From Streptomonospora salina (GTDB lineage: Bacteria > Actinomycetota > Actinomycetes > Streptosporangiales > Streptosporangiaceae): a stretch of 64,000 nucleotides of DNA. Where the stretch lies: contig NZ_JACHLY010000001.1 of NCBI RefSeq assembly GCF_014204715.1, forward strand, positions 620,001-684,000, in the 5' to 3' direction. This document shows, one piece after another, positions 1 to 64,000 of the stretch. Each line of letters starts with the position of its first letter. The first letter of the stretch is position 1. Both the position numbers and the translations under genes were made by a program. The notes below the pieces were generated by a model. It was not told the DNA's origin. It was given only the letters and a program-made list of their open reading frames with translations, and did not search any database.

Positions 1-6
1 GAGCGA

Positions 7-609
7 TTGTCGGATCAACCGCTGCCGCCGGGGCAGCACGTGCCGCGCGAACGGCCCGCCTTGCACTACGGCCCCGTGCCGCGGTTCCGTGCGCACAGAT
101 GGGATCTGCGCGTCTACGGGTTCACCGCGTCGCTGGGCGAGTTCCGGTGGAGCTGGCCCGAGTTCGACGCCCTGCCGCGCGTGGGCGCCGTCGCCGACTT
201 CCACTGCGTGACCAGGTTCACTCTGCCCGGCGAGCACTGGAGCGGGGTCTCCACCGAGACGCTGGTGGAGCTGGCGCCGCCCGATCCGTCGGTGACCCAC
301 GTGATGGTGTGGGCCGAGTACGGCTACAGCGCCAACATGCGCCTCGACGACTTCCTCACCCGCGACGTGGTGCTGGCCACGCACCGCGACGGCGCGCGCC
401 TCGCCCCCGAGTACGGCTATCCGGTGCGCCTGGTGGTGCCGCACCTGTACGGCTGGAAGAGCGTGAAATGGGTCCGCGCGGTCGAGTACCTGACTGCGGA
501 CCGCCGCGGCTTCTGGGAGGAGCGCGGCTACCACAACCGCGCCGACGCCTGGAAGGAGCAGCGCTACTCCTACCAGGAGGTGCCGGGCGACGGGCCGCGA
601 CCGGGCTAG
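7..609 (+). CDS. Sulfite-oxidase-like molybdopterin oxidoreductase
   Basis: About 200 residues resembling the oxidoreductase molybdopterin-binding domain (SUOX/YedY fold) without a dimerisation domain. The segment around residues 64-71 (DFHCVTRF) holds the cysteine, about C67, that ligates molybdenum in this family, and the following ‘W-x-GV’ motif is also typical. No signal peptide or membrane segment is visible, so a cytoplasmic protein is inferred. The substrate is unknown. The start is uncertain: a TTG is used at 7, the frame stays open to the left edge, and the true start may lie outside the window. Confidence 0.75.
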   Translation: MSDQPLPPGQHVPRERPALHYGPVPRFRAHRWDLRVYGFTASLGEFRWSWPEFDALPRVGAVADFHCVTRFTLPGEHWSGVSTETLVELAPPDPSVTHVMVWAEYGYSANMRLDDFLTRDVVLATHRDGARLAPEYGYPVRLVVPHLYGWKSVKWVRAVEYLTADRRGFWEERGYHNRADAWKEQRYSYQEVPGDGPRPG

Positions 610-644
610 CCGCCGGACGGGCCGGCCGGCGGCGGGCCCGGGGA

Positions 645-1994
645 CTATCGGCGCCGGGCGGGCACGCGCATCTCGATCTCGGTACCCTGCCCGCGGGCCG
701 TGGTGATCTCGGTCGTGCCGCCGAGGTCGGCGATGCGGCCGCGGATGGACTGGGCCAGGCCCAGCCGGCCCTGAGCGGCGGCCTCGTCGAGGCGTTCGGG
801 AGCGATGCCGGGGCCGTCGTCGCGGACCGTCACCACGACGGTCTCGCCCTCGTCCTCCACCAGCAGCCAGACGCGGGTCCGGGGTGGGCAGTGGCGTTCG
901 ACGTTGCCCAGCGCTTCGCGCACGGCCGCGTCGAGCTCGCGGGCCGTCCGCGACGCCACGGCGACCTCGGCCGCCGGGGCCGAGACCGTGACGCGGGCCC
1001 CGGCGTGCGCGTCGAGCAGGGCCGCCACGTCGGCGGCCGGTGCCGCATCCCCTGCGGCGGGTACGGCCGCGAGGGCGCCCGCCGGGCCCTCCTGCGCGGC
1101 CGCCCCCGCCCGTCCGGCGGCCGCCGTGCCGTAGCGCCCGCCGATCAGCGCCCGCAAGCGGGCCTCCTGCTCGCCGGCGAGCGCCCCGAGTTCGGCGGCC
1201 TCGCCGCCCGCCTCGGCACCGCGCCGCTGGACCATCGCCAGTACCTGCAGCACGGAGTCGTGGATCGATCGGCCGAGCCGCTCGCGTTCGCGGGTGCGCG
1301 CCTCCAGTTCGACGGCTTCGGCGAAGCGGCGCTCGGCCGCAGCGGCGTAGTTCGCGAGGTAGCCGAGCGAGTACCCGGCCAACAGCAGCAGCACCACGCC
1401 GCGCGGGACCGCGGCGGTGACGGTCAGGCCCAGGCCCGTCCGCACCGCGATGTCGACCACGCCGTGGGCGAGCGCCGCGGCCAGGGCGATGCGCCGCCCG
1501 CCGAGTACGGCGGCGGCCAGCACCGCGCCCGCGAACCAGGTGGTGGTCAGCGGCGGGGCCATGCGCAGGTAGCCGGGTTCGACCGCCACGGCCGTGGCGG
1601 CCAGGCAGCCGAATGCGACGGCGAGGTCGGCGGCGAGCAGGGTCCGCCTGCGGCGGTGCGGGCGGGCGTAGAGCGCGGCGGAGGCGGCGGTCCAGGCGGC
1701 CATGGCGGACAGCACCGCCCATGCGGCCCACGGGCGTGCCAGCAGGTCGAGGTGCTGGACCATGAGGAAGACGGCGTAAACCATCGACGCGGCGCGGAAG
1801 ACGGCGATCGCGCGCCACAGGGGCGTGGACAACCCCGGCGGCGCGGTGGACGGCTCGGCGCCTGCGGAGGGGCCGGCGGGCTCCGACCCCGCGGGGGCGG
1901 AGTCGGCGCGCCCGGCAACCGGGTGGCCGGAAGCGGTCCCCGGACCGTACTCGGAAGCCGTGACGGGGGCGGAATCGGGTGATTCGGCGCTCAT
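645..1994 (-). CDS. macS: MacS-type sensor histidine kinase
   Basis: A 449-residue membrane histidine kinase. After a Pro/Ala-rich N-terminus come about six hydrophobic segments (residues ~62-220), a HisKA_3 box with the phosphorylated His at about 245 (SIHDSVLQ), and a C-terminal ATPase domain with an N-box (EALGNVERH) and a G-box (DDGPGIAP). This is the layout of actinobacterial MacS kinases, which pair with a LuxR-type MacR regulator; no regulator lies beside it here. ATG at 1994 is chosen because the longer frame runs through the upstream gene. It is the last gene of an operon with the two genes above it on the minus strand. Confidence 0.8.
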   Translation of the reverse strand: MSAESPDSAPVTASEYGPGTASGHPVAGRADSAPAGSEPAGPSAGAEPSTAPPGLSTPLWRAIAVFRAASMVYAVFLMVQHLDLLARPWAAWAVLSAMAAWTAASAALYARPHRRRRTLLAADLAVAFGCLAATAVAVEPGYLRMAPPLTTTWFAGAVLAAAVLGGRRIALAAALAHGVVDIAVRTGLGLTVTAAVPRGVVLLLLAGYSLGYLANYAAAAERRFAEAVELEARTRERERLGRSIHDSVLQVLAMVQRRGAEAGGEAAELGALAGEQEARLRALIGGRYGTAAAGRAGAAAQEGPAGALAAVPAAGDAAPAADVAALLDAHAGARVTVSAPAAEVAVASRTARELDAAVREALGNVERHCPPRTRVWLLVEDEGETVVVTVRDDGPGIAPERLDEAAAQGRLGLAQSIRGRIADLGGTTEITTARGQGTEIEMRVPARRR

Positions 1995-2086
1995 CTGCGA
2001 GGGTCCTGCCGGCTGGGGAACGGGCGGGCACCGCGCCGCGGAGGGGCCGCGGCCGCGGAAGGGCACGGCGCCGAGCGCGGCGGGTG

Positions 2087-2899
2087 TCAGACCACGGCGC
2101 CGCCGTCGGGTCCTTCGTCTCCCGGCGGGCGGTCGCCCATGCGCACCACGAGCACCACGAACCCGGCGATGAAGGCGGCCACGGCCAGGAACGCCAGCCA
2201 GCCCGGCAGCGACGTCCCCAGCAGCATGGACCCGAGCAGCAGCAGGGGGCCGCCGAACAGCCCGGCCCACGAGAGGCGGCTGGTGAGGTCGCCCCGGGGC
2301 AGGGGCGGCGGCGGAGGCGGGACGAAGTGCTCGTGGTCGTCGCCGGGCTCGGCCGGGCGGACCACGCGGGCCTGGGGGGAGTCGCCGGCGCCCGCCTCCC
2401 CGGCGTCGTCGGTGTCGGCGGTCTCGGGCCCGCTCCCCGGGCCGGAGGCGCGCTCCCCGGTCGTCAGGTTCTCGGCCTCCGGCCAGGAGGCCTCGTCGGC
2501 GTCGGGGGTGTCGTAGAAGCGTGCGACCAGATCGGCCCACACCTCGTCGTCGCCGGCGGCGGGGCGGCCCGGTTCGGGATCGATGCGCGTCTGCCGGGGG
2601 GCGCTCTCGCCGGTTTCGGCGCCGCCCGGTTCGAGGCCGCGGCGCTCCAGGTCGGGCAGCTGGTCGCGGAGGATCTCCGCGGCCGCCGCACGCTCGCCGG
2701 CGTCGACGTAGAGGTGGTCGGTCGCCGATTCCTCCGCCCCGTCGGCGCGGTCGGGCACCCCTTCGTCCAGTTGCACGGCGTAGGCCGCGATCCCGCGCTC
2801 GCGCAGCGCCTCCAGCATCTGGTCGGCCAGAACCGCGGGAAGCACGATGAGCGGGAGGTAGGTCTCGGCGAGCAGGCCGTTGCCCCGGCGATGTGTCAT
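2087..2899 (-). CDS. Conserved actinobacterial membrane protein
   Basis: A 270-residue protein whose function I do not recognise. The N-terminal ~95 residues look like a small soluble alpha/beta domain (‘LRERGIAAYAVQLDEG’, then ‘ERAAAAEILRDQLPDL’), reminiscent of DUF2007-type putative signal-transducing domains, though that is a weak resemblance. An acidic low-complexity linker follows, then two hydrophobic segments at ~215-260 and a charged tail. Its ATG overlaps the TGA of the esterase gene (ATGA), so the two are translationally coupled. MacS follows after 92 bp, so it may be an accessory membrane component of that signalling operon (inference). Confidence 0.7.
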   Translation of the reverse strand: MTHRRGNGLLAETYLPLIVLPAVLADQMLEALRERGIAAYAVQLDEGVPDRADGAEESATDHLYVDAGERAAAAEILRDQLPDLERRGLEPGGAETGESAPRQTRIDPEPGRPAAGDDEVWADLVARFYDTPDADEASWPEAENLTTGERASGPGSGPETADTDDAGEAGAGDSPQARVVRPAEPGDDHEHFVPPPPPPLPRGDLTSRLSWAGLFGGPLLLLGSMLLGTSLPGWLAFLAVAAFIAGFVVLVVRMGDRPPGDEGPDGGAVV

Positions 2900-3663
2900 C
2901 GCTTCGTCCCTTCCCCGCTTGTGCTGTGCTCGCGGACGAACGCGAGGCTGCCATCGAAGATGGTGGAGGCGTCGTAGTCCAACGTGGCCACGTGGTAGCT
3001 GTTGTCCAGAGAGTGGACGCGCAGCCGCGCGTTCACCGCCCTACTCGCGAGGATACGCAGACTCCGGGGCCCCACGACATGATCGTGCGGGCTCCGGTAG
3101 GCGAGAACCGGTGCTGTGATGGTCGCCATGTCCCGTTTCGTGACACGCCACAGCGCCGGGAGTGTCGCCGCGGCCGCGGTCGGCACCGTGTCGTAGGAGC
3201 CTTCCCCGACGCCGGGCTTCTTGATGTCGTCGCCCACGGACGGGGTCGCGGGCACTAGGGGCGCCAGCAGCCGTGCGACGGGCAGCAGCGGATTCTCCAC
3301 GGCCAGCGACGGGTTCACCACCATCGCGCCGCGGACTGACTCGGGGTACAGCTGGGCCAGGCGCAGCGCCAGGCAGCCGCCCATCGACAGCCCGGCGACG
3401 AACACGGTGTCGCACAGCCCGCGCAGCCGCAGCAGCGCGGACTCCACCGCGGCCAGCCATTGCGCGCTCGTGGTCGCGGCCATCTCCTGCCACGAGGTGC
3501 CGTGTCCGGGCAGCAGCGGCACGTCGACGGTGAGACCGGCGTCGGCCAGGTGCCGGGCCCACGGCAGCATCGAGCGGGGCGAGCCGGTGAACCCGTGGCA
3601 CAGCAGCACGCCGGTTCCACCGCCGGATCGGCGGTAGGGCTCGGCACCCGGCATCGTCGGCAT
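2896..3663 (-). CDS. Alpha/beta-hydrolase (carboxylesterase/lipase-like)
   Basis: A 255-residue serine hydrolase similar to bacterial carboxylesterases and monoacylglycerol lipases. HGFTGSP (~23-29) forms the oxyanion loop, GLSMGG carries the nucleophile S93, and D194 (SPHDHV) and H224 (SYHVAT) complete the triad. No signal peptide is seen. ATG at 3663 has a GAGGAGA ribosome site about 8 nt upstream, which decides against the longer frame. It is the first gene of an operon with the membrane protein and MacS, and is divergent from plsC. Confidence 0.85.
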   Translation of the reverse strand: MPTMPGAEPYRRSGGGTGVLLCHGFTGSPRSMLPWARHLADAGLTVDVPLLPGHGTSWQEMAATTSAQWLAAVESALLRLRGLCDTVFVAGLSMGGCLALRLAQLYPESVRGAMVVNPSLAVENPLLPVARLLAPLVPATPSVGDDIKKPGVGEGSYDTVPTAAAATLPALWRVTKRDMATITAPVLAYRSPHDHVVGPRSLRILASRAVNARLRVHSLDNSYHVATLDYDASTIFDGSLAFVREHSTSGEGTKR

Positions 3664-3810
3664 GGTGGCCTCTCCTCGGCTCCGGTGGGGGACGCGGTCG
3701 GCGGCCGCATCCGCGCTCAACCGACCTTACGAAATTTGTACGCGCTCCGCTTCCCCCCGTTGCGGTCGCGGGCGGTGCCGCGCGGCCGGGTACGCGGGAG
3801 CCCGCGGCCA

Positions 3811-3824
3811 TTACCTGCGGGTAA
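3811..3824. promoter_or_regulatory. Palindromic site TTACCTGCGGGTAA
   Basis: Inverted repeat TTACC-N4-GGTAA between the divergent esterase and plsC genes. A closely related 12-bp palindrome sits in the fadD promoter at 8983-8994. It is probably an operator shared by lipid genes; the regulator is unknown. Confidence 0.45.
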
Positions 3825-3864
3825 CTTGTTCTGCCATTGGTGGTCGGCCGACGACAATGGGAAG

Positions 3865-3942
3865 ATGACCGCGATCGATCGTGGAAGCGGGAAGACAGAC
3901 GTGGCGAGTCCGTCGAGGCGCGCCCCGCGTGGGCGGAAGTGA
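3865..3942 (+). CDS. Possible 25-residue upstream ORF of plsC
   Basis: A 25-codon ORF (starting MTAIDRGSGK) whose TGA directly abuts the GTG of plsC, in the same frame. Its ATG is 6 nt after a GACAAT element (3853-3858), the spacing seen at leaderless starts elsewhere in this window. The plsC ribosome site (GGAAG, 3935-3939) lies inside it. It could be a leader peptide that couples translation to plsC, or simply a fortuitous ORF. Confidence 0.3.
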   Translation: MTAIDRGSGKTDVASPSRRAPRGRK

Positions 3943-4854
3943 GTGCCGGTGTTCTACTGGATTGTCAAGGCGTTTCTGGGGCCCGTGATCGCGGTGCTGT
4001 GGCAGCCGCGCGCCGAGGGCGTCGAGAACGTGCCCCGGCAGGGGCCGGCGATCATGGTCGGCAACCACCTGTCCTTCTCCGACCACTTCTTCGGCCCGCT
4101 CCCCCTGCCCCGCAAGATCACCTTTCTGGCCAAGGCCGAGTACTTCACCGGAACCGGCCCCAAAGGCCTGCTCAGCCGCCTCTTCTTCACCGGGGTCGGG
4201 CAGATCCCCATCGACCGCTCCGGCGGCAAGTCCAGTGAGGCCGCTCTGCGCACCGGGCTGAAAGTACTCAAGCAGGGCCGGCTGCTGGGCATCTACCCCG
4301 AGGGCACCCGCTCACCCGACGGCCGCCTCTACCGCGGACGCACGGGCGTGGCGCGCATGGCGCTGGAGTCCCGGGCACCGGTGGTCCCGATGGCCATGAT
4401 CAACGCCGACAAGATCATGCCGCCCGGGCGCACCCTGCCCAAGCTCGGCATCCGGCCCAAGGCCGTCTTCGGCGAACCGCTGGACTTCTCCCGCTACTAC
4501 GGCATGGAGAAGGACCCGCGGGTGCTGCGCGCCGTCACCGACGAGATCATGTACGCCCTCATGGAGCTGTCGGGGCAGGAGTACGTGGACCGCTACGCGC
4601 AGTCGGTCAAGTCGGAGCTGGATGCGGCGGCCAAGGAGGAGAAGAAGGAGCAGCAGGCCGGCGAGAAGGAGCGCAAGCGGGCCGAGCGCGGGGGCGCCGG
4701 GGCCGAGAGCGGCAAGCGCCGGGGCACGGGCACGGCGGCGCTCAAAGGCGCGCTCCGGCGCCGGAGGAAGAAGGAGCCCTCCGCCGACACCGACACCGCC
4801 CCCGAGGAGCCCGACGGCCGCACCTCCGGGAACGGCCCCGGCGCCGCCGCTTAG
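3943..4854 (+). CDS. plsC: 1-acyl-sn-glycerol-3-phosphate acyltransferase family protein
   Basis: A 303-residue LPLAT/PlsC-family enzyme that transfers acyl chains to lysophosphatidate in phospholipid synthesis at the membrane. The catalytic NH-x4-D motif is NHLSFSD (H42, D47), and the glycerophosphate-binding motif EGTRSPDG starts at E120. The last ~90 residues are a charged Lys/Glu-rich tail beyond the usual family core. GTG 3943 follows an in-frame TGA immediately, so no longer start is possible; the ribosome site is GGAAG. It is divergent from the esterase, and a palindromic site lies in the intergenic region. Confidence 0.85.
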   Translation: MPVFYWIVKAFLGPVIAVLWQPRAEGVENVPRQGPAIMVGNHLSFSDHFFGPLPLPRKITFLAKAEYFTGTGPKGLLSRLFFTGVGQIPIDRSGGKSSEAALRTGLKVLKQGRLLGIYPEGTRSPDGRLYRGRTGVARMALESRAPVVPMAMINADKIMPPGRTLPKLGIRPKAVFGEPLDFSRYYGMEKDPRVLRAVTDEIMYALMELSGQEYVDRYAQSVKSELDAAAKEEKKEQQAGEKERKRAERGGAGAESGKRRGTGTAALKGALRRRRKKEPSADTDTAPEEPDGRTSGNGPGAAA

Positions 4855-5259
4855 GCCCTCCCGGGCATCTCGCCGCGCACGGCGGGCGGGCCCCGGAATC
4901 CGCCGTGCGCACGCCGCCGCACGCACGTCTGCCGAAATCCCTGCAAGCCCTTGCACGGATTGCATCCGATTCCGCCGATCGACACGATCGCGTGACTTTC
5001 ACGTACCGCGATCACCCCTGGCCGAGACGCGCCATCACGGGCACCCGCAGTGACGATCCGGCGGAGCTCCTATCGTTTCAGCAGCGCATACCCCTGCCAT
5101 CGGCCACGCCCCCGGAATCCGACACCGGGCTGTGACCCCATTCACACACGCGCCTGCGCTTGCTAGATTCAGCCACCTGCCCCGCAAGATTTTTCAGCAA
5201 TTGCCTGCAAGGTACTTGCGGTGCCGGTGCTCTATCCCCCATCCGCCCCGGGAGGCGCG
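4855..5259 (+). promoter_or_regulatory. Regulatory region of the alpha-amylase gene
   Basis: No gene here. A good promoter is visible: -35 TTCACA (5141-5146), 17 bp, -10 TAGATT (5164-5169). Two related inverted repeats flank it: TGCAAG-CC-CTTGCA (4942-4955, perfect) and TGCAAG-GTA-CTTGCG (5206-5220, one mismatch, downstream of the likely transcription start). CTTGCA-type repeats upstream of actinomycete amylase genes are known targets of LacI-family repressors (MalR/Reg1 type), so maltodextrin-responsive repression is inferred. Confidence 0.6.
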
Positions 5260-7143
5260 ATGAAGCAGATCCGACGACTCGGCGCGGCGGCCGCGTGCGC
5301 CGCGCTGGCCGCAACGGGTGCCGCCGTCTCGACCGCACCCGCCGCCGCCGAGCCCGCACCCGCCCAGACGGCGGCTTCGACCACGGCCGACGCCGGCGAC
5401 GGCCCCATCGTGCACCTGTTCCAGTGGCGCTGGGAGTCCGTGGCCCAGGAGTGCGCGGAGACCCTGGGACCCAACGGCTACGGCGCCGTCCAGGTCTCCC
5501 CGCCCCAGGAACACGTCGTCCTGGAGGGCGAGGACTACCCCTGGTGGCAGGACTACCAACCCGTGTCCTACTCCCTGGACAACACCCGGCGCGGGACCCG
5601 CGACGAATTCGCATCCATGGTCCGCAGCTGCCGCGACGCGGGCGTGAAAATCTACGTCGACGCCATCGTCAACCACATGACCGGCACCGGATCCGCGGGA
5701 AGCGGCCCCGGCAGCGACGGCAGCACATACCAGAAGTACTCCTACCCCCACGTCCCCTACGGCGACGGCGACTTCGGCGACTGCCGCAGCGACATCGCGA
5801 ACTGGAGCGATCCCGAGGAGGTGCAGAACTGCGAACTGGTGTCGCTGTCGGACCTCGACACCGGATCCGAGCATGTGCGCGACACCGTCGCCGGCTACCT
5901 CAACGACCTGGTGGACCTGGGCGTGGCCGGTTTCCGCATCGACGCCGCGAAGCACGTTCCCGCGGGGGACCTGGAGGCCATCCTGTCCCGCGTGGACGAG
6001 GTCCCCGAGTTCGGCGGCCGGCCCTACGTGTTCCACGAGGTGCTGGAAGGCGGAGGCCCCGAGTCGATCCGCCCGCCCGGCTACACGCACCTGGGCGACG
6101 TCACCGACATGGGCTACCACAGCCGGGTCGGCGCCCAGATCCGCGACGGACAGCTGGCGGGCGTCCTGGACACCGTCGGCGGCGGCATGGCCGTGGACTC
6201 CGACCAGGCCGTCGTCTTCATCGACAACCACGACACCCAGCGCAGTGACAGCTCCATCAGCCATCAGCGGATGGGCGAGCGGCACACCCTGGCCCAGGCG
6301 CTGACCCTCGCCCAGCCCTACGGCACCCCCAAGGTGATGTCGAGTTACCGGTTCGACTCCGACGCGCAGGGACCCCCCTCGACCGGAGCCGAGGACGGGA
6401 ACCCGGCGGGTGCGATCACCGCGCCCACCGAGTGCGGCGCGGACGGCTGGTACTGCGAGCACCGCGGCCTGAACGCGATGCCCACGTTCACCACCGCCGT
6501 CGGCGACGCGCCCCTGACCGAGCGCGCCGAGGACGGGCAGGAGCGGATCGCCTTCGACCGGGGCGAGCGCGGGTTCGCCGCGTTCAACGCGACGGGGTCG
6601 GAGTGGACGCTGTCCGCCCCCACCGCGCTGCCCGACGGCAGCTACTGCGACGTCGCCAACGGCACGGTGGGCGCCGAGGGCGCTTGCGGCTCCGGCGCCT
6701 ACGAGGTGTCCGGGGGCGAGGTGCATGTGACCGTGCCCGCCGACGGAGCTGTGGCGCTGCACACCGGCGCCCTGTGCACCGGCGGCGGCGACTGCGGCGG
6801 CGGCACCGAGCCGCCGCCCGGCGGCGACGAGTGCTCCGATGCCACCGCCGCGTTCTCGGTCCAGGCCGAGACCTGGTACGGCCAGGATGTCCGCGTAGTG
6901 GGCTCCGTTCCCGAGCTGGGGTCGTGGGACCCGGCCCAGGGGGTGCGCCTGTCCACCGACGAGGCCGGCTATCCGACCTGGACCGGATCGGTGGACCTGT
7001 CCGAGGGCAGCGCATTCGAGTACAAGCTGGTGAAGGTCGCCCCCGACGGGACGGTCGAGTGGGAGTCGGGCGCCGACCGCTCGGCGGAGCTCGACTCCCC
7101 CGGCGGCGACTGTCTACAGGGATTCACCGCCGACTGGCGCTGA
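5260..7143 (+). CDS. Secreted alpha-amylase, GH13 with C-terminal CBM20
   Basis: A 627-residue extracellular enzyme that hydrolyses alpha-1,4 bonds in starch. A Sec signal peptide (about residues 1-30: MKQIRR, an Ala-rich core, then an APAAAEP region) is followed by a GH13 barrel. The four GH13 regions are visible: DAIVNH (~134), GFRIDAAKH with nucleophile D228, the acid/base E260 (FHEV), and NHD (D325). After a Gly/Pro linker (~505-525) comes a CBM20 starch-binding domain (~527-627, ending ADWR). ATG 5260 has GGGAGG just upstream; the longer frame would destroy the signal peptide. A promoter and LacI-type operators lie upstream. Confidence 0.93.
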   Translation: MKQIRRLGAAAACAALAATGAAVSTAPAAAEPAPAQTAASTTADAGDGPIVHLFQWRWESVAQECAETLGPNGYGAVQVSPPQEHVVLEGEDYPWWQDYQPVSYSLDNTRRGTRDEFASMVRSCRDAGVKIYVDAIVNHMTGTGSAGSGPGSDGSTYQKYSYPHVPYGDGDFGDCRSDIANWSDPEEVQNCELVSLSDLDTGSEHVRDTVAGYLNDLVDLGVAGFRIDAAKHVPAGDLEAILSRVDEVPEFGGRPYVFHEVLEGGGPESIRPPGYTHLGDVTDMGYHSRVGAQIRDGQLAGVLDTVGGGMAVDSDQAVVFIDNHDTQRSDSSISHQRMGERHTLAQALTLAQPYGTPKVMSSYRFDSDAQGPPSTGAEDGNPAGAITAPTECGADGWYCEHRGLNAMPTFTTAVGDAPLTERAEDGQERIAFDRGERGFAAFNATGSEWTLSAPTALPDGSYCDVANGTVGAEGACGSGAYEVSGGEVHVTVPADGAVALHTGALCTGGGDCGGGTEPPPGGDECSDATAAFSVQAETWYGQDVRVVGSVPELGSWDPAQGVRLSTDEAGYPTWTGSVDLSEGSAFEYKLVKVAPDGTVEWESGADRSAELDSPGGDCLQGFTADWR

Positions 7144-7151
7144 ATCCCGGC

Positions 7152-7229
7152 GACCGGGTCCGGTGCGGCGGCCGCACCGGACCCGGTCGGGCGGGCGGCC
7201 CGCCCCCTCCGCGAGCCGCCCGCCCGACC
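7152..7229. terminator. Overlapping double hairpin between amylase and glucokinase
   Basis: Two mutually exclusive hairpins in the convergent gap: 18-bp perfect arms at 7152-7169/7171-7188, and 15-bp perfect arms at 7185-7199/7215-7229. There is no strong T-tract. It is likely a bidirectional terminator for the two converging genes. Confidence 0.6.
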
Positions 7230-7251
7230 GCCGTTCCGGCGCCGGAGCGGC

Positions 7252-8202
7252 CTACCGCAGAGCGAGGTCGGCGGCGCCGACGATGCCCGCCTGCGATCCG
7301 AGCTCGGCGATGCGGACCTCGGCCAGGCGCCGGGTGGCGCGTCCGGTGACGTGGCGGGCGAAGGAGTCGCGGACGGGGCCCAGCAGGGTGTCGCCGGCGT
7401 CGGAGACTCCGCCGCCGATCACGAACACCTCCGGGTCGAGGATCGCGGCGAGGTCGGCGAGGCCCAGACCGACCCACTCGCCCACCGCGCGGAAGCAGGC
7501 GGTGGCGCCTTCGTCGCCTTCTTCGGCAGCCCGGGTGATGGCGCGGCCCTCGATGCCCTCGGCGTTTCCTCCGGCCAGCTCCACCATCCGCTCGGCGCGC
7601 TTGGGTTCGGCGCGGGCCAGGTCGAGGGCCTCGCCGACCAGGGCGCGACCACTGGCGTACTGCTCCCAGCAGCCGTGGTTGCCGCATCCGCACCGGCGTC
7701 CGAAGGGCACGACCCGGTAGTGGCCGACCTCGCCGGCGACGCCGTAGCGGCCGCGCTGCAGCTCGCCGCCCATGACGACGGCGCCGCCCACGCCGGTCCC
7801 CAGGGTGACGCAGACGACGTGCTCGCTGCCGCGGCCGGCGCCGAAGCGGACCTCGGCCCAGGCTGCGGCGTTGGCGTCGTTCTCCACCACGACGGGAAGG
7901 TCCACGCGGCGCCGCAGCCGCTCCTTGAAGGGCTCCTCGGCGAGGCCGAGATTGGCGCCGAGGACGATCGTGGCACGGTCGGCGTCGACGAAGCCGGCCG
8001 TGCCCACGCCCACCGCGGCGATGTCGGCGCCGGCGCGGGTGTCGCGGAGCTCGCGCACCGCTTCGCCCACGACGTCGGCGAGCGCCTCGCCGTCGCCCCG
8101 GGGTGTGGGGTGCCGGACGACGTCGCGGACCCGGCCCTGGGCGTCGGCGATTCCCGCGGCGACCTTGGTACCGCCGATGTCGACGCCGATCGTCATCCGC
8201 AT
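7252..8202 (-). CDS. glk: ROK-family glucokinase
   Basis: A 316-residue cytoplasmic ATP-dependent glucokinase. The N-terminal phosphate loop DIGGTK (~8-13), a second GTGVGGA loop (~135) and the ROK zinc site (CGCGNHGC, with the preceding conserved His/Gly) are all present. It would phosphorylate glucose released by the neighbouring amylase; in actinomycetes this enzyme also mediates carbon repression. ATG 8202 is preceded by AGGAGGA at the correct distance. It is convergent with the amylase. Confidence 0.9.
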   Translation of the reverse strand: MRMTIGVDIGGTKVAAGIADAQGRVRDVVRHPTPRGDGEALADVVGEAVRELRDTRAGADIAAVGVGTAGFVDADRATIVLGANLGLAEEPFKERLRRRVDLPVVVENDANAAAWAEVRFGAGRGSEHVVCVTLGTGVGGAVVMGGELQRGRYGVAGEVGHYRVVPFGRRCGCGNHGCWEQYASGRALVGEALDLARAEPKRAERMVELAGGNAEGIEGRAITRAAEEGDEGATACFRAVGEWVGLGLADLAAILDPEVFVIGGGVSDAGDTLLGPVRDSFARHVTGRATRRLAEVRIAELGSQAGIVGAADLALR

Positions 8203-8333
8203 GCGCGGCTCCTCCTGTCGTCTCCGGCTGCGCGGCGGCGCCGGGCGAGCGCTCGCGGCTCGGCGGACGCGGGAGCGCCGGCGGTGCGGGCGGCACGGCA
8301 GCCGGTCTGTACCGGTTCCCGCGGGATTCTAGT

Positions 8334-8798
8334 TCACTCGCCGCGGGCGGACTCCCCCGGAGGCGGCGTTCTGCCGCGCCCGTATCCGGAGCCGCGGGAG
8401 GCCTCCGCGTCGCGACCGGTGCCGGCCCCGGGGTCGGGGGTGCGGCGCTCCAAGGCGCGCTCGACCACGCCCAGGGTCTCGCCGACGGCGCCGACGACGG
8501 CGACACCGGCCCTCCCGAGGTGGCCCGCCACCTCCGGTCCCTTCGTACGGGCGATTCCCAAGAGCGCCTCCGCCGGGGAGGGCTGTGGCTGTTCGTACTT
8601 CACGGCCTCTTCCCACACGTCGCCTTTGCGGGACGGTGGGACCGCCGCTGCGGCGCCGCGGCGCACTCCGGCGGCCAGCAGCCGCCGCTGCAGGGAGCCG
8701 GCCATGCGCAGCGCCTCGTCGATGATGTCCGGGGCCCCGTCGCCGCCCTGGTCGGCGCGCCCGGTGCCACGGTCGTTGTCACGTTCGGGTTCGGCCAT
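8334..8798 (-). CDS. Hypothetical protein
   Basis: 154 residues, not recognised. The N-terminus is polar and acidic, the middle (~25-115) is predicted helical with short Ala/Gly/Val stretches (‘VAVVGAVGETLGVVERAL’), and the C-terminus is Gly/Arg/Pro-rich and disordered. No signal peptide. ATG at 8798 is preceded by AAGG; a TTG four codons earlier is less likely because a GGAG touches it directly. It is divergent from fadD, across about 255 bp. Confidence 0.55.
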   Translation of the reverse strand: MAEPERDNDRGTGRADQGGDGAPDIIDEALRMAGSLQRRLLAAGVRRGAAAAVPPSRKGDVWEEAVKYEQPQPSPAEALLGIARTKGPEVAGHLGRAGVAVVGAVGETLGVVERALERRTPDPGAGTGRDAEASRGSGYGRGRTPPPGESARGE

Positions 8799-8982
8799 GA
8801 TGCCTTGCAACTCCGCTTCCCTCGAGTTCGCCTCTGACCGTCACGTTAGCCGCCGGCGGCACCGCGGTGGCGGAGCGCCCGGGGGAATTCGGGGGCGGCT
8901 CCGGCATATCCCGGGGTCGGGCTGCGACGAGTCCGTACGGCTTCCGGAGGATCACTTTCGGATACCGGGTGAGAACGTGTTC

Positions 8983-8994
8983 TACCCGCGAGTA
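8983..8994. promoter_or_regulatory. Palindromic site TACCCGCGAGTA in the fadD promoter
   Basis: A 12-bp imperfect palindrome (one mismatch between arms) just upstream of a TACCGT -10-like element (9006-9011). It is nearly the same as the site upstream of plsC (TACCTGCGGGTA, 3812-3823). It would be an operator placed to block RNA polymerase. Confidence 0.45.
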
Positions 8995-9054
8995 AGGAGA
9001 GTTGCTACCGTCGTCGCAGTCCCCTCGATCACGTCAGCCGTCCGGGAGCATCAC

Positions 9055-10851
9055 GTGCGCGAATACAGCAGTCCGGTGAAGGTGGAGGTCGCGGCCGAGT
9101 CGCGGCTGCCCGACACACTCTTTGCGCGGGCCGACGAAGAGCCCGACGCCGTCGCGCTGCGCCGCCAGGAGGCGGGCCAGTGGCGCGACGTCACCTGCGC
9201 GCGGTTCCGCGACGACGTCGTCGCGGTCGCCAAAGCGCTCATCGCCGCCGGGGTCGAGCACGGCGACAGGGTCGGCCTGATGTCCCGCACCCGCTACGAG
9301 TGGACCGTGATCGACTACGCGATCTGGTCCGCTGGAGGCGTGACGGTACCGATCTACGAATCCTCGTCCCAGGAGCAGATCTCCTGGATCCTCAGCGACT
9401 CCGGCAGCCGGGCGGTCTTCGCCGAAAGCGCGGAGCACGCCGCCCGGATCGAGGCCGTGCGCGCCGACCTGCCGGCGCTGGAGCACATCTGGCAGATCGA
9501 CGGGCCCGCCTGGGCCGAATTCCAGCGGACCGGCGCCGAGGTGGCCGATTCCACCGTGCACGAGCGGCGCACGGCCGGAACCGCCGACGAACTCGCCACC
9601 CTCATCTACACGTCCGGGACCACCGGCCGCCCCAAAGGCTGCGAACTGACCCACCGCAACCTGCTGTTCACCATCCTCAACGTCGTCCACGGCCCGCTGC
9701 ACGAGGTCTTCTCCATCGAAGGGCGCTCGACGCTGCTCTTCCTGCCGCTGGCGCACTCCTTCGCCCGCATCATCCAGATCGGCTGCGTGGAGTCCCGGAC
9801 GGTGATGGGGCACTTCCCCTCCACCGGGCCCGAAGTCATCGACGCGCTCGGCACCTTCCGCCCCACCTTCCTGCTGGCGATGCCGCGGGTGTTCGAGAAG
9901 GTCTACAACAAGGCCGAGCAGAAGGCCGTCTCCGAGGGCCGCGGCCGCATCTTCCGCGCCGCCTCCGAGACCGCGGTCGCCTACAGCCGCGCGCTGGACA
10001 CCGGCCGCGTCCCGCTGTCGCTGCGGCTGCGCCACGCCCTGTTCGAGCGGCTGGTGTACGGCAAGATCCTCGCCGCGGTCGGCGGGCAGGCCCGCTACTC
10101 CGTCTCGGGCGGATCGGCGCTGGGCGAGCGGCTGGGCCACTTCTTCCGCGGCGTGGGCCTGACGATCATCGAAGGCTACGGGCTCACCGAGACGTCGGCC
10201 CCCACCGGCGTGAACAGTCCGTCCAAGAACAGGATCGGCACCGTCGGCCCGCCGCTGCCGGGCGTCAGCCACCGCATCGCCGACGACGGCGAGATCCTCG
10301 TCAAGGGCGACCACGTAATGCGCGGCTACTGGCGGAACGAGAAGGCCACCGCGGAGGCCTTCGACGAGGACGGCTGGTACCGCACCGGCGACCTCGGCCG
10401 ACTGGACGAAGACGGCTACCTGTCGATCACCGGCCGCAAGAAGGAGATCATCGTGACCGCCGGCGGCAAGAACGTCGCTCCCGCAGTGCTGGAGGACCGG
10501 CTGCGCAGCCACGCTCTCGTCAGCCAGTGCATGGTCGTCGGCGACAACCGCAATTTCGTCTCGGCGCTGATCACCATCGACCCCGAGGCCTTCGAGTTCT
10601 GGAAGCAGCAGAACTCCAAGACCGGCGAGATCCCCGCCATGGTGGCCGACCCCGACCTGGTCGCCGCCGTCCAGGAGGCCGTCGACGACGCGAACACGGC
10701 GGTCTCGCGAGCGGAGTCGGTGCGCAAGTTCACCATTCTGCCGGTCGACTTCTCCGAAGAGGGCGGCCAGATGACGCCTTCGCTCAAGGTCAAGCGGCAC
10801 GTGGTGGCCAAGCAGTTCAGCGACGAGATCGAAGGGCTCTACGACGGCTGA
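9055..10851 (+). CDS. fadD: Long-chain fatty-acid--CoA ligase
   Basis: A 598-residue AMP-forming acyl-CoA synthetase that activates fatty acids with ATP and CoA. The P-loop YTSGTTGRPKG is at ~185-195, the adenine motif GYGLTET at ~375, and the hinge/A8 region ‘DLGRLDEDGYLSITGRKKE’ at ~450-470. No membrane segment is seen. GTG 9055 has GGGAG six nt upstream; the frame is open far upstream but without coding character. A palindromic site shared with plsC is in its promoter, and a short hairpin (10850-10869) follows the stop codon. Confidence 0.92.
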   Translation: MREYSSPVKVEVAAESRLPDTLFARADEEPDAVALRRQEAGQWRDVTCARFRDDVVAVAKALIAAGVEHGDRVGLMSRTRYEWTVIDYAIWSAGGVTVPIYESSSQEQISWILSDSGSRAVFAESAEHAARIEAVRADLPALEHIWQIDGPAWAEFQRTGAEVADSTVHERRTAGTADELATLIYTSGTTGRPKGCELTHRNLLFTILNVVHGPLHEVFSIEGRSTLLFLPLAHSFARIIQIGCVESRTVMGHFPSTGPEVIDALGTFRPTFLLAMPRVFEKVYNKAEQKAVSEGRGRIFRAASETAVAYSRALDTGRVPLSLRLRHALFERLVYGKILAAVGGQARYSVSGGSALGERLGHFFRGVGLTIIEGYGLTETSAPTGVNSPSKNRIGTVGPPLPGVSHRIADDGEILVKGDHVMRGYWRNEKATAEAFDEDGWYRTGDLGRLDEDGYLSITGRKKEIIVTAGGKNVAPAVLEDRLRSHALVSQCMVVGDNRNFVSALITIDPEAFEFWKQQNSKTGEIPAMVADPDLVAAVQEAVDDANTAVSRAESVRKFTILPVDFSEEGGQMTPSLKVKRHVVAKQFSDEIEGLYDG

Positions 10852-10869
10852 CCGCCGCCCGCGGCGGTC
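10850..10869. terminator. Hairpin at the end of fadD
   Basis: GACCGCCGC-CC-GCGGCGGTC, beginning inside the fadD stop codon, with no T-tract. It is a possible bidirectional terminator toward the convergent pimB' gene. Confidence 0.4.
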
Positions 10870-10932
10870 TGGGGCGGGCGCGGGGCCGCACGGCTCCGCG
10901 CCGGCCTCGCGCGTGAGCGGAGCGCGGACGGT

Positions 10933-12084
10933 TCAGGGCGTCAGCAGCTCGCCCAACCGCGCCGAGACACCGTCCCAGGTCCATTCCCGCCGCACCCACG
11001 CGCGCCCGCGCTCGCCCATGGCCGCGGCCCGCTGAGGGTCGAGCAGCAGCCCGACGAGCGCCCGCGCCGCCGGGCCGGGGCGCGTGCCGTCGACCACCCG
11101 GCCGGTCTCGCCGTCGCGGACCGCGTCGGGCGCGCCGCCGGAGCGCCCGGCCACCACCGGCAGGCCGGTCGCCGAGGCCTCCAGGTAGACGATCCCCAGC
11201 CCTTCGACGTCCAGGCCGCCGTTGCGGGTACGGCACGGCATGGCGAACACGTCGCCGGCGTCGTAGTAGGCGGGCAGTTCGTCGGCGGCGACGTCCCCGG
11301 CGAAGAACACCGACCCGGCGACGCCCCGGTCGCGCGCGAGCGCCTCCAGGCGCCGCCGGTAGGGGCCGCCTCCGACGAGGAGCAGCGCGGCGTCGGGCAC
11401 GTCGGCCAGGATGCGCGGCCAGGCCCGCACCAGCGTGTCCTGGCCCTTGCGCTCCACCAGGCGCGAAACGCACACCACGACGGGGCGCCCGGTGAGGTTG
11501 TGCCGCTCGCGCACGTGCTCACCTCCCGCTCCGGGGCGGAAGCGCTCGGTGTCCACACCGGGGGCCAGCCGGCGCATGCGCGCTGCGGCGGCCGGCGACA
11601 GCGCCCGTGCCAACCGGCTGCGCGTGTACGCGCCGAGATAGGTGAGGGTGTCGGTCTCCTCGCCGATGCGGTGCAGTGCGCGTCGTGCGCCCGGCAGCAC
11701 CGACCACCCGGTCTCGTGTCCGTGGGTCAGGCCCACAATGCGGCGCACGCCGGCGCGGCGCAGGCCGCCGGCCATCAACCCGAGCGGAGCCGCGGCGCCG
11801 AACAGCACCGAGTCGCACTCCTCCAGCGCGGCGATCCGCTCGGCCCGCCGCCGCACCGCGGGGGTGGGCAGCAGCACGGAGGTCCGCTCCCGTACGACGG
11901 GGAAGGGCAGCCCCAGGTCGAACTCCTCGGCCCGGCCCCACGCGGCCGAATCCCGCGGAGACGGTGTCGAGCAGTACACGACCGCCGAGCCGGGCGGCCG
12001 GCGCAGCGCGAGTTCGTGGACGAAGGCCTGGATCCCGCCGGGGCGCGGGGGAAAGTCGTTGGTGACGATCAGGGTTCGCGGCAC
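10933..12084 (-). CDS. pimB: GT4 mannosyltransferase, PimB' type
   Basis: 383 residues. Very similar in layout to PimB', the GDP-mannose-dependent enzyme that adds the second mannose to phosphatidylinositol monomannoside in actinobacterial envelopes. The N-terminal TNDFPPRPGGIQ motif (~8-19), the nucleotide-sugar region SRLVERKGQD (~205) and the EGLGIVYLEA motif (~293) are present. GTG 12084 has no ribosome site but lies 7 nt after a TAGAAT element (12092-12097), indicating a leaderless transcript. Confidence 0.85.
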   Translation of the reverse strand: MPRTLIVTNDFPPRPGGIQAFVHELALRRPPGSAVVYCSTPSPRDSAAWGRAEEFDLGLPFPVVRERTSVLLPTPAVRRRAERIAALEECDSVLFGAAAPLGLMAGGLRRAGVRRIVGLTHGHETGWSVLPGARRALHRIGEETDTLTYLGAYTRSRLARALSPAAAARMRRLAPGVDTERFRPGAGGEHVRERHNLTGRPVVVCVSRLVERKGQDTLVRAWPRILADVPDAALLLVGGGPYRRRLEALARDRGVAGSVFFAGDVAADELPAYYDAGDVFAMPCRTRNGGLDVEGLGIVYLEASATGLPVVAGRSGGAPDAVRDGETGRVVDGTRPGPAARALVGLLLDPQRAAAMGERGRAWVRREWTWDGVSARLGELLTP

Positions 12085-12216
12085 GCGGCCGATTCTAGTG
12101 CTACGGCGGCCCCCGTCCGCGAACCGGCCTGCGCGCCACCGCGTGAGCCGTCCCGCGGGCGGCGCGCGCGGACCCGGACGTGTCCGCGGCCGGGTCCGCG
12201 CGGCGGTGCCGGGGCG

Positions 12217-13218
12217 TCAGGGCCGGACGGCCGAGTGGAAGTTGCTCTGGTAGTAGCTGTCCAGGGTGACTTCCTGCACCGGCTTGCGCGGATTGGAGGC
12301 GTGCACCATCTTGTTTCCGCCCACGTACATGCCCACGTGGTCCGGGCCGCTGTAGAAGAAGATCAGGTCGCCGGGCTGCAGGGCGTCCCAGGACACCGAA
12401 GTGCCGGCGTTGACCTGGTCGTAGGTGGTGCGCGGCAGGCTCACACCGGCCTGGGACCAGGCGGCCTGGACCAGGCTGGAGCAGTCCCACACGTCGGGGC
12501 CGTTGGCGCCGAGGCTGTAGGAGTCGCCGATCTGGGCGTAGACGAAGTCGACGGCGGCGCCCGCGCTGCCCGAGGCGCCGCTGTTGTTGACGGCGTTGCC
12601 GGTGCCGCCGCCGGTGTTCGCCGCCTCCTGCTGCTCGGCCGTGAGCTCGTCGAGCAGGTCCTCCTGCTCGGCGATCTTCTCGTCGGCCTCGTCCTTGGCC
12701 TGCTCGGCCTCGTCCAGCTTGTCCTGCGCCTCCTCCTCGGTGTCGGCGGCTTCGGCCGTGAGGTTGTCGAGCTTGTCCTTCTTCTCGGTGAACTCTTCGA
12801 GGGTCTGGGTCTGGTTCTCCGAGAGGTAGCCGAGGTCGGCCGCCTGGTCCAGGGCGTCGGAGGGTCCGCCGGAGCTCAGCAGATAGGCGGGGGAGCCGTA
12901 GTCGGCGTTGGAGTAGGCCGCGTTGGCCAGGCCGCGGACGTCCTCCCGCATGCTGTCGATCTCGTCCTGGGTGTCCTGCTTGTCCTCCTGCAGGTCCTCA
13001 AGCTTCTCTTGGGCGGCGTCGTGGTCTTCCTTCGCCTGGTTGTACTTCTCGGCGAGTTCCGCGTGCTCCTCTTCGAGCGTCTCGATCTTGTCCTGCACTT
13101 CGTCGACGGTCGGCTCGGCGGCCGCTGCGCCGGTGGACAGGATCAGAGCGCCTGCGGCGACGAAGCCGACGGTCGCGAGATGCCGGCGGAACGAGCCACG
13201 TTCATGGCGTTCATCCAC
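12217..13218 (-). CDS. Secreted NlpC/P60 peptidoglycan endopeptidase
   Basis: 333 residues. A signal peptide (~1-34, ending AAAAEP) is followed by a long coiled coil (~35-200, rich in E, K, D, Q) and a C-terminal NlpC/P60 domain (~222-333) with catalytic Cys in WDCSSLV and His in DHVGMYV. This RipA/RipC-like architecture cleaves stem peptides of peptidoglycan during cell separation; the coiled coil often mediates autoinhibition or FtsEX contact in relatives. A tandem paralogue lies upstream. The start was chosen for the signal peptide; the ribosome site is weak (AAAGGTG). Confidence 0.88.
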   Translation of the reverse strand: MDERHERGSFRRHLATVGFVAAGALILSTGAAAAEPTVDEVQDKIETLEEEHAELAEKYNQAKEDHDAAQEKLEDLQEDKQDTQDEIDSMREDVRGLANAAYSNADYGSPAYLLSSGGPSDALDQAADLGYLSENQTQTLEEFTEKKDKLDNLTAEAADTEEEAQDKLDEAEQAKDEADEKIAEQEDLLDELTAEQQEAANTGGGTGNAVNNSGASGSAGAAVDFVYAQIGDSYSLGANGPDVWDCSSLVQAAWSQAGVSLPRTTYDQVNAGTSVSWDALQPGDLIFFYSGPDHVGMYVGGNKMVHASNPRKPVQEVTLDSYYQSNFHSAVRP

Positions 13219-13714
13219 GTTGGTGGCACACCTTTCTGCCAGGACCGCCTACCGGAGCGCCCGTACCGGACGGCCGCGGCATGCCGCGGAAACGCCAGGC
13301 GGCGCCGCTGGCGACGGAGAGCACCCGGGGGTTGCAGGTGCGGCACGCGGGGGGACGCGGCCGCGGGGGCTTCCGGTCTCCGCGTACCGAACGGTGGGGA
13401 GGCTCGGGCGGAGCTCGGCGGGAGCCGGCCGCTGCCATCCTTGTGATGGCACGTACAGACGACCGGGCTCGGCGGAACACTAGTGCATGGCCGACACCAT
13501 GCTCAACCGATTCGTTACGAATTCCGCCTGTTTACAGATCGTCCGGATTGACGGATCCGTGCCGTCCCGATCCCGAGCACCCCCGTTGCGGCCGCCCCGG
13601 CAGTGATCCGCGCGCGCCGGGCCCCGGCGGTGCTGCCCGCCGGGCCCCGGAGTGACGATCGGCACGCCTGCGCCCGGACCGCGTCGGCGGGGCCCCGCCG
13701 GGCCGGACGGAGGA
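13219..13714 (-). promoter_or_regulatory. Promoter and ~250-nt leader of the first NlpC/P60 gene
   Basis: Minus-strand promoter: -35 TTGAGC (13506-13501), 17 bp, -10 TAGTGT (13483-13478). A 13-bp palindrome, ATTCGTTACGAAT (13510-13522), lies just upstream of the -35. The transcript would have a ~250-nt GC-rich untranslated leader. I looked for c-di-AMP (ydaO) riboswitch cores, often found before such genes, and did not see them. Confidence 0.5.
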
Positions 13715-14710
13715 CTACGGGCGCACGCCGAACTGGAACTGACCGTCCCAGTAGCCCGACAGCGACACGACCTCGACGTTCTTCCCGCTGCGCGGAGCGT
13801 GGATCATCTGTCCGTTGCCGACGTAGAGGCCGTCGTGGCCCAGACCGCCGAAGAAGAACACGATGTCGCCCGGCTGCAGCTGGTCGCGGGTGACGCGGTT
13901 GCCCGCTTCGGCCTGACCGTAGGTGGTACGCGGCAGGCTCACCCCGGCGGCTCCCCAGGAGCGCATGACCAGGCCCGAGCAGTCGTAGCTGTCGGGGCCG
14001 GCGGAGCCGTAGACGTAGGGCTTGCCCAGCTGCGCGTAGGCGAAGTCGAGGGCGGCGCGCGCATCGCCGGAAGCCGCCCCGGTGTAGGAGCCCCCGGCGC
14101 TGTCGTCGCCGCCGCCGGCGGGGTCGGCCGTGGGGAACTCGGCGAGCAGCTCCTCCTGCTCCTCGATCTTCTCCTCTACTTCGTCCTTCTTCTCCTCGCT
14201 CTCGTCCTTCTTGTCCTTCGCCTCGTCGAGGGCCGTCTCGGCCTCGTCCTTCAAGCGGAAGAGGCGCTCGGAGGAGTCGCTGAAGTCGTCGAGCTTCTGC
14301 TTCTGGTTCTCGGAGAGGTAGCCGACGTCGGCCGACTGGGCGAGCAGCTCCGCGGGGCTCTCGACGTTGACCACGGAGGCGGGCGAGTCCAGGTCGTTGC
14401 CCTGGTAAGCGGCGCTGGCGAAGTGGGCGACGTCGTCGCGGAGGCCTTCGTAGCGCTCCTGCTCGTCGCCGACCCGCTCTTCGAGGTCCTCGGCCTTCTC
14501 TTCGGCCGCGTCGTAGTCCTCTTGGGCCTGGTTGTACTCCTGGACGATGCCGTCGGCCTCCTCCTGGAGGTCGTCGAGCGTCGCCTCGACCTCCTCCCGG
14601 GTCGGCTCGGCATAGGCGACTCCGGAGGGCACGATGAGGCTTCCGACGGCCACGACCCCGAAACCGGTCGCAATCCGGCGGGCCGTGCGCCGACCACCTG
14701 TGCTCGTCAT
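13715..14710 (-). CDS. Secreted NlpC/P60 peptidoglycan endopeptidase, tandem paralogue
   Basis: 331 residues with the same layout as its neighbour: signal peptide (~1-35, ending AYAEP), a highly charged coiled coil (~36-195), a Gly/Ser linker and a C-terminal NlpC/P60 domain with YDCSGLV (Cys) and GHDGLYV (His). It is probably a peptidoglycan hydrolase involved in wall turnover. ATG 14710 has AAGGAG about 12 nt upstream; longer starts would bury the signal peptide. The two paralogues have separate promoters, suggesting duplication followed by independent control. Confidence 0.88.
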   Translation of the reverse strand: MTSTGGRRTARRIATGFGVVAVGSLIVPSGVAYAEPTREEVEATLDDLQEEADGIVQEYNQAQEDYDAAEEKAEDLEERVGDEQERYEGLRDDVAHFASAAYQGNDLDSPASVVNVESPAELLAQSADVGYLSENQKQKLDDFSDSSERLFRLKDEAETALDEAKDKKDESEEKKDEVEEKIEEQEELLAEFPTADPAGGGDDSAGGSYTGAASGDARAALDFAYAQLGKPYVYGSAGPDSYDCSGLVMRSWGAAGVSLPRTTYGQAEAGNRVTRDQLQPGDIVFFFGGLGHDGLYVGNGQMIHAPRSGKNVEVVSLSGYWDGQFQFGVRP

Positions 14711-15075
14711 TGGCGGTCCACGCTCCTTACGGGTCAGGTCCCCTGCGGGATGGGGGAATCGGGGCGGGCGCCCGGGCGGACCGCGGCGCCGGGTGAGCGG
14801 GAACCGCGGGCACAGCATGCGGGCCTCCGGGCCGTGCGGCGGAGCGCTCACGGCACCGCCGTGACCGGCGGCTTCCCGCCAAGCGCCCGCCCGGCGGCGG
14901 CACCGCCGCCGACGCGACCCTCGCTTTCGCTACGGGAAACCGATCGAACTCCGGATAGAACCTAGCGGACCCGCCAGGACGCCTCAACCACGGGGGCGCC
15001 CGCGTCACCCGGCGCCCGCGGGTTTTGAGGCACCGTGCGGCACCGCGCCGGGCGCGGAGGGCGGCCGACCGCTTC
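14711..15075 (-). promoter_or_regulatory. Promoter and ~240-nt leader of the second NlpC/P60 gene
   Basis: Minus-strand promoter -35 TTGAGG (14987-14982), exactly 17 bp, -10 TAGGTT (14964-14959). It matches the promoter form of the paralogue (TTGAGC/TAGTGT). The leader is GC-rich with several possible hairpins. No known riboswitch core recognised. Confidence 0.5.
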
Positions 15076-16473
15076 TCAACCGTCCAGCCGGCGCAGCAGC
15101 ACGGCGGCGGCGACGGCGCGGGCGCCCTCGCGACGCACCGCGTCGACGATCTCCCGGTCGGAGGTCACCACGGCCAGCGGCCGCCCGCGCGGTTCGGCGC
15201 GCACCATGCGGATGATCAGCTCGTCGGCGGTCTCCTCGGGATCGCTGAACAGCAGCCGCACCCGCCGCGTCACCGAGAGCGCCGGCGGGACGGTGACGTC
15301 GGCTCCGTCGAAGACGCAGGTGATCTCCGCCTTGGTGCGGCTGGCCAACCCTTCCAGCGAGGACAGCAGCCTGCTGCGCTGGTCGGCCAGCGGCAGCGTG
15401 CCGTATCCGGTCTTGGTGACGTTGTAGCCGTCGACCAGGAGGTGCATCCGCGGCAGGCTCAGCAGCTCGTCGACCAGCCCCGGGTCGTCGTCGGGCAGGC
15501 CTCGCCCCGGCACCGGCGCATCCTCCGCGGCGCGCCGCTCGGCCACCAGGTCGGCCGGGCTCTCGATGGAGGTGGGCAGCGCCAGCTCGCGGCGCAACCC
15601 GTGACCGGCCTCCAGCAGCACGTCCAACAGCACCCGCAGCCGTGCCTCGTCCACACTGCGCCCGGCGCGCGCGGCGCGGCGGGCGTTCTCCACCTGCGCC
15701 TCGGCCGCGGCGAGGCGGTTGCGCAACCGGCGGTTCTCCGCTTCCACCTCGTTGACCCGGCCGGTCTGGGTGGCTGTGCGGTCCGCCGCCTCCGCGATCG
15801 CCTGCTCGGCCTCGCGCGCCGACTCCTTGGCGCGCTCGCGCTCGTTGTGCAGCTGCCGGCGCAGATCGGCGATGGTGCTGCGCTGGTCCTTGAGCTCACT
15901 GCGCATCCGCGCCGCCTCGGCGCGCCGGTCGTCCTTGGCCTCCTCCAGCCGCCGGCGCAGATCGGCGATGGTGTCGGCCGCCTCGTCGGCCTCCTTGGCG
16001 CTCTCCTGGCGGTCCAACTCCCCGCGCACACGCTCGACGACGGCGCGCCAGCCCGCCGGGCGCAGCAGGTAGGCGGCGGCCGCCACAGCGACGGGGTCGG
16101 CCGCCGGAGGCACGACGCCGCGGCGCAGCTCGCCGACGAGTTCGGGCCAGACCTGCTCGACGCGTTCGGCGACGTGTCCGCGGAATTCGGCGTCGGACTC
16201 CAGTCGGGCGGCGATCTGCGGTCCCGCGAGCCGCGCGCGGCGCCGCGGCTCGAACTTGGCGACGCGGCGCAGCACCGGCGGCAGGTCGGACATCCGCATG
16301 CCGCCCAGCACATCGGAGCCGTACTCGACGATCCGCGCACGCACGGCCTCGGGCAACGGGCGGTCGAGACCGTCGCCCGCCGGCTCCGCGCCGTCCTCTC
16401 CCCCGCCCGCGGACTCCCCGTCCTCCCGGGCCGAGCCGCCCGCGCCTGCGGGCCCGCCGTCCTCGGACGTCAT
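15076..16473 (-). CDS. NYN-domain (PIN-like) putative ribonuclease
   Basis: 465 residues. The N-terminal ~170 residues are helical, a coiled coil runs over ~175-265, and the C-terminal ~165 residues form a YacP-like NYN domain beginning LLVDGYNVTK, with conserved acidic residues (VDGYN, FDGAD, DREIVDA) typical of metal-dependent PIN/NYN nucleases. It is probably an RNA-processing enzyme; the substrate is unknown. ATG 16473 is preceded by GGAGGAG. It is divergent from the exonuclease gene. Confidence 0.8.
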   Translation of the reverse strand: MTSEDGGPAGAGGSAREDGESAGGGEDGAEPAGDGLDRPLPEAVRARIVEYGSDVLGGMRMSDLPPVLRRVAKFEPRRRARLAGPQIAARLESDAEFRGHVAERVEQVWPELVGELRRGVVPPAADPVAVAAAAYLLRPAGWRAVVERVRGELDRQESAKEADEAADTIADLRRRLEEAKDDRRAEAARMRSELKDQRSTIADLRRQLHNERERAKESAREAEQAIAEAADRTATQTGRVNEVEAENRRLRNRLAAAEAQVENARRAARAGRSVDEARLRVLLDVLLEAGHGLRRELALPTSIESPADLVAERRAAEDAPVPGRGLPDDDPGLVDELLSLPRMHLLVDGYNVTKTGYGTLPLADQRSRLLSSLEGLASRTKAEITCVFDGADVTVPPALSVTRRVRLLFSDPEETADELIIRMVRAEPRGRPLAVVTSDREIVDAVRREGARAVAAAVLLRRLDG

Positions 16474-16855
16474 GTCCGCTCCTCCCCGTCCGCTCGGCGG
16501 GGGCGCTGCGGCGCCTGGGCGCCGCAGCACGCGGCACCCTGTCGACCGCACCGCCCGCGCCGGGGCCCGTCCGGATTCCGCACAGCCGTCTCCCTCCTCC
16601 TCGACCGCTCGCCGGCGACCCCGCGCTGTACGCCCGGACCGCGGCGTGCGGTCGCGGCCCGGCCGTGCGCGGGGTCTGAGCCATCTTTCCACGGAGACCA
16701 GGCAGGAAACCGGACCCAGCGCCGGACCCGCCGCTGCGGACTCCCGCCCCGGCTCCCGGCCGGCCGCGCTCGGCGCGCCGCCCACCTGCACCGACGCCGG
16801 GGACCGTCCCCGCCCGGCCGCGGGTTCCGTCGCAGCGTCCGATTACCCTGGCCGG
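16474..16855. other. Intergenic region between divergent NYN and exonuclease genes
   Basis: About 380 bp of GC-rich DNA. The only element I can support is TACCCT at 16844-16849, a -10-like hexamer 6 nt before the exonuclease GTG. Apparent ORFs are frame extensions of the two flanking genes. Confidence 0.4.
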
Positions 16856-18601
16856 GTGGCCGAGCACAGCACGCCCGTTCAGGGCACCTTCGACGACCTG
16901 GGTACGCCCCTGTCGGAGTGCACGTTCGTGATCGTCGACCTGGAGACGACCGGTACCCGCGCCGCCTCCGCGGGCATCACCGAGATCGGCGCGGTCAAGG
17001 TGTGCGGCGGCGAAGTCGTCGGCGAGTACTCCACCCTGGTCAACCCCGGGATGGCCGTGCCACCGTTCATCACGCTGCTCACCGGCATCACCCAGGCGAT
17101 GGTCGCCCCGGCGCCCGCGATCGACGCGGTACTGCCGGGCTTTTTGGAGTTCGCAGGGCTGAACCGCGGCACGATCCTCGTCGCCCACAACGCCCCCTTC
17201 GACGTCGGGTTCCTCAAAGCCGCCTGCGCGGCCCACGACTACACCTGGCCCGCTCCGCAGGTCGTCGACACCGTGGCGCTGGCCCGCAAGCTGGTCACCC
17301 GCGACGAGGTGCCCAACCACAAGCTCGGCACGCTCGCCGGCTTCTTCGGCGTGGCCGACCAGCCCACCCACCGCGCGCTCGACGACGCCCGCGCCACCGT
17401 CGGGGTACTGCACGGCCTGCTGGAACGCCTGGGCGGCTTCGGCGTCGACACCGCCGAAGAGCTGCGCCGGTTCCGCTCGGCGCCCACCGCCGCCCAGCGC
17501 GGCAAGCGGCGCATCGCCGACGACGTCCCCGAGGCTCCGGGCGTGTACGTGTTCACCGACGCCAAGGGCGAGGCCCTCTATGTCGGCAAGAGCACGAACC
17601 TGCGCCGGCGCGTGCAGTCCTACTTCACCGGTTCGGAAAAGCGCGGCCGCATCCGCGAGATGGCCGCCCTGGTCGAGGGCGTCACCCCCGTCGTCTGCGA
17701 AACCGGGCTGGAGGCCGAAGTCCGCGAACTGCGGCTGATCGCCGAGCGCAAACCCCCCTACAACCGGCGGTCGCGCAACCCCGAGCGCGCCCCCTGGCTC
17801 AAGCTCACCCGCGACGCGTTCCCGCGCCTGTCGATCGTGCGCGCGGTGCGCGGCGACGGCGCGGCCTACCTGGGGCCGTTCCGCTCCGCGCGCGAAGCCG
17901 AACTGGCCCGCGAGGCGCTGCACGAGGCGTTCCCGCTGCGCCAGTGCACGCGCCGCATCTCGCCGTCCAGGCCCACCGCCGCCTGCGTACTGGCCGAGCT
18001 GGGACGGTGCGGCGCCCCCTGCGACGGGTCGGAGACCGCCGAGGACTACGCCGTGCACGCCGACGCCGCCCACGGCGCGATGACCGCCGACCCCGCGTCC
18101 GTGGTCGAGCGCATCACCGGGCGCATCCGGGAACTGTCGGAGCACCTGCGCTACGAGGAGGCCGCCGGCCACCGCGACCGGCTGGCCGCCTTCCTCAGCG
18201 CGGCGGCCCGCAGCCAGCGCCTGGCCGCGCTGGCGGCCATCCCCGAACTGGTCGCCGCCGCCCCCGCGGCCGCCCCCGCCGGCGGCGCACGGACCGGCTG
18301 GGACGTGCATGTGGTGCGCCACGGACGGCTGGTCAACAGCGGCCGCATGGCGCCCGGCAGCGATCCCGCGGAGTTCACCGCGGCCCTGACCCGCACCGCC
18401 GAGTCGGTCTTCCCCGGTCCCGGGCCCGCTCCCTGCGCCGGCGCGTGGGAGACCGAGCGCGTGCTGCAATGGCTGGAGTCGCCCGGCGTCCGCCTGGCCG
18501 AATCCGCCGAAGGCTGGACATGCCCGGTCAACGGGGCCGAGAAATACCGGCACCTGACAGACTGGGACCGGGACGGCCTGTCGGCGCTCACGCACCGCTG
18601 A
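16856..18601 (+). CDS. DEDD exonuclease fused to a UvrC-like GIY-YIG nuclease domain
   Basis: 581 residues. N-terminal DnaQ/PolC-epsilon type 3'-5' exonuclease (~20-190: VDLETTG carries the first acidic pair; HNAPFDVGFL and HRALDDA follow). Then a GIY-YIG domain (~225-310: PGVYVFTDAKGEALYVGKS) and a UvrC/Cho-like cysteine-containing C-terminal region. This actinobacterial fusion is presumed to act in DNA repair by incision plus trimming (inference). GTG 16856 has no ribosome site and lies 6 nt after TACCCT, consistent with leaderless expression. Confidence 0.85.
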   Translation: MAEHSTPVQGTFDDLGTPLSECTFVIVDLETTGTRAASAGITEIGAVKVCGGEVVGEYSTLVNPGMAVPPFITLLTGITQAMVAPAPAIDAVLPGFLEFAGLNRGTILVAHNAPFDVGFLKAACAAHDYTWPAPQVVDTVALARKLVTRDEVPNHKLGTLAGFFGVADQPTHRALDDARATVGVLHGLLERLGGFGVDTAEELRRFRSAPTAAQRGKRRIADDVPEAPGVYVFTDAKGEALYVGKSTNLRRRVQSYFTGSEKRGRIREMAALVEGVTPVVCETGLEAEVRELRLIAERKPPYNRRSRNPERAPWLKLTRDAFPRLSIVRAVRGDGAAYLGPFRSAREAELAREALHEAFPLRQCTRRISPSRPTAACVLAELGRCGAPCDGSETAEDYAVHADAAHGAMTADPASVVERITGRIRELSEHLRYEEAAGHRDRLAAFLSAAARSQRLAALAAIPELVAAAPAAAPAGGARTGWDVHVVRHGRLVNSGRMAPGSDPAEFTAALTRTAESVFPGPGPAPCAGAWETERVLQWLESPGVRLAESAEGWTCPVNGAEKYRHLTDWDRDGLSALTHR

Positions 18602-18664
18602 CGCGCACCGGCGGGCGCGTCGGCCGCGCCCGCAGTGACCGGAGCCCTTGCCCGAGGAGTGCAG

Positions 18665-19426
18665 ATGGCGGGTATCCCGCTGAGCGACGACTACCCGGTG
18701 CGGCGCGTGCCCGCGGTGACCTACGCGCTCATCGCCGCAAACGTGGTCGTCTATCTGCTCTCTCCGCTGTCGCTGCTGGCGGTCTGGTATGGAACCGGCC
18801 AGCTTCCGCGCGCGTGCGCGATCGAGCACTACCTGCTGCGCTGGGCGGCCGTTCCGACGGAACTGCTCGGCGGCGGGCAGGTCGGGGCCTCCGGCCCCTG
18901 CCCCGACCCCGGCCACACCAAGGTCGCCTGGCTGTCGGCGCTGACCTCCATGTTCCTGCACGGGGGCGCCGCCCATCTCATCGGCAACATGGTCTACCTG
19001 TCCGTATTCGGCCCGGTGGTCGAGGACCGGCTGGGACGCATGCGCTACCTGGTGCTGTACACGGCCAGCGGACTGGTGGCCACCTACGCTTTCGCGCTGA
19101 CCCAGGCCTCGGCCGAGATGCCGCTGGTGGGCGCCTCGGGCGCGATCTCGGGCGTACTGGGCGCCTACCTGCTGGTGCAGCGCCGCAGCCGGGTCGTCAC
19201 CCTGGTGCTGGTCGTCGTGCCGGTCCGCCTGCCGGGGTGGGCGCTCGTGGGCACGTACTTCATCCTCCAGTACTTTCTCTACGTCAGCGTGTCGGCCTAT
19301 CCCGGCGCCGAGGGCGGCGTGGCCTACGCGGCCCACGTCTACGGCTTCATCGCCGGTGTGCTGGGAGCCGTGCTGATGCACCGCATACGCTGGCGCTCCG
19401 GAACGCGCCGCGTCGACGTCCACTGA
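18665..19426 (+). CDS. Rhomboid family intramembrane serine protease
   Basis: 253 residues with about six or seven membrane segments. The catalytic Ser lies in GASGAISG (~residue 160) and the His in AHVYGF (~224); the HGG..HLIGNM signature is at ~98-108. It cleaves membrane-spanning substrates within the bilayer; the target is unknown. ATG 18665 is preceded by GAGGAG. It follows the exonuclease by 63 bp and precedes the Lrp-like gene by 49 bp, so the three may be co-transcribed. Confidence 0.88.
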   Translation: MAGIPLSDDYPVRRVPAVTYALIAANVVVYLLSPLSLLAVWYGTGQLPRACAIEHYLLRWAAVPTELLGGGQVGASGPCPDPGHTKVAWLSALTSMFLHGGAAHLIGNMVYLSVFGPVVEDRLGRMRYLVLYTASGLVATYAFALTQASAEMPLVGASGAISGVLGAYLLVQRRSRVVTLVLVVVPVRLPGWALVGTYFILQYFLYVSVSAYPGAEGGVAYAAHVYGFIAGVLGAVLMHRIRWRSGTRRVDVH

Positions 19427-19475
19427 CGGACGCGACCGCCCCGTCCGACCCGCCCCGAACCCAGGAGGAATCCCC

Positions 19476-19757
19476 GTGGTCACCGCGATCGTCATGATCA
19501 AGGCCGAAGTCGCCCGCATCCCCGAGGTCGCCGAGGAGATCGCCCAGATCGACGGTGTCAGCGAGGTCTACTCCGTCACCGGCGGTGTCGACTTGATCGC
19601 GATGGTGCGGGTGCGCCGCCACGACGCCCTGGCCGAGGTCATCCCCGGCCGGGTCAACAAGGTTCCGGGCGTGCTGTCCTCCGACACCCACATCGCTTTC
19701 CACACCTACTCCAACCACGACCTGGAGGCGGCGTTCTCCCTGGGCATGGACGACTGA
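19476..19757 (+). CDS. Stand-alone Lrp/AsnC ligand-binding (RAM) domain protein
   Basis: 93 residues covering only the C-terminal RAM domain of Lrp/AsnC regulators, without the DNA-binding helix-turn-helix. ‘VYSVTGGVDLIAMVRV’ (~36-51) is the typical ligand-pocket region. It is small and likely oligomeric; it may sense amino acids or partner with full-length regulators (inference). GTG 19476 follows AGGAGGA closely. Convergent trpD downstream gives a loose tryptophan/amino-acid context. Confidence 0.85.
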   Translation: MVTAIVMIKAEVARIPEVAEEIAQIDGVSEVYSVTGGVDLIAMVRVRRHDALAEVIPGRVNKVPGVLSSDTHIAFHTYSNHDLEAAFSLGMDD

Positions 19758-19889
19758 GCGGCGGGGGTCGCGCCGCGTAGACCCCGTCGGCACGGGGGGC
19801 CTCCCGCGGCGATACCCGTTCCCGCCGAGGGCGGTCGTACGCGGGTTTCCCGCGGGCCCGCCCGTCCTCGCCCCCGGGCCCGGAGTTCA

Positions 19890-20957
19890 TCAGCCCTGTT
19901 TGGCGCAGGACTGGCTGGTCTCGACCCAGGTGTCGAGCACGCGGGCGGCTGCTCCGCCGGTGAGGGCCTCGTCGACGACCTCCAGAGCCGAGCCCAGGAT
20001 CCCCGTCGCGTCCGTCGAGCCGAACCCGGGCATCGTGGTGGCCACCGCGGCCGCCGCGTTGAGCAGGACGGCGTCGCGCACCGCGCCGTCGGCTGCGGGG
20101 CCGCCGGTGAGCAGGTCGCGAACCACGCGGGCGTTGTATTCGACGTCGCCGCCGCGAAGCGCGTCGGGGTCCGCCGGCGCGATCCCCAGATCGGCCGGGT
20201 CGACGCGCTCGTGGGAGACCGCGCCGCCGTGCACCGACCAGATCCGCGATGTGGTGGTCGTGGTCAGCTCGTCGAGCCCGTCGTCGCCGCGGAAGACCAT
20301 GGCCGAGGTACCCCGCCGGGCGAACACGCCGGCGATGGTCTCGCACATGGCCTCGTCGAAGACGCCCACGGCTCCGTGGGCGGGCCGCGCCGGGTTGGTC
20401 AGCGGGCCCAGGAAGTTGAACACCGTCGGCACCCCCAGTTCCTTGCGCGTCTTGGACGCGTGGCGCAGCGAGGGGTGGAACAGCGGGGCGAAGCAGAACG
20501 TGATGCCGGCGTCCTCGGCCACCCGCACCGTCTGCTCGGGCGCCAGGTCGATGACCACGCCCAGCCGCTCCAGCACGTCGGCGGTGCCGCAGGAGGACGA
20601 CGCGGCGCGGTTGCCGTGCTTGACGACCTTCGCCCCGGCAGCGGCGGCCACGATCGCCGCCATGGTGGAGATGTTGACGGTGTGGGCGCGGTCGCCGCCG
20701 GTACCGACGATGTCGACCGTCCGGCCGGGCACCGAGATCGGTACGGCGTGGCGGACCATGCCGTCGGCCAGGCCGGTGACCTCGGCCACCTCGGCGCCCT
20801 TGGCGCGCAGCGCGACGGCGAACCCGGCGATCTGCACGTCGGTGGCGGACCCGGACATGATCTCGTTCATGGCCCAGCCGGTGTCCTCGGCGGAGAGCGG
20901 GCGCCCCGCCAGCAACGCGGTGATCAGGTCGGGCCAGGTGTGTTCGGTGGTGCTCAC
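19890..20957 (-). CDS. trpD: Anthranilate phosphoribosyltransferase
   Basis: A 355-residue enzyme that joins anthranilate to PRPP in tryptophan synthesis. The PRPP-binding GTGGD motif (~86-90), the NIST motif (~94) and KHGNRAASS (~112-120) are clear. The length matches the family. GTG 20957 is preceded by GAGGAG. It stands apart from other trp genes, as is common in actinomycetes. Confidence 0.93.
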   Translation of the reverse strand: MSTTEHTWPDLITALLAGRPLSAEDTGWAMNEIMSGSATDVQIAGFAVALRAKGAEVAEVTGLADGMVRHAVPISVPGRTVDIVGTGGDRAHTVNISTMAAIVAAAAGAKVVKHGNRAASSSCGTADVLERLGVVIDLAPEQTVRVAEDAGITFCFAPLFHPSLRHASKTRKELGVPTVFNFLGPLTNPARPAHGAVGVFDEAMCETIAGVFARRGTSAMVFRGDDGLDELTTTTTSRIWSVHGGAVSHERVDPADLGIAPADPDALRGGDVEYNARVVRDLLTGGPAADGAVRDAVLLNAAAAVATTMPGFGSTDATGILGSALEVVDEALTGGAAARVLDTWVETSQSCAKQG

Positions 20958-21387
20958 GTGGGTGCTCCTCGGAGGATCGTCCAGGGAACGGTCATCGGGC
21001 GGTGGGCCGAGTGGGGCTCAGCCGCGCCATCGCGAGGTGCGCGCCCCGTGGCCGCCCGTTCCGCCGAAAAAGCGCACCCCCGGTCCCCGGCGGATACCCG
21101 CCCCGCGGCGCCCGGCCCCCTGGGCGGCCCGGGCCGACCGCGCACGCACCGATCCGGCGGATGCGCGCCGCGCCGCGCCGGCCGCGCGCAGCGGCCGCGT
21201 CCCGGCGCGCATGGGGGCGCCTGCGCTGTGCACCATCGGCAACGTCTCTCGCTCGGGCGGGTCCGTCCCCCGCCGCGGCCGCTTGGCTCCCCCGGCTCGT
21301 GCGCACCGCGGTGCGCACGAGCTCCGGCGGATCCGGCCGGGCGGGTGCGCGGCGCCGACGGGCGGCGCCGCGCTCCTGGGCCGGAGA
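20958..21387. other. GC-rich intergenic region upstream of trpD
   Basis: About 430 bp. Long ORFs are present in several frames but none has a ribosome site or recognisable protein. I see no clear terminator, attenuator or palindrome that I can support. Confidence 0.35.
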
Positions 21388-21828
21388 CTACCCCAGGGCG
21401 GGGGTCTCGGCCGCCTGGCCGCGCATGAGCTCGGCCAGCGCCTCGGCCAGCGCCATCGGGTCGAGGGGGTGGCTGACCACCTTGTCGGCGCGCGACCACG
21501 CGGCCAGCCAGCCGTCGTCACGGCGCCCGATGATCAGCAGCACCGGCGGGCACCGGTAGATCTCGTCCTTGATCTGGCGGCAGACGCCCATGCCGCCCGC
21601 GGGCGCGGTCTCGCCGTCGAAGACGGCGACGTCGATACCGCCGTCCTCCAGCCGGGCCAGCACGCCGGGCGCGGTCGCGCACTCGACGAACTCGACCTTG
21701 GGGACGTCGGCGGCCGGCCTGCGCCCCACCGCCGTACGCACCTGCTCGCGGGTTCCGGGCTTGTCGCTGTAGAGGAGCACGCGCATGCGCGCTGCGGACT
21801 CCCCGGATCCGGCGCCGTTGGTCGCCAT
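21388..21828 (-). CDS. Orphan receiver-domain protein
   Basis: 146 residues resembling a response-regulator receiver domain alone. ‘RVLLYSDKPGTREQV’ starts beta1, and ‘VAVFDGETAPAGGMGV’ (~75-90) places an Asp at the expected phosphoacceptor position. The acidic pair near beta1 is not canonical (YSDK), so phosphorylation is uncertain. No output domain is present. ATG 21828 was preferred over a TTG two codons earlier. It lies divergent from ctaE. Confidence 0.65.
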   Translation of the reverse strand: MATNGAGSGESAARMRVLLYSDKPGTREQVRTAVGRRPAADVPKVEFVECATAPGVLARLEDGGIDVAVFDGETAPAGGMGVCRQIKDEIYRCPPVLLIIGRRDDGWLAAWSRADKVVSHPLDPMALAEALAELMRGQAAETPALG

Positions 21829-22205
21829 GGTCAACCGTCACCATCCCTGTACGTCACGGCCGCGGCGGAGCGGCCGGGTCGAGCCGGACATCCGAGCCTA
21901 TGCCCTGCGGCCGTCGAGTTGAGACCTTCGCCACCTCAGCATGCCACCGCGCGCGCTCCCCTGGCCATCCCGGGCCGCGGGGGCCGCTTCACGCCGCCGG
22001 CGGCGCCGCACGCGCCGCGCTCGCGCCCGGCACACGCGCGATCCCGTGACTACGGCGCCGGCACGCGCTACGATGCCGGTGGCTGCCGACCGCGGTTGCG
22101 GGCGGCCCGCTGAGCGATCACGGACCGATACCGTTGTCACGCCAGATCGGGCGCCTTTCGGGGGGTCGTGCACCAACCTTCTCGGGATGCCGTAATAATG
22201 CTCCC
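21829..22205. other. Intergenic region upstream of ctaE
   Basis: About 375 bp with no gene. The notable element is the AT-rich TAATAAT (22193-22199), a strong -10 sequence ending 6 nt before the ctaE GTG; a good -35 is not obvious. Confidence 0.4.
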
Positions 22206-22832
22206 GTGGCGACAGCAACCGCGAATCAATCAACAGGACCGACACCGTTGCACGGTGCGGCAAAGCGACCTGACCTGGTGAGCGTTGGCACCATCGTCTG
22301 GCTTGCCAACGAACTCATGTTCTTCGCTGCGCTGTTCGCGATGTACTACACCATCCGAGCGGTGACCGTCGGGAACCCCGACCTGGGCGAGTGGCCGACC
22401 GTCGAGCTGAACGTGCCCTACGCCCTGACGATCACCGTCATCCTGGTGGCCTCCAGCTTCACCGCCCAGGCAGGCGTCTGGGCCGCCGAGCGCGGTGATG
22501 TCCGGAAGCTCCGTCTGTGGTTCGGCGTCTCGTTCCTCATGGGCCTGGTCTTCGTACTCGGCCAGGCATACGAGTACTACGAGCTCATCTACCACGAGGG
22601 CCTGACTCTGCAGTCCGGCGCCTACGGCTCGATGTTCTACCTCACCACGGGGTTCCACGGTCTCCACGTCATCGGTGGTCTGATCGCGTTCCTGATCATG
22701 CTGGGACGCACGTACGCCGCGAAGCGCTTCACTCACCAGCAGGCGACCAGCGCGATCGTCGTGTCCTACTACTGGCACTTCGTCGACGTGGTCTGGGTCG
22801 CTTTGTTCGCAACCATCTACTTCCTCCAGTGA
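22206..22832 (+). CDS. ctaE: Cytochrome c oxidase subunit III
   Basis: A 208-residue, five-helix membrane protein of the aa3 oxidase. Typical motifs are [11 protein letters not shown] (~37), EYYELI (~120) and [12 protein letters not shown] (~143). Actinobacteria encode it with the bcc complex rather than with ctaC-D, as here. GTG 22206 has no ribosome site but a TAATAAT -10 element 6 nt upstream, indicating a leaderless mRNA. The stop is only 17 nt before the preferred qcrC start, so it heads the ctaE-qcrCAB operon. Confidence 0.92.
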
Positions 22833-22849
22833 CCCGAAACGGGGAAACC

Positions 22850-23782
22850 GTGAAATGGATTACCGCGCGGCGACGGCATCCCCTTGCGGGATACGCCGTC
22901 GTCATACTCGCGCTCACTCTGTTCGGAGTGGGCTATGCCGTCATCGCGCCCAGCGCGGAGCGGGCCGAGGCGCAGACTCTGGCGGCTGACGCCGCCGCGG
23001 CCGAGCAGGAGTCCTCCGCCGAGGACGCGGCCGCCGGGAAGGAGATCTTCACCAAGAGCTGCGCCAGCTGCCACGGCCCGGACGGCACGGGCGGCGAGGG
23101 CTACACCGGTCCCGACATCACCGGTGAGGGCGGCGCGGCCGTCGACTTCCAGGTGAGCACCGGCCGCATGCCCTCGACGGACCCCGACAGCCAGATGCCG
23201 CGCAAGCCGGCGGCGTTCAGCCAGGAGGAGATCGACGACCTCGTCGCCTACTACGAGGCGGAGATCGGCGACGAGGGCGCTCCCGGCGTGCCCGGTGACA
23301 TCCCCCAAGCCGCCCCCGAGCGCTCCGACTTCGAGGACCACCACGCCTACGAGGAGGCCCTCGAGGAGTGGGAGACCGAGTACGAGAGCTACATCGAGGG
23401 CGCCGAGGACACCGAAGCCGGGATGAAGCTCTACCTGGCCAACTGCGCGCACTGCCACAGCTGGTCGGGCGGCGGCGGCGCGCTGACGGGCGGCCGGTGG
23501 GCGCCCGAGCTGCACGAATCGTCGCCGCGGCAGCTCTACGAGGCCATGATCACCGGTCCGGGTGCCATGCCCGTGTTCAACGACACGACCATCACGCCGG
23601 ACGAGAAGCAGGACATGATCGCCTACGTCAAGGACCTGCAGAGCGAGCCCAACGCCGGCGGCGTCTTCGACCTCGACCGGGTGGGCCAGGTCGCCGAGGG
23701 CTTCATCTCCTGGACCGTCGGTATCAGCCTGATCGTGGCGTGCGCGATCTGGATCACCGCGAAGCAGCGAGCCCATGACTGA
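22850..23782 (+). CDS. qcrC: Dihaem cytochrome c subunit of the bcc complex
   Basis: 310 residues. N-terminal membrane anchor (~10-30), two haem c sites (CASCH ~63 and CAHCH ~204) and a C-terminal membrane helix (~283-303). The two haems pass electrons directly from the bcc complex to the aa3 oxidase in the supercomplex, replacing soluble cytochrome c. GTG 22850 has GGGGA 5 nt upstream; an earlier GTG (22829) overlapping the ctaE stop lacks a ribosome site. It overlaps qcrA by 8 nt. Confidence 0.92.
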   Translation: MKWITARRRHPLAGYAVVILALTLFGVGYAVIAPSAERAEAQTLAADAAAAEQESSAEDAAAGKEIFTKSCASCHGPDGTGGEGYTGPDITGEGGAAVDFQVSTGRMPSTDPDSQMPRKPAAFSQEEIDDLVAYYEAEIGDEGAPGVPGDIPQAAPERSDFEDHHAYEEALEEWETEYESYIEGAEDTEAGMKLYLANCAHCHSWSGGGGALTGGRWAPELHESSPRQLYEAMITGPGAMPVFNDTTITPDEKQDMIAYVKDLQSEPNAGGVFDLDRVGQVAEGFISWTVGISLIVACAIWITAKQRAHD

Positions 23783-24902
23783 GAACAACCGCAACCACGA
23801 CACCGACCCGGGCGCCGAAGGCTCCGATCGGGTCATCGGCACCCCTACCTCCGACAGCCGGGTCGTTTCCGGCTCCGCCGAGGAGCAGGGCGACTACGAG
23901 GGGGCGTACTCCGCCGCGGAGGCCCATCCCCGCCCGGAGGAGGTCCAGCGCAAGGGCGAGCGCACCGCAGCCGTGTGGTTCACCCTGGCGTTCCTCGGCG
24001 GTGTGGGTTTCCTGGTCTCGTACTTCCTGTTCCCGCCCGACGCCGAGGGCGACCCGGCCATCGCCGATCCGCTGCTGGGCCAGTGGTCCAACATGCTCAT
24101 GGGCGGCACGCTCACGCTGTCGCTGTTCGGCATCGGCGCGGGGATGACGGTCTGGGCCCGCCGGATCATGCCGCATTACGAGGTCGCCAACGACTACGAC
24201 GAACTGCCGTCCTCGCCTGAGGAGAAGAGCTCCTTCAGAGACTTCTTCATGCGCGGCGCCGACGAGAGCGGATTCACCCGGCGCCCGCTGATGCGGCGCA
24301 CGCTGCTGCTGGCCATGGCGCCGCTGGGAGTGGCGCCCATCGTGCTGCTGCGCGACGCCGGCCCGCTGCCCCGCGAGACCCTCAAGCACACCATGTGGGA
24401 GCAGGGCATGCACATGGTGGTGGAGGGCAGCGACCGCGAGGGCGAGGACCGCTGGATCCACGAGGACGACATCCGCACCGGCGGCATGATCAGCGCGCTT
24501 CCCTTCGTCGAGCCCGACCCCGAGCATCCGCACGGGCTGAGCCTCGACGCGCAGGCCAAGACGGTGATTCTGCTGATCCGCCTGGAGGAGTCGGAGTTCA
24601 GCGACGAGATGTCGCGGGAGCAGCGCAACTGGACCCACAACGGGATCGTCGCCTACTCCAAGATCTGCACGCATGTCGGGTGCCCGGCAGCGCTCTACGA
24701 AAGCGGCTCCCACCGGATCCTGTGCCCGTGCCACCAGTCGACCTTCGACGCCGCCAACGGCGCCAAGGTCGTGTTCGGGCCGGCGAACCGGGCGCTGCCC
24801 ATGCTGCCGGTGACAGTGGACGAAGAAGGCTACCTGGTTGCAGACGGCGACTTCAACGAACCCGTCGGGCCGACCTTCTGGGACGCGCAGAGGGAGAACT
24901 AG
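23775..24902 (+). CDS. qcrA: Rieske iron-sulfur subunit of the bcc complex
   Basis: 375 residues with three membrane segments (~60-80, ~100-125, ~170-190) and a C-terminal Rieske domain. The 2Fe-2S ligands are in CTHVGCP (~297) and CPCHQSTFD (~315). ‘RRPLMRRTLLLAM’ before the third helix may serve Tat-dependent insertion as in relatives. The ATG overlaps the 3' end of qcrC and qcrB follows after 3 nt, so translation is coupled. Confidence 0.93.
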   Translation: MTENNRNHDTDPGAEGSDRVIGTPTSDSRVVSGSAEEQGDYEGAYSAAEAHPRPEEVQRKGERTAAVWFTLAFLGGVGFLVSYFLFPPDAEGDPAIADPLLGQWSNMLMGGTLTLSLFGIGAGMTVWARRIMPHYEVANDYDELPSSPEEKSSFRDFFMRGADESGFTRRPLMRRTLLLAMAPLGVAPIVLLRDAGPLPRETLKHTMWEQGMHMVVEGSDREGEDRWIHEDDIRTGGMISALPFVEPDPEHPHGLSLDAQAKTVILLIRLEESEFSDEMSREQRNWTHNGIVAYSKICTHVGCPAALYESGSHRILCPCHQSTFDAANGAKVVFGPANRALPMLPVTVDEEGYLVADGDFNEPVGPTFWDAQREN

Positions 24903-24905
24903 CCG

Positions 24906-26570
24906 ATGAGTCGGACAACACAGGCGCCCAAGGCACTCCGCGGCGCCGGCAACTACATCGACGACCGGTTCCACCTCGCCAAGACCGGCAAGAAGCAACT
25001 GGGCAAGGTCTTTCCGAACCACTGGTCGTTCATGCTCGGCGAGATCGCCCTGTACTCGTTCATCATCCTGCTCGTCACCGGGGTCTTTCTGACCCTGTGG
25101 TTCAAGCCGAGCATGGCCGAGATCGTCTACGACGGCTCCTACGAGCGGCTCCAGGGCGTGCCCATGAGCGAGGCCTACGCCTCGACGCTCTACATCAACT
25201 TCGACGTGCGCGGCGGCATGCTGATCCGCCAGATCCACCACTGGGCCGCGCTGATCTTCGTCGCGTCGATGCTGGTGCACATGCTGCGGGTGTTCTTCAC
25301 CGGCGCGTTCCGCAAGCCGCGTGAGATCAACTGGCTGATCGGCGTCGCGCTGTTCGGCCTGGCGATGATCGAGGGACTGTTCGGGTACTCGCTTCCCGAC
25401 GACCTTCCGTCGGGCATGGGTGTGCGCATCCTGCAGGGCGTGATGATGGCGCTGCCGCTGGTGGGCACCTACGTGTCGATGTTCCTCTTCGGAGGCGAGT
25501 TCCCCGGCGAAGACATCATCCCGCGGCTGTACATGCTGCACATCCTGCTGATCCCGGGCATTCTGCTCGCGCTGATCGGCGCGCACATGCTGATCCTGTG
25601 GCACCAGAAGCACACCCAGTACCCGGGCAAGGGACGCTCGGAGAAACAAGTGGTGGGATCGCCGATGCTGCCGGCCTTCGCGGTCAAGGCAGGCGGGTTC
25701 TTCTTCTTCGTCTTCGCCGTCATCGCCGGCCTCAGCGCGTTCGTGCAGGTCAACCCGATCCACTTGTTCGGGCCGTTCACCCCGACCTCGATCACCTCCG
25801 GGCTGCAGCCCGACTGGTACATGGGCTTCATGGAGGGGTCGCTGCGGATCTTCCCGAACTGGTTCGACATCGACGTGGCGGGCTACTCGCTGCCCACCGC
25901 GGTGCTCATTCCGGGCCTGGTGATCCCGGGGCTGGTGTTCGGCGCGATGGCGCTGTGGCCGTTCATCGAGCAGTGGCTCAGCGGCGACAAGCGCCACCAC
26001 AACGTCGCCGACCGGCCGCGCAACGCTCCGGTGCGCACCGGCATGGGTGTCGTCGGCATCACCTTCTACGGCCTGCTGTGGCTGGCGGGGGCCAACGACG
26101 TCCTTTCGGAGACCTTCTCCGTCAGCCTGTTCGCGACCACGTGGTTCTTCCGCATCGCGATCATCGCCGGGCCGATCATCGGCTTCGTCGTCACCAAGCG
26201 CGTGTGCCTGGGACTGCAGCGGCGCGACCGGGAGCAGTTGGAGCACGGCTACGAGAGCGGCACCATCCAGCAGCTGCCCAGCGGCGAGTTCATCGAGGTG
26301 CACCGGGAGTCCTCGGAGGAAACCGTGCACGTGCTGGAGAGCAAGGCGCCGGTCTCGCGGATCGAGGTCGGGGACGTGGACGAGAACGGTGTCGAGGCGC
26401 CGTCCGCGCGCGGGCTGATGGGTCGGCTGCGGCTTCGGCTGGCCGACTGGTACACCCGCGACAACGTCTCCTTCGAGGGCGTGGACCCGCATTCGGGGCA
26501 CCATCTGCACCACGGCGCCCACGAGGGCGGCGACGCCCACGAGGAGTCCCGCGACGGGGCCGCCACCTAG
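24906..26570 (+). CDS. qcrB: Cytochrome b subunit of the bcc complex
   Basis: A 554-residue membrane protein with eight or more helices. Haem b ligand histidines sit in ‘RQIHHWAALIF’ (~106) and in the second pair near ‘LHILLIPGILLALIGAHML’ (~215-233). It has the long C-terminal cytoplasmic tail (~430-554, His-rich end) characteristic of actinobacterial QcrB. It oxidises menaquinol. It ends the operon and is followed by a hairpin terminator. Confidence 0.94.
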   Translation: MSRTTQAPKALRGAGNYIDDRFHLAKTGKKQLGKVFPNHWSFMLGEIALYSFIILLVTGVFLTLWFKPSMAEIVYDGSYERLQGVPMSEAYASTLYINFDVRGGMLIRQIHHWAALIFVASMLVHMLRVFFTGAFRKPREINWLIGVALFGLAMIEGLFGYSLPDDLPSGMGVRILQGVMMALPLVGTYVSMFLFGGEFPGEDIIPRLYMLHILLIPGILLALIGAHMLILWHQKHTQYPGKGRSEKQVVGSPMLPAFAVKAGGFFFFVFAVIAGLSAFVQVNPIHLFGPFTPTSITSGLQPDWYMGFMEGSLRIFPNWFDIDVAGYSLPTAVLIPGLVIPGLVFGAMALWPFIEQWLSGDKRHHNVADRPRNAPVRTGMGVVGITFYGLLWLAGANDVLSETFSVSLFATTWFFRIAIIAGPIIGFVVTKRVCLGLQRRDREQLEHGYESGTIQQLPSGEFIEVHRESSEETVHVLESKAPVSRIEVGDVDENGVEAPSARGLMGRLRLRLADWYTRDNVSFEGVDPHSGHHLHHGAHEGGDAHEESRDGAAT

Positions 26571-26599
26571 CCGGCGCCGCCCGGCCGAGGGGCAGAACA

Positions 26600-26640
26600 C
26601 GACGGCCCGGTACCCCGAATCGTCGGGGCACCGGGCCGTT
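26600..26640 (+). terminator. Terminator after qcrB
   Basis: A stem of CGGCCCGGTACCCCGA pairing across an ATCG loop with TCGGGGCACCGGGCCG (one mismatch), followed by TTCT. It ends the ctaE-qcrCAB transcript. Confidence 0.7.
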
Positions 26641-27110
26641 CTGCTGTACACGGGCGCGTCCGGGGGCGCACGAGCCTTCCGGGGCCGGCGCGACGCACGA
26701 TGACTCTGTACGCCGCTGAGACGCACTGTGTGCTTCCGGGTTCCTGCGGCCGCCCGGACAAGCAGCGGGGAACGGGATGCGACCGCTCCAGCGGAATCCA
26801 GAGACCGCATGGGAGCCGCCCGGCGGAGGACCGGCGGACGGCGTCGAGGAGACCGGGCCCACCCGCGGCGACCCGACGCCCCGCGACAGCGCAACGTCCG
26901 GAACCGTCCCGGGCCGGCCCGCGCGGCCGGGGGCGTGGCCCGCACACCGCGGTCTGCGGAGCGGCTCCTCGGCCCCGCCGGTCCGCTCAGGGCCGCTCAG
27001 GGCCGCTCAGGGCCACGCCTCAGCGTGTGCGCGGCTCCGCCGCCGCACCCCCGTGCGATGGCCGGGCCCCGAGCAGGCGGCGGTTCCCGGGGCCCGGCCC
27101 GGTCCGCGGG
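26641..27110. other. Gene-free region with a short tandem repeat
   Basis: About 470 bp without a supportable gene between qcrB and the L,D-transpeptidase gene. It contains three exact tandem copies of CCGCTCAGGG at 26983-27012. The rest is GC-rich with no further structure that I can defend. Confidence 0.5.
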
Positions 27111-28454
27111 TCAGGCCTCCTCGGCGTGGACTCCGCCCGGGGTCCCCTCGCCGTCGGTGGTGTCGGCCTCGCCGGTGGCGCTGTTGGCCATCCACTCGTC
27201 CCACGGGCGCTGCCAATAGCCCCAGCCGTTGTCGACCTCCAGCTGGCGGTCGGTTCCGCTGATGACGAGCGGGTCGCCCATCAGCGACTCGTCGTAGAAC
27301 CACTTGGCGTCGGCATCGCTCATGTTGGTGCAGCCGTGGCTCTCGTTGGACTGACCGAGCCGCCCGTTCCACGGCGCGGCGTGGGTGAACTCGCCGCTGT
27401 TGGAGAAGCGGACCGCGTAGTCGACGTCGAGCTTGTAGCCCTCGGGGCTGTCCACGGGGATCCCCATGGTCGAGGAGTCCATGACCAGGTCCTCGTGCTT
27501 GTCCATCGTGAGGTGGACGCCGCTGGTGGTGGTGTACTTGCGGACGTCGGCACGGCCGTTGCTGATGGGGAAGGTCTTGATGGACTCGCCGTCGCGCTCG
27601 ACGGTCATCGTGTGCTCGGAGTCCGCGATGGTACTGATCTGCTCGCGGGCGACATCGAAGTCGAGCCGGTGGTTCTCGATGCCGTAGACGCCGTCGGAGG
27701 CCTCGACCCCGGCCAGTCGGAGGTCGACGGTGACGTGCTGGTAGGGCTCCCAGTACTCCTTCGGGCGGAAGACGGCGGTCTCGTCACCGAACCAGTTCCA
27801 GGCGCCGTCGACGGGGGTTTCGGAGGTGACCTCCATGGAGTTCTCCACCTGCGCCTTGTTCTCGACGGGCAGGTCGAAGTTGACGATCACCGGCATGCCC
27901 ACGCCCACGCTCTGGCCGCTGGTGGGGAAGTTGGACTGCAGTTCCAGGCGTTTTCCTTCGGTGGCGGGTTCGGTGCTGAACTCGCTGGTCACCTCGGTCT
28001 GCTCGCCGTCGTCGCGCTCGGCCGCGGCAGTCACGGTCACGTCGGAACCGGGTGTGAGGTTCCAGTCGCTGACCCAGGTCGTCTCGTCGTCGCTGAGCGT
28101 TCCGGTGACCTCGGAGGCCGCGGATCCGTCTTCGGAACCGTCTCCGGAACCGGACGAGGCCGCGTCCTGGTCGGCGTCCTGCCCGGAGCCGTCGGCGGCG
28201 CCGCCCGACTGCTCGATGCGCACGTCGGTGACGGCGGCGTCGGGGGCCTCGATCGTCACGGGCGTGTTCGGGGCGACCTGCCCGGCGCCGTCCTGCGGTG
28301 AGATCCGCACCTCGACGGTGTCACCGCCGTCCCGGTCCCCGCCCGCGGACTGCGCGTCCCCGCTCTCCTGACCGGTGCAGGCCGTCGCGAGTACGAGCAC
28401 CAGCCCGATCAGGCCCGCGCCCCCTGCTGCTGTCAGGCGTGCTCTGCCCTTCAC
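27111..28454 (-). CDS. L,D-transpeptidase lipoprotein (Ig-like + YkuD domains)
   Basis: 447 residues. Lipoprotein signal with a lipobox-like LATAC (~Cys 26), then an acidic Gly/Ser-rich linker, Ig-like/Big domains (~150-285) and a C-terminal YkuD domain with the catalytic SHGCTN motif (~390). It makes 3-3 peptide crosslinks in peptidoglycan, like mycobacterial LdtMt2 (LdtB). GTG 28454 is preceded by GGAGG. It sits between the two halves of the respiratory chain gene set. Confidence 0.9.
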   Translation of the reverse strand: MKGRARLTAAGGAGLIGLVLVLATACTGQESGDAQSAGGDRDGGDTVEVRISPQDGAGQVAPNTPVTIEAPDAAVTDVRIEQSGGAADGSGQDADQDAASSGSGDGSEDGSAASEVTGTLSDDETTWVSDWNLTPGSDVTVTAAAERDDGEQTEVTSEFSTEPATEGKRLELQSNFPTSGQSVGVGMPVIVNFDLPVENKAQVENSMEVTSETPVDGAWNWFGDETAVFRPKEYWEPYQHVTVDLRLAGVEASDGVYGIENHRLDFDVAREQISTIADSEHTMTVERDGESIKTFPISNGRADVRKYTTTSGVHLTMDKHEDLVMDSSTMGIPVDSPEGYKLDVDYAVRFSNSGEFTHAAPWNGRLGQSNESHGCTNMSDADAKWFYDESLMGDPLVISGTDRQLEVDNGWGYWQRPWDEWMANSATGEADTTDGEGTPGGVHAEEA

Positions 28455-28617
28455 CCTGCGACCTCCAGTCTGCGGCGGCTGTGCTCGGCACTGCCCGTGG
28501 CCGGGGTGCGCCAAACGGTGCCGCCGGATTGCGCTGCTCCGGTGGCGGACGACGGCCGCGGCGGTGAGCACCGGGGAACGGCACCGGCAGGGGGATGCCG
28601 ACCGTCGGGAAAAAGAA

Positions 28618-28663
28618 TAACCCCGGTGGGTGGTGGTTTCGGTAGAAACCACCCCACCGGGGG
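28618..28663 (-). terminator. Intrinsic terminator of the ctaC-D-F operon
   Basis: On the minus strand a long stem (CCCCGGTGGGGTGGTTTC pairing across TACC, one mismatch) is followed by TTATTCTTTTT. A canonical rho-independent terminator placed just after ctaF. Confidence 0.85.
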
Positions 28664-28714
28664 CAAGCCGGTCAGCGACGTGCGGCGCCGCCGATCACGA
28701 GCCGGGCGCGGGCG

Positions 28715-29140
28715 CTAGTGGCTGAATTCGCCGCGGTAGTACTCGAACACCCAGCCGATGGTCGTCAGGACGACGGCGAACCCGCCGATGAACACCATCC
28801 ACCAGCCGATCGCGACCCCGACCGCCATGAAGGCCACCGCCAGCGCGACGAACAGCGGCCACCAGCTGTGCGGGCTGAAGAACCCGTACTCGCCGGAGTT
28901 CTCGGGGATCTCGCCGTCGAGGCGCTCCTCGGGGGCGAGACCGTGGTAGCGCTCGCTTCGCCGTGCCGACTGCCACAGCCAGAATCCGACCATCCAGCCG
29001 AAGAAGATCGACACGATCAACGCGACCGTTCCGGTCCACTCGATCTCGCCGTGGTCCACCCAGGACCAGTAGGCGTACATCCCGGCGACCAGCCCGAAGA
29101 AAGTCGAGACGCCCATAAACAGGTAGGCCTGCATCTTCAT
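28715..29140 (-). CDS. ctaF: Cytochrome c oxidase subunit IV (actinobacterial)
   Basis: A 141-residue, four-helix membrane protein. The N-terminus MKMQAYLFMGVSTFF and the aromatic-rich C-terminus are typical of actinobacterial CtaF, a small structural subunit of aa3 oxidase. It follows ctaD by 15 nt; GGGAG precedes its ATG. Confidence 0.92.
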   Translation of the reverse strand: MKMQAYLFMGVSTFFGLVAGMYAYWSWVDHGEIEWTGTVALIVSIFFGWMVGFWLWQSARRSERYHGLAPEERLDGEIPENSGEYGFFSPHSWWPLFVALAVAFMAVGVAIGWWMVFIGGFAVVLTTIGWVFEYYRGEFSH

Positions 29141-29155
29141 GGTGAGCTCGCTCCC

Positions 29156-30829
29156 CTACTTCGCGGCTGCGGGATCGGGCGCCGCACCGGGTGCGGCGGC
29201 GTGCGGGTGGTGGAGGTCGAAGGCCGGGCGCTCGGAGCGGATGCGCGGCAGCGAGGTGAAGTTGTGCCGCGGCGGCGGGCACGAGGTCGCCCACTCCAGC
29301 GAGCAGCCGTACCCCCACGGGTCGTCGACCTCCACCGGGACGGCGTTGCGGTGCGTCACCCACATGTTCCAGAAGAAGATCAGCGTGGACGCGCCGAGCA
29401 CGAACGAGCTGACCGAGGAGACGATGTTGAGCGCGGTGAAGCCGTCCGAGGGCAGGTAGTCGGCGTAGCGGCGCGGGAAGCCCTCGGCACCCAGCCAGTG
29501 CTGGACCAGGAAGGTCCCGTGGAACCCGAGGAACAGCACCCAGAAGTGGGCCTTGCCCAGCGCTTCGTTGAGCATCTTCCCGGTGAACTTGGGCCACCAG
29601 AAGTAGAAGCCGGCGAACATGGCGAACACGACGGTGCCGAACACCACGTAGTGGAAGTGGGCCACCACGAAGTAGGAGTCGGTGACGTGGAAGTCGATCG
29701 GCGGCGAGGCCAGCAGCACGCCGGTGAGCCCGCCGAACAGGAACGTCACCAGGAAGCCGACGGTGAACAGCATCGGGGTGTCGAAGACCAGCTGGCCGCG
29801 CCACATCGTGCCGATCCAGTTGAAGAACTTCACGCCGGTGGGCACCGCGATGAGGAACGACATGAACGAGAAGAACGGCAGCAGCACCGCGCCGGTGGGG
29901 AACATGTGGTGGGCCCACACGGTCACCGACAGGCCGGTGATGGCGATGGTGGCCGCCACGAGGCTCTTGTAGCCGAAGATCGGCTTGCGGCTGAAGACCG
30001 CCAGGACCTCGGTCGCGATACCGAAGAACGGCAGCGCGATGATGTAGACCTCCGGGTGCCCGAAGAACCAGAACAGGTGCTGCCAGAGGATGGCGCCGCC
30101 GTGGGCCGCGTCGAAGACGTGGGTGCCGATCATTCGGTCGGCGCCCAGCGCGACCAGGGCCGCGGTCAGCACCGGGAAGGCGATCAGCACCAGCACGCTG
30201 GTGAGCAGGCCGTTCCAGCAGAAGATCGGCATACGGAACATCGTCATGCCGGGCGCACGCATGCACAGGCCGGTGGTGATGAAGTTGACGGCGCTGAGGA
30301 TGGTGCCCAGACCGCTCACGACCAGGCCCAGGATCCACAGGTCGCCGCCGAGGCCGGGCGAGCGCACCGCGTCCGAAAGCGGCGTGTAGGCGAACCAGCC
30401 GAAGCTGGCCGCACCGCCGGGGGTGAGGAACCCGCCGACCACGATGAGGCCGCCGAACAGGAACAGGTAGTACCCGAGCAGGTTCATACGCGGGAACGCC
30501 ACGTCGGGCGCTCCGATCTGCAACGGCATGATGATGTTGGTGAACCCGACGAACAGCGGGGTCGCGAACAACAGCAGCATGATCGTGCCGTGCATCGTGA
30601 ACAGCTGGTTGAACTGCTCGTGGCTGACCACCTGCATACCCGGCCACAGCAGCTCGGCGCGCATCACCAGGGCGAGGATGCCGCCCAGGATGAAGAAGCC
30701 GAACGACGTGATCAGGTACATGTACCCGATGACCTTGTGGTCGGTCGACGACAGCCAGTTGACGATGATCGAACCCTTGCGCGTGCTCGCGGGCTCGACC
30801 GCTTCGGGGGTCTGCGTCACTGTCGCCAT
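29156..30829 (-). CDS. ctaD: Cytochrome c oxidase subunit I
   Basis: A 557-residue, twelve-helix haem-copper oxidase subunit. Visible landmarks: the CuB/Tyr helix (‘[11 protein letters not shown]’, ~255-265), ‘HHMFPTG’ (~305), and the haem ligand region ‘[13 protein letters not shown]’ (~387-399). It reduces O2 to water and pumps protons. Its ATG overlaps the ctaC stop (TGATG), giving translational coupling. Confidence 0.95.
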
Positions 30830-31809
30830 CAGCGGCCTGCCTCCTCGTTCGCCGGGGCGGGCGCGCCGGCGTCGTCGGCCGGGGCCGGCCGCTCGTCGCC
30901 GACCGCCCCGTCCTCGGGGCTCTCGCCCTCGGAACCGGCCGTGTCGGCGTCGGGGGTCTGCTGTCCCGACTCCTCCCCCGGCTGCTCACCGGTGTCCTGC
31001 TGCTGTGCCTGGGCCTCCTGCTCGGCCACCCAGGCGTCGTAGTCGTCGGGTTCCATCACCTCGACGTCGAAGAGCATCCGCGCGTGGTCGACGCCGCACA
31101 GTTCGGCGCAGCGGCCCGCGTAGGTACCCGCGGTGCCTTCCTCGACCTTGACCTGGAACTCGTTGTCCTGGCCGGGGATGACGTCCATCTTGAAGGCGAA
31201 CGCGGGAATCCAGAACGAGTGGATGACGTCGGGCGAGGTGAGGTCGAAGTGCACGACGTCGCCCTCGCGCAGCACCAGCGTGGGCCGCTGCTCGGGTGTG
31301 CCGGCCGCGGAGAACCGGGTCTGGGGATCCCCGTCGGAGTCGGCGTAGGACTCGTCGAGGTAGTTGAACTGCCAACTCCATTGGAAGGCGACCACCTCGA
31401 CGTAGGTGTCGGCCTCTTCCTCGGTGGACATCAGGGCTGTCTGATCACGCGCGGTGAAGTAGAACAGCACCGCGATGATCACGATCGGCAGAACGGTGTA
31501 GAGGGCCTCGATGGGCATGTTGTAGCGCACCTGCGGCGGAAGCTGCTCGGAACGCTTGCGGTGGAAGATGATCGACCAGATGATCAGTCCCCACACGAGA
31601 ATGCCGACCGCGAACGCCGCCACCCATGAACCCTGCCAGAGCGTGAGGACGCGGTGGCCCTGTTCGGTGATCGGCTCCGGCACGCCCAAACGAGTGAACT
31701 CGTTCGACGCGCAGCCGGTCGCGGCCAGGCCCAGCGCGGCGAGCGCGGCGCCGCGCGGTGCCCATCGGCGCAGCGCGTGGCGCCGATTCGTATGGCGGGT
31801 CGGACTCAC
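30829..31809 (-). CDS. ctaC: Cytochrome c oxidase subunit II
   Basis: 326 residues. Lipoprotein-type signal (LAATGC, Cys ~35), two membrane helices (~60-80, ~105-125) and a cupredoxin domain with CuA ligands in HSFWIPAF and [12 protein letters not shown] (~210-260). The C-terminal ~70 residues are an acidic, Pro/Gln-rich disordered extension. GTG 31809 has GGGAAGG six nt upstream; the longer frame is rejected because it would displace the signal peptide. It receives electrons from QcrC. Confidence 0.93.
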
Positions 31810-32195
31810 GGATTGCCTTCCCAGCGGTGATGCCCGCGACGTCGCGGGCGGTCGTGTTCCTAAGCTTTTCGGGGGAAACACTAGCGCGATCCGCCCGGCC
31901 CCCGGTTGCGGGGCATGCCTGATCAGCGTGTTGGCCATGCGCCCGCGCGCGAGCCCGGCCGTGCACGTGCCCTACCGCCCGTCCGCCCCGGCGGCGGATG
32001 GCGGGCGCGCGGACGGATCGGCGTGTTCGCCCTGCCCGCCGCGTCGACCGCCGGCGCCCGGGGTCTCCGGTCGGGTCGTCGCACGCGGGCTAAGGCGAGA
32101 GTACCGCTGGATTTACCGGCCTCTTAACCGGGTGCCGGTTAAGAGGCCTGCGAGGGTGACAATGGGGAGCACGCGCGAGGACGAGAGGAGCTCCG
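31810..32195. promoter_or_regulatory. Divergent ctaC / tusA regulatory region with a long perfect palindrome
   Basis: About 385 bp without a gene. Contains GGCCTCTTAACCGG - GTG - CCGGTTAAGAGGCC (32118-32148), 14-bp perfect arms with a 3-bp spacer, 48 bp before the tusA start. A TAGTGT -10-like hexamer for ctaC lies at 31883-31878. The palindrome has no T-tract on either side and looks like a protein-binding site. Confidence 0.5.
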
Positions 32196-32432
32196 TTGGC
32201 CGAGGAGCCGTTGGTGACCGTCGAGGCCGTCGGTCGCAAGTGCCCGATCCCGATCATCATGCTCGCCGGGCGGATCCGCGAGGTCCCGATCGGGTCGGTG
32301 ATCGCCGTCACGGCCGACGACCCCGCGGCGCGTACCGACATCCCGTCCTGGTGCCGGATGAAGATGCAGGAGTTCGTCGCGGAGGTGCCGCTGGAGCAGG
32401 GCAGCGCCTTCCACATCCGGCGGATGTACTGA
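32196..32432 (+). CDS. TusA/SirA-family sulfurtransferase-like protein
   Basis: 78 residues. The CPIPIIML motif (~16) is the TusA Cys-Pro-x-Pro signature, in which the Cys carries a persulfide for tRNA thiolation or other sulfur transfer. A second Cys (PSWCRM, ~53) is also typical. TTG 32196 follows a GAGGAG site. It stands alone; a strong palindrome lies 48 bp upstream. Confidence 0.85.
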   Translation: MAEEPLVTVEAVGRKCPIPIIMLAGRIREVPIGSVIAVTADDPAARTDIPSWCRMKMQEFVAEVPLEQGSAFHIRRMY

Positions 32433-32479
32433 ACCGGTGCGCTGCCGCGGCTTCCCTCGCGGCGCGCGCCCGCCGACGT

Positions 32480-32614
32480 CTATCGACCGCGCACCCGGAA
32501 ACGAGGGGCGACCTCGCGATAGGCGAGCCGGCCGCTCAAGGCCAGCAACGCGATACCGATTCCCGCCATCATCCACTCGGGGCAGGACCATCGCGGTCTG
32601 CTGAACGCGGACAC
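32480..32614 (-). CDS. Possible 44-residue single-pass membrane protein
   Basis: A small ORF encoding MSAFSRPRWSCPEW, then a hydrophobic segment (MMAGIGIALLALSG) and a basic tail. About 80% of third codon positions are G or C, and a TATGAT hexamer lies upstream (32643-32638), but there is no good ribosome site. A CelR-type box is about 85 bp upstream. It may be real or chance. Confidence 0.35.
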   Translation of the reverse strand: MSAFSRPRWSCPEWMMAGIGIALLALSGRLAYREVAPRFRVRGR

Positions 32615-32698
32615 ACGGGATCGCCGGGATCGGCCGGATCATAGGCCACTCACCACGGCCTCGGCACGGCCGGTATAGCCGGCGTTTCCCGCCGGACT

Positions 32699-32712
32699 TG
32701 GGAGCGCTCCCA
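32699..32712. promoter_or_regulatory. CelR/CebR-type operator TGGGAGCGCTCCCA
   Basis: A perfect 14-bp palindrome identical to the known operator of the LacI-family cellobiose-responsive repressor (CelR of Thermobifida fusca, CebR of Streptomyces). No cellulase or sugar transporter gene is adjacent. It lies 3' of rpsD and upstream of the small 44-codon ORF. Confidence 0.65.
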
Positions 32713-32739
32713 GCCGCGGGGCCGCCCGGATGCCGAAAC

Positions 32740-32778
32740 GAGCGGGCCGTGCGCCCCGGAGGGTCGCACGGCCCGCTC
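32740..32778 (-). terminator. rpsD terminator
   Basis: GAGCGGGCCGTGCG and CGCACGGCCCGCTC, 14-bp perfect arms with an 11-nt loop, just after the rpsD stop; on the minus strand CGTTTCGG follows. Confidence 0.7.
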
Positions 32779-32798
32779 AGGCACGCGAAGCGCTGCGG

Positions 32799-33410
32799 CT
32801 AGCGCGCGTAGTACTCGACGACGAGCTGCTCGTCGAAGGGCACCGGAACCTGCTCGCGCTTGGGGCGGTCGACGACCGCCACGCGCAGGTCCTTGTGGCT
32901 CACGGCGAGGTAGCCGGCGGTCTTGTCGTCGGCGTGCACGCCCTCGGAGGCCTCGACGAACGGGACCATCTGGCGGGACTTCTCCCGCACACCGATGACC
33001 TGGCCGGACTTGACCTGGTACGACGGGATGTCGACCTTCTTGCCGTCCACGGTGATGTGGCCGTGGTTGATGTACTGGCGCGCCGCGTAGATCGACGGCG
33101 CCAGCCCGGAGCGCAGCACGATCGAAACGAGCCGCGTCTCCAGCTCGGCGATGAGCTCCTCGCCGGTACGCCCGGGGCGCTTGCGAGCCGTCTCGTAGGA
33201 GCGGGCCAGCTGCTTCTCGGAAAGGTCGTAGTACCAGCGCAGCTTCTGCTTCTCCGCCTGGCGGACCGCGTAGTCGCTGGTCGAGCGGCGAACTCGGCGA
33301 CCGTGCTCACCCGGGGGGTAGGGCCGCTTCTCGAAGTAGCTGACCGCCTTACGGGTCAGCGGGGTACCCGCGCGCCGGGACAACCGCACCTTAGGTCCGG
33401 TGTAGCGCAT
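32799..33410 (-). CDS. rpsD: 30S ribosomal protein S4
   Basis: 203 residues. The RPYPPGEHGR motif (~29-38), the S4 RNA-binding domain (~92-155, ‘RLVSIVLRSGLAPSIYAARQYINHGHI’) and the C-terminus DEQLVVEYYAR are diagnostic. It has no cysteines, so it is the zinc-free form. It binds 16S rRNA early in 30S assembly. The gene stands alone rather than in the alpha operon, 74 bp from a divergent gene with an iron box between them. Confidence 0.95.
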   Translation of the reverse strand: MRYTGPKVRLSRRAGTPLTRKAVSYFEKRPYPPGEHGRRVRRSTSDYAVRQAEKQKLRWYYDLSEKQLARSYETARKRPGRTGEELIAELETRLVSIVLRSGLAPSIYAARQYINHGHITVDGKKVDIPSYQVKSGQVIGVREKSRQMVPFVEASEGVHADDKTAGYLAVSHKDLRVAVVDRPKREQVPVPFDEQLVVEYYAR

Positions 33411-33451
33411 TCACGTCCTCCGTCTATGAGTGCTTGCGAAAAGCGGGAGTC

Positions 33452-33470
33452 CTAGGTAAGGCTTGCCTAA
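33452..33470. promoter_or_regulatory. Iron box (IdeR/DtxR-type)
   Basis: CTAGGTAAGGCTTGCCTAA matches the DtxR/IdeR consensus TWAGGTWAGSCTWACCTWA at 17 of 19 positions. It sits 15 bp before the ATG of the DUF2470 gene and directly abuts its ribosome site, so iron-dependent repression is inferred. Confidence 0.65.
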
Positions 33471-33484
33471 GTCTAGGAGGTGTC

Positions 33485-34318
33485 ATGCGACAACCCAGCC
33501 CGTCCGAAACCGAACGGATCCGCTCCCTTGCCGCCACGGCGACCCCCACCGCAGCGGCGTTGGCAGACAATCCCGCGACGTGTTTCAACGCACGCGGGGC
33601 GGTCGATCACGCCGGCCGCGTACTCCTGTGGGTCGCGGACCTCCACCCGCTGCACGAGGCGGTGCGGGAGGGGCGGCGCACAGATCACGGCCCGGGGGTC
33701 GATATCGATCTGTCCGCGCTTCGGCGTGTGGGTCGCATCTCTACTGTACGCGCTCGCATGTGGTGCCAGGGCAGCCTGGAAGAGGTCCCCGCCGCCGACC
33801 GGCGCTCAGCCGCCCTGGCCGTATGGGAACGCGACCCCGACGAGGCACTGCTCGCCGCCGCCGCACGGCGCCGCGAACCCGGTTCTCCCGTGCTCCTGCG
33901 CGCGACGGTGCACCGGGTGATCTATCACACCTACGACGCCGCCGGGATGATCGAGGGCTCGGATTTCGCACTCGCCCGCCCGCACCCCGGGACCGTACCG
34001 GCCGAGGAGATCATCGAGCGGGTCAACGACCGCTACCGCGACGAGCTCACCCGCGCCGTGCAGCGCCTGCCGCACGCGCCCCGCGGAGCGGCGTGGCTGT
34101 GGGAGCTCGATCCGCACGGCGCCACCGTGTGGATCGGCGCGCCGGAGGGCACCGGCACGTCCCTGGTGCGGGTCCCCTGGAACCGCCCGGCCGAGGGCGC
34201 CTGCCAACTGGAGCGCGCGCTGTTCGACTTCCTCACCGGAGACGGCCCGGGGCAGGACGGGCGTCCGGCACCCGAGCGGCACCACCGCTGCCGGAGAGGA
34301 CGGGCCCCCGGCGGCTGA
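33485..34318 (+). CDS. DUF2470-type protein, probably iron regulated
   Basis: 277 residues. The region ‘PATCFNARGAVDHAGRVLLWVADLHPL’ and the His-containing helical part (‘VIYHTYDAAGMIEG’) resemble DUF2470 proteins, a family related to the haem-binding C-terminal domain of HugZ-like haem utilisation proteins. No signal peptide. ATG 33485 has a perfect AGGAGGT seven nt upstream, deciding the start. The adjacent iron box supports a role in iron or haem handling (inference). Confidence 0.65.
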   Translation: MRQPSPSETERIRSLAATATPTAAALADNPATCFNARGAVDHAGRVLLWVADLHPLHEAVREGRRTDHGPGVDIDLSALRRVGRISTVRARMWCQGSLEEVPAADRRSAALAVWERDPDEALLAAAARRREPGSPVLLRATVHRVIYHTYDAAGMIEGSDFALARPHPGTVPAEEIIERVNDRYRDELTRAVQRLPHAPRGAAWLWELDPHGATVWIGAPEGTGTSLVRVPWNRPAEGACQLERALFDFLTGDGPGQDGRPAPERHHRCRRGRAPGG

Positions 34319-34630
34319 AAGCTCGGTGCCGACCTTCCGCGGTGCGCAGTTCCCGGGCCGGGAGCCGGTCGCGGCCCGGGGCGCGCCGCGGGAGACCCGG
34401 AATCCCCGGAGGCGGCCCCGCCCCTCGGCCGCGGTCGCTTCCGCATCCGTGCAGGACCGGGCCGTGCACGGCCGGATGCCCGACGGTCGCTGCGGCCGCC
34501 GGGAAACGGAAAGGGGCCTCCCCGGCGTGAGTCGCGAGCGGGCCGAGACGCCCGCGACCCTCCGCCGAGAAGGCCCGTCCACCGAATGCGCCGCACGGGG
34601 CGGCGCCGGTGGGCCTGTACCCCCCGGGGC
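34319..34630. other. Convergent intergenic region before adoK
   Basis: About 310 bp of GC-rich sequence between the converging DUF2470 and adoK genes. Open frames here lack start signals. No clear terminator recognised. Confidence 0.35.
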
Positions 34631-35605
34631 TCAGGACAGGTGCGGCTTGACCTCGCGCGCGCTGTCCTCGCCGTAGGAGGCGGTGATCTTGTCGAGCAGG
34701 CTGGACGCGGTCAGCTTGTACTCCTGCGGACCGTTGACCCCGAGGCAGTGCACCGCGATGCAGTTGCCGATCTGGGCGGCGAGCTCCAGCGAGAGCCCCC
34801 AGGACAGCCCCGCCAGGAAGCCGGCGCGGAAAGCGTCGCCGACGCCGGTCGGGTCGGCCTTCTCGTCGACCACGGCCGGGCCGACGTTGACCGACGGCTC
34901 ACCCTTGCGGTCGATACGCACGCCCTTGGCGCCCAGCGTCGTGACGCGCGTGCCCACGCGGTCGAGGATCTCGTCCTCGCTCCAGCCGGTCTTCTGCTCG
35001 CAGAGGGCCTTCTCGTACTCGTTGGTGAACAGGTACGTGGCGCCCTCGATCAGCTCCCGCACCTGCTCGCCGTCCATGAAGGCCAGCTGCTGGGACGGGT
35101 CGGCGGCGAAGGCGATACCGCGGTCGCGGCACTCCTGGCTGTGGCGCGTCATGGCGCCGGGGTCGTTGGCGCTGATGAGCACCAGGTCGTAGCCGCCGAC
35201 GCCGTCGGAGAGCGGCTTGAGCTCGATGTTGCTCGCCTCGGCCATCGCGCCGGGGTAGAACGACGCGATCTGGTTGTGGTCGTTGTCGGTGGTGCAGACG
35301 AAGCGCGCCGTGTGGCGGAGCTCGGAGATGTGCACGCCGGTGGCATCCACCCCGTGGCGCTCCAGCCAGGCGCGGTATTCGTCGAAGTCGGCCCCGGCGG
35401 CACCCACGAGGTAGGGACTCAGGCCCAGGACCCCCATGGCGAAGGTGATGTTGGGGGCGCAGCCGCCGCGCCGCACCTCAAGCTCGTCCACCAGGAACGA
35501 CAGCGACACCTGCTCGAGCTGTTCGGCGATGAGTTGTTCGGAGAACCGTCCGTCGAAGGTCATCAGGTGGTCGGTGGCGATCGATCCGGTAACCGCGATG
35601 CGCAC
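34631..35605 (-). CDS. adoK: Adenosine kinase, PfkB family
   Basis: 324 residues, closely resembling mycobacterial AdoK, which phosphorylates adenosine to AMP. The N-terminus AVTGSIATDHLM, the mid motif ‘ASFYPGAM’ (~125) and the PfkB signature DPTGVGDAFRAGF with catalytic Asp (~266) are all present. GTG 35605 is preceded by AAGGAG; the longer frame adds 14 residues without a signal. The gene is monocistronic. Confidence 0.9.
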   Translation of the reverse strand: MRIAVTGSIATDHLMTFDGRFSEQLIAEQLEQVSLSFLVDELEVRRGGCAPNITFAMGVLGLSPYLVGAAGADFDEYRAWLERHGVDATGVHISELRHTARFVCTTDNDHNQIASFYPGAMAEASNIELKPLSDGVGGYDLVLISANDPGAMTRHSQECRDRGIAFAADPSQQLAFMDGEQVRELIEGATYLFTNEYEKALCEQKTGWSEDEILDRVGTRVTTLGAKGVRIDRKGEPSVNVGPAVVDEKADPTGVGDAFRAGFLAGLSWGLSLELAAQIGNCIAVHCLGVNGPQEYKLTASSLLDKITASYGEDSAREVKPHLS

Positions 35606-36032
35606 TGCAGAGGGCTCCTTGAGTCGGGGAGAATGGACGGTTCTCAAGCCTACCGATGCCGGATTCGTCCGAAGAAGGCACCCGCGACGGGGATGCGTTT
35701 TCCCTGGTCAGAGTGGGTCTACTAGCGGACGTTTCCGCTCCGGACCGCCATCGCGGCGGGAACGGGAGAATTGCGCCCGGCACCGCCGACGCACGACGAA
35801 AACCGATTCGGCATTGTTCCGCCACACGCTTTCCGTTCCGCTATACGCTTTCCTCGGCGCATCTCCGCGCCGCCGCGGACTCCGGGGAACGCGCCCGCAC
35901 AGGACTGCGGTCGCCCCGCACACGCCGAGGGTCCGCGCTCCCTTGCGGGGCGCGGACCCTCGGACGGTCTGCGGGCGTTGCGCGACCGCGCCCCGCCCGG
36001 CACTCGGGGACGGCGGCCGGCGGCACTCGTCT
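35606..36032. other. Gene-free region between adoK and erpA with a hairpin
   Basis: About 425 bp. CCGAGGGTCCGCGC (35925-35938) pairs perfectly with GCGCGGACCCTCGG (35950-35963); on the minus strand it would act as a terminator for erpA, though without a T-tract. The remainder, of lower GC content (35.75-35.87 kb), probably holds the adoK promoter. Confidence 0.45.
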
Positions 36033-36383
36033 CTAGTGGAACGAGTCGCCGCAGGCGCAGGAGCCCGTGGCGTTGGGGTTGTCGATCGTGAAGCCCTGCT
36101 TCTCGATCGTGTCGACGAAGTCGATAGTGGCGCCCACGAGGTAGGGGGCGCTCATCCGGTCGCTGACGACCTCGACACCGGAGAAGTCGCGAACGACATC
36201 GCCGTCGAGCTCGCGCTCGTCGAAGAACAGCTGGTAGCGGAGCCCCGAGCAGCCGCCGGGCTGCACAGCGACACGAAGCCGCAGGTCGGTGCGCCCTTCC
36301 TGCTCCAAGAGACCCTGGACCTTGCTCGACGCCGTCTCCGTCAGGATGATGCCCTGCGCGGGGGCCTCGCTCTGAACCGTCAT
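36033..36383 (-). CDS. erpA: Iron-sulfur cluster insertion protein, HesB/IscA/ErpA family
   Basis: A 116-residue A-type carrier that delivers Fe-S clusters to apoproteins. Three conserved cysteines are visible: GGCSG (~45) and CAC near the C-terminus (SCACGDSFH). Fe-S clients in this window include LipA and QcrA. ATG 36383 has a GGAGGAG site upstream. Confidence 0.92.
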   Translation of the reverse strand: MTVQSEAPAQGIILTETASSKVQGLLEQEGRTDLRLRVAVQPGGCSGLRYQLFFDERELDGDVVRDFSGVEVVSDRMSAPYLVGATIDFVDTIEKQGFTIDNPNATGSCACGDSFH

Positions 36384-36604
36384 CTGCTAGCTCCTCCGTT
36401 AAAGCGTGGCGGCCGCCACTGGCACTGGTCGACCCGAACGGTCAACGCCCGCGGCCGCTTCTGCATTCCTGCCCGTGGCGGGGACGCGCAATGCTGCTGC
36501 CGTCCAGACTAGGTGCTCGTCGGGGCCGCCGCCATCCTCGCGACCGGCGACGACCCCCGCGGGCCGGCCGGGACGGGGCCGGACCGCACCCGCCGCGGCG
36601 CGGA

Positions 36605-37735
36605 TCACCGGGCGGCGTCGGCCGAACGGGCGCGCCCGCCGGACCAGCGCCGGGCGACGTTCGCGGCGAGCGCGCGCAACTGCGCGGCGGAATCGTTCAG
36701 CGCGGCCTCGGTGGAGCCCGCCGCCTCCACCAGGGAGTAGGTCTCGCAGATGCCGGCGGCCGCGGCCTCCCGGCGGCCCACGGCCACGGCCCCGGCCAGG
36801 ACCACGCAGGCCACCCCCTGGTCGGCGGCCGCCTGCGCCACGCCGTGCGGGAGCTTGCCGCGCAGCGACTGGGTGTCGAACGAGCCCTCGCCGGTGACCA
36901 CCAGATCGGCCGATGCGACGTCCTCGGCCAGCCCCACGGCTCCCAGCACGCGGGCCACACCGGACTCCACAGCGCCGCCGAGCAGCAGCATGCCGTAGCC
37001 CAGACCGCCGGCCGCGCCCGCCCCGGCCTCCTCGCCCAGACCGCCGGGGTCGGTGGCCTCGGCGAAGGCGCCCAACGCGGTGTCCAGGCGCTGCACCTGA
37101 TCGGCGTCGGCGCCCTTCTGCGGTCCGAAGACGGCGCTGGCGCCCTGCAGCCCCAGCAGCGGGTTGTCGACGTCGGTGGCGGCGATGAGGGAGACGCCGC
37201 GCACGGCCGTGCGCGCGGCCGTGAGGTCGACGGGCGCCGGCAGCGCGCTCAGCGCCGCGCCGCCGCTACCGAGCGCGTCAGCGGGTTCGGCGCCCAGCGC
37301 GGCGAGCATGCCGGCGCCGCCGTCGTTGGAGGAGCTGCCGCCCAGGCCCACGACGACGCTGCGCGCTCCCGCGGCCGCAGCGTGGGCGATGAGTTCGCCC
37401 ACACCCCGGCTGGTGGTCGCGCCGGGGTCGCGCCGCTCCGGGGGCACCAGGTGCAGGCCGCAGACCTGGGCGCTCTCGATGTAGGCGGTGGCGCCCGACA
37501 TCAGATACCGAGCCGGAACGGGCCCGCCGAGCGGGCCGGTGGCTTCGGTCTCGTGCAGTGTGCCCCCGAGAGCGGTGTGCAGGACTTCGACGAACCCGGG
37601 GCCGCCGTCGGACAGGGGAAGCAGCCGGGTCCGGGCGCCGGGGTCGGCCCAACGCCACCCCTCGGCCACGGCTTCGGCCGCCTCGACTGCGCTGAGGGTG
37701 CCGGCGAACTTGTCTACAGCTATGACGATACGCAC
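36605..37735 (-). CDS. Glycerate kinase (GarK/GlxK family)
   Basis: A 376-residue enzyme phosphorylating D-glycerate. The N-terminus MRIVIAVDKFAGTLSA, ‘PLSDGGPGF’ (~41), ‘GLGGSSSNDGGAGML’ (~130-144) and ‘VTGEGSFDTQSLRGK’ (~288) are family hallmarks. It uses a GTG start. It stands alone between erpA and pspAB. Confidence 0.9.
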   Translation of the reverse strand: MRIVIAVDKFAGTLSAVEAAEAVAEGWRWADPGARTRLLPLSDGGPGFVEVLHTALGGTLHETEATGPLGGPVPARYLMSGATAYIESAQVCGLHLVPPERRDPGATTSRGVGELIAHAAAAGARSVVVGLGGSSSNDGGAGMLAALGAEPADALGSGGAALSALPAPVDLTAARTAVRGVSLIAATDVDNPLLGLQGASAVFGPQKGADADQVQRLDTALGAFAEATDPGGLGEEAGAGAAGGLGYGMLLLGGAVESGVARVLGAVGLAEDVASADLVVTGEGSFDTQSLRGKLPHGVAQAAADQGVACVVLAGAVAVGRREAAAAGICETYSLVEAAGSTEAALNDSAAQLRALAANVARRWSGGRARSADAAR

Positions 37736-37886
37736 CCGACCAGTGTGCCGTCGGCCACGCTGCGCCCGCCAGACCGGGGGCGGCCTGTGTGCTCCGCACG
37801 TCGCGGGGTTCGGGCCGGATCCGAGCGCGCCGGTTCCGGCGGAGAACCCGCGACGGACCGTCCGGGCTCCGCGGGGGCTCTCCCGC

Positions 37887-38477
37887 TCACAAGCCCGGCG
37901 CTCCGTAGACGGGGAACCAGCGCGCCTTGTCGTCCTCCACAGCCAGGTCGCGGCCCACGGCCGACTCGACCTGCAGTTCCAATGCGTTGTCGCGGCGCTG
38001 GCCGGGCAAGGGCGCGAACGGATAGAACGTGCCGCGCTTGTAGAGGTACACGAGCGCTACACGCCGGCCGCCGCCGTCGTCGAAGGCGACCAGCGAGCAC
38101 AGCAGCGAGGGCCCGAAGCCGTGCGCCTCCAAGGAGGAGTTGACGGCGTGGATGTCGGTGACCAGCTCGCTGATGCCTCCGGTGGAGGGGTCGGCCGGTT
38201 GGGCGGGCGCTTCCAGCACCAGCCAGGTGTAGCCGTATTCGTCGGTGGTCGCCTCGACCCGGGGACCGCCGCCGGTGTTGAGCAGCTCGGTCACGCTCTG
38301 CTGCAGTTCGTCGAAGGCGCGGCCCTCGGCGGGGCGAAAGGCCACCGACCCGGTTCCGGTGGGCTGCAGTCCCGCCGTGGCCTGCAGCGTGACGGCCGCC
38401 GAGGGCAGACCGAACAGGGCGTCGAGGTCGGGCTGGGCCGGCTTGGAGCGCCCCAGCAGGGCGCGCAGGAAACTCAT
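37887..38477 (-). CDS. pspAB: PspA-associated protein PspAB
   Basis: 196 residues. Matches the actinobacterial PspAB family (MSFLRALLGRSKP start, ‘DEYGYTWLVLE’ ~88-98, ‘YKRGTFYPFAP’ ~150). The exact role is unknown; its gene travels with pspA, pspAA and htpX, as here. ATG 38477 has GGAGGA upstream. It lies 62 bp after htpX and ends the cluster. Confidence 0.85.
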   Translation of the reverse strand: MSFLRALLGRSKPAQPDLDALFGLPSAAVTLQATAGLQPTGTGSVAFRPAEGRAFDELQQSVTELLNTGGGPRVEATTDEYGYTWLVLEAPAQPADPSTGGISELVTDIHAVNSSLEAHGFGPSLLCSLVAFDDGGGRRVALVYLYKRGTFYPFAPLPGQRRDNALELQVESAVGRDLAVEDDKARWFPVYGAPGL

Positions 38478-38539
38478 GGCGAAGGTCCTCCCCGTGTTCG
38501 GCTGTGCGGTGCGGTAGGCGCGGCTCGGCACCGGCCGCC

Positions 38540-39457
38540 TCAGGTGCCGGAGCCCAGCTGCCGGGAGATGTCGGAGAGCTGGGCCAAGCGCTGCTCGACG
38601 GGCGGGTGGGTGGAGAAGAGCCGGCTGAGGCTGAAGCCCTTCTTGGCGACCGCGGGAGTGAAGAAGAAGGCGTTGAACGGTTCGGCCTTGCGCAGGTCGT
38701 TGCTGGGGATGCGGGCCATGTCCCCGCTGATCTTGGTCAGTGCGCTGCCCAGCGAAGAGGGGCGGCCCGTCAGGTAGGCGGCCGCGCGGTCGGCCGAGAG
38801 CTCGCGGTAGCGCGACAGCACCCGGGTCAGCAGGAAGCTCAGCCCCCACACGACGGCGCTGATCACGACGACCGCCAGGGCCACGACCGCGGGGGCGGGC
38901 CCGTTGTTGTTGCGGGCGCCGCCGCTGAACAGTGCGAAACGCAGCCCCATCTGGGTCAGGAAACCGGCGATGATGCCCAGGAATCCGGCGATGGTCATGA
39001 CCATCACGTCGCGGTGGGCCACGTGCGAGAGCTCGTGGGCGAGCACGGCCTCCAGCTCGGCGTTGTCCAGGCGGCGCATGATGCCGGTGGTGGCGCAGAT
39101 GACCGCGTTCTTCCGGTTGTGGCCGGTGGCGAAGGCGTTGGGGACGTCGGTGCGGGCGACGGCGACCTTGGGCTTGGGCATGTCGGCCATCGCGCACATG
39201 CGGTCGACGACGGCGTGCAGCTCCGGAGCCTCCTCGGGCGAGACGACGCGGGCGCCCATGGAGAACACGGCGATCTTGTCGGAGGCGAAGTACTGGAAGG
39301 CCGCGACGCCGACCACCACCAGCACCAGCAGCCACAGCGGCATGCCCGCCAGGTACAGGGCTGCGACGAACGCTACGTAGAGGATCCCCAGCAGGGACAT
39401 GGTGGCGACCATGCGGGCGGTCAGCCCGCGGTCGGTGCGGAATTTCGAACCAGCCAC
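38540..39457 (-). CDS. htpX: Membrane zinc metalloprotease HtpX (M48)
   Basis: 305 residues with two N-terminal membrane segments (~15-55), the zinc-binding HELSHVAHRD (~143-152) and two further hydrophobic stretches (~158-210). A quality-control protease for membrane proteins. GTG 39457 has AAGGGG upstream. Its place in the PspA cluster fits envelope-stress control. Confidence 0.92.
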   Translation of the reverse strand: MAGSKFRTDRGLTARMVATMSLLGILYVAFVAALYLAGMPLWLLVLVVVGVAAFQYFASDKIAVFSMGARVVSPEEAPELHAVVDRMCAMADMPKPKVAVARTDVPNAFATGHNRKNAVICATTGIMRRLDNAELEAVLAHELSHVAHRDVMVMTIAGFLGIIAGFLTQMGLRFALFSGGARNNNGPAPAVVALAVVVISAVVWGLSFLLTRVLSRYRELSADRAAAYLTGRPSSLGSALTKISGDMARIPSNDLRKAEPFNAFFFTPAVAKKGFSLSRLFSTHPPVEQRLAQLSDISRQLGSGT

Positions 39458-39666
39458 TGCGGCACCCCTTCGTCCGCTTGCACGGTTCGGCCCCGGCGGC
39501 GGCCGGGCCCGCCGGCCGGTGCGCGGCGCCGGTGCGCAACCCGGGTCGATCGGCCGGACACCTGCAGTCTAGCCAGCTCGGCGCACGTGCCGCCGTCCCT
39601 GCGGACACGGCGCGCCGCCTCGGGGCGGGTCCCGGCGGAGCCGGTGCCCGCCCCCCGGAAGACGCC

Positions 39667-39697
39667 GATGGCCGCCGCGCAGGGCGCGGCGGCCATC
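39667..39697 (-). terminator. Hairpin between pspAA and htpX
   Basis: GATGGCCGCCGCGC - AGG - GCGCGGCGGCCATC, 14-bp perfect arms, in the 283-bp gap between pspAA and htpX, without a T-tract. It could partly terminate or process the operon transcript. Confidence 0.5.
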
Positions 39698-39740
39698 GCA
39701 CAGCCGGGCGGGAGACGATGCGGGAAGGGCGCTCCCGGGC

Positions 39741-40025
39741 TCAGGTGAGGTCGGGAATGAGCCCTTCGTCACCGAGCATGGTGCGGACCTCGTCCATGCC
39801 CGCGTCGGCATGGGGAAGGATGAACTGCGACGGCTCCAGCGAATCCGGGGGCAGCGGCTTGCCGTCCTGGCGGACGCGTGCGAGCAGGTCCCGCAGCGCT
39901 TCGCGGAAGACGTCCTCGCTCCCGGACTCGATGGCTTCTTCGAGTGTGCGGTCGAACTGGTTGAGCAGGTCGAGGTCGGCGTCGGAGAGGTCGAGCTGGC
40001 CCTCGCCCATGATGCGGACGATCAT
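39741..40025 (-). CDS. pspAA: PspA-associated protein PspAA
   Basis: A 94-residue acidic protein starting MIVRIMGEGQ, typical of PspAA, a small partner encoded directly after pspA in actinobacteria. ‘FREALRDLLARVRQDGKPLP’ (~40-59) is the conserved centre. Its ATG overlaps the pspA TGA (ATGA), so the two are co-translated. Confidence 0.85.
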   Translation of the reverse strand: MIVRIMGEGQLDLSDADLDLLNQFDRTLEEAIESGSEDVFREALRDLLARVRQDGKPLPPDSLEPSQFILPHADAGMDEVRTMLGDEGLIPDLT

Positions 40026-40813
40026 GCTCCCTCCCCCTGACGGTAGGACTGGGTCTGGCCGCCGTTGGCTCCGGCTCCGCCCTCTTCGATCTGACCCGTG
40101 GAGGACGACGAGCCCTGGCCGAGCTCGCGCTTCATGCGCTCCAGCTCGCTCTCGACGCCGGTGGTGCTGGCCAACTGGTCGAGCTCGGACTGGATGTCGT
40201 CCTTGGAGCTGCCGGTGACGTCGTCGAGCGCGCCCGACTCCAGGAGTTCGTCGACCGCGCCGGCGCGGGCCTGCATCTCGGAGGTCTTGTCCTCGGCGCG
40301 CTGCACGGCCATGCCGACGTCGCCCATCTCCTCGGAAATGCCGGAGAAGGCCTCGCTGATCTGGGTCTGGGCCTGAGCAGCGGTATAGGTGGCCTTGATG
40401 GTCTCCTTGCGGGTGCGGAAGGAGTCGACCTTGGCCTGGAGGCGCTGGGCGGCCAGGGTCAGCTTCTGCTCCTCGCCCTGGAGCTGCTCGTGCTGCTGGT
40501 GCAGGCCGTCGATCTGCGACTGCAGACCCGAGCGGCGGGTGAGCGCCTCGCGGGCGAGGTCCTCGCGGCCCTGCTCCAGCGCTTGGCGGCTCTGGGTCTC
40601 CAGCTTGCCGGACTGCTGCTCCAGCTGCTGCACCTGCAACTCGACCCGCTTGCGCGACGTCGCGACGTCTGCCACGCCGCGCCGGACCTTCTGCAGCAGT
40701 TCCAGCTGCTTCTGGTAGGAGTAGTCGAGGGTTTCGCGCGGGTCCTCGACCGAGTCCAGGGCCTTGCTCGCCTTGGACTTGAACATCATGGAAAGTCGCT
40801 GAAACACGCTCAT
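40022..40813 (-). CDS. pspA: Phage shock protein A / IM30 family
   Basis: 263 residues. Almost entirely coiled coil (~25-215), starting MSVFQRLSMMFKSKASKALD, the amphipathic helix that binds stressed membranes. PspA polymerises on the membrane to prevent leakage. The last ~40 residues are Ser/Gly-rich and disordered. ATG 40813 is chosen over an ORF start 19 codons upstream that lacks family similarity. It is the first gene of pspA-pspAA-htpX-pspAB. Confidence 0.92.
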   Translation of the reverse strand: MSVFQRLSMMFKSKASKALDSVEDPRETLDYSYQKQLELLQKVRRGVADVATSRKRVELQVQQLEQQSGKLETQSRQALEQGREDLAREALTRRSGLQSQIDGLHQQHEQLQGEEQKLTLAAQRLQAKVDSFRTRKETIKATYTAAQAQTQISEAFSGISEEMGDVGMAVQRAEDKTSEMQARAGAVDELLESGALDDVTGSSKDDIQSELDQLASTTGVESELERMKRELGQGSSSSTGQIEEGGAGANGGQTQSYRQGEGA

Positions 40814-40931
40814 CGGCGTGGCCGTCCCCTTCTCGGTCCGTGTATCGGCTGTTCCCGGCGGGCGCTGCATCCAACCCTACGCTCTCGGGCGGTGGGTCGC
40901 CATGAAGCTCGGACCGGCTACCCTGGTAGAC

Positions 40932-41567
40932 GTGTTCCGACGTCGCTCCGTTCCCGCATCCGAAGATCCGGCCGCGTCCGGCCCTGCCGCTTCTGGGGCC
41001 ACCCAACCTAAGGGATATACCCCCAAGAAGGGCTCGCCAACGCCCAAGCGCCGTGAGTCCGAGCCTGCGCTGCGCCGACCGGTGAGTGCGCCGCAGACCC
41101 GCAAAGAGGCCTACCGGGCCTACCGCGAGCGCCGCGCGCGCGAGGCGGGCCCGGGCAACAACAAGCGCCAAGGCGGGGGGCCGCAGGCCGAGGACCGCAA
41201 CTTCCGCCCGCAGGACCACGGGCCCGTCCGCGCGTACGCGCGCGATGTCGTCGACGCCCGGCGCAGCGTCAGCGAGTTCTTCCTCTACTTCTCGATCGCC
41301 GTCATCCTGCTGCTGTTCCTGCCCATCCCCGAGTTCCAGGTCGTCGTCACCTACGTGATCTGGCCGGCCATGATGGTCACGATCATCGCCGAGGGCATCT
41401 ACATCGCCCGCAGCGTCAAGCGCCGGGCGGGCGAACTGTTCCCCGGCGACTCCACCGTGCGGGGCGTGGGCTGGTACGCCGCGGTGCGCCAGCTGCAGGT
41501 CCGTCGGCTGCGGCTGCCCAAACCCAAGGTCAAACCCGGCCAGGCCGTGCCCCGGCCCCGCAGCTGA
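40932..41567 (+). CDS. DUF3043 membrane protein
   Basis: 211 residues. A long basic N-terminus (~1-100, with ‘GYTPKKGSPTPKRRESE’ and ‘QTRKEAYRAYRERRAREA’) precedes two membrane helices (~113-155) and a basic C-terminus. This is the actinobacterial DUF3043 family, of unknown function. GTG 40932 lies 7 nt after TACCCT (40919-40924) and has no ribosome site, so leaderless. Divergent from pspA. Confidence 0.82.
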   Translation: MFRRRSVPASEDPAASGPAASGATQPKGYTPKKGSPTPKRRESEPALRRPVSAPQTRKEAYRAYRERRAREAGPGNNKRQGGGPQAEDRNFRPQDHGPVRAYARDVVDARRSVSEFFLYFSIAVILLLFLPIPEFQVVVTYVIWPAMMVTIIAEGIYIARSVKRRAGELFPGDSTVRGVGWYAAVRQLQVRRLRLPKPKVKPGQAVPRPRS

Positions 41568-41636
41568 TTCCGCGGACCGTCGGCGCGCCCGGAGCCGCGG
41601 GCGCGCCGACCCCCGGCCCGTCGTAGGCTGCTCCGC

Positions 41637-42635
41637 ATGGAATTCCGGCATCTTGGAAGCAGCGGACTGGTCGTCAGCGCGATCGCGTACGGGAACTGGA
41701 TCACCCACGGCTCCCAGATCGAGGAGGAGTCCGCCACCGCGTGCGTGCACGCGGCGCTGGGCGAAGGCATCACGACCTTCGACACCGCCGACGTCTACGC
41801 CCAAGGGCGGGCCGAGGAGGTCCTGGGACGCGCGCTGAAGGGCGAGCGCCGGGACGGCTTGGAGATCCTCTCCAAAGTCTACTGGCCGATGGGTCCGGGC
41901 AAGAACGATCGCGGGCTGTCCCGCAAGCACATCGTCCGCGGATGCGAGGACTCGCTGCGGCGACTGGGCACCGACTACCTGGACCTCTACCAGGCGCACC
42001 GGTTCGACTACGAAACCCCGCTGGAGGAGACCCTGCGGGCTTTCGACGACCTGGTGCGCCAAGGCAAGGTCTGCTACATCGGCGTTTCGGAGTGGCGGGC
42101 CGAGGAGATCGAGCGCGCACTGGAGCTCGCTCGGGAGATGGGGCTGGACCGGATCGTGTCGAACCAGCCGCAGTACAGCATGCTGTGGCGGGCGATCGAG
42201 CCCGAGGTGGTTCCGGCCTCCCGGCGCGGCGGTCTGGGCCAGATCGTGTTCTCACCCATCGCCCAGGGCGTACTCACCGGCAAGTACCGGCCCGGTCAGG
42301 ACGCCCCGGCGGGGTCGCGCGCCACGGACGAGACCGGCGGCAGGTTCATCAGCCGCTTCCTGGAGGACGACGTGCTGGAGCGCGTCCAGCGGCTGCAGCC
42401 CCTCGCCGCGGAGGCCGGCCTGAGCATGGGCCAGCTGGCGGTGGCCTGGGTGCTGCAGAACGACGACGTCTCCTCGGCGATCATCGGCGCCTCGCGCCCG
42501 GAGCAGGTGCGGGACAACGCCGCGGCGGCGGGCGTGCGGCTCGACGACGACCTGATGCGCAGCATCGACGAGATCCTCGGCGACGCCGTCCGCCGCGATC
42601 CGTCCCTGACGGTCAGCCCCGCCCAACGGCCGTGA
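41637..42635 (+). CDS. Aldo/keto reductase, Kv-beta-like
   Basis: A 332-residue NADPH-dependent oxidoreductase. Catalytic tetrad: D (FDTADVY ~50), Y (~53), K (ILSKVYW ~80) and H (YQAHRFD ~121). The C-terminal ‘AIIGASRPEQV’ binds the cofactor phosphate. The substrate is unknown. ATG 41637 lies 7 nt after TAGGCT (41624-41629) with no ribosome site, so leaderless. Confidence 0.9.
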   Translation: MEFRHLGSSGLVVSAIAYGNWITHGSQIEEESATACVHAALGEGITTFDTADVYAQGRAEEVLGRALKGERRDGLEILSKVYWPMGPGKNDRGLSRKHIVRGCEDSLRRLGTDYLDLYQAHRFDYETPLEETLRAFDDLVRQGKVCYIGVSEWRAEEIERALELAREMGLDRIVSNQPQYSMLWRAIEPEVVPASRRGGLGQIVFSPIAQGVLTGKYRPGQDAPAGSRATDETGGRFISRFLEDDVLERVQRLQPLAAEAGLSMGQLAVAWVLQNDDVSSAIIGASRPEQVRDNAAAAGVRLDDDLMRSIDEILGDAVRRDPSLTVSPAQRP

Positions 42636-42734
42636 CCGGCGCCGGTCGAACCGATCCGGCGGCGCCCCGGAGCCGTGGGAGCGCACCCGCGGCCCCGGGG
42701 CCGCGGCGGGGCGGATCCTGCTCCCGGCGGCGGT

Positions 42735-42766
42735 CCGCCCGCTTCGCCCGCGGGCGAAGCGGGCGG
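42735..42766. terminator. 32-bp perfect palindrome between converging genes
   Basis: CCGCCCGCTTCGCCCG followed directly by its reverse complement, with no spacer and no T-tract. It lies in the convergent gap between the aldo/keto reductase and the 68-residue protein; probably a bidirectional terminator. Confidence 0.5.
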
Positions 42767-42789
42767 CCGCGCTCGCGGGGCGCCGTGCT

Positions 42790-42996
42790 TCAGGCGGGGT
42801 CGTCCAGGCTCATCGAGTACACCGGGCGGTCGTCCTCGAGCAGAGTGACGCGGGAGGCGCCCCCGTCGACCAGGTCGCGCCAGTTCTCCCCCAGCCAGCT
42901 TTCGGCGTCGCCGCGCGACGAGAACTGCTCGCCCGGCAGGGCGCCGTCCTCCAGAGGCCGACCGTGCTCGGTCTCATACCGCCAACTCCAGGCCAT
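42790..42996 (-). CDS. Small conserved actinobacterial protein
   Basis: 68 residues, beginning MAWSWRYE and containing ‘GDAESWLGENWRDLVDGGA’ and ‘VTLLEDDRPVY’. It is a widespread actinobacterial family of unknown function; the pattern is clear and the length is typical. ATG 42996 has an AAGGG-rich site upstream. The longer frame upstream has no similarity. Confidence 0.75.
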   Translation of the reverse strand: MAWSWRYETEHGRPLEDGALPGEQFSSRGDAESWLGENWRDLVDGGASRVTLLEDDRPVYSMSLDDPA

Positions 42997-43189
42997 ATGC
43001 CGCCCTTTCCCATCGCCGACTCGTTCTGCGCGCTCCGGCACAGGCACCGGAGGCGCGCCCCGAGCATAGGCTGTGCCCGCCGACCGGATCCGGCCCGGCA
43101 CGCGCCTCCGCCTTCTGGGGCGGCGTCGCCGACTCGCCCGGGGGGGGCGCTCCGGTCGTCCCCGACCCCGATGCTGTTGACTGGCCACC

Positions 43190-44329
43190 GTGCGACTCCG
43201 ACTCTCCGGCACCTCAGGCCCCGAAGGATGGCCCGCTCCCCGCTGCCGCTGCGCTTCGTGCAACCGGGCCGCCGACAACCGCCGCGTTCCGCTGCGGATC
43301 ACCGTCGACGACGTGCTCACTCTGCGCGAGCCCGGAGCGGACGCGGTCTCCGCTCCCCCCTCCGGCTACACGGTGGAGGTGACGCCCTACGGCACCCGGG
43401 TCGAGGGCCCCGGCGGCGGGCGCCTCCTGCTCGCCCGGCCCGACGCTCCGGCCGACCCGCCCGCGCCCGGCGGCGCGGACGCCGACGGACCGGGCGAGGA
43501 CTCCGATTCCCGCGCGTCCGGGGACGGCCCGGATCCCGGAGCACCCCGCCACCGGGTCGACGTGGCGATCGTCGACGTCGGCGCGTCACCGGCCGCGATC
43601 GGCGCGCTGCGCCGCGCCGGGGCGGTCGCCAAGTCCACGGCCGTCCTCGCCGTCGGCGGCGACCACCGCGTGCACTCGCCCGCGGAGTTCGACCGCCGCG
43701 CCCGGCTGTGGGGCGCCTCGGCACCCTCCGACGGCCAGGAGCTGTGGTGCCCGCCCTCCGCCTGGCCGCCCGAGCGCGCGCACGGGCCGCACCGCGTCCT
43801 GGTGACCGGCGGCGCCCGCTCCGGCAAGTCGGCCGAGGCCGAACGGCGCCTGCTGGGCGAGGCCGAGGTCACCTACCTGGCCACCGGCCCCTCCCCCGCC
43901 GGCGACGCGGCCGACGAGCAGTGGGCCCGCCGGGTCGAACAGCACCGCGCCCGGCGCCCGTCGTGGTGGAAGACCGAAGAGTCGCCCGACGCCGCCGCGG
44001 TACTGCGCGAAGCCCGGGGCGCCGTTCTGTTCGACTGCGTGGGCACGTGGCTGGCCGGCGCGATGGAGGACTGCGGCTTGTGGCAGGAGCGGCCTCCCGC
44101 CGACGCCGAAGACCGGCTCCAGGCGCGGTTGGACGAACTGCTCCAGGTGTGGCGGCAGTGCCCGGCCTACGTCGTCGCGGTGACCAACGAGGTCGGCTCG
44201 GGCGTGGTGCCGCCGACCGTGAGCGGCGGCCTCTTCCGCGACTGGCTGGGCCGGGCCAACCAGCTCCTGGCGGCCGAGTCCGAAGAAGTCGTTCTGGCAA
44301 CGGCGGGCCGCGTACTGGAGCTGCACTAG
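43190..44329 (+). CDS. cobU: CobU-type bifunctional enzyme with a degenerate N-terminal MBL-like domain
   Basis: 379 residues. The C-terminal half (~200-379) is adenosylcobinamide kinase/guanylyltransferase, with P-loop GGARSGKS (~205) and the AVTNEVGSG motif (~327), for nucleotide-loop assembly of cobalamin. The N-terminal half starts LRLSGTSGPEGWPAPRC with C-x-C-x2-C, like PhnP-type metallo-beta-lactamase proteins, but the histidine metal motif is missing and a Pro/Asp-rich linker replaces part of it. GTG start. cobS follows after 331 bp. Confidence 0.82.
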   Translation: MRLRLSGTSGPEGWPAPRCRCASCNRAADNRRVPLRITVDDVLTLREPGADAVSAPPSGYTVEVTPYGTRVEGPGGGRLLLARPDAPADPPAPGGADADGPGEDSDSRASGDGPDPGAPRHRVDVAIVDVGASPAAIGALRRAGAVAKSTAVLAVGGDHRVHSPAEFDRRARLWGASAPSDGQELWCPPSAWPPERAHGPHRVLVTGGARSGKSAEAERRLLGEAEVTYLATGPSPAGDAADEQWARRVEQHRARRPSWWKTEESPDAAAVLREARGAVLFDCVGTWLAGAMEDCGLWQERPPADAEDRLQARLDELLQVWRQCPAYVVAVTNEVGSGVVPPTVSGGLFRDWLGRANQLLAAESEEVVLATAGRVLELH

Positions 44330-44660
44330 TCCGCCCGGGACCTGCCACCGCGGCGAACTGCGGCGAGGGGCGTGGGCGTGGGCGCGGGCGCGGGCGCGTG
44401 CTGTCCGGTGCCGCCGAGCCCACGCCGGGATCCGGAACGGGAGTCGGCCCGGAGCCGCCCCGGGCGGCGGTGCCGCGCAGCGGGAGCGGGGCGCCCGGGG
44501 CCCCGCGGCACAGGCCCGGCCCTTCGCGCCGCACGGCCCCGTCGCCGCGGTCTCCCCGGCGGGTCGCCCCGGCGCCCCCGGAGGGTTCCCGGTTCCGGGC
44601 GCACACCGGTCGGCGGGGCGGGGTCCGAGCTCCGCCCCTCATCCACGAAAGGCGATCCCT
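44330..44660. other. Gene-free gap between cobU and cobS with hexanucleotide repeats
   Basis: About 330 bp where cobT is often found in related clusters; no CobT is seen. Near the start (44370-44398) are five consecutive GGGCGT/GGGCGC units. No other structure supported. Confidence 0.5.
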
Positions 44661-45524
44661 ATGCCCTCTGCAGACGATCCCGGCTCCGCGGACGACCCGC
44701 GCCGCGGCTCGGACGGCGAACGGGCCGGCGGCGGCCGGCTGCGCGACTGCCTCGACGGGCTGCGCATGGCCGCGGGCACGCTGACGGCGGTGCCGGTCGC
44801 GGCGCCGCGGGTCGACCGCACCGCTGCGCGCTGGGCCATGGTGTCGGCGCCGCTCGTCGGCGCGCTGCTGGGAGCCGCCGGCGCGGCCGTTCTGGTGTTG
44901 GCGGCGGCCGCCGGCCTGCCGGGTTTCCTGGCGGGCATCGCGGCCGTGGGGGCGCTGGCGCTGCTGACCCGCGGACTGCACCTGGACGGGTTGGCCGATC
45001 TCGCCGACGGCCTGGGCAGCGGCCGCCCGCCCGAGCAGGCCGTGGAGGTGATGCGGCGCTCGGACATCGGGCCGTTCGGCGTGATCACCCTCGTACTCGT
45101 GCTGGCCGCCCAGGCCGCGGCACTCGGCGCGATCGCCGGCGCCTCTCCGGCGGCCGCGGCCGCGGCCCTGGTCGCCGCCGCCGCGACCGGCCGTTTGGCC
45201 ATCACCTGGGCGTGCACCCCGCGGGTGCCCCCCGCCCGCCCCGAGGGGCTCGGCGCGTTCGTATCCGGAACGGTTCCCTACCGGGCCGCGGGCGCGGCGA
45301 CGGGGGCGGTCCTCCTGGCGGCCGCCGCGGCCGGGTTCGCCACGGGCGGCGGCCCGTTCGCGCTGTGGTGCGCCGCCGCGGCCGCCGCAGGGCTGGGCGC
45401 CGCCGCCGCACTGCTGGCCCGCGCGGTCGCCCGCACCGGCGGCATCACCGGCGACACGCTCGGCGCCCTGTCCGAAACGGCGACCACCGCGGTCCTGGTG
45501 GTCGCCGCCGCCGGCGCGGCCTGA
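44661..45524 (+). CDS. cobS: Adenosylcobinamide-GDP ribazoletransferase
   Basis: A 287-residue polytopic membrane enzyme (cobalamin-5'-phosphate synthase) joining alpha-ribazole to adenosylcobinamide-GDP. ‘RGLHLDGLADLADGLG’ (~95-110), ‘RRSDIGPFG’ (~131) and ‘GGITGDTLGALSE’ (~258) are diagnostic. The N-terminal ~35 residues are an extra polar extension; a downstream start is possible. It works directly after CobU. Confidence 0.9.
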   Translation: MPSADDPGSADDPRRGSDGERAGGGRLRDCLDGLRMAAGTLTAVPVAAPRVDRTAARWAMVSAPLVGALLGAAGAAVLVLAAAAGLPGFLAGIAAVGALALLTRGLHLDGLADLADGLGSGRPPEQAVEVMRRSDIGPFGVITLVLVLAAQAAALGAIAGASPAAAAAALVAAAATGRLAITWACTPRVPPARPEGLGAFVSGTVPYRAAGAATGAVLLAAAAAGFATGGGPFALWCAAAAAAGLGAAAALLARAVARTGGITGDTLGALSETATTAVLVVAAAGAA

Positions 45525-45991
45525 GCACGCCGGCCGCACCCGCCTTCCGGTGCCGCCGCCCGCTCACCCCGCCGGCGGGCTACCGACGAGTAGGGCTTGT
45601 TGGCATCGTCACATTTGTTCACAGCGCCTGCTGTGCGCCGCTCCAGCGCACCCGACCGCGCCGGTTCCGCCCTCAGTCCACCGGGCGACCTGCGCTTTTC
45701 CGCCTCGGCCGCGGCGTCGCAGCGGGCGGGCGGCTCCGCCCCGGCGGCCCGTGCGCCGGGCCGCCGCCGCTTCGGCCGAGCCGCAGGTGAGCGGTGTCCG
45801 GGGGCCACCGCGCCGACTTCACCGGACGGGGCCCGCGTCGGAGCGGTTCCAGGCCGGTCCGCGGCCTCCGCGCTCCCCACCCGACGGGCCGGCTCCGCCC
45901 GGGCGCCGACCGGCGCGATCGTCGTCCGCATGCGCGGCCGCGCCGCGGGCCAGGTGCCCGGGGGCACGTCACAAGAGCTAGCATCGGGGAC
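45525..45991. other. Intergenic region between cobS and pepA
   Basis: About 465 bp without a gene. An AT-richer stretch at 45595-45625 holds two TCACA repeats exactly 10 bp apart (45609-45613, 45619-45623). TAGCAT (45979-45984) is a -10-like hexamer 7 nt before the pepA GTG. Confidence 0.4.
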
Positions 45992-47497
45992 GTGAGCACG
46001 TCGTTGTCAGTAAATACGGAATCCCCCGCCTCTCTCGACGTCGACGCGGTGGTGGTGGGCTACCATCCGGCGGACGACGGGCCCCGGCCCGCGTCCGGCG
46101 CCGACACCGTCGACGCCGCCTTCCCCGGCGGCCTTGGCGCGACCCTGTCGCTGCTCGGCGCCACGGGCGCCGCCGAGGAGGTGCGCAGCGTCCCCAGCCA
46201 GGGCGCGGTGACCGCACCGGTGGTGATCGCGGTCGGCCTCGGCGCACCCCCGGGCTCCGGCGAATCCCCCGACCCCGACGCCGTCGCGCGCGCCGCGGGC
46301 GCGGCCCTGCGTTCGCGCGGGACCGGCCAGTCCCGCATCGCCCTGGCGCTGCCCGCCGACACCCCCGAACTGGTGCAGGCGGCGGCACTGGGCGCCCTGC
46401 TGGGCGACTACTCCTTCGTCCGCTACCGCACCGATGAGAACGCCCGCACCCCCGCCGACGAACTGCTGGTGACCGGCACCACCGCGGGAGCGCAGGAGGC
46501 CGCCGAGCGCGCCGCCACCCTCGCCGACGGCGTGGGCCTCACCCGCGACCTGGTCAACACGGCCCCCGCCGACCTGGTGCCCGAGGACCTCGCGGAGATC
46601 GCGTCCGAGGTCGCGCGCGACGAAGGCCTGGGTGTGGAGGTCCTCGACGAGACCGCACTGGCCGAAGGCGGCTACGGCGGCCTCGTCGGTGTCGGCCAGG
46701 GCTCCGACAACCCGCCGCGACTGGTCCGCCTGGAGTACAGCCACCCCGAGGCGAGCCGCACTGTCGCGTTCGTGGGCAAGGGCATCACCTTCGACTCCGG
46801 CGGCCTGTCGCTGAAGCCCGCCTCCGGCATGGACTGGATGAAGTCCGACATGGGCGGAGCCGCAGCGGTGCTGGGCGCCATGCGCGCCATCGCGCGGCTT
46901 CAGCCGTCCGTCAACGCGGTGGCCTACCTCGCCATCGCCGAGAACATGCCCGGCGGAAGCGCCCAGCGCCCCTCCGACGTGCTGACGATCTACGGCGGCA
47001 CGACCGTCGAGGTGCTCAACACCGACGCCGAGGGCCGCCTGGTGATGGCCGACGCGCTCGTGCGCGCGCACGAGGACGCGCCCGACCTGATCGTGGACGT
47101 CGCCACCCTCACCGGGGCACAGCTGGTCGCCCTGGGCACCCGGGTCTTCGGCGTCATGGCCAACGACGACGGCGTACGCGAGGGCGTCGTGGCCGCCGCC
47201 ACCGCCGCCGGGGAACAGTCCTGGCCCATGCCGCTGCCCCCGGAACTGCGCCAGGGCCTGGACTCCTCCGTCGCCGACATCGCCAACGTGGCCGGCGAAC
47301 GCTGGGGCGGGATGCTCAGCGCGGGCCTCTTCCTCAAGGAGTTCATCCAAGACGGCACGCACTGGGCCCACATCGACATCGCCGGACCGTCCTTCAACCA
47401 GGGCGGCCCCTTCGGGTACACACCCAAGGGGGGCACCGGTGCCGCCACCCGCACCCTGGTGCGGATCGCGGAGAACCACGCAGCGCGCGGGGACTGA
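45992..47497 (+). CDS. pepA: Leucyl aminopeptidase (M17)
   Basis: A 501-residue, two-metal M17 aminopeptidase that removes N-terminal residues from peptides in the cytoplasm. The metal and catalytic region ‘VGKGITFDSGGLSLKP’ (~256-271), ‘MKSDMGGAAAV’ (~280) and the signature NTDAEGRL (~343-350) are intact. GTG 45992 lies 7 nt after TAGCAT, without a ribosome site, so leaderless. Confidence 0.94.
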   Translation: MSTSLSVNTESPASLDVDAVVVGYHPADDGPRPASGADTVDAAFPGGLGATLSLLGATGAAEEVRSVPSQGAVTAPVVIAVGLGAPPGSGESPDPDAVARAAGAALRSRGTGQSRIALALPADTPELVQAAALGALLGDYSFVRYRTDENARTPADELLVTGTTAGAQEAAERAATLADGVGLTRDLVNTAPADLVPEDLAEIASEVARDEGLGVEVLDETALAEGGYGGLVGVGQGSDNPPRLVRLEYSHPEASRTVAFVGKGITFDSGGLSLKPASGMDWMKSDMGGAAAVLGAMRAIARLQPSVNAVAYLAIAENMPGGSAQRPSDVLTIYGGTTVEVLNTDAEGRLVMADALVRAHEDAPDLIVDVATLTGAQLVALGTRVFGVMANDDGVREGVVAAATAAGEQSWPMPLPPELRQGLDSSVADIANVAGERWGGMLSAGLFLKEFIQDGTHWAHIDIAGPSFNQGGPFGYTPKGGTGAATRTLVRIAENHAARGD

Positions 47498-47629
47498 CGC
47501 CAGAGCCGGCCCGCGGCCTCGGCACGCCCCGACGAAAAGACAGCGGTGTCCGGGCGCCACCCCGCCCGGCCCCGCGGACGCGTCCGATCCAGACGAACAT
47601 TCACATCCACATCAAGGAGTGTCCTTCCC

Positions 47630-49006
47630 GTGAGTGAGAACGGCGGCACCTTCGACCTGGTGATCCTGGGAGCCGGCAGCGGTGGCTACGCCGCCGCCAT
47701 CCGCGCCTCCGAGCTGGGCATGAAGGTCGCCCTGATCGAGAAGAACAAGCTCGGGGGCACGTGCCTGCACGTCGGCTGCATCCCCACCAAGGCGCTGCTG
47801 CACTCGGCCGAGGTCGCCGACGCCGCGCGGGACAGCGAGACCTTCGGTGTCAAAGCGACCTTCGACGGCATCGACATGGCGGGCGTCAACGCCTACAAGG
47901 ACAAGGTCGTCTCCCGCATGTTCAAGGGGCTGACCGGCCTGATCAAGGCCCACGGCATCACCGTGGTCGAGGGCGAGGGCCGTCTCACCGGGCGCGACCG
48001 GGTGACGGTCGGCGACACCGTCTACACGGGCGCCAACATCCTGCTGGCCAGCGGATCCAAGCCCAAGACGCTCGGTCTGGACATCGACGGCGAGAAGGTC
48101 ATCACCAGCGAGCACGCCCTGGAGATGCAGAACGTCCCCGAGTCGGTCGTGGTGCTGGGCGGCGGCGTGATCGGCGTCGAGTTCGCCAGCGTGTACCGCT
48201 CCTACGGCGCCGAGGTCACCATCGTCGAGGCGCTTCCGCACCTGCTCCCGCTGGAGGACGAGTCCACCTCCAAGCAGTTGGAGCGGGCGTTCCGCAAGCG
48301 CGGCATCAAGTACGAGCTCAACACCCCGTTCGAGAGCGTCAAAACCACCGACTCCGGCGTCAGCGTCAGCCTGCAGGGCGGCAAGGCGCTGGAGGCCGAG
48401 ACCATGCTGGTGGCCATCGGCCGCGCTCCGGTCTCGGACGGCCTCGGCTACGAGGACAACGGCGTCGAGATGGAGCGCGGCTTCGTCAAGGTCGACGAGA
48501 ACATGCACACCGGCGTGGGCAACATCTACGCCGTGGGCGATCTGATCCCGACGCTGCAGCTGGCACACGCCGGCTTCGCCGAAGGCATCTACGTCGCCGA
48601 GCAGATCGCCGGGCTCAACCCGCCGGCGATCGACTACGACGGTGTCCCGCGCATCACCTACTCCGAGCCCGAGGTCGCCTCCGTCGGCCTGACCTCGGCC
48701 ACGGCCCAGGAGCGCGGCTACGAGACCGTCGAGATCGACTACAACCTCGGCGGCAACGGCAAGAGCCAGATCCTGCAGACGCAGGGCTCGATCAAGGTCA
48801 TCGCGCAGAAGGACGGTCCGGTCCTGGGCGTGCACATGATCGGCTCCCGCGTGGGCGAGCTGACCGCGGAAGGGCAGCTGATCTACAACTGGGAGGCGCT
48901 TCCCTCCGAAGTGGCCCAGCTCGTGCACCCTCACCCCACGCAGTCCGAGGCGATCGGCGAGGCCCATCTGGCACTGGCCGGAAAGCCGCTGCACGTTCAC
49001 GAGTAG
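47630..49006 (+). CDS. lpd: Dihydrolipoyl dehydrogenase (E3)
   Basis: A 458-residue FAD enzyme that reoxidises the lipoyl arm of 2-oxoacid dehydrogenases with NAD+. FAD-binding GAGSGGYAAA (~15), redox-active disulfide GGTCLHVGCIP (~42-52), NAD-binding GGGVIGVEFA (~178) and the C-terminal catalytic HPHPTQSE (~436) are present. GTG 47630 is preceded by AAGGAG. A strong terminator separates it from sucB. Confidence 0.95.
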   Translation: MSENGGTFDLVILGAGSGGYAAAIRASELGMKVALIEKNKLGGTCLHVGCIPTKALLHSAEVADAARDSETFGVKATFDGIDMAGVNAYKDKVVSRMFKGLTGLIKAHGITVVEGEGRLTGRDRVTVGDTVYTGANILLASGSKPKTLGLDIDGEKVITSEHALEMQNVPESVVVLGGGVIGVEFASVYRSYGAEVTIVEALPHLLPLEDESTSKQLERAFRKRGIKYELNTPFESVKTTDSGVSVSLQGGKALEAETMLVAIGRAPVSDGLGYEDNGVEMERGFVKVDENMHTGVGNIYAVGDLIPTLQLAHAGFAEGIYVAEQIAGLNPPAIDYDGVPRITYSEPEVASVGLTSATAQERGYETVEIDYNLGGNGKSQILQTQGSIKVIAQKDGPVLGVHMIGSRVGELTAEGQLIYNWEALPSEVAQLVHPHPTQSEAIGEAHLALAGKPLHVHE

Positions 49007-49012
49007 GCGATC

Positions 49013-49043
49013 GCGGGGCGGGCCGGGGCTCGCCCCGCTTTTT
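49013..49043 (+). terminator. Intrinsic terminator of lpd
   Basis: GCGGGGCGGGCC pairs with GGCTCGCCCCGC and is followed by TTTTT. A canonical rho-independent terminator, showing that lpd and sucB are separate transcription units. Confidence 0.85.
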
Positions 49044-49084
49044 CGTCGTTTCCCCGCGTTCCGCACGTCCACTTAAGAGGAACC

Positions 49085-50515
49085 ATGCCGACTTCCGTAA
49101 CAATGCCCGAGCTGGGCGAAAGCGTCACCGAGGGCACAGTCACCCAGTGGCTGAAGCAGGAGGGCGACCGCGTCGAGGCCGACGAGCCCCTCCTGGAGGT
49201 GGCGACCGACAAGGTCGACACCGAGATCCCCGCCCCAGCGGCGGGGGTGCTGTCCAGGATTCTCGTCTCCGAGGACGAGACCGTGGGGATCGGCGCGGAG
49301 ATCGCGGTCATCGGCGGGGAGGACGAGGCCGCCGGCGGTGGCGGCGGGCAGGCCGAGGCGCCCGCGGCCGAGGCGCCTGCCGCCGAGCCCCGAGAGCAGG
49401 CGCCGGCGCCGGCGCCGGAACCCGAGCCCGCCCCGCAGCCGCAGGCCGCCGCCCCGGCGGAGCCCGATCCCGAACCCGCGCCCACGTCCCAGCCGCGCCC
49501 CAGCCGCGAGGACGTCACCCCTCCGGTGGATGTGGAGACCGTCAGCGGCACCGGCCGCTCCGCCGACACCGACGCCGTCACCGAAGCCTACGTGACCCCG
49601 CTGGTGCGCAAGCTCGCCGCCGAGGAGGGCGTGGACCTCGGCACGGTGCAGGGAACCGGTGTCGGCGGCCGCATCCGCAAGCAGGACGTGCAGGAAGCCG
49701 CCGCCCGCAAGCGCCGCGGCGGGCAGGCCGGCGGCGGTGGCGGGCGGGCGCCCGCGCCCGCCCGCCGCCCCGTGGTCGCCGACACCAAGCTGCGCGGCAC
49801 CACCGAGACCATGTCGCGGCTGCGCCAGACCATCGCCGACCAGATGGCGGAGTCCCTGCGGATCTCGGCCGAGGTCACGCAGGTGGTCGAGGTCGACGTC
49901 ACCGACATCGCCCGCCTGCGCGACCGCGCGGCCGCGCAGTTCGAGGAGCGCGAGGGCGTGGAGCTGGGCTTCTTCCCGTTCTTCGCGCTGGCCACGGTCG
50001 AGGCGCTCAAGGCCCACCCCAAGCTCAACGCGGTCATCAACAGCGCCGACTACGAGGTCACCTACCACAGCCTCGAAAACCTCGGTATCTCGGTGGACAC
50101 CGATCCGGGACTGCTCGTACCGGTGGTCAAGGACGCCGGCGACCTCAACCTCGGCGGTCTGGCGCGCAAGATCGCCGATCTGACCGAACGGGCGCACACC
50201 GGCAGCCTCAACCCCGACGAGCTGAGCGGCGGCACGTTCACGCTGGCCGACACCGGTGCAGTGGGGGCGCTGTTCGACACCCCCATCATCAACCAGCCGC
50301 AGGTGGGCATCCTCAGCACCGGTGCAGTCGTCAAGCGCCCCGTCGTGGTCGACGATCCCGAACTGGGCGAGGTCATCGCGGTGCGGTCGATGATGTACCT
50401 GGCGCTGACCCACGACCACCGGCTGATCGACAGCGCCGACGCGGCGCGGTTCCTGCAGGACCTGCGCGCGCGCCTGGAAGAGGGCGCGTTCGAGGCCGAG
50501 GTCGGGTTGGCCTGA
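49085..50515 (+). CDS. sucB: Dihydrolipoyl acyltransferase E2 (2-oxoglutarate dehydrogenase type)
   Basis: 476 residues. One lipoyl domain (~1-77, with the lipoylated Lys in ATDKVDT, ~43), an Ala/Pro-rich linker, a peripheral-subunit-binding domain (~170-205, ‘[15 protein letters not shown]’) and the catalytic domain (~240-476). In the active-site motif the His and Asp remain (DHRLID) but the usual following Gly is Ser. SucB needs the LipB/LipA products encoded just downstream and Lpd upstream. Confidence 0.92.
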
Positions 50516-50547
50516 CGCAGCTGCCCGGCAGCGACGCGGAAAGCGGA

Positions 50548-50586
50548 CGGGGCGGTACCCGGAATCGGGTACCGCCCCGCTTTTAC
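50548..50586 (+). terminator. Intrinsic terminator of sucB
   Basis: GGGGCGGTACCCG-GAAT-CGGGTACCGCCCC, a 13-bp perfect stem followed by GCTTTT. Canonical rho-independent terminator. Confidence 0.9.
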
Positions 50587-50680
50587 CCCACCATTCACCA
50601 TCCCCCTGGTGATCCCCATCACCAAAGGTCTGCGCCGCGGCGCTCGACACGAGCGCCGCTCACTGCGGAACACCCGGTTA

Positions 50681-50708
50681 CGTAGTGTCCTGCCGTGCTG
50701 ACACTACG
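50681..50708. promoter_or_regulatory. Inverted repeat CGTAGTGTC-N10-GACACTACG
   Basis: Nine-bp perfect arms with a 10-nt centre, between the sucB terminator and the SDR gene, without a T-tract. It resembles a dimeric regulator site; the regulator is unknown. Confidence 0.45.
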
Positions 50709-50846
50709 GTATCGGCGTCCGAGGTGCCACCGCAGCCGATTGGCGGAAACCGGCCACGCCGGTTGCACGGCGTTAGCGGGGCGGCCCCGGACGCGGCGCC
50801 CGGATCCTCTGGCGTGCCGGCCGCCCGGTCGGGTAGAGAGTGCGGC

Positions 50847-51737
50847 ATGCGAGTCGCGATCACCGGAGCCTCCGGGCTCGTCGGATCCGCCCTGGCGGAC
50901 TCCCTGTCCGAGGACGGCCACGGGGTGGTGCGCGTCGTCCGGCGCCCCGCACGCAGCTCGGACGAAGCCGAGTGGCGCCCGGACGAGGGCTACCTCGACA
51001 CCGGCCGCCTCGCCGGCGCGGACGCGGTCGTGCACCTGGCCGGCCAACCGATCGGGCCGGCCCGCTGGACGCGCCGCTACCGGCGCGGGCTGTGGGACAG
51101 CCGGGTGCCGGCCACGCGGGGTCTGGCCGCCGCGCTGGCCGGGATGGAGGCCCCGCCCCCGCGGCTGGTGTCGGGCTCTGCCGTGGGCTTCTACGGCGAT
51201 ACCGGCGACCGGACCGCCGGCGAGGACGCCCCGCGCGGCGACGGCTTCCTGGCCGAACTGGTGGCCGCTTGGGAGGGCGCCACCGCCCCCGCCGAAGAGG
51301 CGGGGATCCCGGTGGTCCACGCGCGCACCGGAATCGTGCTCGCGCGTTCGGGCGGACTGCTGGGCACGGTGCTGCCGATGTTCCGGCTCGGGCTGGGCGC
51401 CCGGCTGGGCAGCGGCCGCCAGTACATCTCCTGGATCGCGCTGGCCGACGAGGTCGCAGCGCTGCGGTTCCTGCTGGAGCGCCCCGGCATCACGGGCCCG
51501 GTGAACCTGGTCGCGCCCGATCCGGTCACCAACGCCGAATACACCCGGCAGGTGGCGCGGGCGGTGCACCGGCCCGCCGTCCTGGCGGTTCCGGGATTCG
51601 CGATGCGGGCGGCACTGGGCGGTTTCGCCGACGAGGCGGCGCTCGTCAGTCAGCGGGCCGCGCCCGAACGCCTCCGGAGTGCGGGCTATTCCTTCCTCCG
51701 CCCGGAGCTGTCCGGTGCCCTATCCGACATCGCCTAA
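50847..51737 (+). CDS. SDR-family epimerase-like protein (TIGR01777/YfcH type)
   Basis: 296 residues. N-terminal Rossmann motif TGASGLVGSAL (~6-16), ‘DAVVHLAGQPIG’ (~60-71) and the C-terminal DUF1731-like segment (~250-296, ‘QRAAPERLRSAGYSF’). The substrate is unknown. ATG 50847 follows TAGAGA by 7 nt and has no good ribosome site. lipB begins 28 bp downstream. Confidence 0.87.
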   Translation: MRVAITGASGLVGSALADSLSEDGHGVVRVVRRPARSSDEAEWRPDEGYLDTGRLAGADAVVHLAGQPIGPARWTRRYRRGLWDSRVPATRGLAAALAGMEAPPPRLVSGSAVGFYGDTGDRTAGEDAPRGDGFLAELVAAWEGATAPAEEAGIPVVHARTGIVLARSGGLLGTVLPMFRLGLGARLGSGRQYISWIALADEVAALRFLLERPGITGPVNLVAPDPVTNAEYTRQVARAVHRPAVLAVPGFAMRAALGGFADEAALVSQRAAPERLRSAGYSFLRPELSGALSDIA

Positions 51738-51765
51738 GCCATACCCGGGGCATATGGTGGGATGT

Positions 51766-52494
51766 ATGAGTGAGCTCGTCTTCGTCCGCCTCGGCGAGGC
51801 TCCCGTCCCCTTCCACGAGGGATGGGACCTGCAGAAGCGGGTGCACGCCGACCGGGTCGGCGATCGCGTCCCCGATACCGTCCTGGTGCTGGAGCACGAG
51901 CCGGTCTACACCGCGGGCAAACGCACCGGGGCCGGGGACCGCCCCCTGGCCGACCCCGGCGCGCCCGTCGTCGACATCGACCGCGGCGGCAAGCTCACCT
52001 GGCACGGCCCCGGCCAGGCCACGGTCTACCCGATCGTGCGGCTGGGGGATCCGATCGACGTGGTCGCCTACGTGCGGATGCTGGAGGAAGCCCTCATCCG
52101 CACGCTCGCGGAATTCGGGCTGGCGGGCAAGCGGGTCGAGGACCGCACCGGCGTCTGGCTGGAGGCCGATCCGGGCCGCGGCCTGGCGGAACGCAAGATC
52201 GCCGCGATCGGCTGCCGGATCGCCCGCGGGGTCGGCATGCACGGGCTCGCGCTGAACTGCGCCAACGACCTCGGCTGGTTCGACCGGATCGTTCCCTGCG
52301 GCATCACCGACGCCGGCGTCACGTCGCTCTCGGCCGAGCTGGGCCGCGAGGTCGCCGTCGCCGAAGCCGTTCCCGTCGTCGAGCGCCATCTGGCCGCGGT
52401 GCTGGGCGCCGGGGACTACCGCGTCCAGGACCGCGTGCCCGCACCGGCCCGCGAGGCCGGACCGGCCAGCGAGGCCGAGCCGGCCGGAGCCTGA
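51766..52494 (+). CDS. lipB: Octanoyltransferase
   Basis: A 242-residue enzyme that moves octanoate from acyl carrier protein to lipoyl domains. ‘[12 protein letters not shown]’ (~71-82), ‘[17 protein letters not shown]’ (~145) and catalytic ‘PCGITDAG’ (~178) are diagnostic. The last ~25 residues are an extra Ala/Glu-rich tail. ATG 51766 lies 7 nt after TATGGT (51753-51758), so leaderless. lipA follows 56 bp later. Confidence 0.93.
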
Positions 52495-52550
52495 ACAGGC
52501 TGCCGTACCACGACCTCCCCACGAGGGAAGCAGGAAAGGAAGGGTCCGCG

Positions 52551-53492
52551 TTGACCGTCACTCCTGAGGGCCGCAAGCTGCTGCGGATCGAGGCCCGCAA
52601 CAGCGAGACGCCCATCGAGAGGAAGCCGTCCTGGATCAAGATCAAGGCGAAGATGGGGCCGGAGTACTCCGCGCTGCACTCCCTGGTCAAGCGCGAAGGA
52701 CTGCACACGGTCTGCCAAGAGGCGGGCTGCCCCAACATCTACGAGTGCTGGGAGGACCGCGAGGCGACCTTCCTCATCGGCGGTGACCAGTGCACACGGC
52801 GGTGCGACTTCTGCCAGATCTCCACGGGCAAGCCCAGCCCGCTGGACCGCATGGAGCCCACCAAGGTGGCCGAGTCGGTCCGCAAGATGGAGCTGCGCTA
52901 CGCGACGGTCACCGGCGTGGCGCGCGACGACCTCGACGACGGCGGGGCCTGGCTCTACGCCGAGACCGTGCGCAAGATCCACGAGCTCAACCCCGGCACC
53001 GGCGTCGAGCTGCTGATCCCCGACTTCAACTCCGACGACGACCAGCTGGGCGAGGTCTTCGGCTCCCGCCCCGAGGTCCTGGCGCACAACACCGAGACCG
53101 TTCCGCGGATCTTCAAGCGGATCCGCCCGGGATTCCGCTATGAGCGCTCGCTGGGGGTCATCACCAAGGCGCGCGACGCGGGGCTGGTCACCAAGTCCAA
53201 CCTGATCCTGGGCATGGGCGAGGACCGCCAGGAGATCAGCGAGGCCATGCGCGACCTGCACGAGGCCGGTTGCGACCTGCTGACCATCACCCAGTACCTG
53301 CGGCCGTCCAAGCACCACCACCCCATCGACCGCTGGGTGCGCCCCGAGGAGTTCGTCGAGCTGTCCGAGGAGGCCGAGGAGATCGGGTTCTCGGGCGTCA
53401 TGTCGGGACCGCTGGTGCGCTCCTCCTACCGCGCCGGCCGGCTGTACAAGCAGGCCGTCGAGAAGCGCGAGCAGGTCGCCGCGGGCAGCTGA
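52551..53492 (+). CDS. lipA: Lipoyl synthase (radical SAM)
   Basis: A 313-residue enzyme that inserts two sulfur atoms into octanoyl groups. Auxiliary cluster cysteines lie in [12 protein letters not shown] (~50-61), and the radical SAM CxxxCxxC is CTRRCDFC (~76-83). The C-terminal SSYRAG carries the Ser ligand to the auxiliary cluster. TTG 52551 follows a purine-rich AGGAAAGGAAGG. It acts on the octanoylated E2 made by LipB. Confidence 0.95.
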
Positions 53493-53552
53493 ATCCTGCG
53501 CGAACGCTGCGCCGGCGGTCCGCGACCGGGGCCGGGGACAACGTAACGAAGC

Positions 53553-53581
53553 TGAGACGGCGGCCGGGGGCCGCCGTCTCA
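53553..53581 (+). terminator. Terminator of lipA
   Basis: TGAGACGGCGGCC-GGG-GGCCGCCGTCTCA, a perfect 13-bp stem 60 bp after the lipA stop, with only a weak T-rich tail. Confidence 0.7.
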
Positions 53582-53803
53582 CGTTCGCTCGGTCGCGGCC
53601 CATATCCTGGCAGGAGAGCACGCGGCACAGGCGCCGGCCACCGGGGCGAGGCGTTCGGCTGTGGGCCTGCACCGGCCAGACGAGCGGCGTGCGGCCGAGG
53701 CCATCGGGGCGCGCCCGACGAGCAGGTTCGAGCGATAGGAGGACGGGCAGGAAGTGGCGGCTCCCGTCGGTGCACCGCAGAGTGCACCCTGCCCGGAAAT
53801 GTG

Positions 53804-54550
53804 ATGGCGAAGAAGCCCAAGGACACCAAGGCACCCGCGACCCCGGCGCAAGGCGCCTCCGACCAGGGCGGCGCGCAGAAGCCGCCCGGCAGGTTCAAGC
53901 AGTTCGCCATGGTCGTCCGGGTGGTGCACCGGCAGAGTCCGCGCACCATCCCCATCGCGGTCGGGATCTTCCTGGCGGTGCTCGCGGTCGCCGTCGCCGG
54001 CGGGAGCGTCGTCGGCGGATGGCTGTACTGGGGGCCGCTCGGTTTCGCTGTGGCGTTCCTCGCCGGATTCTTCTACTTCACCCGCGCCACGCAGCGGTTG
54101 CAGTACCAGATGCTGGAGGGTCAGCTCGGCGCGGCCACGGCGGTGCTGGACAACCTGCGCGGCGACTGGACCACCGAGCCCGGGGTCGGCGCCAACCGGC
54201 AGATGGACGTCGTCCACCGCGCGGTCGGCAAAGCCGGTGTGGTGCTGGTGGGCGAAGGCGACCCCGGCCGGCTGAAGGGGTTGCTCGCCGCCGAGAAGAA
54301 GAAGGTGGCGCGCGTCGCGCACAACACCCCGATCTACGACTTGCAGGTGGGCAAGGGCGAGTCGCAGGTGCCCATCTCCCAGTTGCAGCGCCGGCTGCTC
54401 AAGCTGCCGCGCAACCTGGACAAGGGCGAGGTCGCCGAGCTGCGCTACCGGCTCAAGGCGCTGCCGGCGTCGATGCAGATGCCCAAGGGCCCCATGCCCA
54501 AGGGCGCGAAAATGCCCAAGGGCCCCAAGGCCTCGGGCGGCGGGAACTGA
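53804..54550 (+). CDS. DUF4191 membrane protein
   Basis: 248 residues. A basic N-terminus, two membrane helices (~47-90) and a cytoplasmic part with ‘AVLDNLRGDW’ and ‘VLVGEGDPGRLKGLLAAEKKKVAR’ (~146-169), typical of DUF4191, which is usually encoded next to lipA in actinobacteria, as here. The C-terminus has MPKGP repeats. Function unknown. ATG 53804 has GGAAA upstream. Confidence 0.85.
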   Translation: MAKKPKDTKAPATPAQGASDQGGAQKPPGRFKQFAMVVRVVHRQSPRTIPIAVGIFLAVLAVAVAGGSVVGGWLYWGPLGFAVAFLAGFFYFTRATQRLQYQMLEGQLGAATAVLDNLRGDWTTEPGVGANRQMDVVHRAVGKAGVVLVGEGDPGRLKGLLAAEKKKVARVAHNTPIYDLQVGKGESQVPISQLQRRLLKLPRNLDKGEVAELRYRLKALPASMQMPKGPMPKGAKMPKGPKASGGGN

Positions 54551-54766
54551 GGCACCGGCGCCGGGCGTGCGGCGGGACGGCCTCCGCCGCGAACCTCGGG
54601 AGTCCTCCGCGCACCGTCCGGTGCGGGCGCCAGCACCGGTGGCGGCTCCCGCCGGAGGCCGCGGCGTGCGCCGGGCGGCGCGGGGCCGTCTCCGGCGGGC
54701 GGTGCGCGGCGGGTGCGTGAAGCGGAGCGCCTCCGGTCGATCCCTGCCGCTAGGGCCCGGCCCCGC

Positions 54767-55213
54767 TCAGAGCCGCCGGGTGACCGTTCCGGCGGCGCGG
54801 TCGTGCAGGCCGCGATGGTCGAGGTCGTAGACCACCGCCGGGATCACCAGGCACAGCAGCGCCGTGCGCACCACCATCGCGACGGGCCACGGCAGCGGGC
54901 GCTCTCCCGTGGAGGCGACGTCGGTTCCCGTGATGCGCTTGCCCAGCGTAGTGCCGAACACCGACAGCATCAGCGCGGTGTAGACGGCGAACAGCAGCAG
55001 CGTCGCGCTGGAGGCCGAAGACGTCGCCGCGGGGTCGCCGCCGGCTCCGCCGACGATCGCCGACACCACCAGCACGCACAGCAGCCAGTCGAGCACCAGC
55101 CCCACCATGCGCCTGCCGATGCCCGGGACCGATCCCGGACCGTGCTCGGGCATCCCCAGCCGGTTTCCGCGGTACTGGAACTGCGCCTCCTCGGCGCCTT
55201 CGGCATCGGACAT
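54767..55213 (-). CDS. RDD family membrane protein
   Basis: 148 residues with three membrane segments (~40-60, ~70-95, ~118-138). ‘GIGRRMVGLVLDWLLC’ at ~33 carries the Arg-Asp pattern of RDD proteins. Function unknown. ATG 55213 lies 7 nt after TACCGT (minus strand, 55226-55221) without a ribosome site, so leaderless; an in-frame GTG two codons upstream is less likely. Divergent from glnA. Confidence 0.83.
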   Translation of the reverse strand: MSDAEGAEEAQFQYRGNRLGMPEHGPGSVPGIGRRMVGLVLDWLLCVLVVSAIVGGAGGDPAATSSASSATLLLFAVYTALMLSVFGTTLGKRITGTDVASTGERPLPWPVAMVVRTALLCLVIPAVVYDLDHRGLHDRAAGTVTRRL

Positions 55214-55353
55214 GGGCACAACGGTATCGGCACCGGGAACCGGTTCCGGTCACGGGCAAGCGGCGACTTCACGTGTCCGCACGCCTTCCGCGTGTCCGGT
55301 TTCGGGGTGTCACCACAGCTCATGCACGATGGTCAGCGATAACGCCGGGCTCC

Positions 55354-55369
55354 GTAACGCGCGGGAAAC
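55354..55369 (+). promoter_or_regulatory. GlnR box upstream of glnA
   Basis: GTAAC-N6-GAAAC matches the actinobacterial GlnR a-site/b-site consensus (gTnAC-n6-GaAAc). It lies about 136 bp before the glnA start, upstream of a TAGCGT -10-like element (55402-55407), the position expected for GlnR activation under nitrogen limitation. Confidence 0.7.
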
Positions 55370-55504
55370 ATTGGAGACATGGACCGGAAATGGCCCCCTC
55401 CTAGCGTCGACGACGTAGCCGGGAGGTCGCGAGGCCGGAGCGCGACACCGCAACGAAGCGGGGCACCGCCCGCGCGACCTCTTTCACCTGCACGGAGGTA
55501 ACTC

Positions 55505-56929
55505 TTGTTCAGCAGCGCCGAAGAACTTCTGGCCTTCACCCGGGACGAGGACATCAAGTTCCTCGACTGCCGTTTCACGGACCTGTTCGGGGCCACCCAC
55601 CACTTCACCCTCCCCATCGAGCACGTCGATGCGGGCACCTTCGACGAAGGCCTGATGTTCGACGGTTCGTCGATCCGCGGGTTCCAGGCCATCCACGAGT
55701 CCGACATGCTGCTGCTGCCGGACCTGTCGACCGCGGTCGTCGACGCGTTCCGCGAGCACCGCACGCTGAACCTCACGTTCTTCGTGCACGATCCGTTCAC
55801 GCGCGAGTCCTACAGCCGCGACCCCCGCAACGTCGCCCGCAAGGCCGAGGCCTACCTCAACAGCACCGGCATCGCCGACACCGTCTTCGTCGGCCCCGAA
55901 GCCGAGTTCTACATCTTCGACGACGTGCGCTTCCAGACGCAGGAGAACGCGTCGTTCTACTACATCGACTCGATCGAGGGCGCCTGGAACACCGGCACCC
56001 AGAACGGCCAGTCCAACCTGGGCTACCGGCCGCGCTACAAGGGCGGGTACTTCCCCGTCGAGCCGGTCGACCACTACAGCGACCTGCGCTCGACGATGGT
56101 GCGCAACCTGATCGACGCCGGCATGGACATCGAGATCCAGCACCACGAGGTGGGCACCGCCGGCCAGGCCGAGATCGACTTCAAGTTCGACGAGCTGCTC
56201 AAGTCGGCCGACGACGTCCAGCTCTACAAGTACATCGTCAAGAACACGGCCTACTCCAAGGGCAAGTCGGTCACCTTCATGCCCAAGCCGGTCTTCGGCG
56301 ACAACGGCTCGGGCATGCACTGCCACATGAGCCTGTGGAAGGACGGCGCCCCGCTGTTCTTCGACGAGTCGGGCTACGCCCAGCTGTCGGACATGGCGCG
56401 GCACTACATCGGCGGCCTGCTCAAGCACGCTCCGGCGCTGCTGGCCTTCACCAACCCGACGATCAACTCCTACCACCGCCTTGTGCCGGGCTACGAGGCC
56501 CCGATCAACCTGGTCTACTCCCAGCGCAACCGCTCGGCCTGCATCCGGATCCCGCTGACCGGGTCCAACCCGAAGGCCAAGCGCCTGGAGTTCCGTGTTC
56601 CCGACCCGTCGGCCAACCCCTACCTCGCCTTCTCGGCGATGCTCATGGCCGGCATCGACGGCATCAAGAACAAGATCGAACCGCCGGAGCCGGTCGACAA
56701 GGACCTCTACGAGCTGCCCCCGGCCGAGGCCGGCGCCATCGAGAAGGTCCCCGCCTCGCTGGACGCCGCCCTGGACGCCCTTGAGGCCGACCACGAGTTC
56801 CTGGTCGAGGGCGGGGTCTTCACCGAGGACCTGATCGAGACCTACATCGACTACAAGCGCACCGAGGAGATCGACTCCCTGCGCCTGCGTCCGCACCCGC
56901 GCGAGTTCGAGCTGTACTACGACATCTGA
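55505..56929 (+). CDS. glnA: Glutamine synthetase type I
   Basis: 474 residues. ‘FDGSSIRGF’ (~50-58), ‘[10 protein letters not shown]’ (~128-137), ‘[10 protein letters not shown]’ (~266) and ‘NRSACIRIP’ (~343) are GS-I hallmarks. Near residue 405 the DLYELPP sequence contains the Tyr adenylylated by GlnE in this class, and glnE is encoded 2.6 kb downstream. TTG 55505 has GGAGGT upstream. A GlnR box lies upstream and a strong terminator downstream. Confidence 0.96.
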
Positions 56930-56975
56930 TGTCGCTGCAGGTCAGGACATATCGGCGCTGATCCGGGCCGTGCAT

Positions 56976-57021
56976 AGGCCGCCGCCCGTACCTGGCAGGG
57001 GGTACGGGCGGCGGCCTTTCG
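56976..57021 (+). terminator. Intrinsic terminator of glnA
   Basis: GGCCGCCGCCCGTACC pairs across a short loop with GGTACGGGCGGCGGCC and is followed by TTTC. A strong hairpin. Confidence 0.8.
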
Positions 57022-57120
57022 CATGCCCGGAGCGGGCTCGGCCGACGGCCGTTCCCGCGGGACCGCCGAGATGTGATGCCGGTGTGTCAGGCTCGCGGCG
57101 ACTTACCACTGCAGCCCGTA

Positions 57121-57162
57121 TTGACTTCCGCTCCCCGGCCTAAAAGCCGGGGACTCCTACGG
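57121..57162 (-). mobile_element. IS200/IS605-type right end
   Basis: On the minus strand GAGTCCCCGGC-TTTTAG-GCCGGGGAGC forms the typical right-end hairpin (arms 57146-57153 and 57132-57139) and ends with GTCAA at 57121. In TnpB-bearing elements this end also overlaps the scaffold of the guide RNA. It is preserved although tnpB is truncated. Confidence 0.55.
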
Positions 57163-57635
57163 CGGCCGGGTGACGGCACCGACGGCAGGGAGCGCGACCA
57201 CCGCACCCGCACGTCCCCGACCTTCGGCAGGGACAGGTCCCCGCCCGGGGTGACCTTCCATCGGGCGTTGGCGGTGAACCGCACGGCCTGCCGGTTGTCC
57301 TTGCGGGACTTGAACCGCGGTGCGCCCATGCGCGGCCGCTTTCCCTTCAGCGCGTCGACGAAGGTGCGGTAGGCGGTGTCCAGGTCCCGCAGCGCCTGTT
57401 GCAGGACCACGGCCGACACCTCGCCCGACCATGCGCGCTCGTCGGTCTTCTCCGCTTCGGTGATCAGCGTCGTGGACAGGTCCCCGGTCGTCGGGAACGC
57501 GTCGCCGCCGGTGCGGGCGGTCTCCCGCGCGCGCAACGCGTCGTTGTCGACCACGCGGGCGCACCCGAACGCCCGCGCCAACGCTTGGCGCTGGGGGCCG
57601 TTCGGGTACAGGCGGAAGGAGCACCGGAGCTGCAT
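57163..57635 (-). pseudogene. Truncated TnpB (IS200/IS605 OrfB) remnant
   Basis: The frame starting MQLRCSFRLYPNGPQRQAL encodes the N-terminal helix-turn-helix and first part of TnpB up to ‘GDVRVRWSRSLPS’ (~155 residues). The rest, including the RuvC nuclease core and zinc ribbon, is missing and the frame runs straight into the right-end hairpin, indicating an internal deletion. No function as a nuclease is expected. The full ORF reads to 57087. Confidence 0.7.
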
Positions 57636-57747
57636 GCGAACCCACGTACTACCGGGGTTCACGGGCACGCACGCAAACGCGGAACCGGCAGACACCGTGT
57701 TTCCGTTCCGCACGCGCACTCGGCTTCCTCACCGAGTACAGCCACGA

Positions 57748-57972
57748 GATCGGTGATGGGGGGTTTGCCGAGGCGCCTGCGGACCGAGGAGGCACCCTCC
57801 GGGAACCACAAGCATCGCCGCCACCCCAGAGGCTGCGGCAATGGGGCGCAGCTCGCCCCGCGAGCGAGCCGGCTTGCCGCCGAGCGCACGCCGCACACGG
57901 CAGCGGGACCCGCCGCCCCCCAGGGCTGATTCGCAGTCGTTCGGTGCGAGCGATGAGGCAGGTCACGGCATC
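57748..57972 (-). repeat. Inverted cassette, copy A
   Basis: A ~225-bp segment nearly identical, in inverse orientation, to 58500-58721. The outer ~170 bp are almost identical; the inner ~50 bp are diverged but alignable. The conserved stem CCTCTGGG/CCCGGAGG encloses a loop in which 14 nt (57808-57821) differ completely from copy B. No protein recognised; it may encode a structured RNA. Confidence 0.6.
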
Positions 57973-58120
57973 ATGACGGTTGCGGCGATCGACCGACACA
58001 CAACAACGGAGCTCCGGAGCGCGGGGACACGACTCTCCGGATCCACAAGAACACCGCTGCCCCACCACTCTGCCGCGCCCCGGCCCCGCCGTCCGCGGCC
58101 TCGCCCGACACCGCACCGCC

Positions 58121-58509
58121 GTGGACGATCCGCGCGACGGACGCGGCCTCCGCCGTGGGATCGGCACCGTCCCGGCCACCGCGCTGTGCGCGCTGCTGTG
58201 CGGGTCCCGCTCGCTGCGCGCGATCGGCCGGTGGGCCGCCGACACGCCCCGGCACACCCGCACCCGCCTGGGCCGCCGCATCGCCGGTCCTGAACCGGCC
58301 GTGCGCATCGCGCCCGGCACCTCCACGATCCGGCGGGTCCGGCAAAGCCCCCACGGGCCACGGGCCACGGGCCGACCGACCTCGCCGCGTCGCGCGGCCC
58401 GGCCGCGCTGCCGCTCCCCGCGCCGGGACGCCCGACCGCCCCCGATGCGATCCGGCGGGTCACCTACGCGTACCTCATCCGCCCGCTCGATCTCATCGGG
58501 ATCGCCTGA
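58121..58509 (+). pseudogene. ISAs1-type transposase remnant
   Basis: 58121-58339 encodes ‘VDDPRDGRGLRRG...’ followed by ‘LLCGSRSLRAIGRWAADTP’ and ‘STIRRV’, matching the N-terminal domain of ISAs1-family DDE transposases. The frame then shifts: a second fragment (about 58375-58509, ending RRVTYAYLIRPLDLIGIA) is unrelated to anything I can name. The DDE catalytic core is absent. It lies exactly between the two inverted cassettes. Confidence 0.55.
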
Positions 58510-58721
58510 CCGGCGAGAACCCGCACGATCACCGACGTTGCATCACCCCTGGGCGGCGGCGGGTCCCGCTGCCGTGTGCGGCGTGCGCTCGGCGGCAAGC
58601 CGGCTCGCTCGCGGGGCGAGCTGCGCCCCATTGCCGCAACCTCTGGGGTGACCGGTTCCATGCGGTTCCCGGAGGGTGCCTCCTCGGTCCGCAGGCGCCT
58701 CGCAAACCCCCATCACCGATC
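58500..58721 (+). repeat. Inverted cassette, copy B
   Basis: Inverted copy of 57748-57972. The stem CCTCTGGG (58640-58647)/CCCGGAGG (58668-58675) is the same, but the loop segment 58651-58663 (13 nt, ACCGGTTCCATGC) differs from copy A. The outer edges share GATCGGTGATGG and the inner edges GATCGCCTGACC/GATGCCGTGACC. Confidence 0.6.
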
Positions 58722-59088
58722 GAGGGGGGTCTCCGACGTTCGCCCCGCTCGTGGAAGGGACCATGCCCGCGGTGCGCACCGGCTCCGAGGCCGATCCGGC
58801 GGTGTTCGACGGCGCGGGCGAGCACGTGCACCCGCCGGTGCACCTCCCGCCCGACGTCGCGGTCTCCACGCCGGCCGCCAGCCGCACGAGCGTGTCCCCG
58901 CGCCGGTCGCGCCGGGAGTCCTGCGGGCGTGTCCGGCACTGTCGGCGCGCCGCGCGGCTCCGGCCGGGCTCCTCCTCCGCCGGTCCGCCCGGCGGCGGAT
59001 CGGCTTTTCTTGTTCCGCTACGCGGGGGTCGGCTCCATCTCCGCCGCGAACGGCGGAGCACTGCCGACGATCCCGGTAGCGTCGGGGC
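58722..59088. other. Gene-poor region before the small membrane protein
   Basis: About 365 bp. Frames are open but no recognisable product or start signal. A TAGCGT hexamer (59077-59082) lies 6 nt before the next ATG. Possibly decayed accessory sequence. Confidence 0.35.
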
Positions 59089-59424
59089 ATGGACTTCATC
59101 AACGCGGTACTCGTCTTCCTGCACCTGCTGGGCATGGCCGGCATCATCGCGGGATTCATGATCCAGCTCATCACCGGGCACCGTGCCGGGCCGAAGAGCA
59201 TCCTGCACAGTACGCTGCTGCAGCTGGTGACCGGGCTGCTGCTCACGGGACTGGCCGAGATGGGCGACGACCCCGTCAACCACGCGAAGATCGCCGTCAA
59301 GCTGGTCGTCGCGCTGGCCGTGGTCGTCGTGGGGATCCTCAACGTGCGCAAGCCCGACAACCGCCTGGCCGGCGCGGCCGGCGCACTCGCCGTCGTCAAC
59401 GTGGCCGTGGCCGTGTTCGTCTAG
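59089..59424 (+). CDS. Small conserved membrane protein
   Basis: 111 residues with four membrane segments (~4-27, ~42-58, ~66-85, ~92-111) and few charged residues. It resembles short DUF-type membrane proteins common in actinobacteria; function unknown. ATG 59089 lies 6 nt after TAGCGT with no ribosome site, so leaderless. A strong hairpin follows. Confidence 0.75.
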   Translation: MDFINAVLVFLHLLGMAGIIAGFMIQLITGHRAGPKSILHSTLLQLVTGLLLTGLAEMGDDPVNHAKIAVKLVVALAVVVVGILNVRKPDNRLAGAAGALAVVNVAVAVFV

Positions 59425-59461
59425 GCACTCCCCCGCTTCCGGGCGCCCCTCGCCCCGCGGA

Positions 59462-59492
59462 GAGCACCGCCGCGCTCGGCGCGGCGGTGCTC
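59462..59492. terminator. Hairpin between converging genes
   Basis: GAGCACCGCCGCGC-TCG-GCGCGGCGGTGCTC, 14-bp perfect arms, between the small membrane protein and glnE 3' ends, followed on the plus strand by AGTTCGTT. Probably a bidirectional terminator. Confidence 0.7.
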
Positions 59493-59533
59493 AGTTCGTT
59501 CCGGCCGGTCCCCGGCGCTTCGGAGGGCGCGGC

Positions 59534-62500
59534 TCAGTCGTCGTAGAAGACCCGCTCCATCACCGTGCGGGCCCGGCGCGTGACCTGACGGTAGTCCTGG
59601 ACCATGCGGCCGACCGCGCCCTCGTCCTCGTCGTCGTCGCGGTAGCCCAGAGCCCCGGCCAGGATCGCCTGGTCGCGCAGCGACTTGGGGATGGAGTCGG
59701 ACGGCTTCCCGCGCACCAGCATGACCGCGCCCCGCACGCGGGCGGCCAGCCGCCAGGAGGTCTCCAGCGTCGCGCCGTCCTCGGGGTCCAGCAGCCCGGC
59801 CCCGACCGCCGCGTGCAGCGCCTCGATCGTGCCCGTGGTGCGCAGCCCGGGTACCTCGTGGCCGTGGCGCAGCTGCAGCAGCTGAGCGACCCACTCCACG
59901 TCGGACAGTCCGCCCCGGCCGAGCTTGGTGTGCGTGGCGGGGTCGGCGCCGCGGGGCAGCCGCTCGGCCTCCATCCGGGCCTTGAGCTTGCGGATCTCGC
60001 GCACCTGGGAGTCGCCGACGCCGCCCTCGGGGTAGCGCAGCGGGTCGACCAGCTCGATGAAGCGCGCGCCCAGGTCCATGTCGCCGGCGATCGGCGCGGC
60101 GCGCAGCAGCGCCTGGCTCTCCCAGGTCGACGACCAGCGCCGGTAGTAAGCGGCATAGGAGTCCAGCGTGCGCACCATCGCTCCGCTGCGGCCCTCGGGG
60201 CGCAGGTCGGCGTCCAGGAGCAGCGGCGGATCGTACGCGGGCATCTCCAGCAGCCGCCGCAGCTCGCGCACGATCGCGATCGCGGACTCGGTCGCCGCCG
60301 CCGTGGCGGCGCCCGGCAGCGGCTCGTGGACGAACATCACGTCGGCGTCGCTGGCGTAGCTCAGTTCCCCGCCGCCGAAGCGGCCCATGGCCACGACGCA
60401 CAGCCGCGTCTGCGGCTCCTCGCCGCGCTGGTCGGCGACGCGGGCGCGCGCGGTGCGCAGCGCCGCCTCGACGGTCACCGCGGTGATCGCGGTGAGCGCG
60501 TCGCCCACCGACTCCACCGGCGAGACCTCCAGCAGGTCGGCCAGGGCGGTGCGCAGCAGTTCGCGGCGGCGCAGGGCGCGCACGGCGGCGACGGCGTTCT
60601 CGGCGGTGCCGTGGCGCCGCAGCGCCGCGTCGGCCTCGGCCTCCAGCGCCCGCGTGGACCGCTGCACGAGTTCGGCGTCGTCGGCCAGCACGCCGACCGC
60701 TTCGGGAGCGCGCAGCAGCAGCTCGGTTACGTAGCGGCTGGTGCCCAGCACCCAGGCCATGCGTTCGGCGACCCGGATATCGTCACGCAGCAGGCGCAGG
60801 TACCACGGTGTGCCGCCCAGTGCCTCGCTGACCTGGCGGAAGGCCAGCAACCCGGTGTCGGGGTCGGGCGCGTCGGCGAACCAGCCCAGCATGACCGGCA
60901 TCAGGGTGCGCTGTATGGCCGCCCGGCGCGAGACGCCGGAGGTCAGGGTGTCCAGGTGGCGCAGCGCGCCCGCCGGGTCGGCGAATCCGAGTGCGCTGAG
61001 CCGTTCGCCCGCCTGCTCCGGCGTCAGGCGGGCTTCGCCCTCGGGCAGGCGCGCCACCGCGTGCAGCAGGGGGCGGTAGAACAGCTTCTCGTGCAGTCGC
61101 CGCACGTCGCCGGCGACCCGGCGCCAAGCCGCCATGAACTCGGTGACCGGGTTGGCGGCATACCCCAGCGCCCGGCCCAGCCGGCGCAGCTGCTCGGATC
61201 CGTCGGGGCTGTCGGGATCGGGCAGCAGGTGGGTGCGGCGCAGCCGGCTCAGCTGCAGCAGGTGCTCCACGCGGCGCAGGAACCGGTAGGCGTCGGCGAG
61301 TCCGGCGGCGTCGTCGCGGCCCACGTAGCCCTTCTGCGACAGCGCCTCCAGCGCGGCGAGGGTGTTGCCCGACCGCAGCGCGGGGTCGGCGCGCCCGTGC
61401 ACGAGCTGCAGCAGCTGCACGGAGAACTCGATGTCGCGCAGCCCGCCGCGGCTGAGCTTGATTTCGCGCTCGGACTCGGCGGGCGGGATGTGGGCGACGA
61501 CGCGGCGGCGCATGGACTGCACGTCGTCGACGAAGTTGTCGCGGCCCGCGGCCCGCCAGACCATCGGTTCGATCTCGGCGGCGTAGGCGGCGCCGAGATC
61601 GGGGTCGCCGGCGATGGGGCGGGCCTTGAGCAGCGCCTGGAACTCCCAGGTCTTGGCCCAGCGCTGGTAGTAGGCGACGTGGCCCGACAGCCCCCGTACC
61701 AGCGGGCCGTTCTTGCCTTCGGGGCGCAGGGCGGCGTCGACCTGCCAGAGCGTGCCCTCGCTGGCGGTCTCGGAGGGCAGGCGCATCATCTCCGCGGCCA
61801 GCCGCGAGGCGGCGCGCATGGCCGCCTGCTCGTCCTCGACTCCGTCGGCGGGTTCGGCGACGAAGACGACGTCGACGTCGCTGACGTAGTTCAGCTCGCG
61901 CCCGCCGCATTTGCCCATTCCGATGACGGCCAAGCGGCACAGCGCGGCCTGTTCGGGATCGTCGGCCCGCGCGATCGCCAGCGCGGCCTCCAGCACGGAG
62001 GCGGCCAGGTCGGCCAGTTCGGCGCCGACGGTCTCCAGGTCGGCGGCGCCGGTCAGGTCGCGCCCGGCCAGGCGCAGCACGCGCCGGTGGTAGGCGACTC
62101 GCAGCGCGTGGGCGCGGACATCGGGGCCGTCGGTGTTGCGCGCCGCCACGGGGGCGGCGGGGTCGGAGTTGGGATCGGCGCCGACGATGTGCAGCATGCC
62201 GGCCCGCAGCTCGCTGGGCCCGGGGGCGCGGGCGGCGTCGGCGCCGCGCAGTTCCCGCCAGTCGCCGGGGTGACGCACCAGGTGGTCGGTGAGGGCGGTG
62301 CTGGCGCCCAGCACCTTGACCAGCCGGGCACGCAGGTCGGGGTCGGCGGTCAGCGCCTCCAGCAGGTCGCCGGGTTCGGCGCAGCAGTCCAGCAGGCGAC
62401 TCAGGCCCAGCAGGGCCTGGTCGGCGTCGGGCGCGGCGCCGAGTTCGTCGACGACGCCGGCGTGGTGCCCGGGGGCGAGGCCGCAGTCCTGCATCAGCCT

Positions 62501-62584
62501 CGCTGCGCGCGCGCCGTCGCCGAATCCGCGCCGCGCCAATGCCCCCGCCGTCAGTGTGAATGTCTCCCGAGCCACGTTGATCAC
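59534..62584 (-). CDS. glnE: Glutamine synthetase adenylyltransferase/deadenylase
   Basis: 1016 residues, full length for the family. Two nucleotidyltransferase modules are visible: ‘VIGMGKCGGRELNYVSDVDVVFV’ (~215-237, deadenylase half) and ‘VVAMGRFGGGELSYASDADVMFV’ (~722-744, adenylylase half), each with the D-x-D metal pair. It controls GlnA by adenylylating its Tyr. GTG 62584 has a poor ribosome site. Its likely promoter (TTGAAC, 16 bp, TAGTCT on the minus strand, 62639-62612) overlaps the SMR operator. Confidence 0.94.
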   Translation of the reverse strand: MINVARETFTLTAGALARRGFGDGARAARLMQDCGLAPGHHAGVVDELGAAPDADQALLGLSRLLDCCAEPGDLLEALTADPDLRARLVKVLGASTALTDHLVRHPGDWRELRGADAARAPGPSELRAGMLHIVGADPNSDPAAPVAARNTDGPDVRAHALRVAYHRRVLRLAGRDLTGAADLETVGAELADLAASVLEAALAIARADDPEQAALCRLAVIGMGKCGGRELNYVSDVDVVFVAEPADGVEDEQAAMRAASRLAAEMMRLPSETASEGTLWQVDAALRPEGKNGPLVRGLSGHVAYYQRWAKTWEFQALLKARPIAGDPDLGAAYAAEIEPMVWRAAGRDNFVDDVQSMRRRVVAHIPPAESEREIKLSRGGLRDIEFSVQLLQLVHGRADPALRSGNTLAALEALSQKGYVGRDDAAGLADAYRFLRRVEHLLQLSRLRRTHLLPDPDSPDGSEQLRRLGRALGYAANPVTEFMAAWRRVAGDVRRLHEKLFYRPLLHAVARLPEGEARLTPEQAGERLSALGFADPAGALRHLDTLTSGVSRRAAIQRTLMPVMLGWFADAPDPDTGLLAFRQVSEALGGTPWYLRLLRDDIRVAERMAWVLGTSRYVTELLLRAPEAVGVLADDAELVQRSTRALEAEADAALRRHGTAENAVAAVRALRRRELLRTALADLLEVSPVESVGDALTAITAVTVEAALRTARARVADQRGEEPQTRLCVVAMGRFGGGELSYASDADVMFVHEPLPGAATAAATESAIAIVRELRRLLEMPAYDPPLLLDADLRPEGRSGAMVRTLDSYAAYYRRWSSTWESQALLRAAPIAGDMDLGARFIELVDPLRYPEGGVGDSQVREIRKLKARMEAERLPRGADPATHTKLGRGGLSDVEWVAQLLQLRHGHEVPGLRTTGTIEALHAAVGAGLLDPEDGATLETSWRLAARVRGAVMLVRGKPSDSIPKSLRDQAILAGALGYRDDDEDEGAVGRMVQDYRQVTRRARTVMERVFYDD

Positions 62585-62610
62585 GGTAGCCGCCGTCGGG
62601 GAGCGACCGG

Positions 62611-62640
62611 TAGACTAAACTTGTTGAACAGAAGTTCAAC
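62611..62640. promoter_or_regulatory. Divergent promoter and operator of glnE and the SMR/TetR operon
   Basis: GTTGAAC-AGAA-GTTCAAC (62623-62640) is a perfect inverted repeat. TAGACT (62611-62616) is a plausible plus-strand -10; its overlapping reverse TAGTCT is a minus-strand -10 for glnE with TTGAAC as -35. The palindrome is a likely site for the TetR protein encoded at 63053. Confidence 0.55.
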
Positions 62641-62732
62641 TTTTTCTGGTGCGAGTCCGCCCGCACCGTCCCCCTCCGCCGTCGAACCGGGTCCGCGCCC
62701 TCCGCGGTGACCGGGAGGAAAGGACCGCCCCA

Positions 62733-63056
62733 ATGACGTGGCTACTGCTGGTGAGCGCGATCGCCGCCGAGGTCACCGGCACTATCGCACTGCGCTTCTC
62801 CGAGGGGTTCACGCGCCTCGTGCCGTCGCTGGTCGCCGTCGCGGGCTACGGAGCCGCGTTCTGGCTGCTGGCCCAGGTCCTCAGCCGCGGCATGAACATC
62901 GGCGTCGCCTACGGCGTCTGGGCGGCCCTGGGCGTGTCGCTCGTAGCGGCGATCGGCGCCCTCTTCCTCGGCGACGGCCTCACCTGGATCCAGGCCGGCG
63001 GCGTCGTGCTGGTCATCGGGGGCGTGCTCGCCCTGGAGATGGGAGGGGCACACTGA
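62733..63056 (+). CDS. Small multidrug resistance (SMR) transporter
   Basis: A 107-residue, four-helix transporter of the EmrE/QacE/SugE family. The essential membrane Glu is in ‘AIAAEVTGT’ (~13), and ‘IGVAYGVWAALGV’ (~72) is the family signature. It exchanges protons for cationic drugs or guanidinium-type compounds; the subtype cannot be fixed by eye. ATG 62733 is preceded by GGAGGAAAGG. It overlaps the TetR gene. Confidence 0.9.
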   Translation: MTWLLLVSAIAAEVTGTIALRFSEGFTRLVPSLVAVAGYGAAFWLLAQVLSRGMNIGVAYGVWAALGVSLVAAIGALFLGDGLTWIQAGGVVLVIGGVLALEMGGAH

Positions 63057-63619
63057 GCACGGGCGAGCACGCCGACGGCCGCCGGGCGCGCGGCGAGCGC
63101 CGCCGCGCCGAACTGATCGCCGCGACGCTGCGGGTGGTCGAGGCCGACGGAGCGGCCGGCGTCACCCATCGGGCCGTCGCGCGCGAGGCCGGAGTGCCCG
63201 CCAGCTCGGCGGTCTACCACTTCGCGACCCTCGACGACCTGCTGGTCGCGGCGCTGACGTCGGTCACCGACGCCTACGTCGAACAACTGGAGGCGCTGGC
63301 CGACCGGCACAGCGACGTCCGCACCGCCCTGGCCGAATTCGTCGCCGACGGCGCGGCGGCCGACCGCCGCCGCGCGCTGGCCGAGTACGAACTGACCCTG
63401 CTGGCGGTGCGGCGCCCCGCCCTGCGCCCGGTGGTACGGCGCTACCTGGCCGCCCTCACCGACGTCGCGGCCTGCTGCGTCGACGACCCCACCACGGTCC
63501 GCGCGGCGGTCGCGGCGGTCGACGGCCTGTTCCTCCAGGCCCTGCTGGACGACCGGGGGGTGTCCGCAGAGGAGATCCGCGCCGTGCTGGCCTGCGTCCT
63601 GGGCGGGGGCGACGGCTGA
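63053..63619 (+). CDS. TetR-family repressor
   Basis: 188 residues. N-terminal helix-turn-helix (~15-62, ‘GVTHRAVAREAGVPASSAVYHFATLDDLL’) and a helical ligand domain. No ATG, GTG or TTG is available in frame before the helix-turn-helix; CTG 63053, overlapping the SMR stop (CTGA) and preceded by GGGAGGGG, is the best start. It probably represses the SMR gene through the upstream palindrome. Its stop lies in an 18-bp match to the TnpB right end. Confidence 0.85.
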   Translation: MSTGEHADGRRARGERRRAELIAATLRVVEADGAAGVTHRAVAREAGVPASSAVYHFATLDDLLVAALTSVTDAYVEQLEALADRHSDVRTALAEFVADGAAADRRRALAEYELTLLAVRRPALRPVVRRYLAALTDVAACCVDDPTTVRAAVAAVDGLFLQALLDDRGVSAEEIRAVLACVLGGGDG

Positions 63620-63638
63620 CTTCCGCTCCCCGGCGGTG

Positions 63639-64000
63639 TCAGGCGGCGTCGCCCCGCCCCGGGGTCCCGCGGGCGCTCGGGCGCAGGCGGCTCCCGAGGA
63701 CGGCGGCCGCTGCGGCCGTCGCGAGGACGAGGAGGACTCCGGTGAACAGTCCGGTCACCGTGAGGACGCGCTGCGGGGCCGACACCGCCGAGGCCGCGGT
63801 GCGGGTCGAGCGGTCGACCGTGTTGGCGTCGGTGGCGCAGGCCACCGGAGGCGCCCCCGCCTCGGTCTGGGCGCAGACGGTGGTGGCCACGCGCCACAGC
63901 CGCCGGCCCGGTTCGCCCAGCCGCACCCGGGCGGTGCGTTCGATCTCGGCGCCGGGTCCGACCTCCACCCGCCACCTGGCGACCGCGCCCGCGGTCTCGC
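63639..64000 (-). CDS. Membrane protein, 5' end outside the window
   Basis: The last ~120 residues of a gene that runs off the right edge. A soluble, probably extracytoplasmic region (‘VATTVCAQTEAGAPPVACATD’, two Cys) precedes one membrane helix (~TVTGLFTGVLLVLATAAAAAVLG) and a basic tail. The pattern resembles the actinobacterial Rv1733c-like membrane family. Function unknown. Confidence 0.6.
   Translation of the reverse strand, partial: ETAGAVARWRVEVGPGAEIERTARVRLGEPGRRLWRVATTVCAQTEAGAPPVACATDANTVDRSTRTAASAVSAPQRVLTVTGLFTGVLLVLATAAAAAVLGSRLRPSARGTPGRGDAA

Follow-up and report, generated by a model that had tools for sequence, protein, structure and literature searches.

Inverted hairpin-bearing cassettes between glnA and glnE of Streptomonospora salina as the probable arms of a MITE with IS982-type ends

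The two inverted cassettes between glnA and glnE in the window (the whole 64,000-nucleotide stretch of Streptomonospora salina DNA that was analyzed) very probably belong together as the long inverted arms of a single MITE, with IS982-type ends, an ISAs1-family passenger, and hairpin units placed tail to tail. Membership among MITEs is suggested by the ends, the flanking repeat, the size, and the dispersal of the copies, as read from the nucleotide sequence. The element is short and has no transposase of its own, measuring 341 bp in the window once the ISAs1 insertion is subtracted and ∼285 bp at full length in Streptomonospora sp. PA3 (e.g., C2:132726-133011; 24 isolated pairs were aligned, some of them deleted). 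Its ends are common to an autonomous, IS982-like element in the S. salina genome, which is not the case within PA3. The repeats taken as target-site duplications are CGAG at the window copy and, in the three PA3 copies with both ends recognized, TA on each side, and several dispersed copies were found. A sequence-only reading of the region had offered, as its alternative to a structured RNA, unusual terminal repeats or a small non-autonomous element, and this alternative is supported by the IS982-like ends, the 4-bp flanking repeat, and the dispersed copies.

Layout of the element in the window

The inverted-repeat search and the gene matches bore out the earlier description of two cassettes in opposite orientation, bracketed together with a broken transposase by glnA (55505-56929, plus strand) and glnE (59534-62584, minus strand). 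In ungapped comparison, the inverted arms were 92% identical between 57760-57810 and 58661-58711 and 85% identical between 57822-57972 and 58500-58650. When gaps were allowed, 57748-57930 and 58542-58721 were 93% identical over 183 columns, in agreement with the near-identity that had been claimed for ∼170 bp. The length of ∼225 bp given for each cassette was too long, because the inner ∼42 bp (57931-57972 and 58500-58541) are ISAs1-family ends; similarity specific to the cassettes stops near 57920 and 58552, and the sequence inward of these points is of the ISAs1 family.

Table 1. Features of the element and its surroundings, in window coordinates (G000 is the S. salina genome)
Feature	Position	Strand	Remarks
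Whole non-autonomous element (probable MITE with long arms)	57749..58720	.	972 bp including central insertion; IS982-like ends and CGAG on both sides
Left 4-bp flanking repeat CGAG	57745..57748	.	Likely target-site duplication
Right 4-bp flanking repeat CGAG	58721..58724	.	Read in window sequence
Left terminal inverted repeat ATCGGTGATGGGGGGTTTG	57749..57767	+	Matches IS982-like end at G000:C1:306971 and C2:273885 except for one extra G in run
Right terminal inverted repeat ATCGGTGATGGGGGTTTG	58703..58720	- (minus-strand reading)	Identical to the same IS982-like end
104-nt repeat unit, copy A	57790..57894	+	Family profile (L097:4291-4395)
104-nt repeat unit, copy B	58578..58681	-	Family profile (L097:5079-5182)
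Core hairpin, copy A, GCGGCAATGGG..GCTTGCCGCC	57835..57881	+	Pattern match G000:C1:677835-677881
Core hairpin, copy B	58591..58637	-	Pattern match G000:C1:678591-678637
Loop of the sequence-only reading, copy A: variable stretch separating head from core	57808..57821	+	
Loop of the sequence-only reading, copy B	58651..58663	-	
Internally deleted ISAs1-family insertion sequence, passenger mid-element	57921..58551	+	631 bp; ends CAGGGCTGATT..ATCACCCCTG as in longer copy L018

The piece between the arms, which had been called a dead transposase, is indeed an ISAs1-family remnant, and no clear flanking repeat remains around it in the window. A longer ISAs1-family copy (L018) stands elsewhere in the genome without cassettes, with a 9-bp flanking repeat found by reading (GAGTCTCCC) and an open 349-aa frame that matches the ISAs1 family (NF033564) at 161 bits against a cut-off of 70. 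The possibility that the cassettes are the terminal repeats of ISAs1 was therefore rejected, since ISAs1 has ends of its own and stands alone in L018; the insertion sequence is the same as the piece between the window cassettes but is a passenger there. The remnant is found at the same point of a cassette pair at two more loci in this genome, at C1:343 kb (both ends) and at C2:410 kb (one end), and one outer arm is truncated in each of these composites.

A truncated IS200/IS605-type TnpB gene adjoins the element on its left (57087-57719, minus strand; NF038281, 76 bits against a cut-off of 425) and has a hairpin-like end at ∼57134-57155.

Ends and candidate parent transposons

The complete arms in the S. 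salina genome start with ATCGGTGATGGGGGTTTG. The string RTCGGTGATGGGGG occurs nine times in this genome and was absent from the four congeners other than PA3. Six of the nine places are at units, two are the ends of complete IS982-like elements, and one is a lone end at C1:3309128, where the adjoining stretch is 87% identical to the left flank of the 343-kb copy. The likeness to the IS982-like end extends, by eye, beyond the terminal repeat (CCTGCGGAC). An IS982-type end was found at 6 of 23 units, with a seventh that is degenerate; copies other than that in the window have one recognizable end or none, and two of the three composites with ISAs1 retain one end only.

Four CRISPR repeats, presumably type I-E-like, lie at a spacing of 61 to 62 nt 3 kb from one composite copy (L078:691-900; G000:C1:339690-339900). 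Lone CRISPR repeats (L078:3929 and L284), each followed by nearly the same 35 nt, lie at 342.9 kb and 3309.2 kb, beside the IS982-type end.

The IS982-like transposase is an open frame of 306 aa present in two identical copies in the S. salina genome. Its sole NCBIfam match is to IS982 (NF033520; E value, 9.7e-34), at 117 bits and hence below the curated cut-off of 130, and its Pfam match to DDE_Tnp_1 (32.5 bits) is above the cut-off. The elements end in GATCGGTGATGGGGGTTTG and GATCGTTGATGGGAGTTTG. Twelve IS982-like loci from five genomes were examined: CTAG flanks both sides in all nine copies with both ends in view (three genomes), and the remaining three loci, with one end each, have CTAG twice and CTCG once. 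PA3 has four IS982-like copies, one of which (G005:C19:315183-316082; L303) lies, by eye, at the stop codon of a gene whose end resembles that of glnE in the window, beside a copy of the MITE.

The ends of the PA3 element are of another type, reading TA followed by GGYCGTGTTTAAGAACGGC and TA followed by CGTCCTGTTTAAGAAGCCGG. Exact ends of this type number 30 in PA3 and 5 in another congener, G001. The end pattern occurs 11 times in the S. salina genome, ten of these as five pairs spanning exactly 1038 bp, and the 1038-bp element belongs to the IS5 family (NF033580, 250 versus 110 bits), its transposase being an open frame of 302 aa found in five near-identical copies plus one more at 83%. The PA3 ends are the same as the ends of this element except for one or two letters, and in PA3 the IS5-family transposase had a single match, which was partial. 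An IS630-type mover in PA3 was rejected, there being no DDE_3 match. Insertion at stop codons as a rule was also dropped, as only 2 of the 21 PA3 ends with a recognized TA coincide with a stop codon according to our own gene calls; 60 further ends were without a recognized TA end. In G003, a congener without the core pattern described below, contig C1 has 36 matches to the IS5-family transposase (halves counted apart) at ∼43 to 64% identity, and many of these matches fall in two frames.

G015 (the MAG DX1.bin85, from another genus) has a third type of outer segment, TGACGCTTCTATGYCGRYGG, which was found 16 times at two or fewer mismatches, compared with once for the control; for 10 of these, a core-arm motif lies no more than ∼80 nt away. 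No parent of this segment was seen in a non-exhaustive search. In G108, 10 stretches were compared, five with a pair and five with a single core, and their flanks are mutually unlike. IS982-type ends were also observed shortly upstream of a core in these two other genera, as CTAG followed by ATCGGTGATG in G108 (L377, a single core) and as TAGGTCGGTGAGGG in G015 (L386).

Several points count against the MITE reading: the IS982 match below the cut-off; the IS982-type end at no more than 6 of 23 units in S. salina; the single end left in two of the three composites with ISAs1; the flanking repeat in the window, which is only 4 bp long and is not CTAG; the situation in PA3, the genome with most copies, which has IS5-type ends but only one partial match to an IS5-family parent; and the third segment in G015, for which the non-exhaustive search found no parent.

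The hairpin unit and its distribution

The cassettes are not a private pair: a genome-wide search of the kind that the sequence-only reading had proposed found many dispersed copies in S. salina and its relatives. When 40 of 127 candidates were scored, cassette A matched at least 28 places in its own genome at an E value of ≤0.001, including cassettes A and B themselves, although at least two of the matches (L018 and L025) were solely to the ISAs1 end inside the query. The family profile settles on a 104-nt unit, of which 23 were found at an E value of <0.01 in 16 of 20 stretches of this genome. The core pattern (GCGGCRAYGGGN{18,46}GCTTGCCGCC) was found 11 times in the S. salina genome; 11, 6, 0, 0, and 231 times in five congeners, the highest count being that of PA3 (G005); and 31 times in G015. 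The reversed pattern, used as a control, occurred once in S. salina and not at all in the other six genomes. G003, from which the exact pattern is absent, gave one weak BLAST match.

Among 341 genomes of the family, 15 matched the core pattern. Seven (G000, G001, G002 [S. alba YIM 90003], G005, G015, G108, and G259) were taken as having true hairpins on the basis of their letters, with 19 core places in G108 and 1 in G259, and the other eight, in which the letters between the two halves are unrelated, were taken as chance. A wider contig scan had 19 stretches under other titles among the at least 120 stretches listed, and these were also taken as chance; 12 of them were tested with the profile, yielding one weak match (L119). 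No match was found in a plasmid collection, so plasmid carriage is unsupported, and no published description of the repeat family was found in the open-licence full texts searched. A protein-coding explanation was rejected because the core varies in length from 40 to 52 nt in steps other than three.

What is conserved in the unit is a hairpin, GCGGCAA..TTGCCGC, whose inner stem is short and whose tip varies. The tips in G015 (CCTGC..GCAGG, CCC..GGG) exceed those of Streptomonospora in length and variety, as judged from the pattern matches and an alignment of nine of the 19 distinct 47-mers. All nine are from DX1.bin85, three more from the same source were left out, and the alignment stayed outside the pair counts.

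Pairing was evaluated in two alignments of cores. Among all 18 distinct 46-mers, which come from several genomes, 93.7% of 287 cells were paired, compared with 23 to 44% in slid versions, and five pairs were changed on both sides, a number that none of 500 shuffled sets reached (mean, 1.6). In the outer part of helix 3, two pairs failed in 7 and 5 of the 18. Among all 50 distinct N-free 44-mers, which are all from PA3, one pair is C-G in 29 cores and U-A in 19, and no other association among the 44-mers is as strong as that of this key pair (mutual information, 0.85; next highest, 0.30). Nineteen cells were changed on both sides, again a count that 0 of 500 shuffles equaled (mean, 7.9). The excess lies in the number of cells, as the number of pairs changed on both sides was 1, compared with a shuffled mean of 1.0, and one slid control (-3) was not low, with 14 cells. 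When the key pair was followed along a tree of 92 PA3-type units, its joint state was seen to change 15 times, compared with a mean of 31 and a minimum of 24 after shuffling. Recombination between copies, carrying both letters together, could be part of the source of the covariation. The mutual information in 50 distinct 48-mers was not clean, and these were left out of the pair counts.

An automatic consensus fold of the whole unit had little covariation (term, -0.07), we think because the tips are misaligned there. When single cores were folded, 8, 25, and 6 of 200 shuffles were as good for three cores from relatives; for an S. salina core that had been cut three bases off, folded once per strand, the counts were 54 and 53 of 200. 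Palindromes of this sort may be kept as DNA or as RNA or may be made by mutation templated on the other arm. The earlier claim of a conserved paired structure in the cassette thus holds insofar as a hairpin is conserved and covaries, but it is a different hairpin from the stem then proposed.

In PA3, 131 units were located in 1.19 Mb, in 45 clusters (≤200 nt between units), five of which consist of a single unit. Most of the multi-unit clusters (36 of 40) start with a plus-strand unit and end with a minus-strand unit. Among 86 pairs of neighbors, 56 are plus then minus, 34 of them spaced 50 to 63 nt; 20 are minus then plus, 15 of them spaced 16 to 19 nt and forming the junctions within arrays; and 10 point the same way and have the look of split matches.

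Origin of the element and alternative explanations

In the explanation that we propose, the IS982-like transposase would act in trans on the ends that it has in common with the MITE and would place the element at CTAG-like sites. An ISAs1-family element inserted into the middle of the MITE and subsequently decayed. One arm-ISAs1-arm composite may have reached three loci on two replicons by such transposase-driven movement, as the passenger is at the same position in each. The contribution of the hairpin core is a guess: it might help the element spread or lower its cost, for example, by ending read-through transcription from neighboring genes. A comparable element is MITECca01 of Cardinium, an IS982-derived MITE of ∼240 bp that is reported as likely derived from its parent (PMC9769881). 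Both elements are short, lack a transposase, have ends like those of an IS982-family element in the same genome, and are present in many copies; the window MITE differs in its long arms, its dimer of structured units, and the occurrence of its units with other ends in relatives.

The core lies between IS982-type ends in S. salina, between IS5-type ends in PA3, and beside a third segment in G015, which suggests that MITEs that differ in their ends may have this hairpin pair as a common module. We regard it as possible, though rather doubtful, that the dimer is an independent module and that unrelated DDE transposons have acquired it between their ends on two or more occasions (IS982 type in S. 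salina, IS5 type in PA3, and perhaps a third kind in G015). If so, one structured repeat family exploits several transposases, which would suggest how REP-like hairpin families with no transposase dedicated to them can spread. MITEs are ordinary; less so is a conserved, covarying hairpin dimer whose core stays the same although the ends around it differ between species and that has 231 matches in one genome, and the exchange of ends around the conserved dimer is possibly the only unusual part. Were that exchange real, it would offer a way, open to testing, for hairpin repeats to multiply when they have no transposase of their own.

It is unlikely that the units instead form a REP/REPIN-type family, in which inverted dimers of short hairpins are spread by an IS200-like Y1 transposase (RAYT). 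The resemblance lies in inverted pairs of hairpins, the form described for REPs (PMC3733652), in unlike partners within the PA3 pairs, in arrays, and in intergenic placement, features also of REP dimers and REPINs (PMC3116915 and PMC3733652); the core is, moreover, kept amid unlike flanks in G108 and largely so in G015. Y1 matches were found in the S. salina genome (two) and in G001 (three), but not in the carriers G002, G005, and G015 or in G003 and G004, so that two of seven genomes match, and REPINs moved by a RAYT were rejected on the basis of the three carriers without a match. The cores are mostly 44 to 49 nt and the unit 104 nt, longer than the 20 to 40 bp given for REPs, and the outer terminal repeats match DDE-type elements. 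By eye, neither a GTAG nor a CGTC tag was seen at the foot of the hairpin in the alignments from S. salina and its relatives, the difference from REPINs being in the GTAG tag; CGTC is present in one PA3 end, away from the hairpin foot. CGTC-REPs are reported to have no transposase dedicated to them (PMC3733652).

A functional RNA or two-way terminator that is used by host genes and was spread by duplication is improbable, despite the covariation of the hairpin and the placement of the PA3 units. In PA3, 15 of 40 unit-bearing gaps are convergent (17 co-directional, 8 divergent), compared with 132 of 756 unit-free gaps of ≥30 bp (460 co-directional, 164 divergent; Fisher P value for convergent versus other gaps, 0.003). 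These counts are rough, as they rest on simple gene calls of our own, with 8 of the 131 units left unassigned to any gap, and a convergent bias would also be expected from selection against promoter damage. Furthermore, the exact pattern is missing in two of the six Streptomonospora genomes and in most of the 341 genomes of the family, copy number ranges from 6 to 231 among the Streptomonospora carriers, and terminal repeats are present. The whole cassette folded no better as RNA than shuffled sequences (z, 0.52 and -0.10), and a search of 54000-62000 against Rfam returned four weak matches (E values up to 1), none within the cassettes and none above the gathering threshold.

The sequence-only reading had envisaged a structured RNA in which a conserved 8-bp stem presents a variable recognition loop. 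The difference between the two loops is real, and across 47 distinct aligned units no other columns vary as much as those of the loop, with a mean non-majority share of 0.39, compared with 0.15 in the head, 0.21 in columns 34 to 64, 0.25 in the inner hairpin, and 0.04 in the core arms; the unit alignment comprised 48 chosen units. Variability of this kind, outside the core, requires no recognition role. The stem proved to be poorly kept: 74% of cells (267 of 360) are paired when the strand able to form it is read, three of the eight pairs form in only 22 of 45, 30 of 47, and 15 of 47 sequences, and one pair is A-U in 5 beside G-C in 26. A recognition RNA of this design is thus unsupported. A guide RNA whose loop names its target, for which the variability of the loop would speak, is very improbable and was rejected on account of the poorly kept stem and the lack of an Rfam match or folding excess in the cassettes; a single loop version, varying by about a letter, recurs in six units at four loci in the S. 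salina genome.
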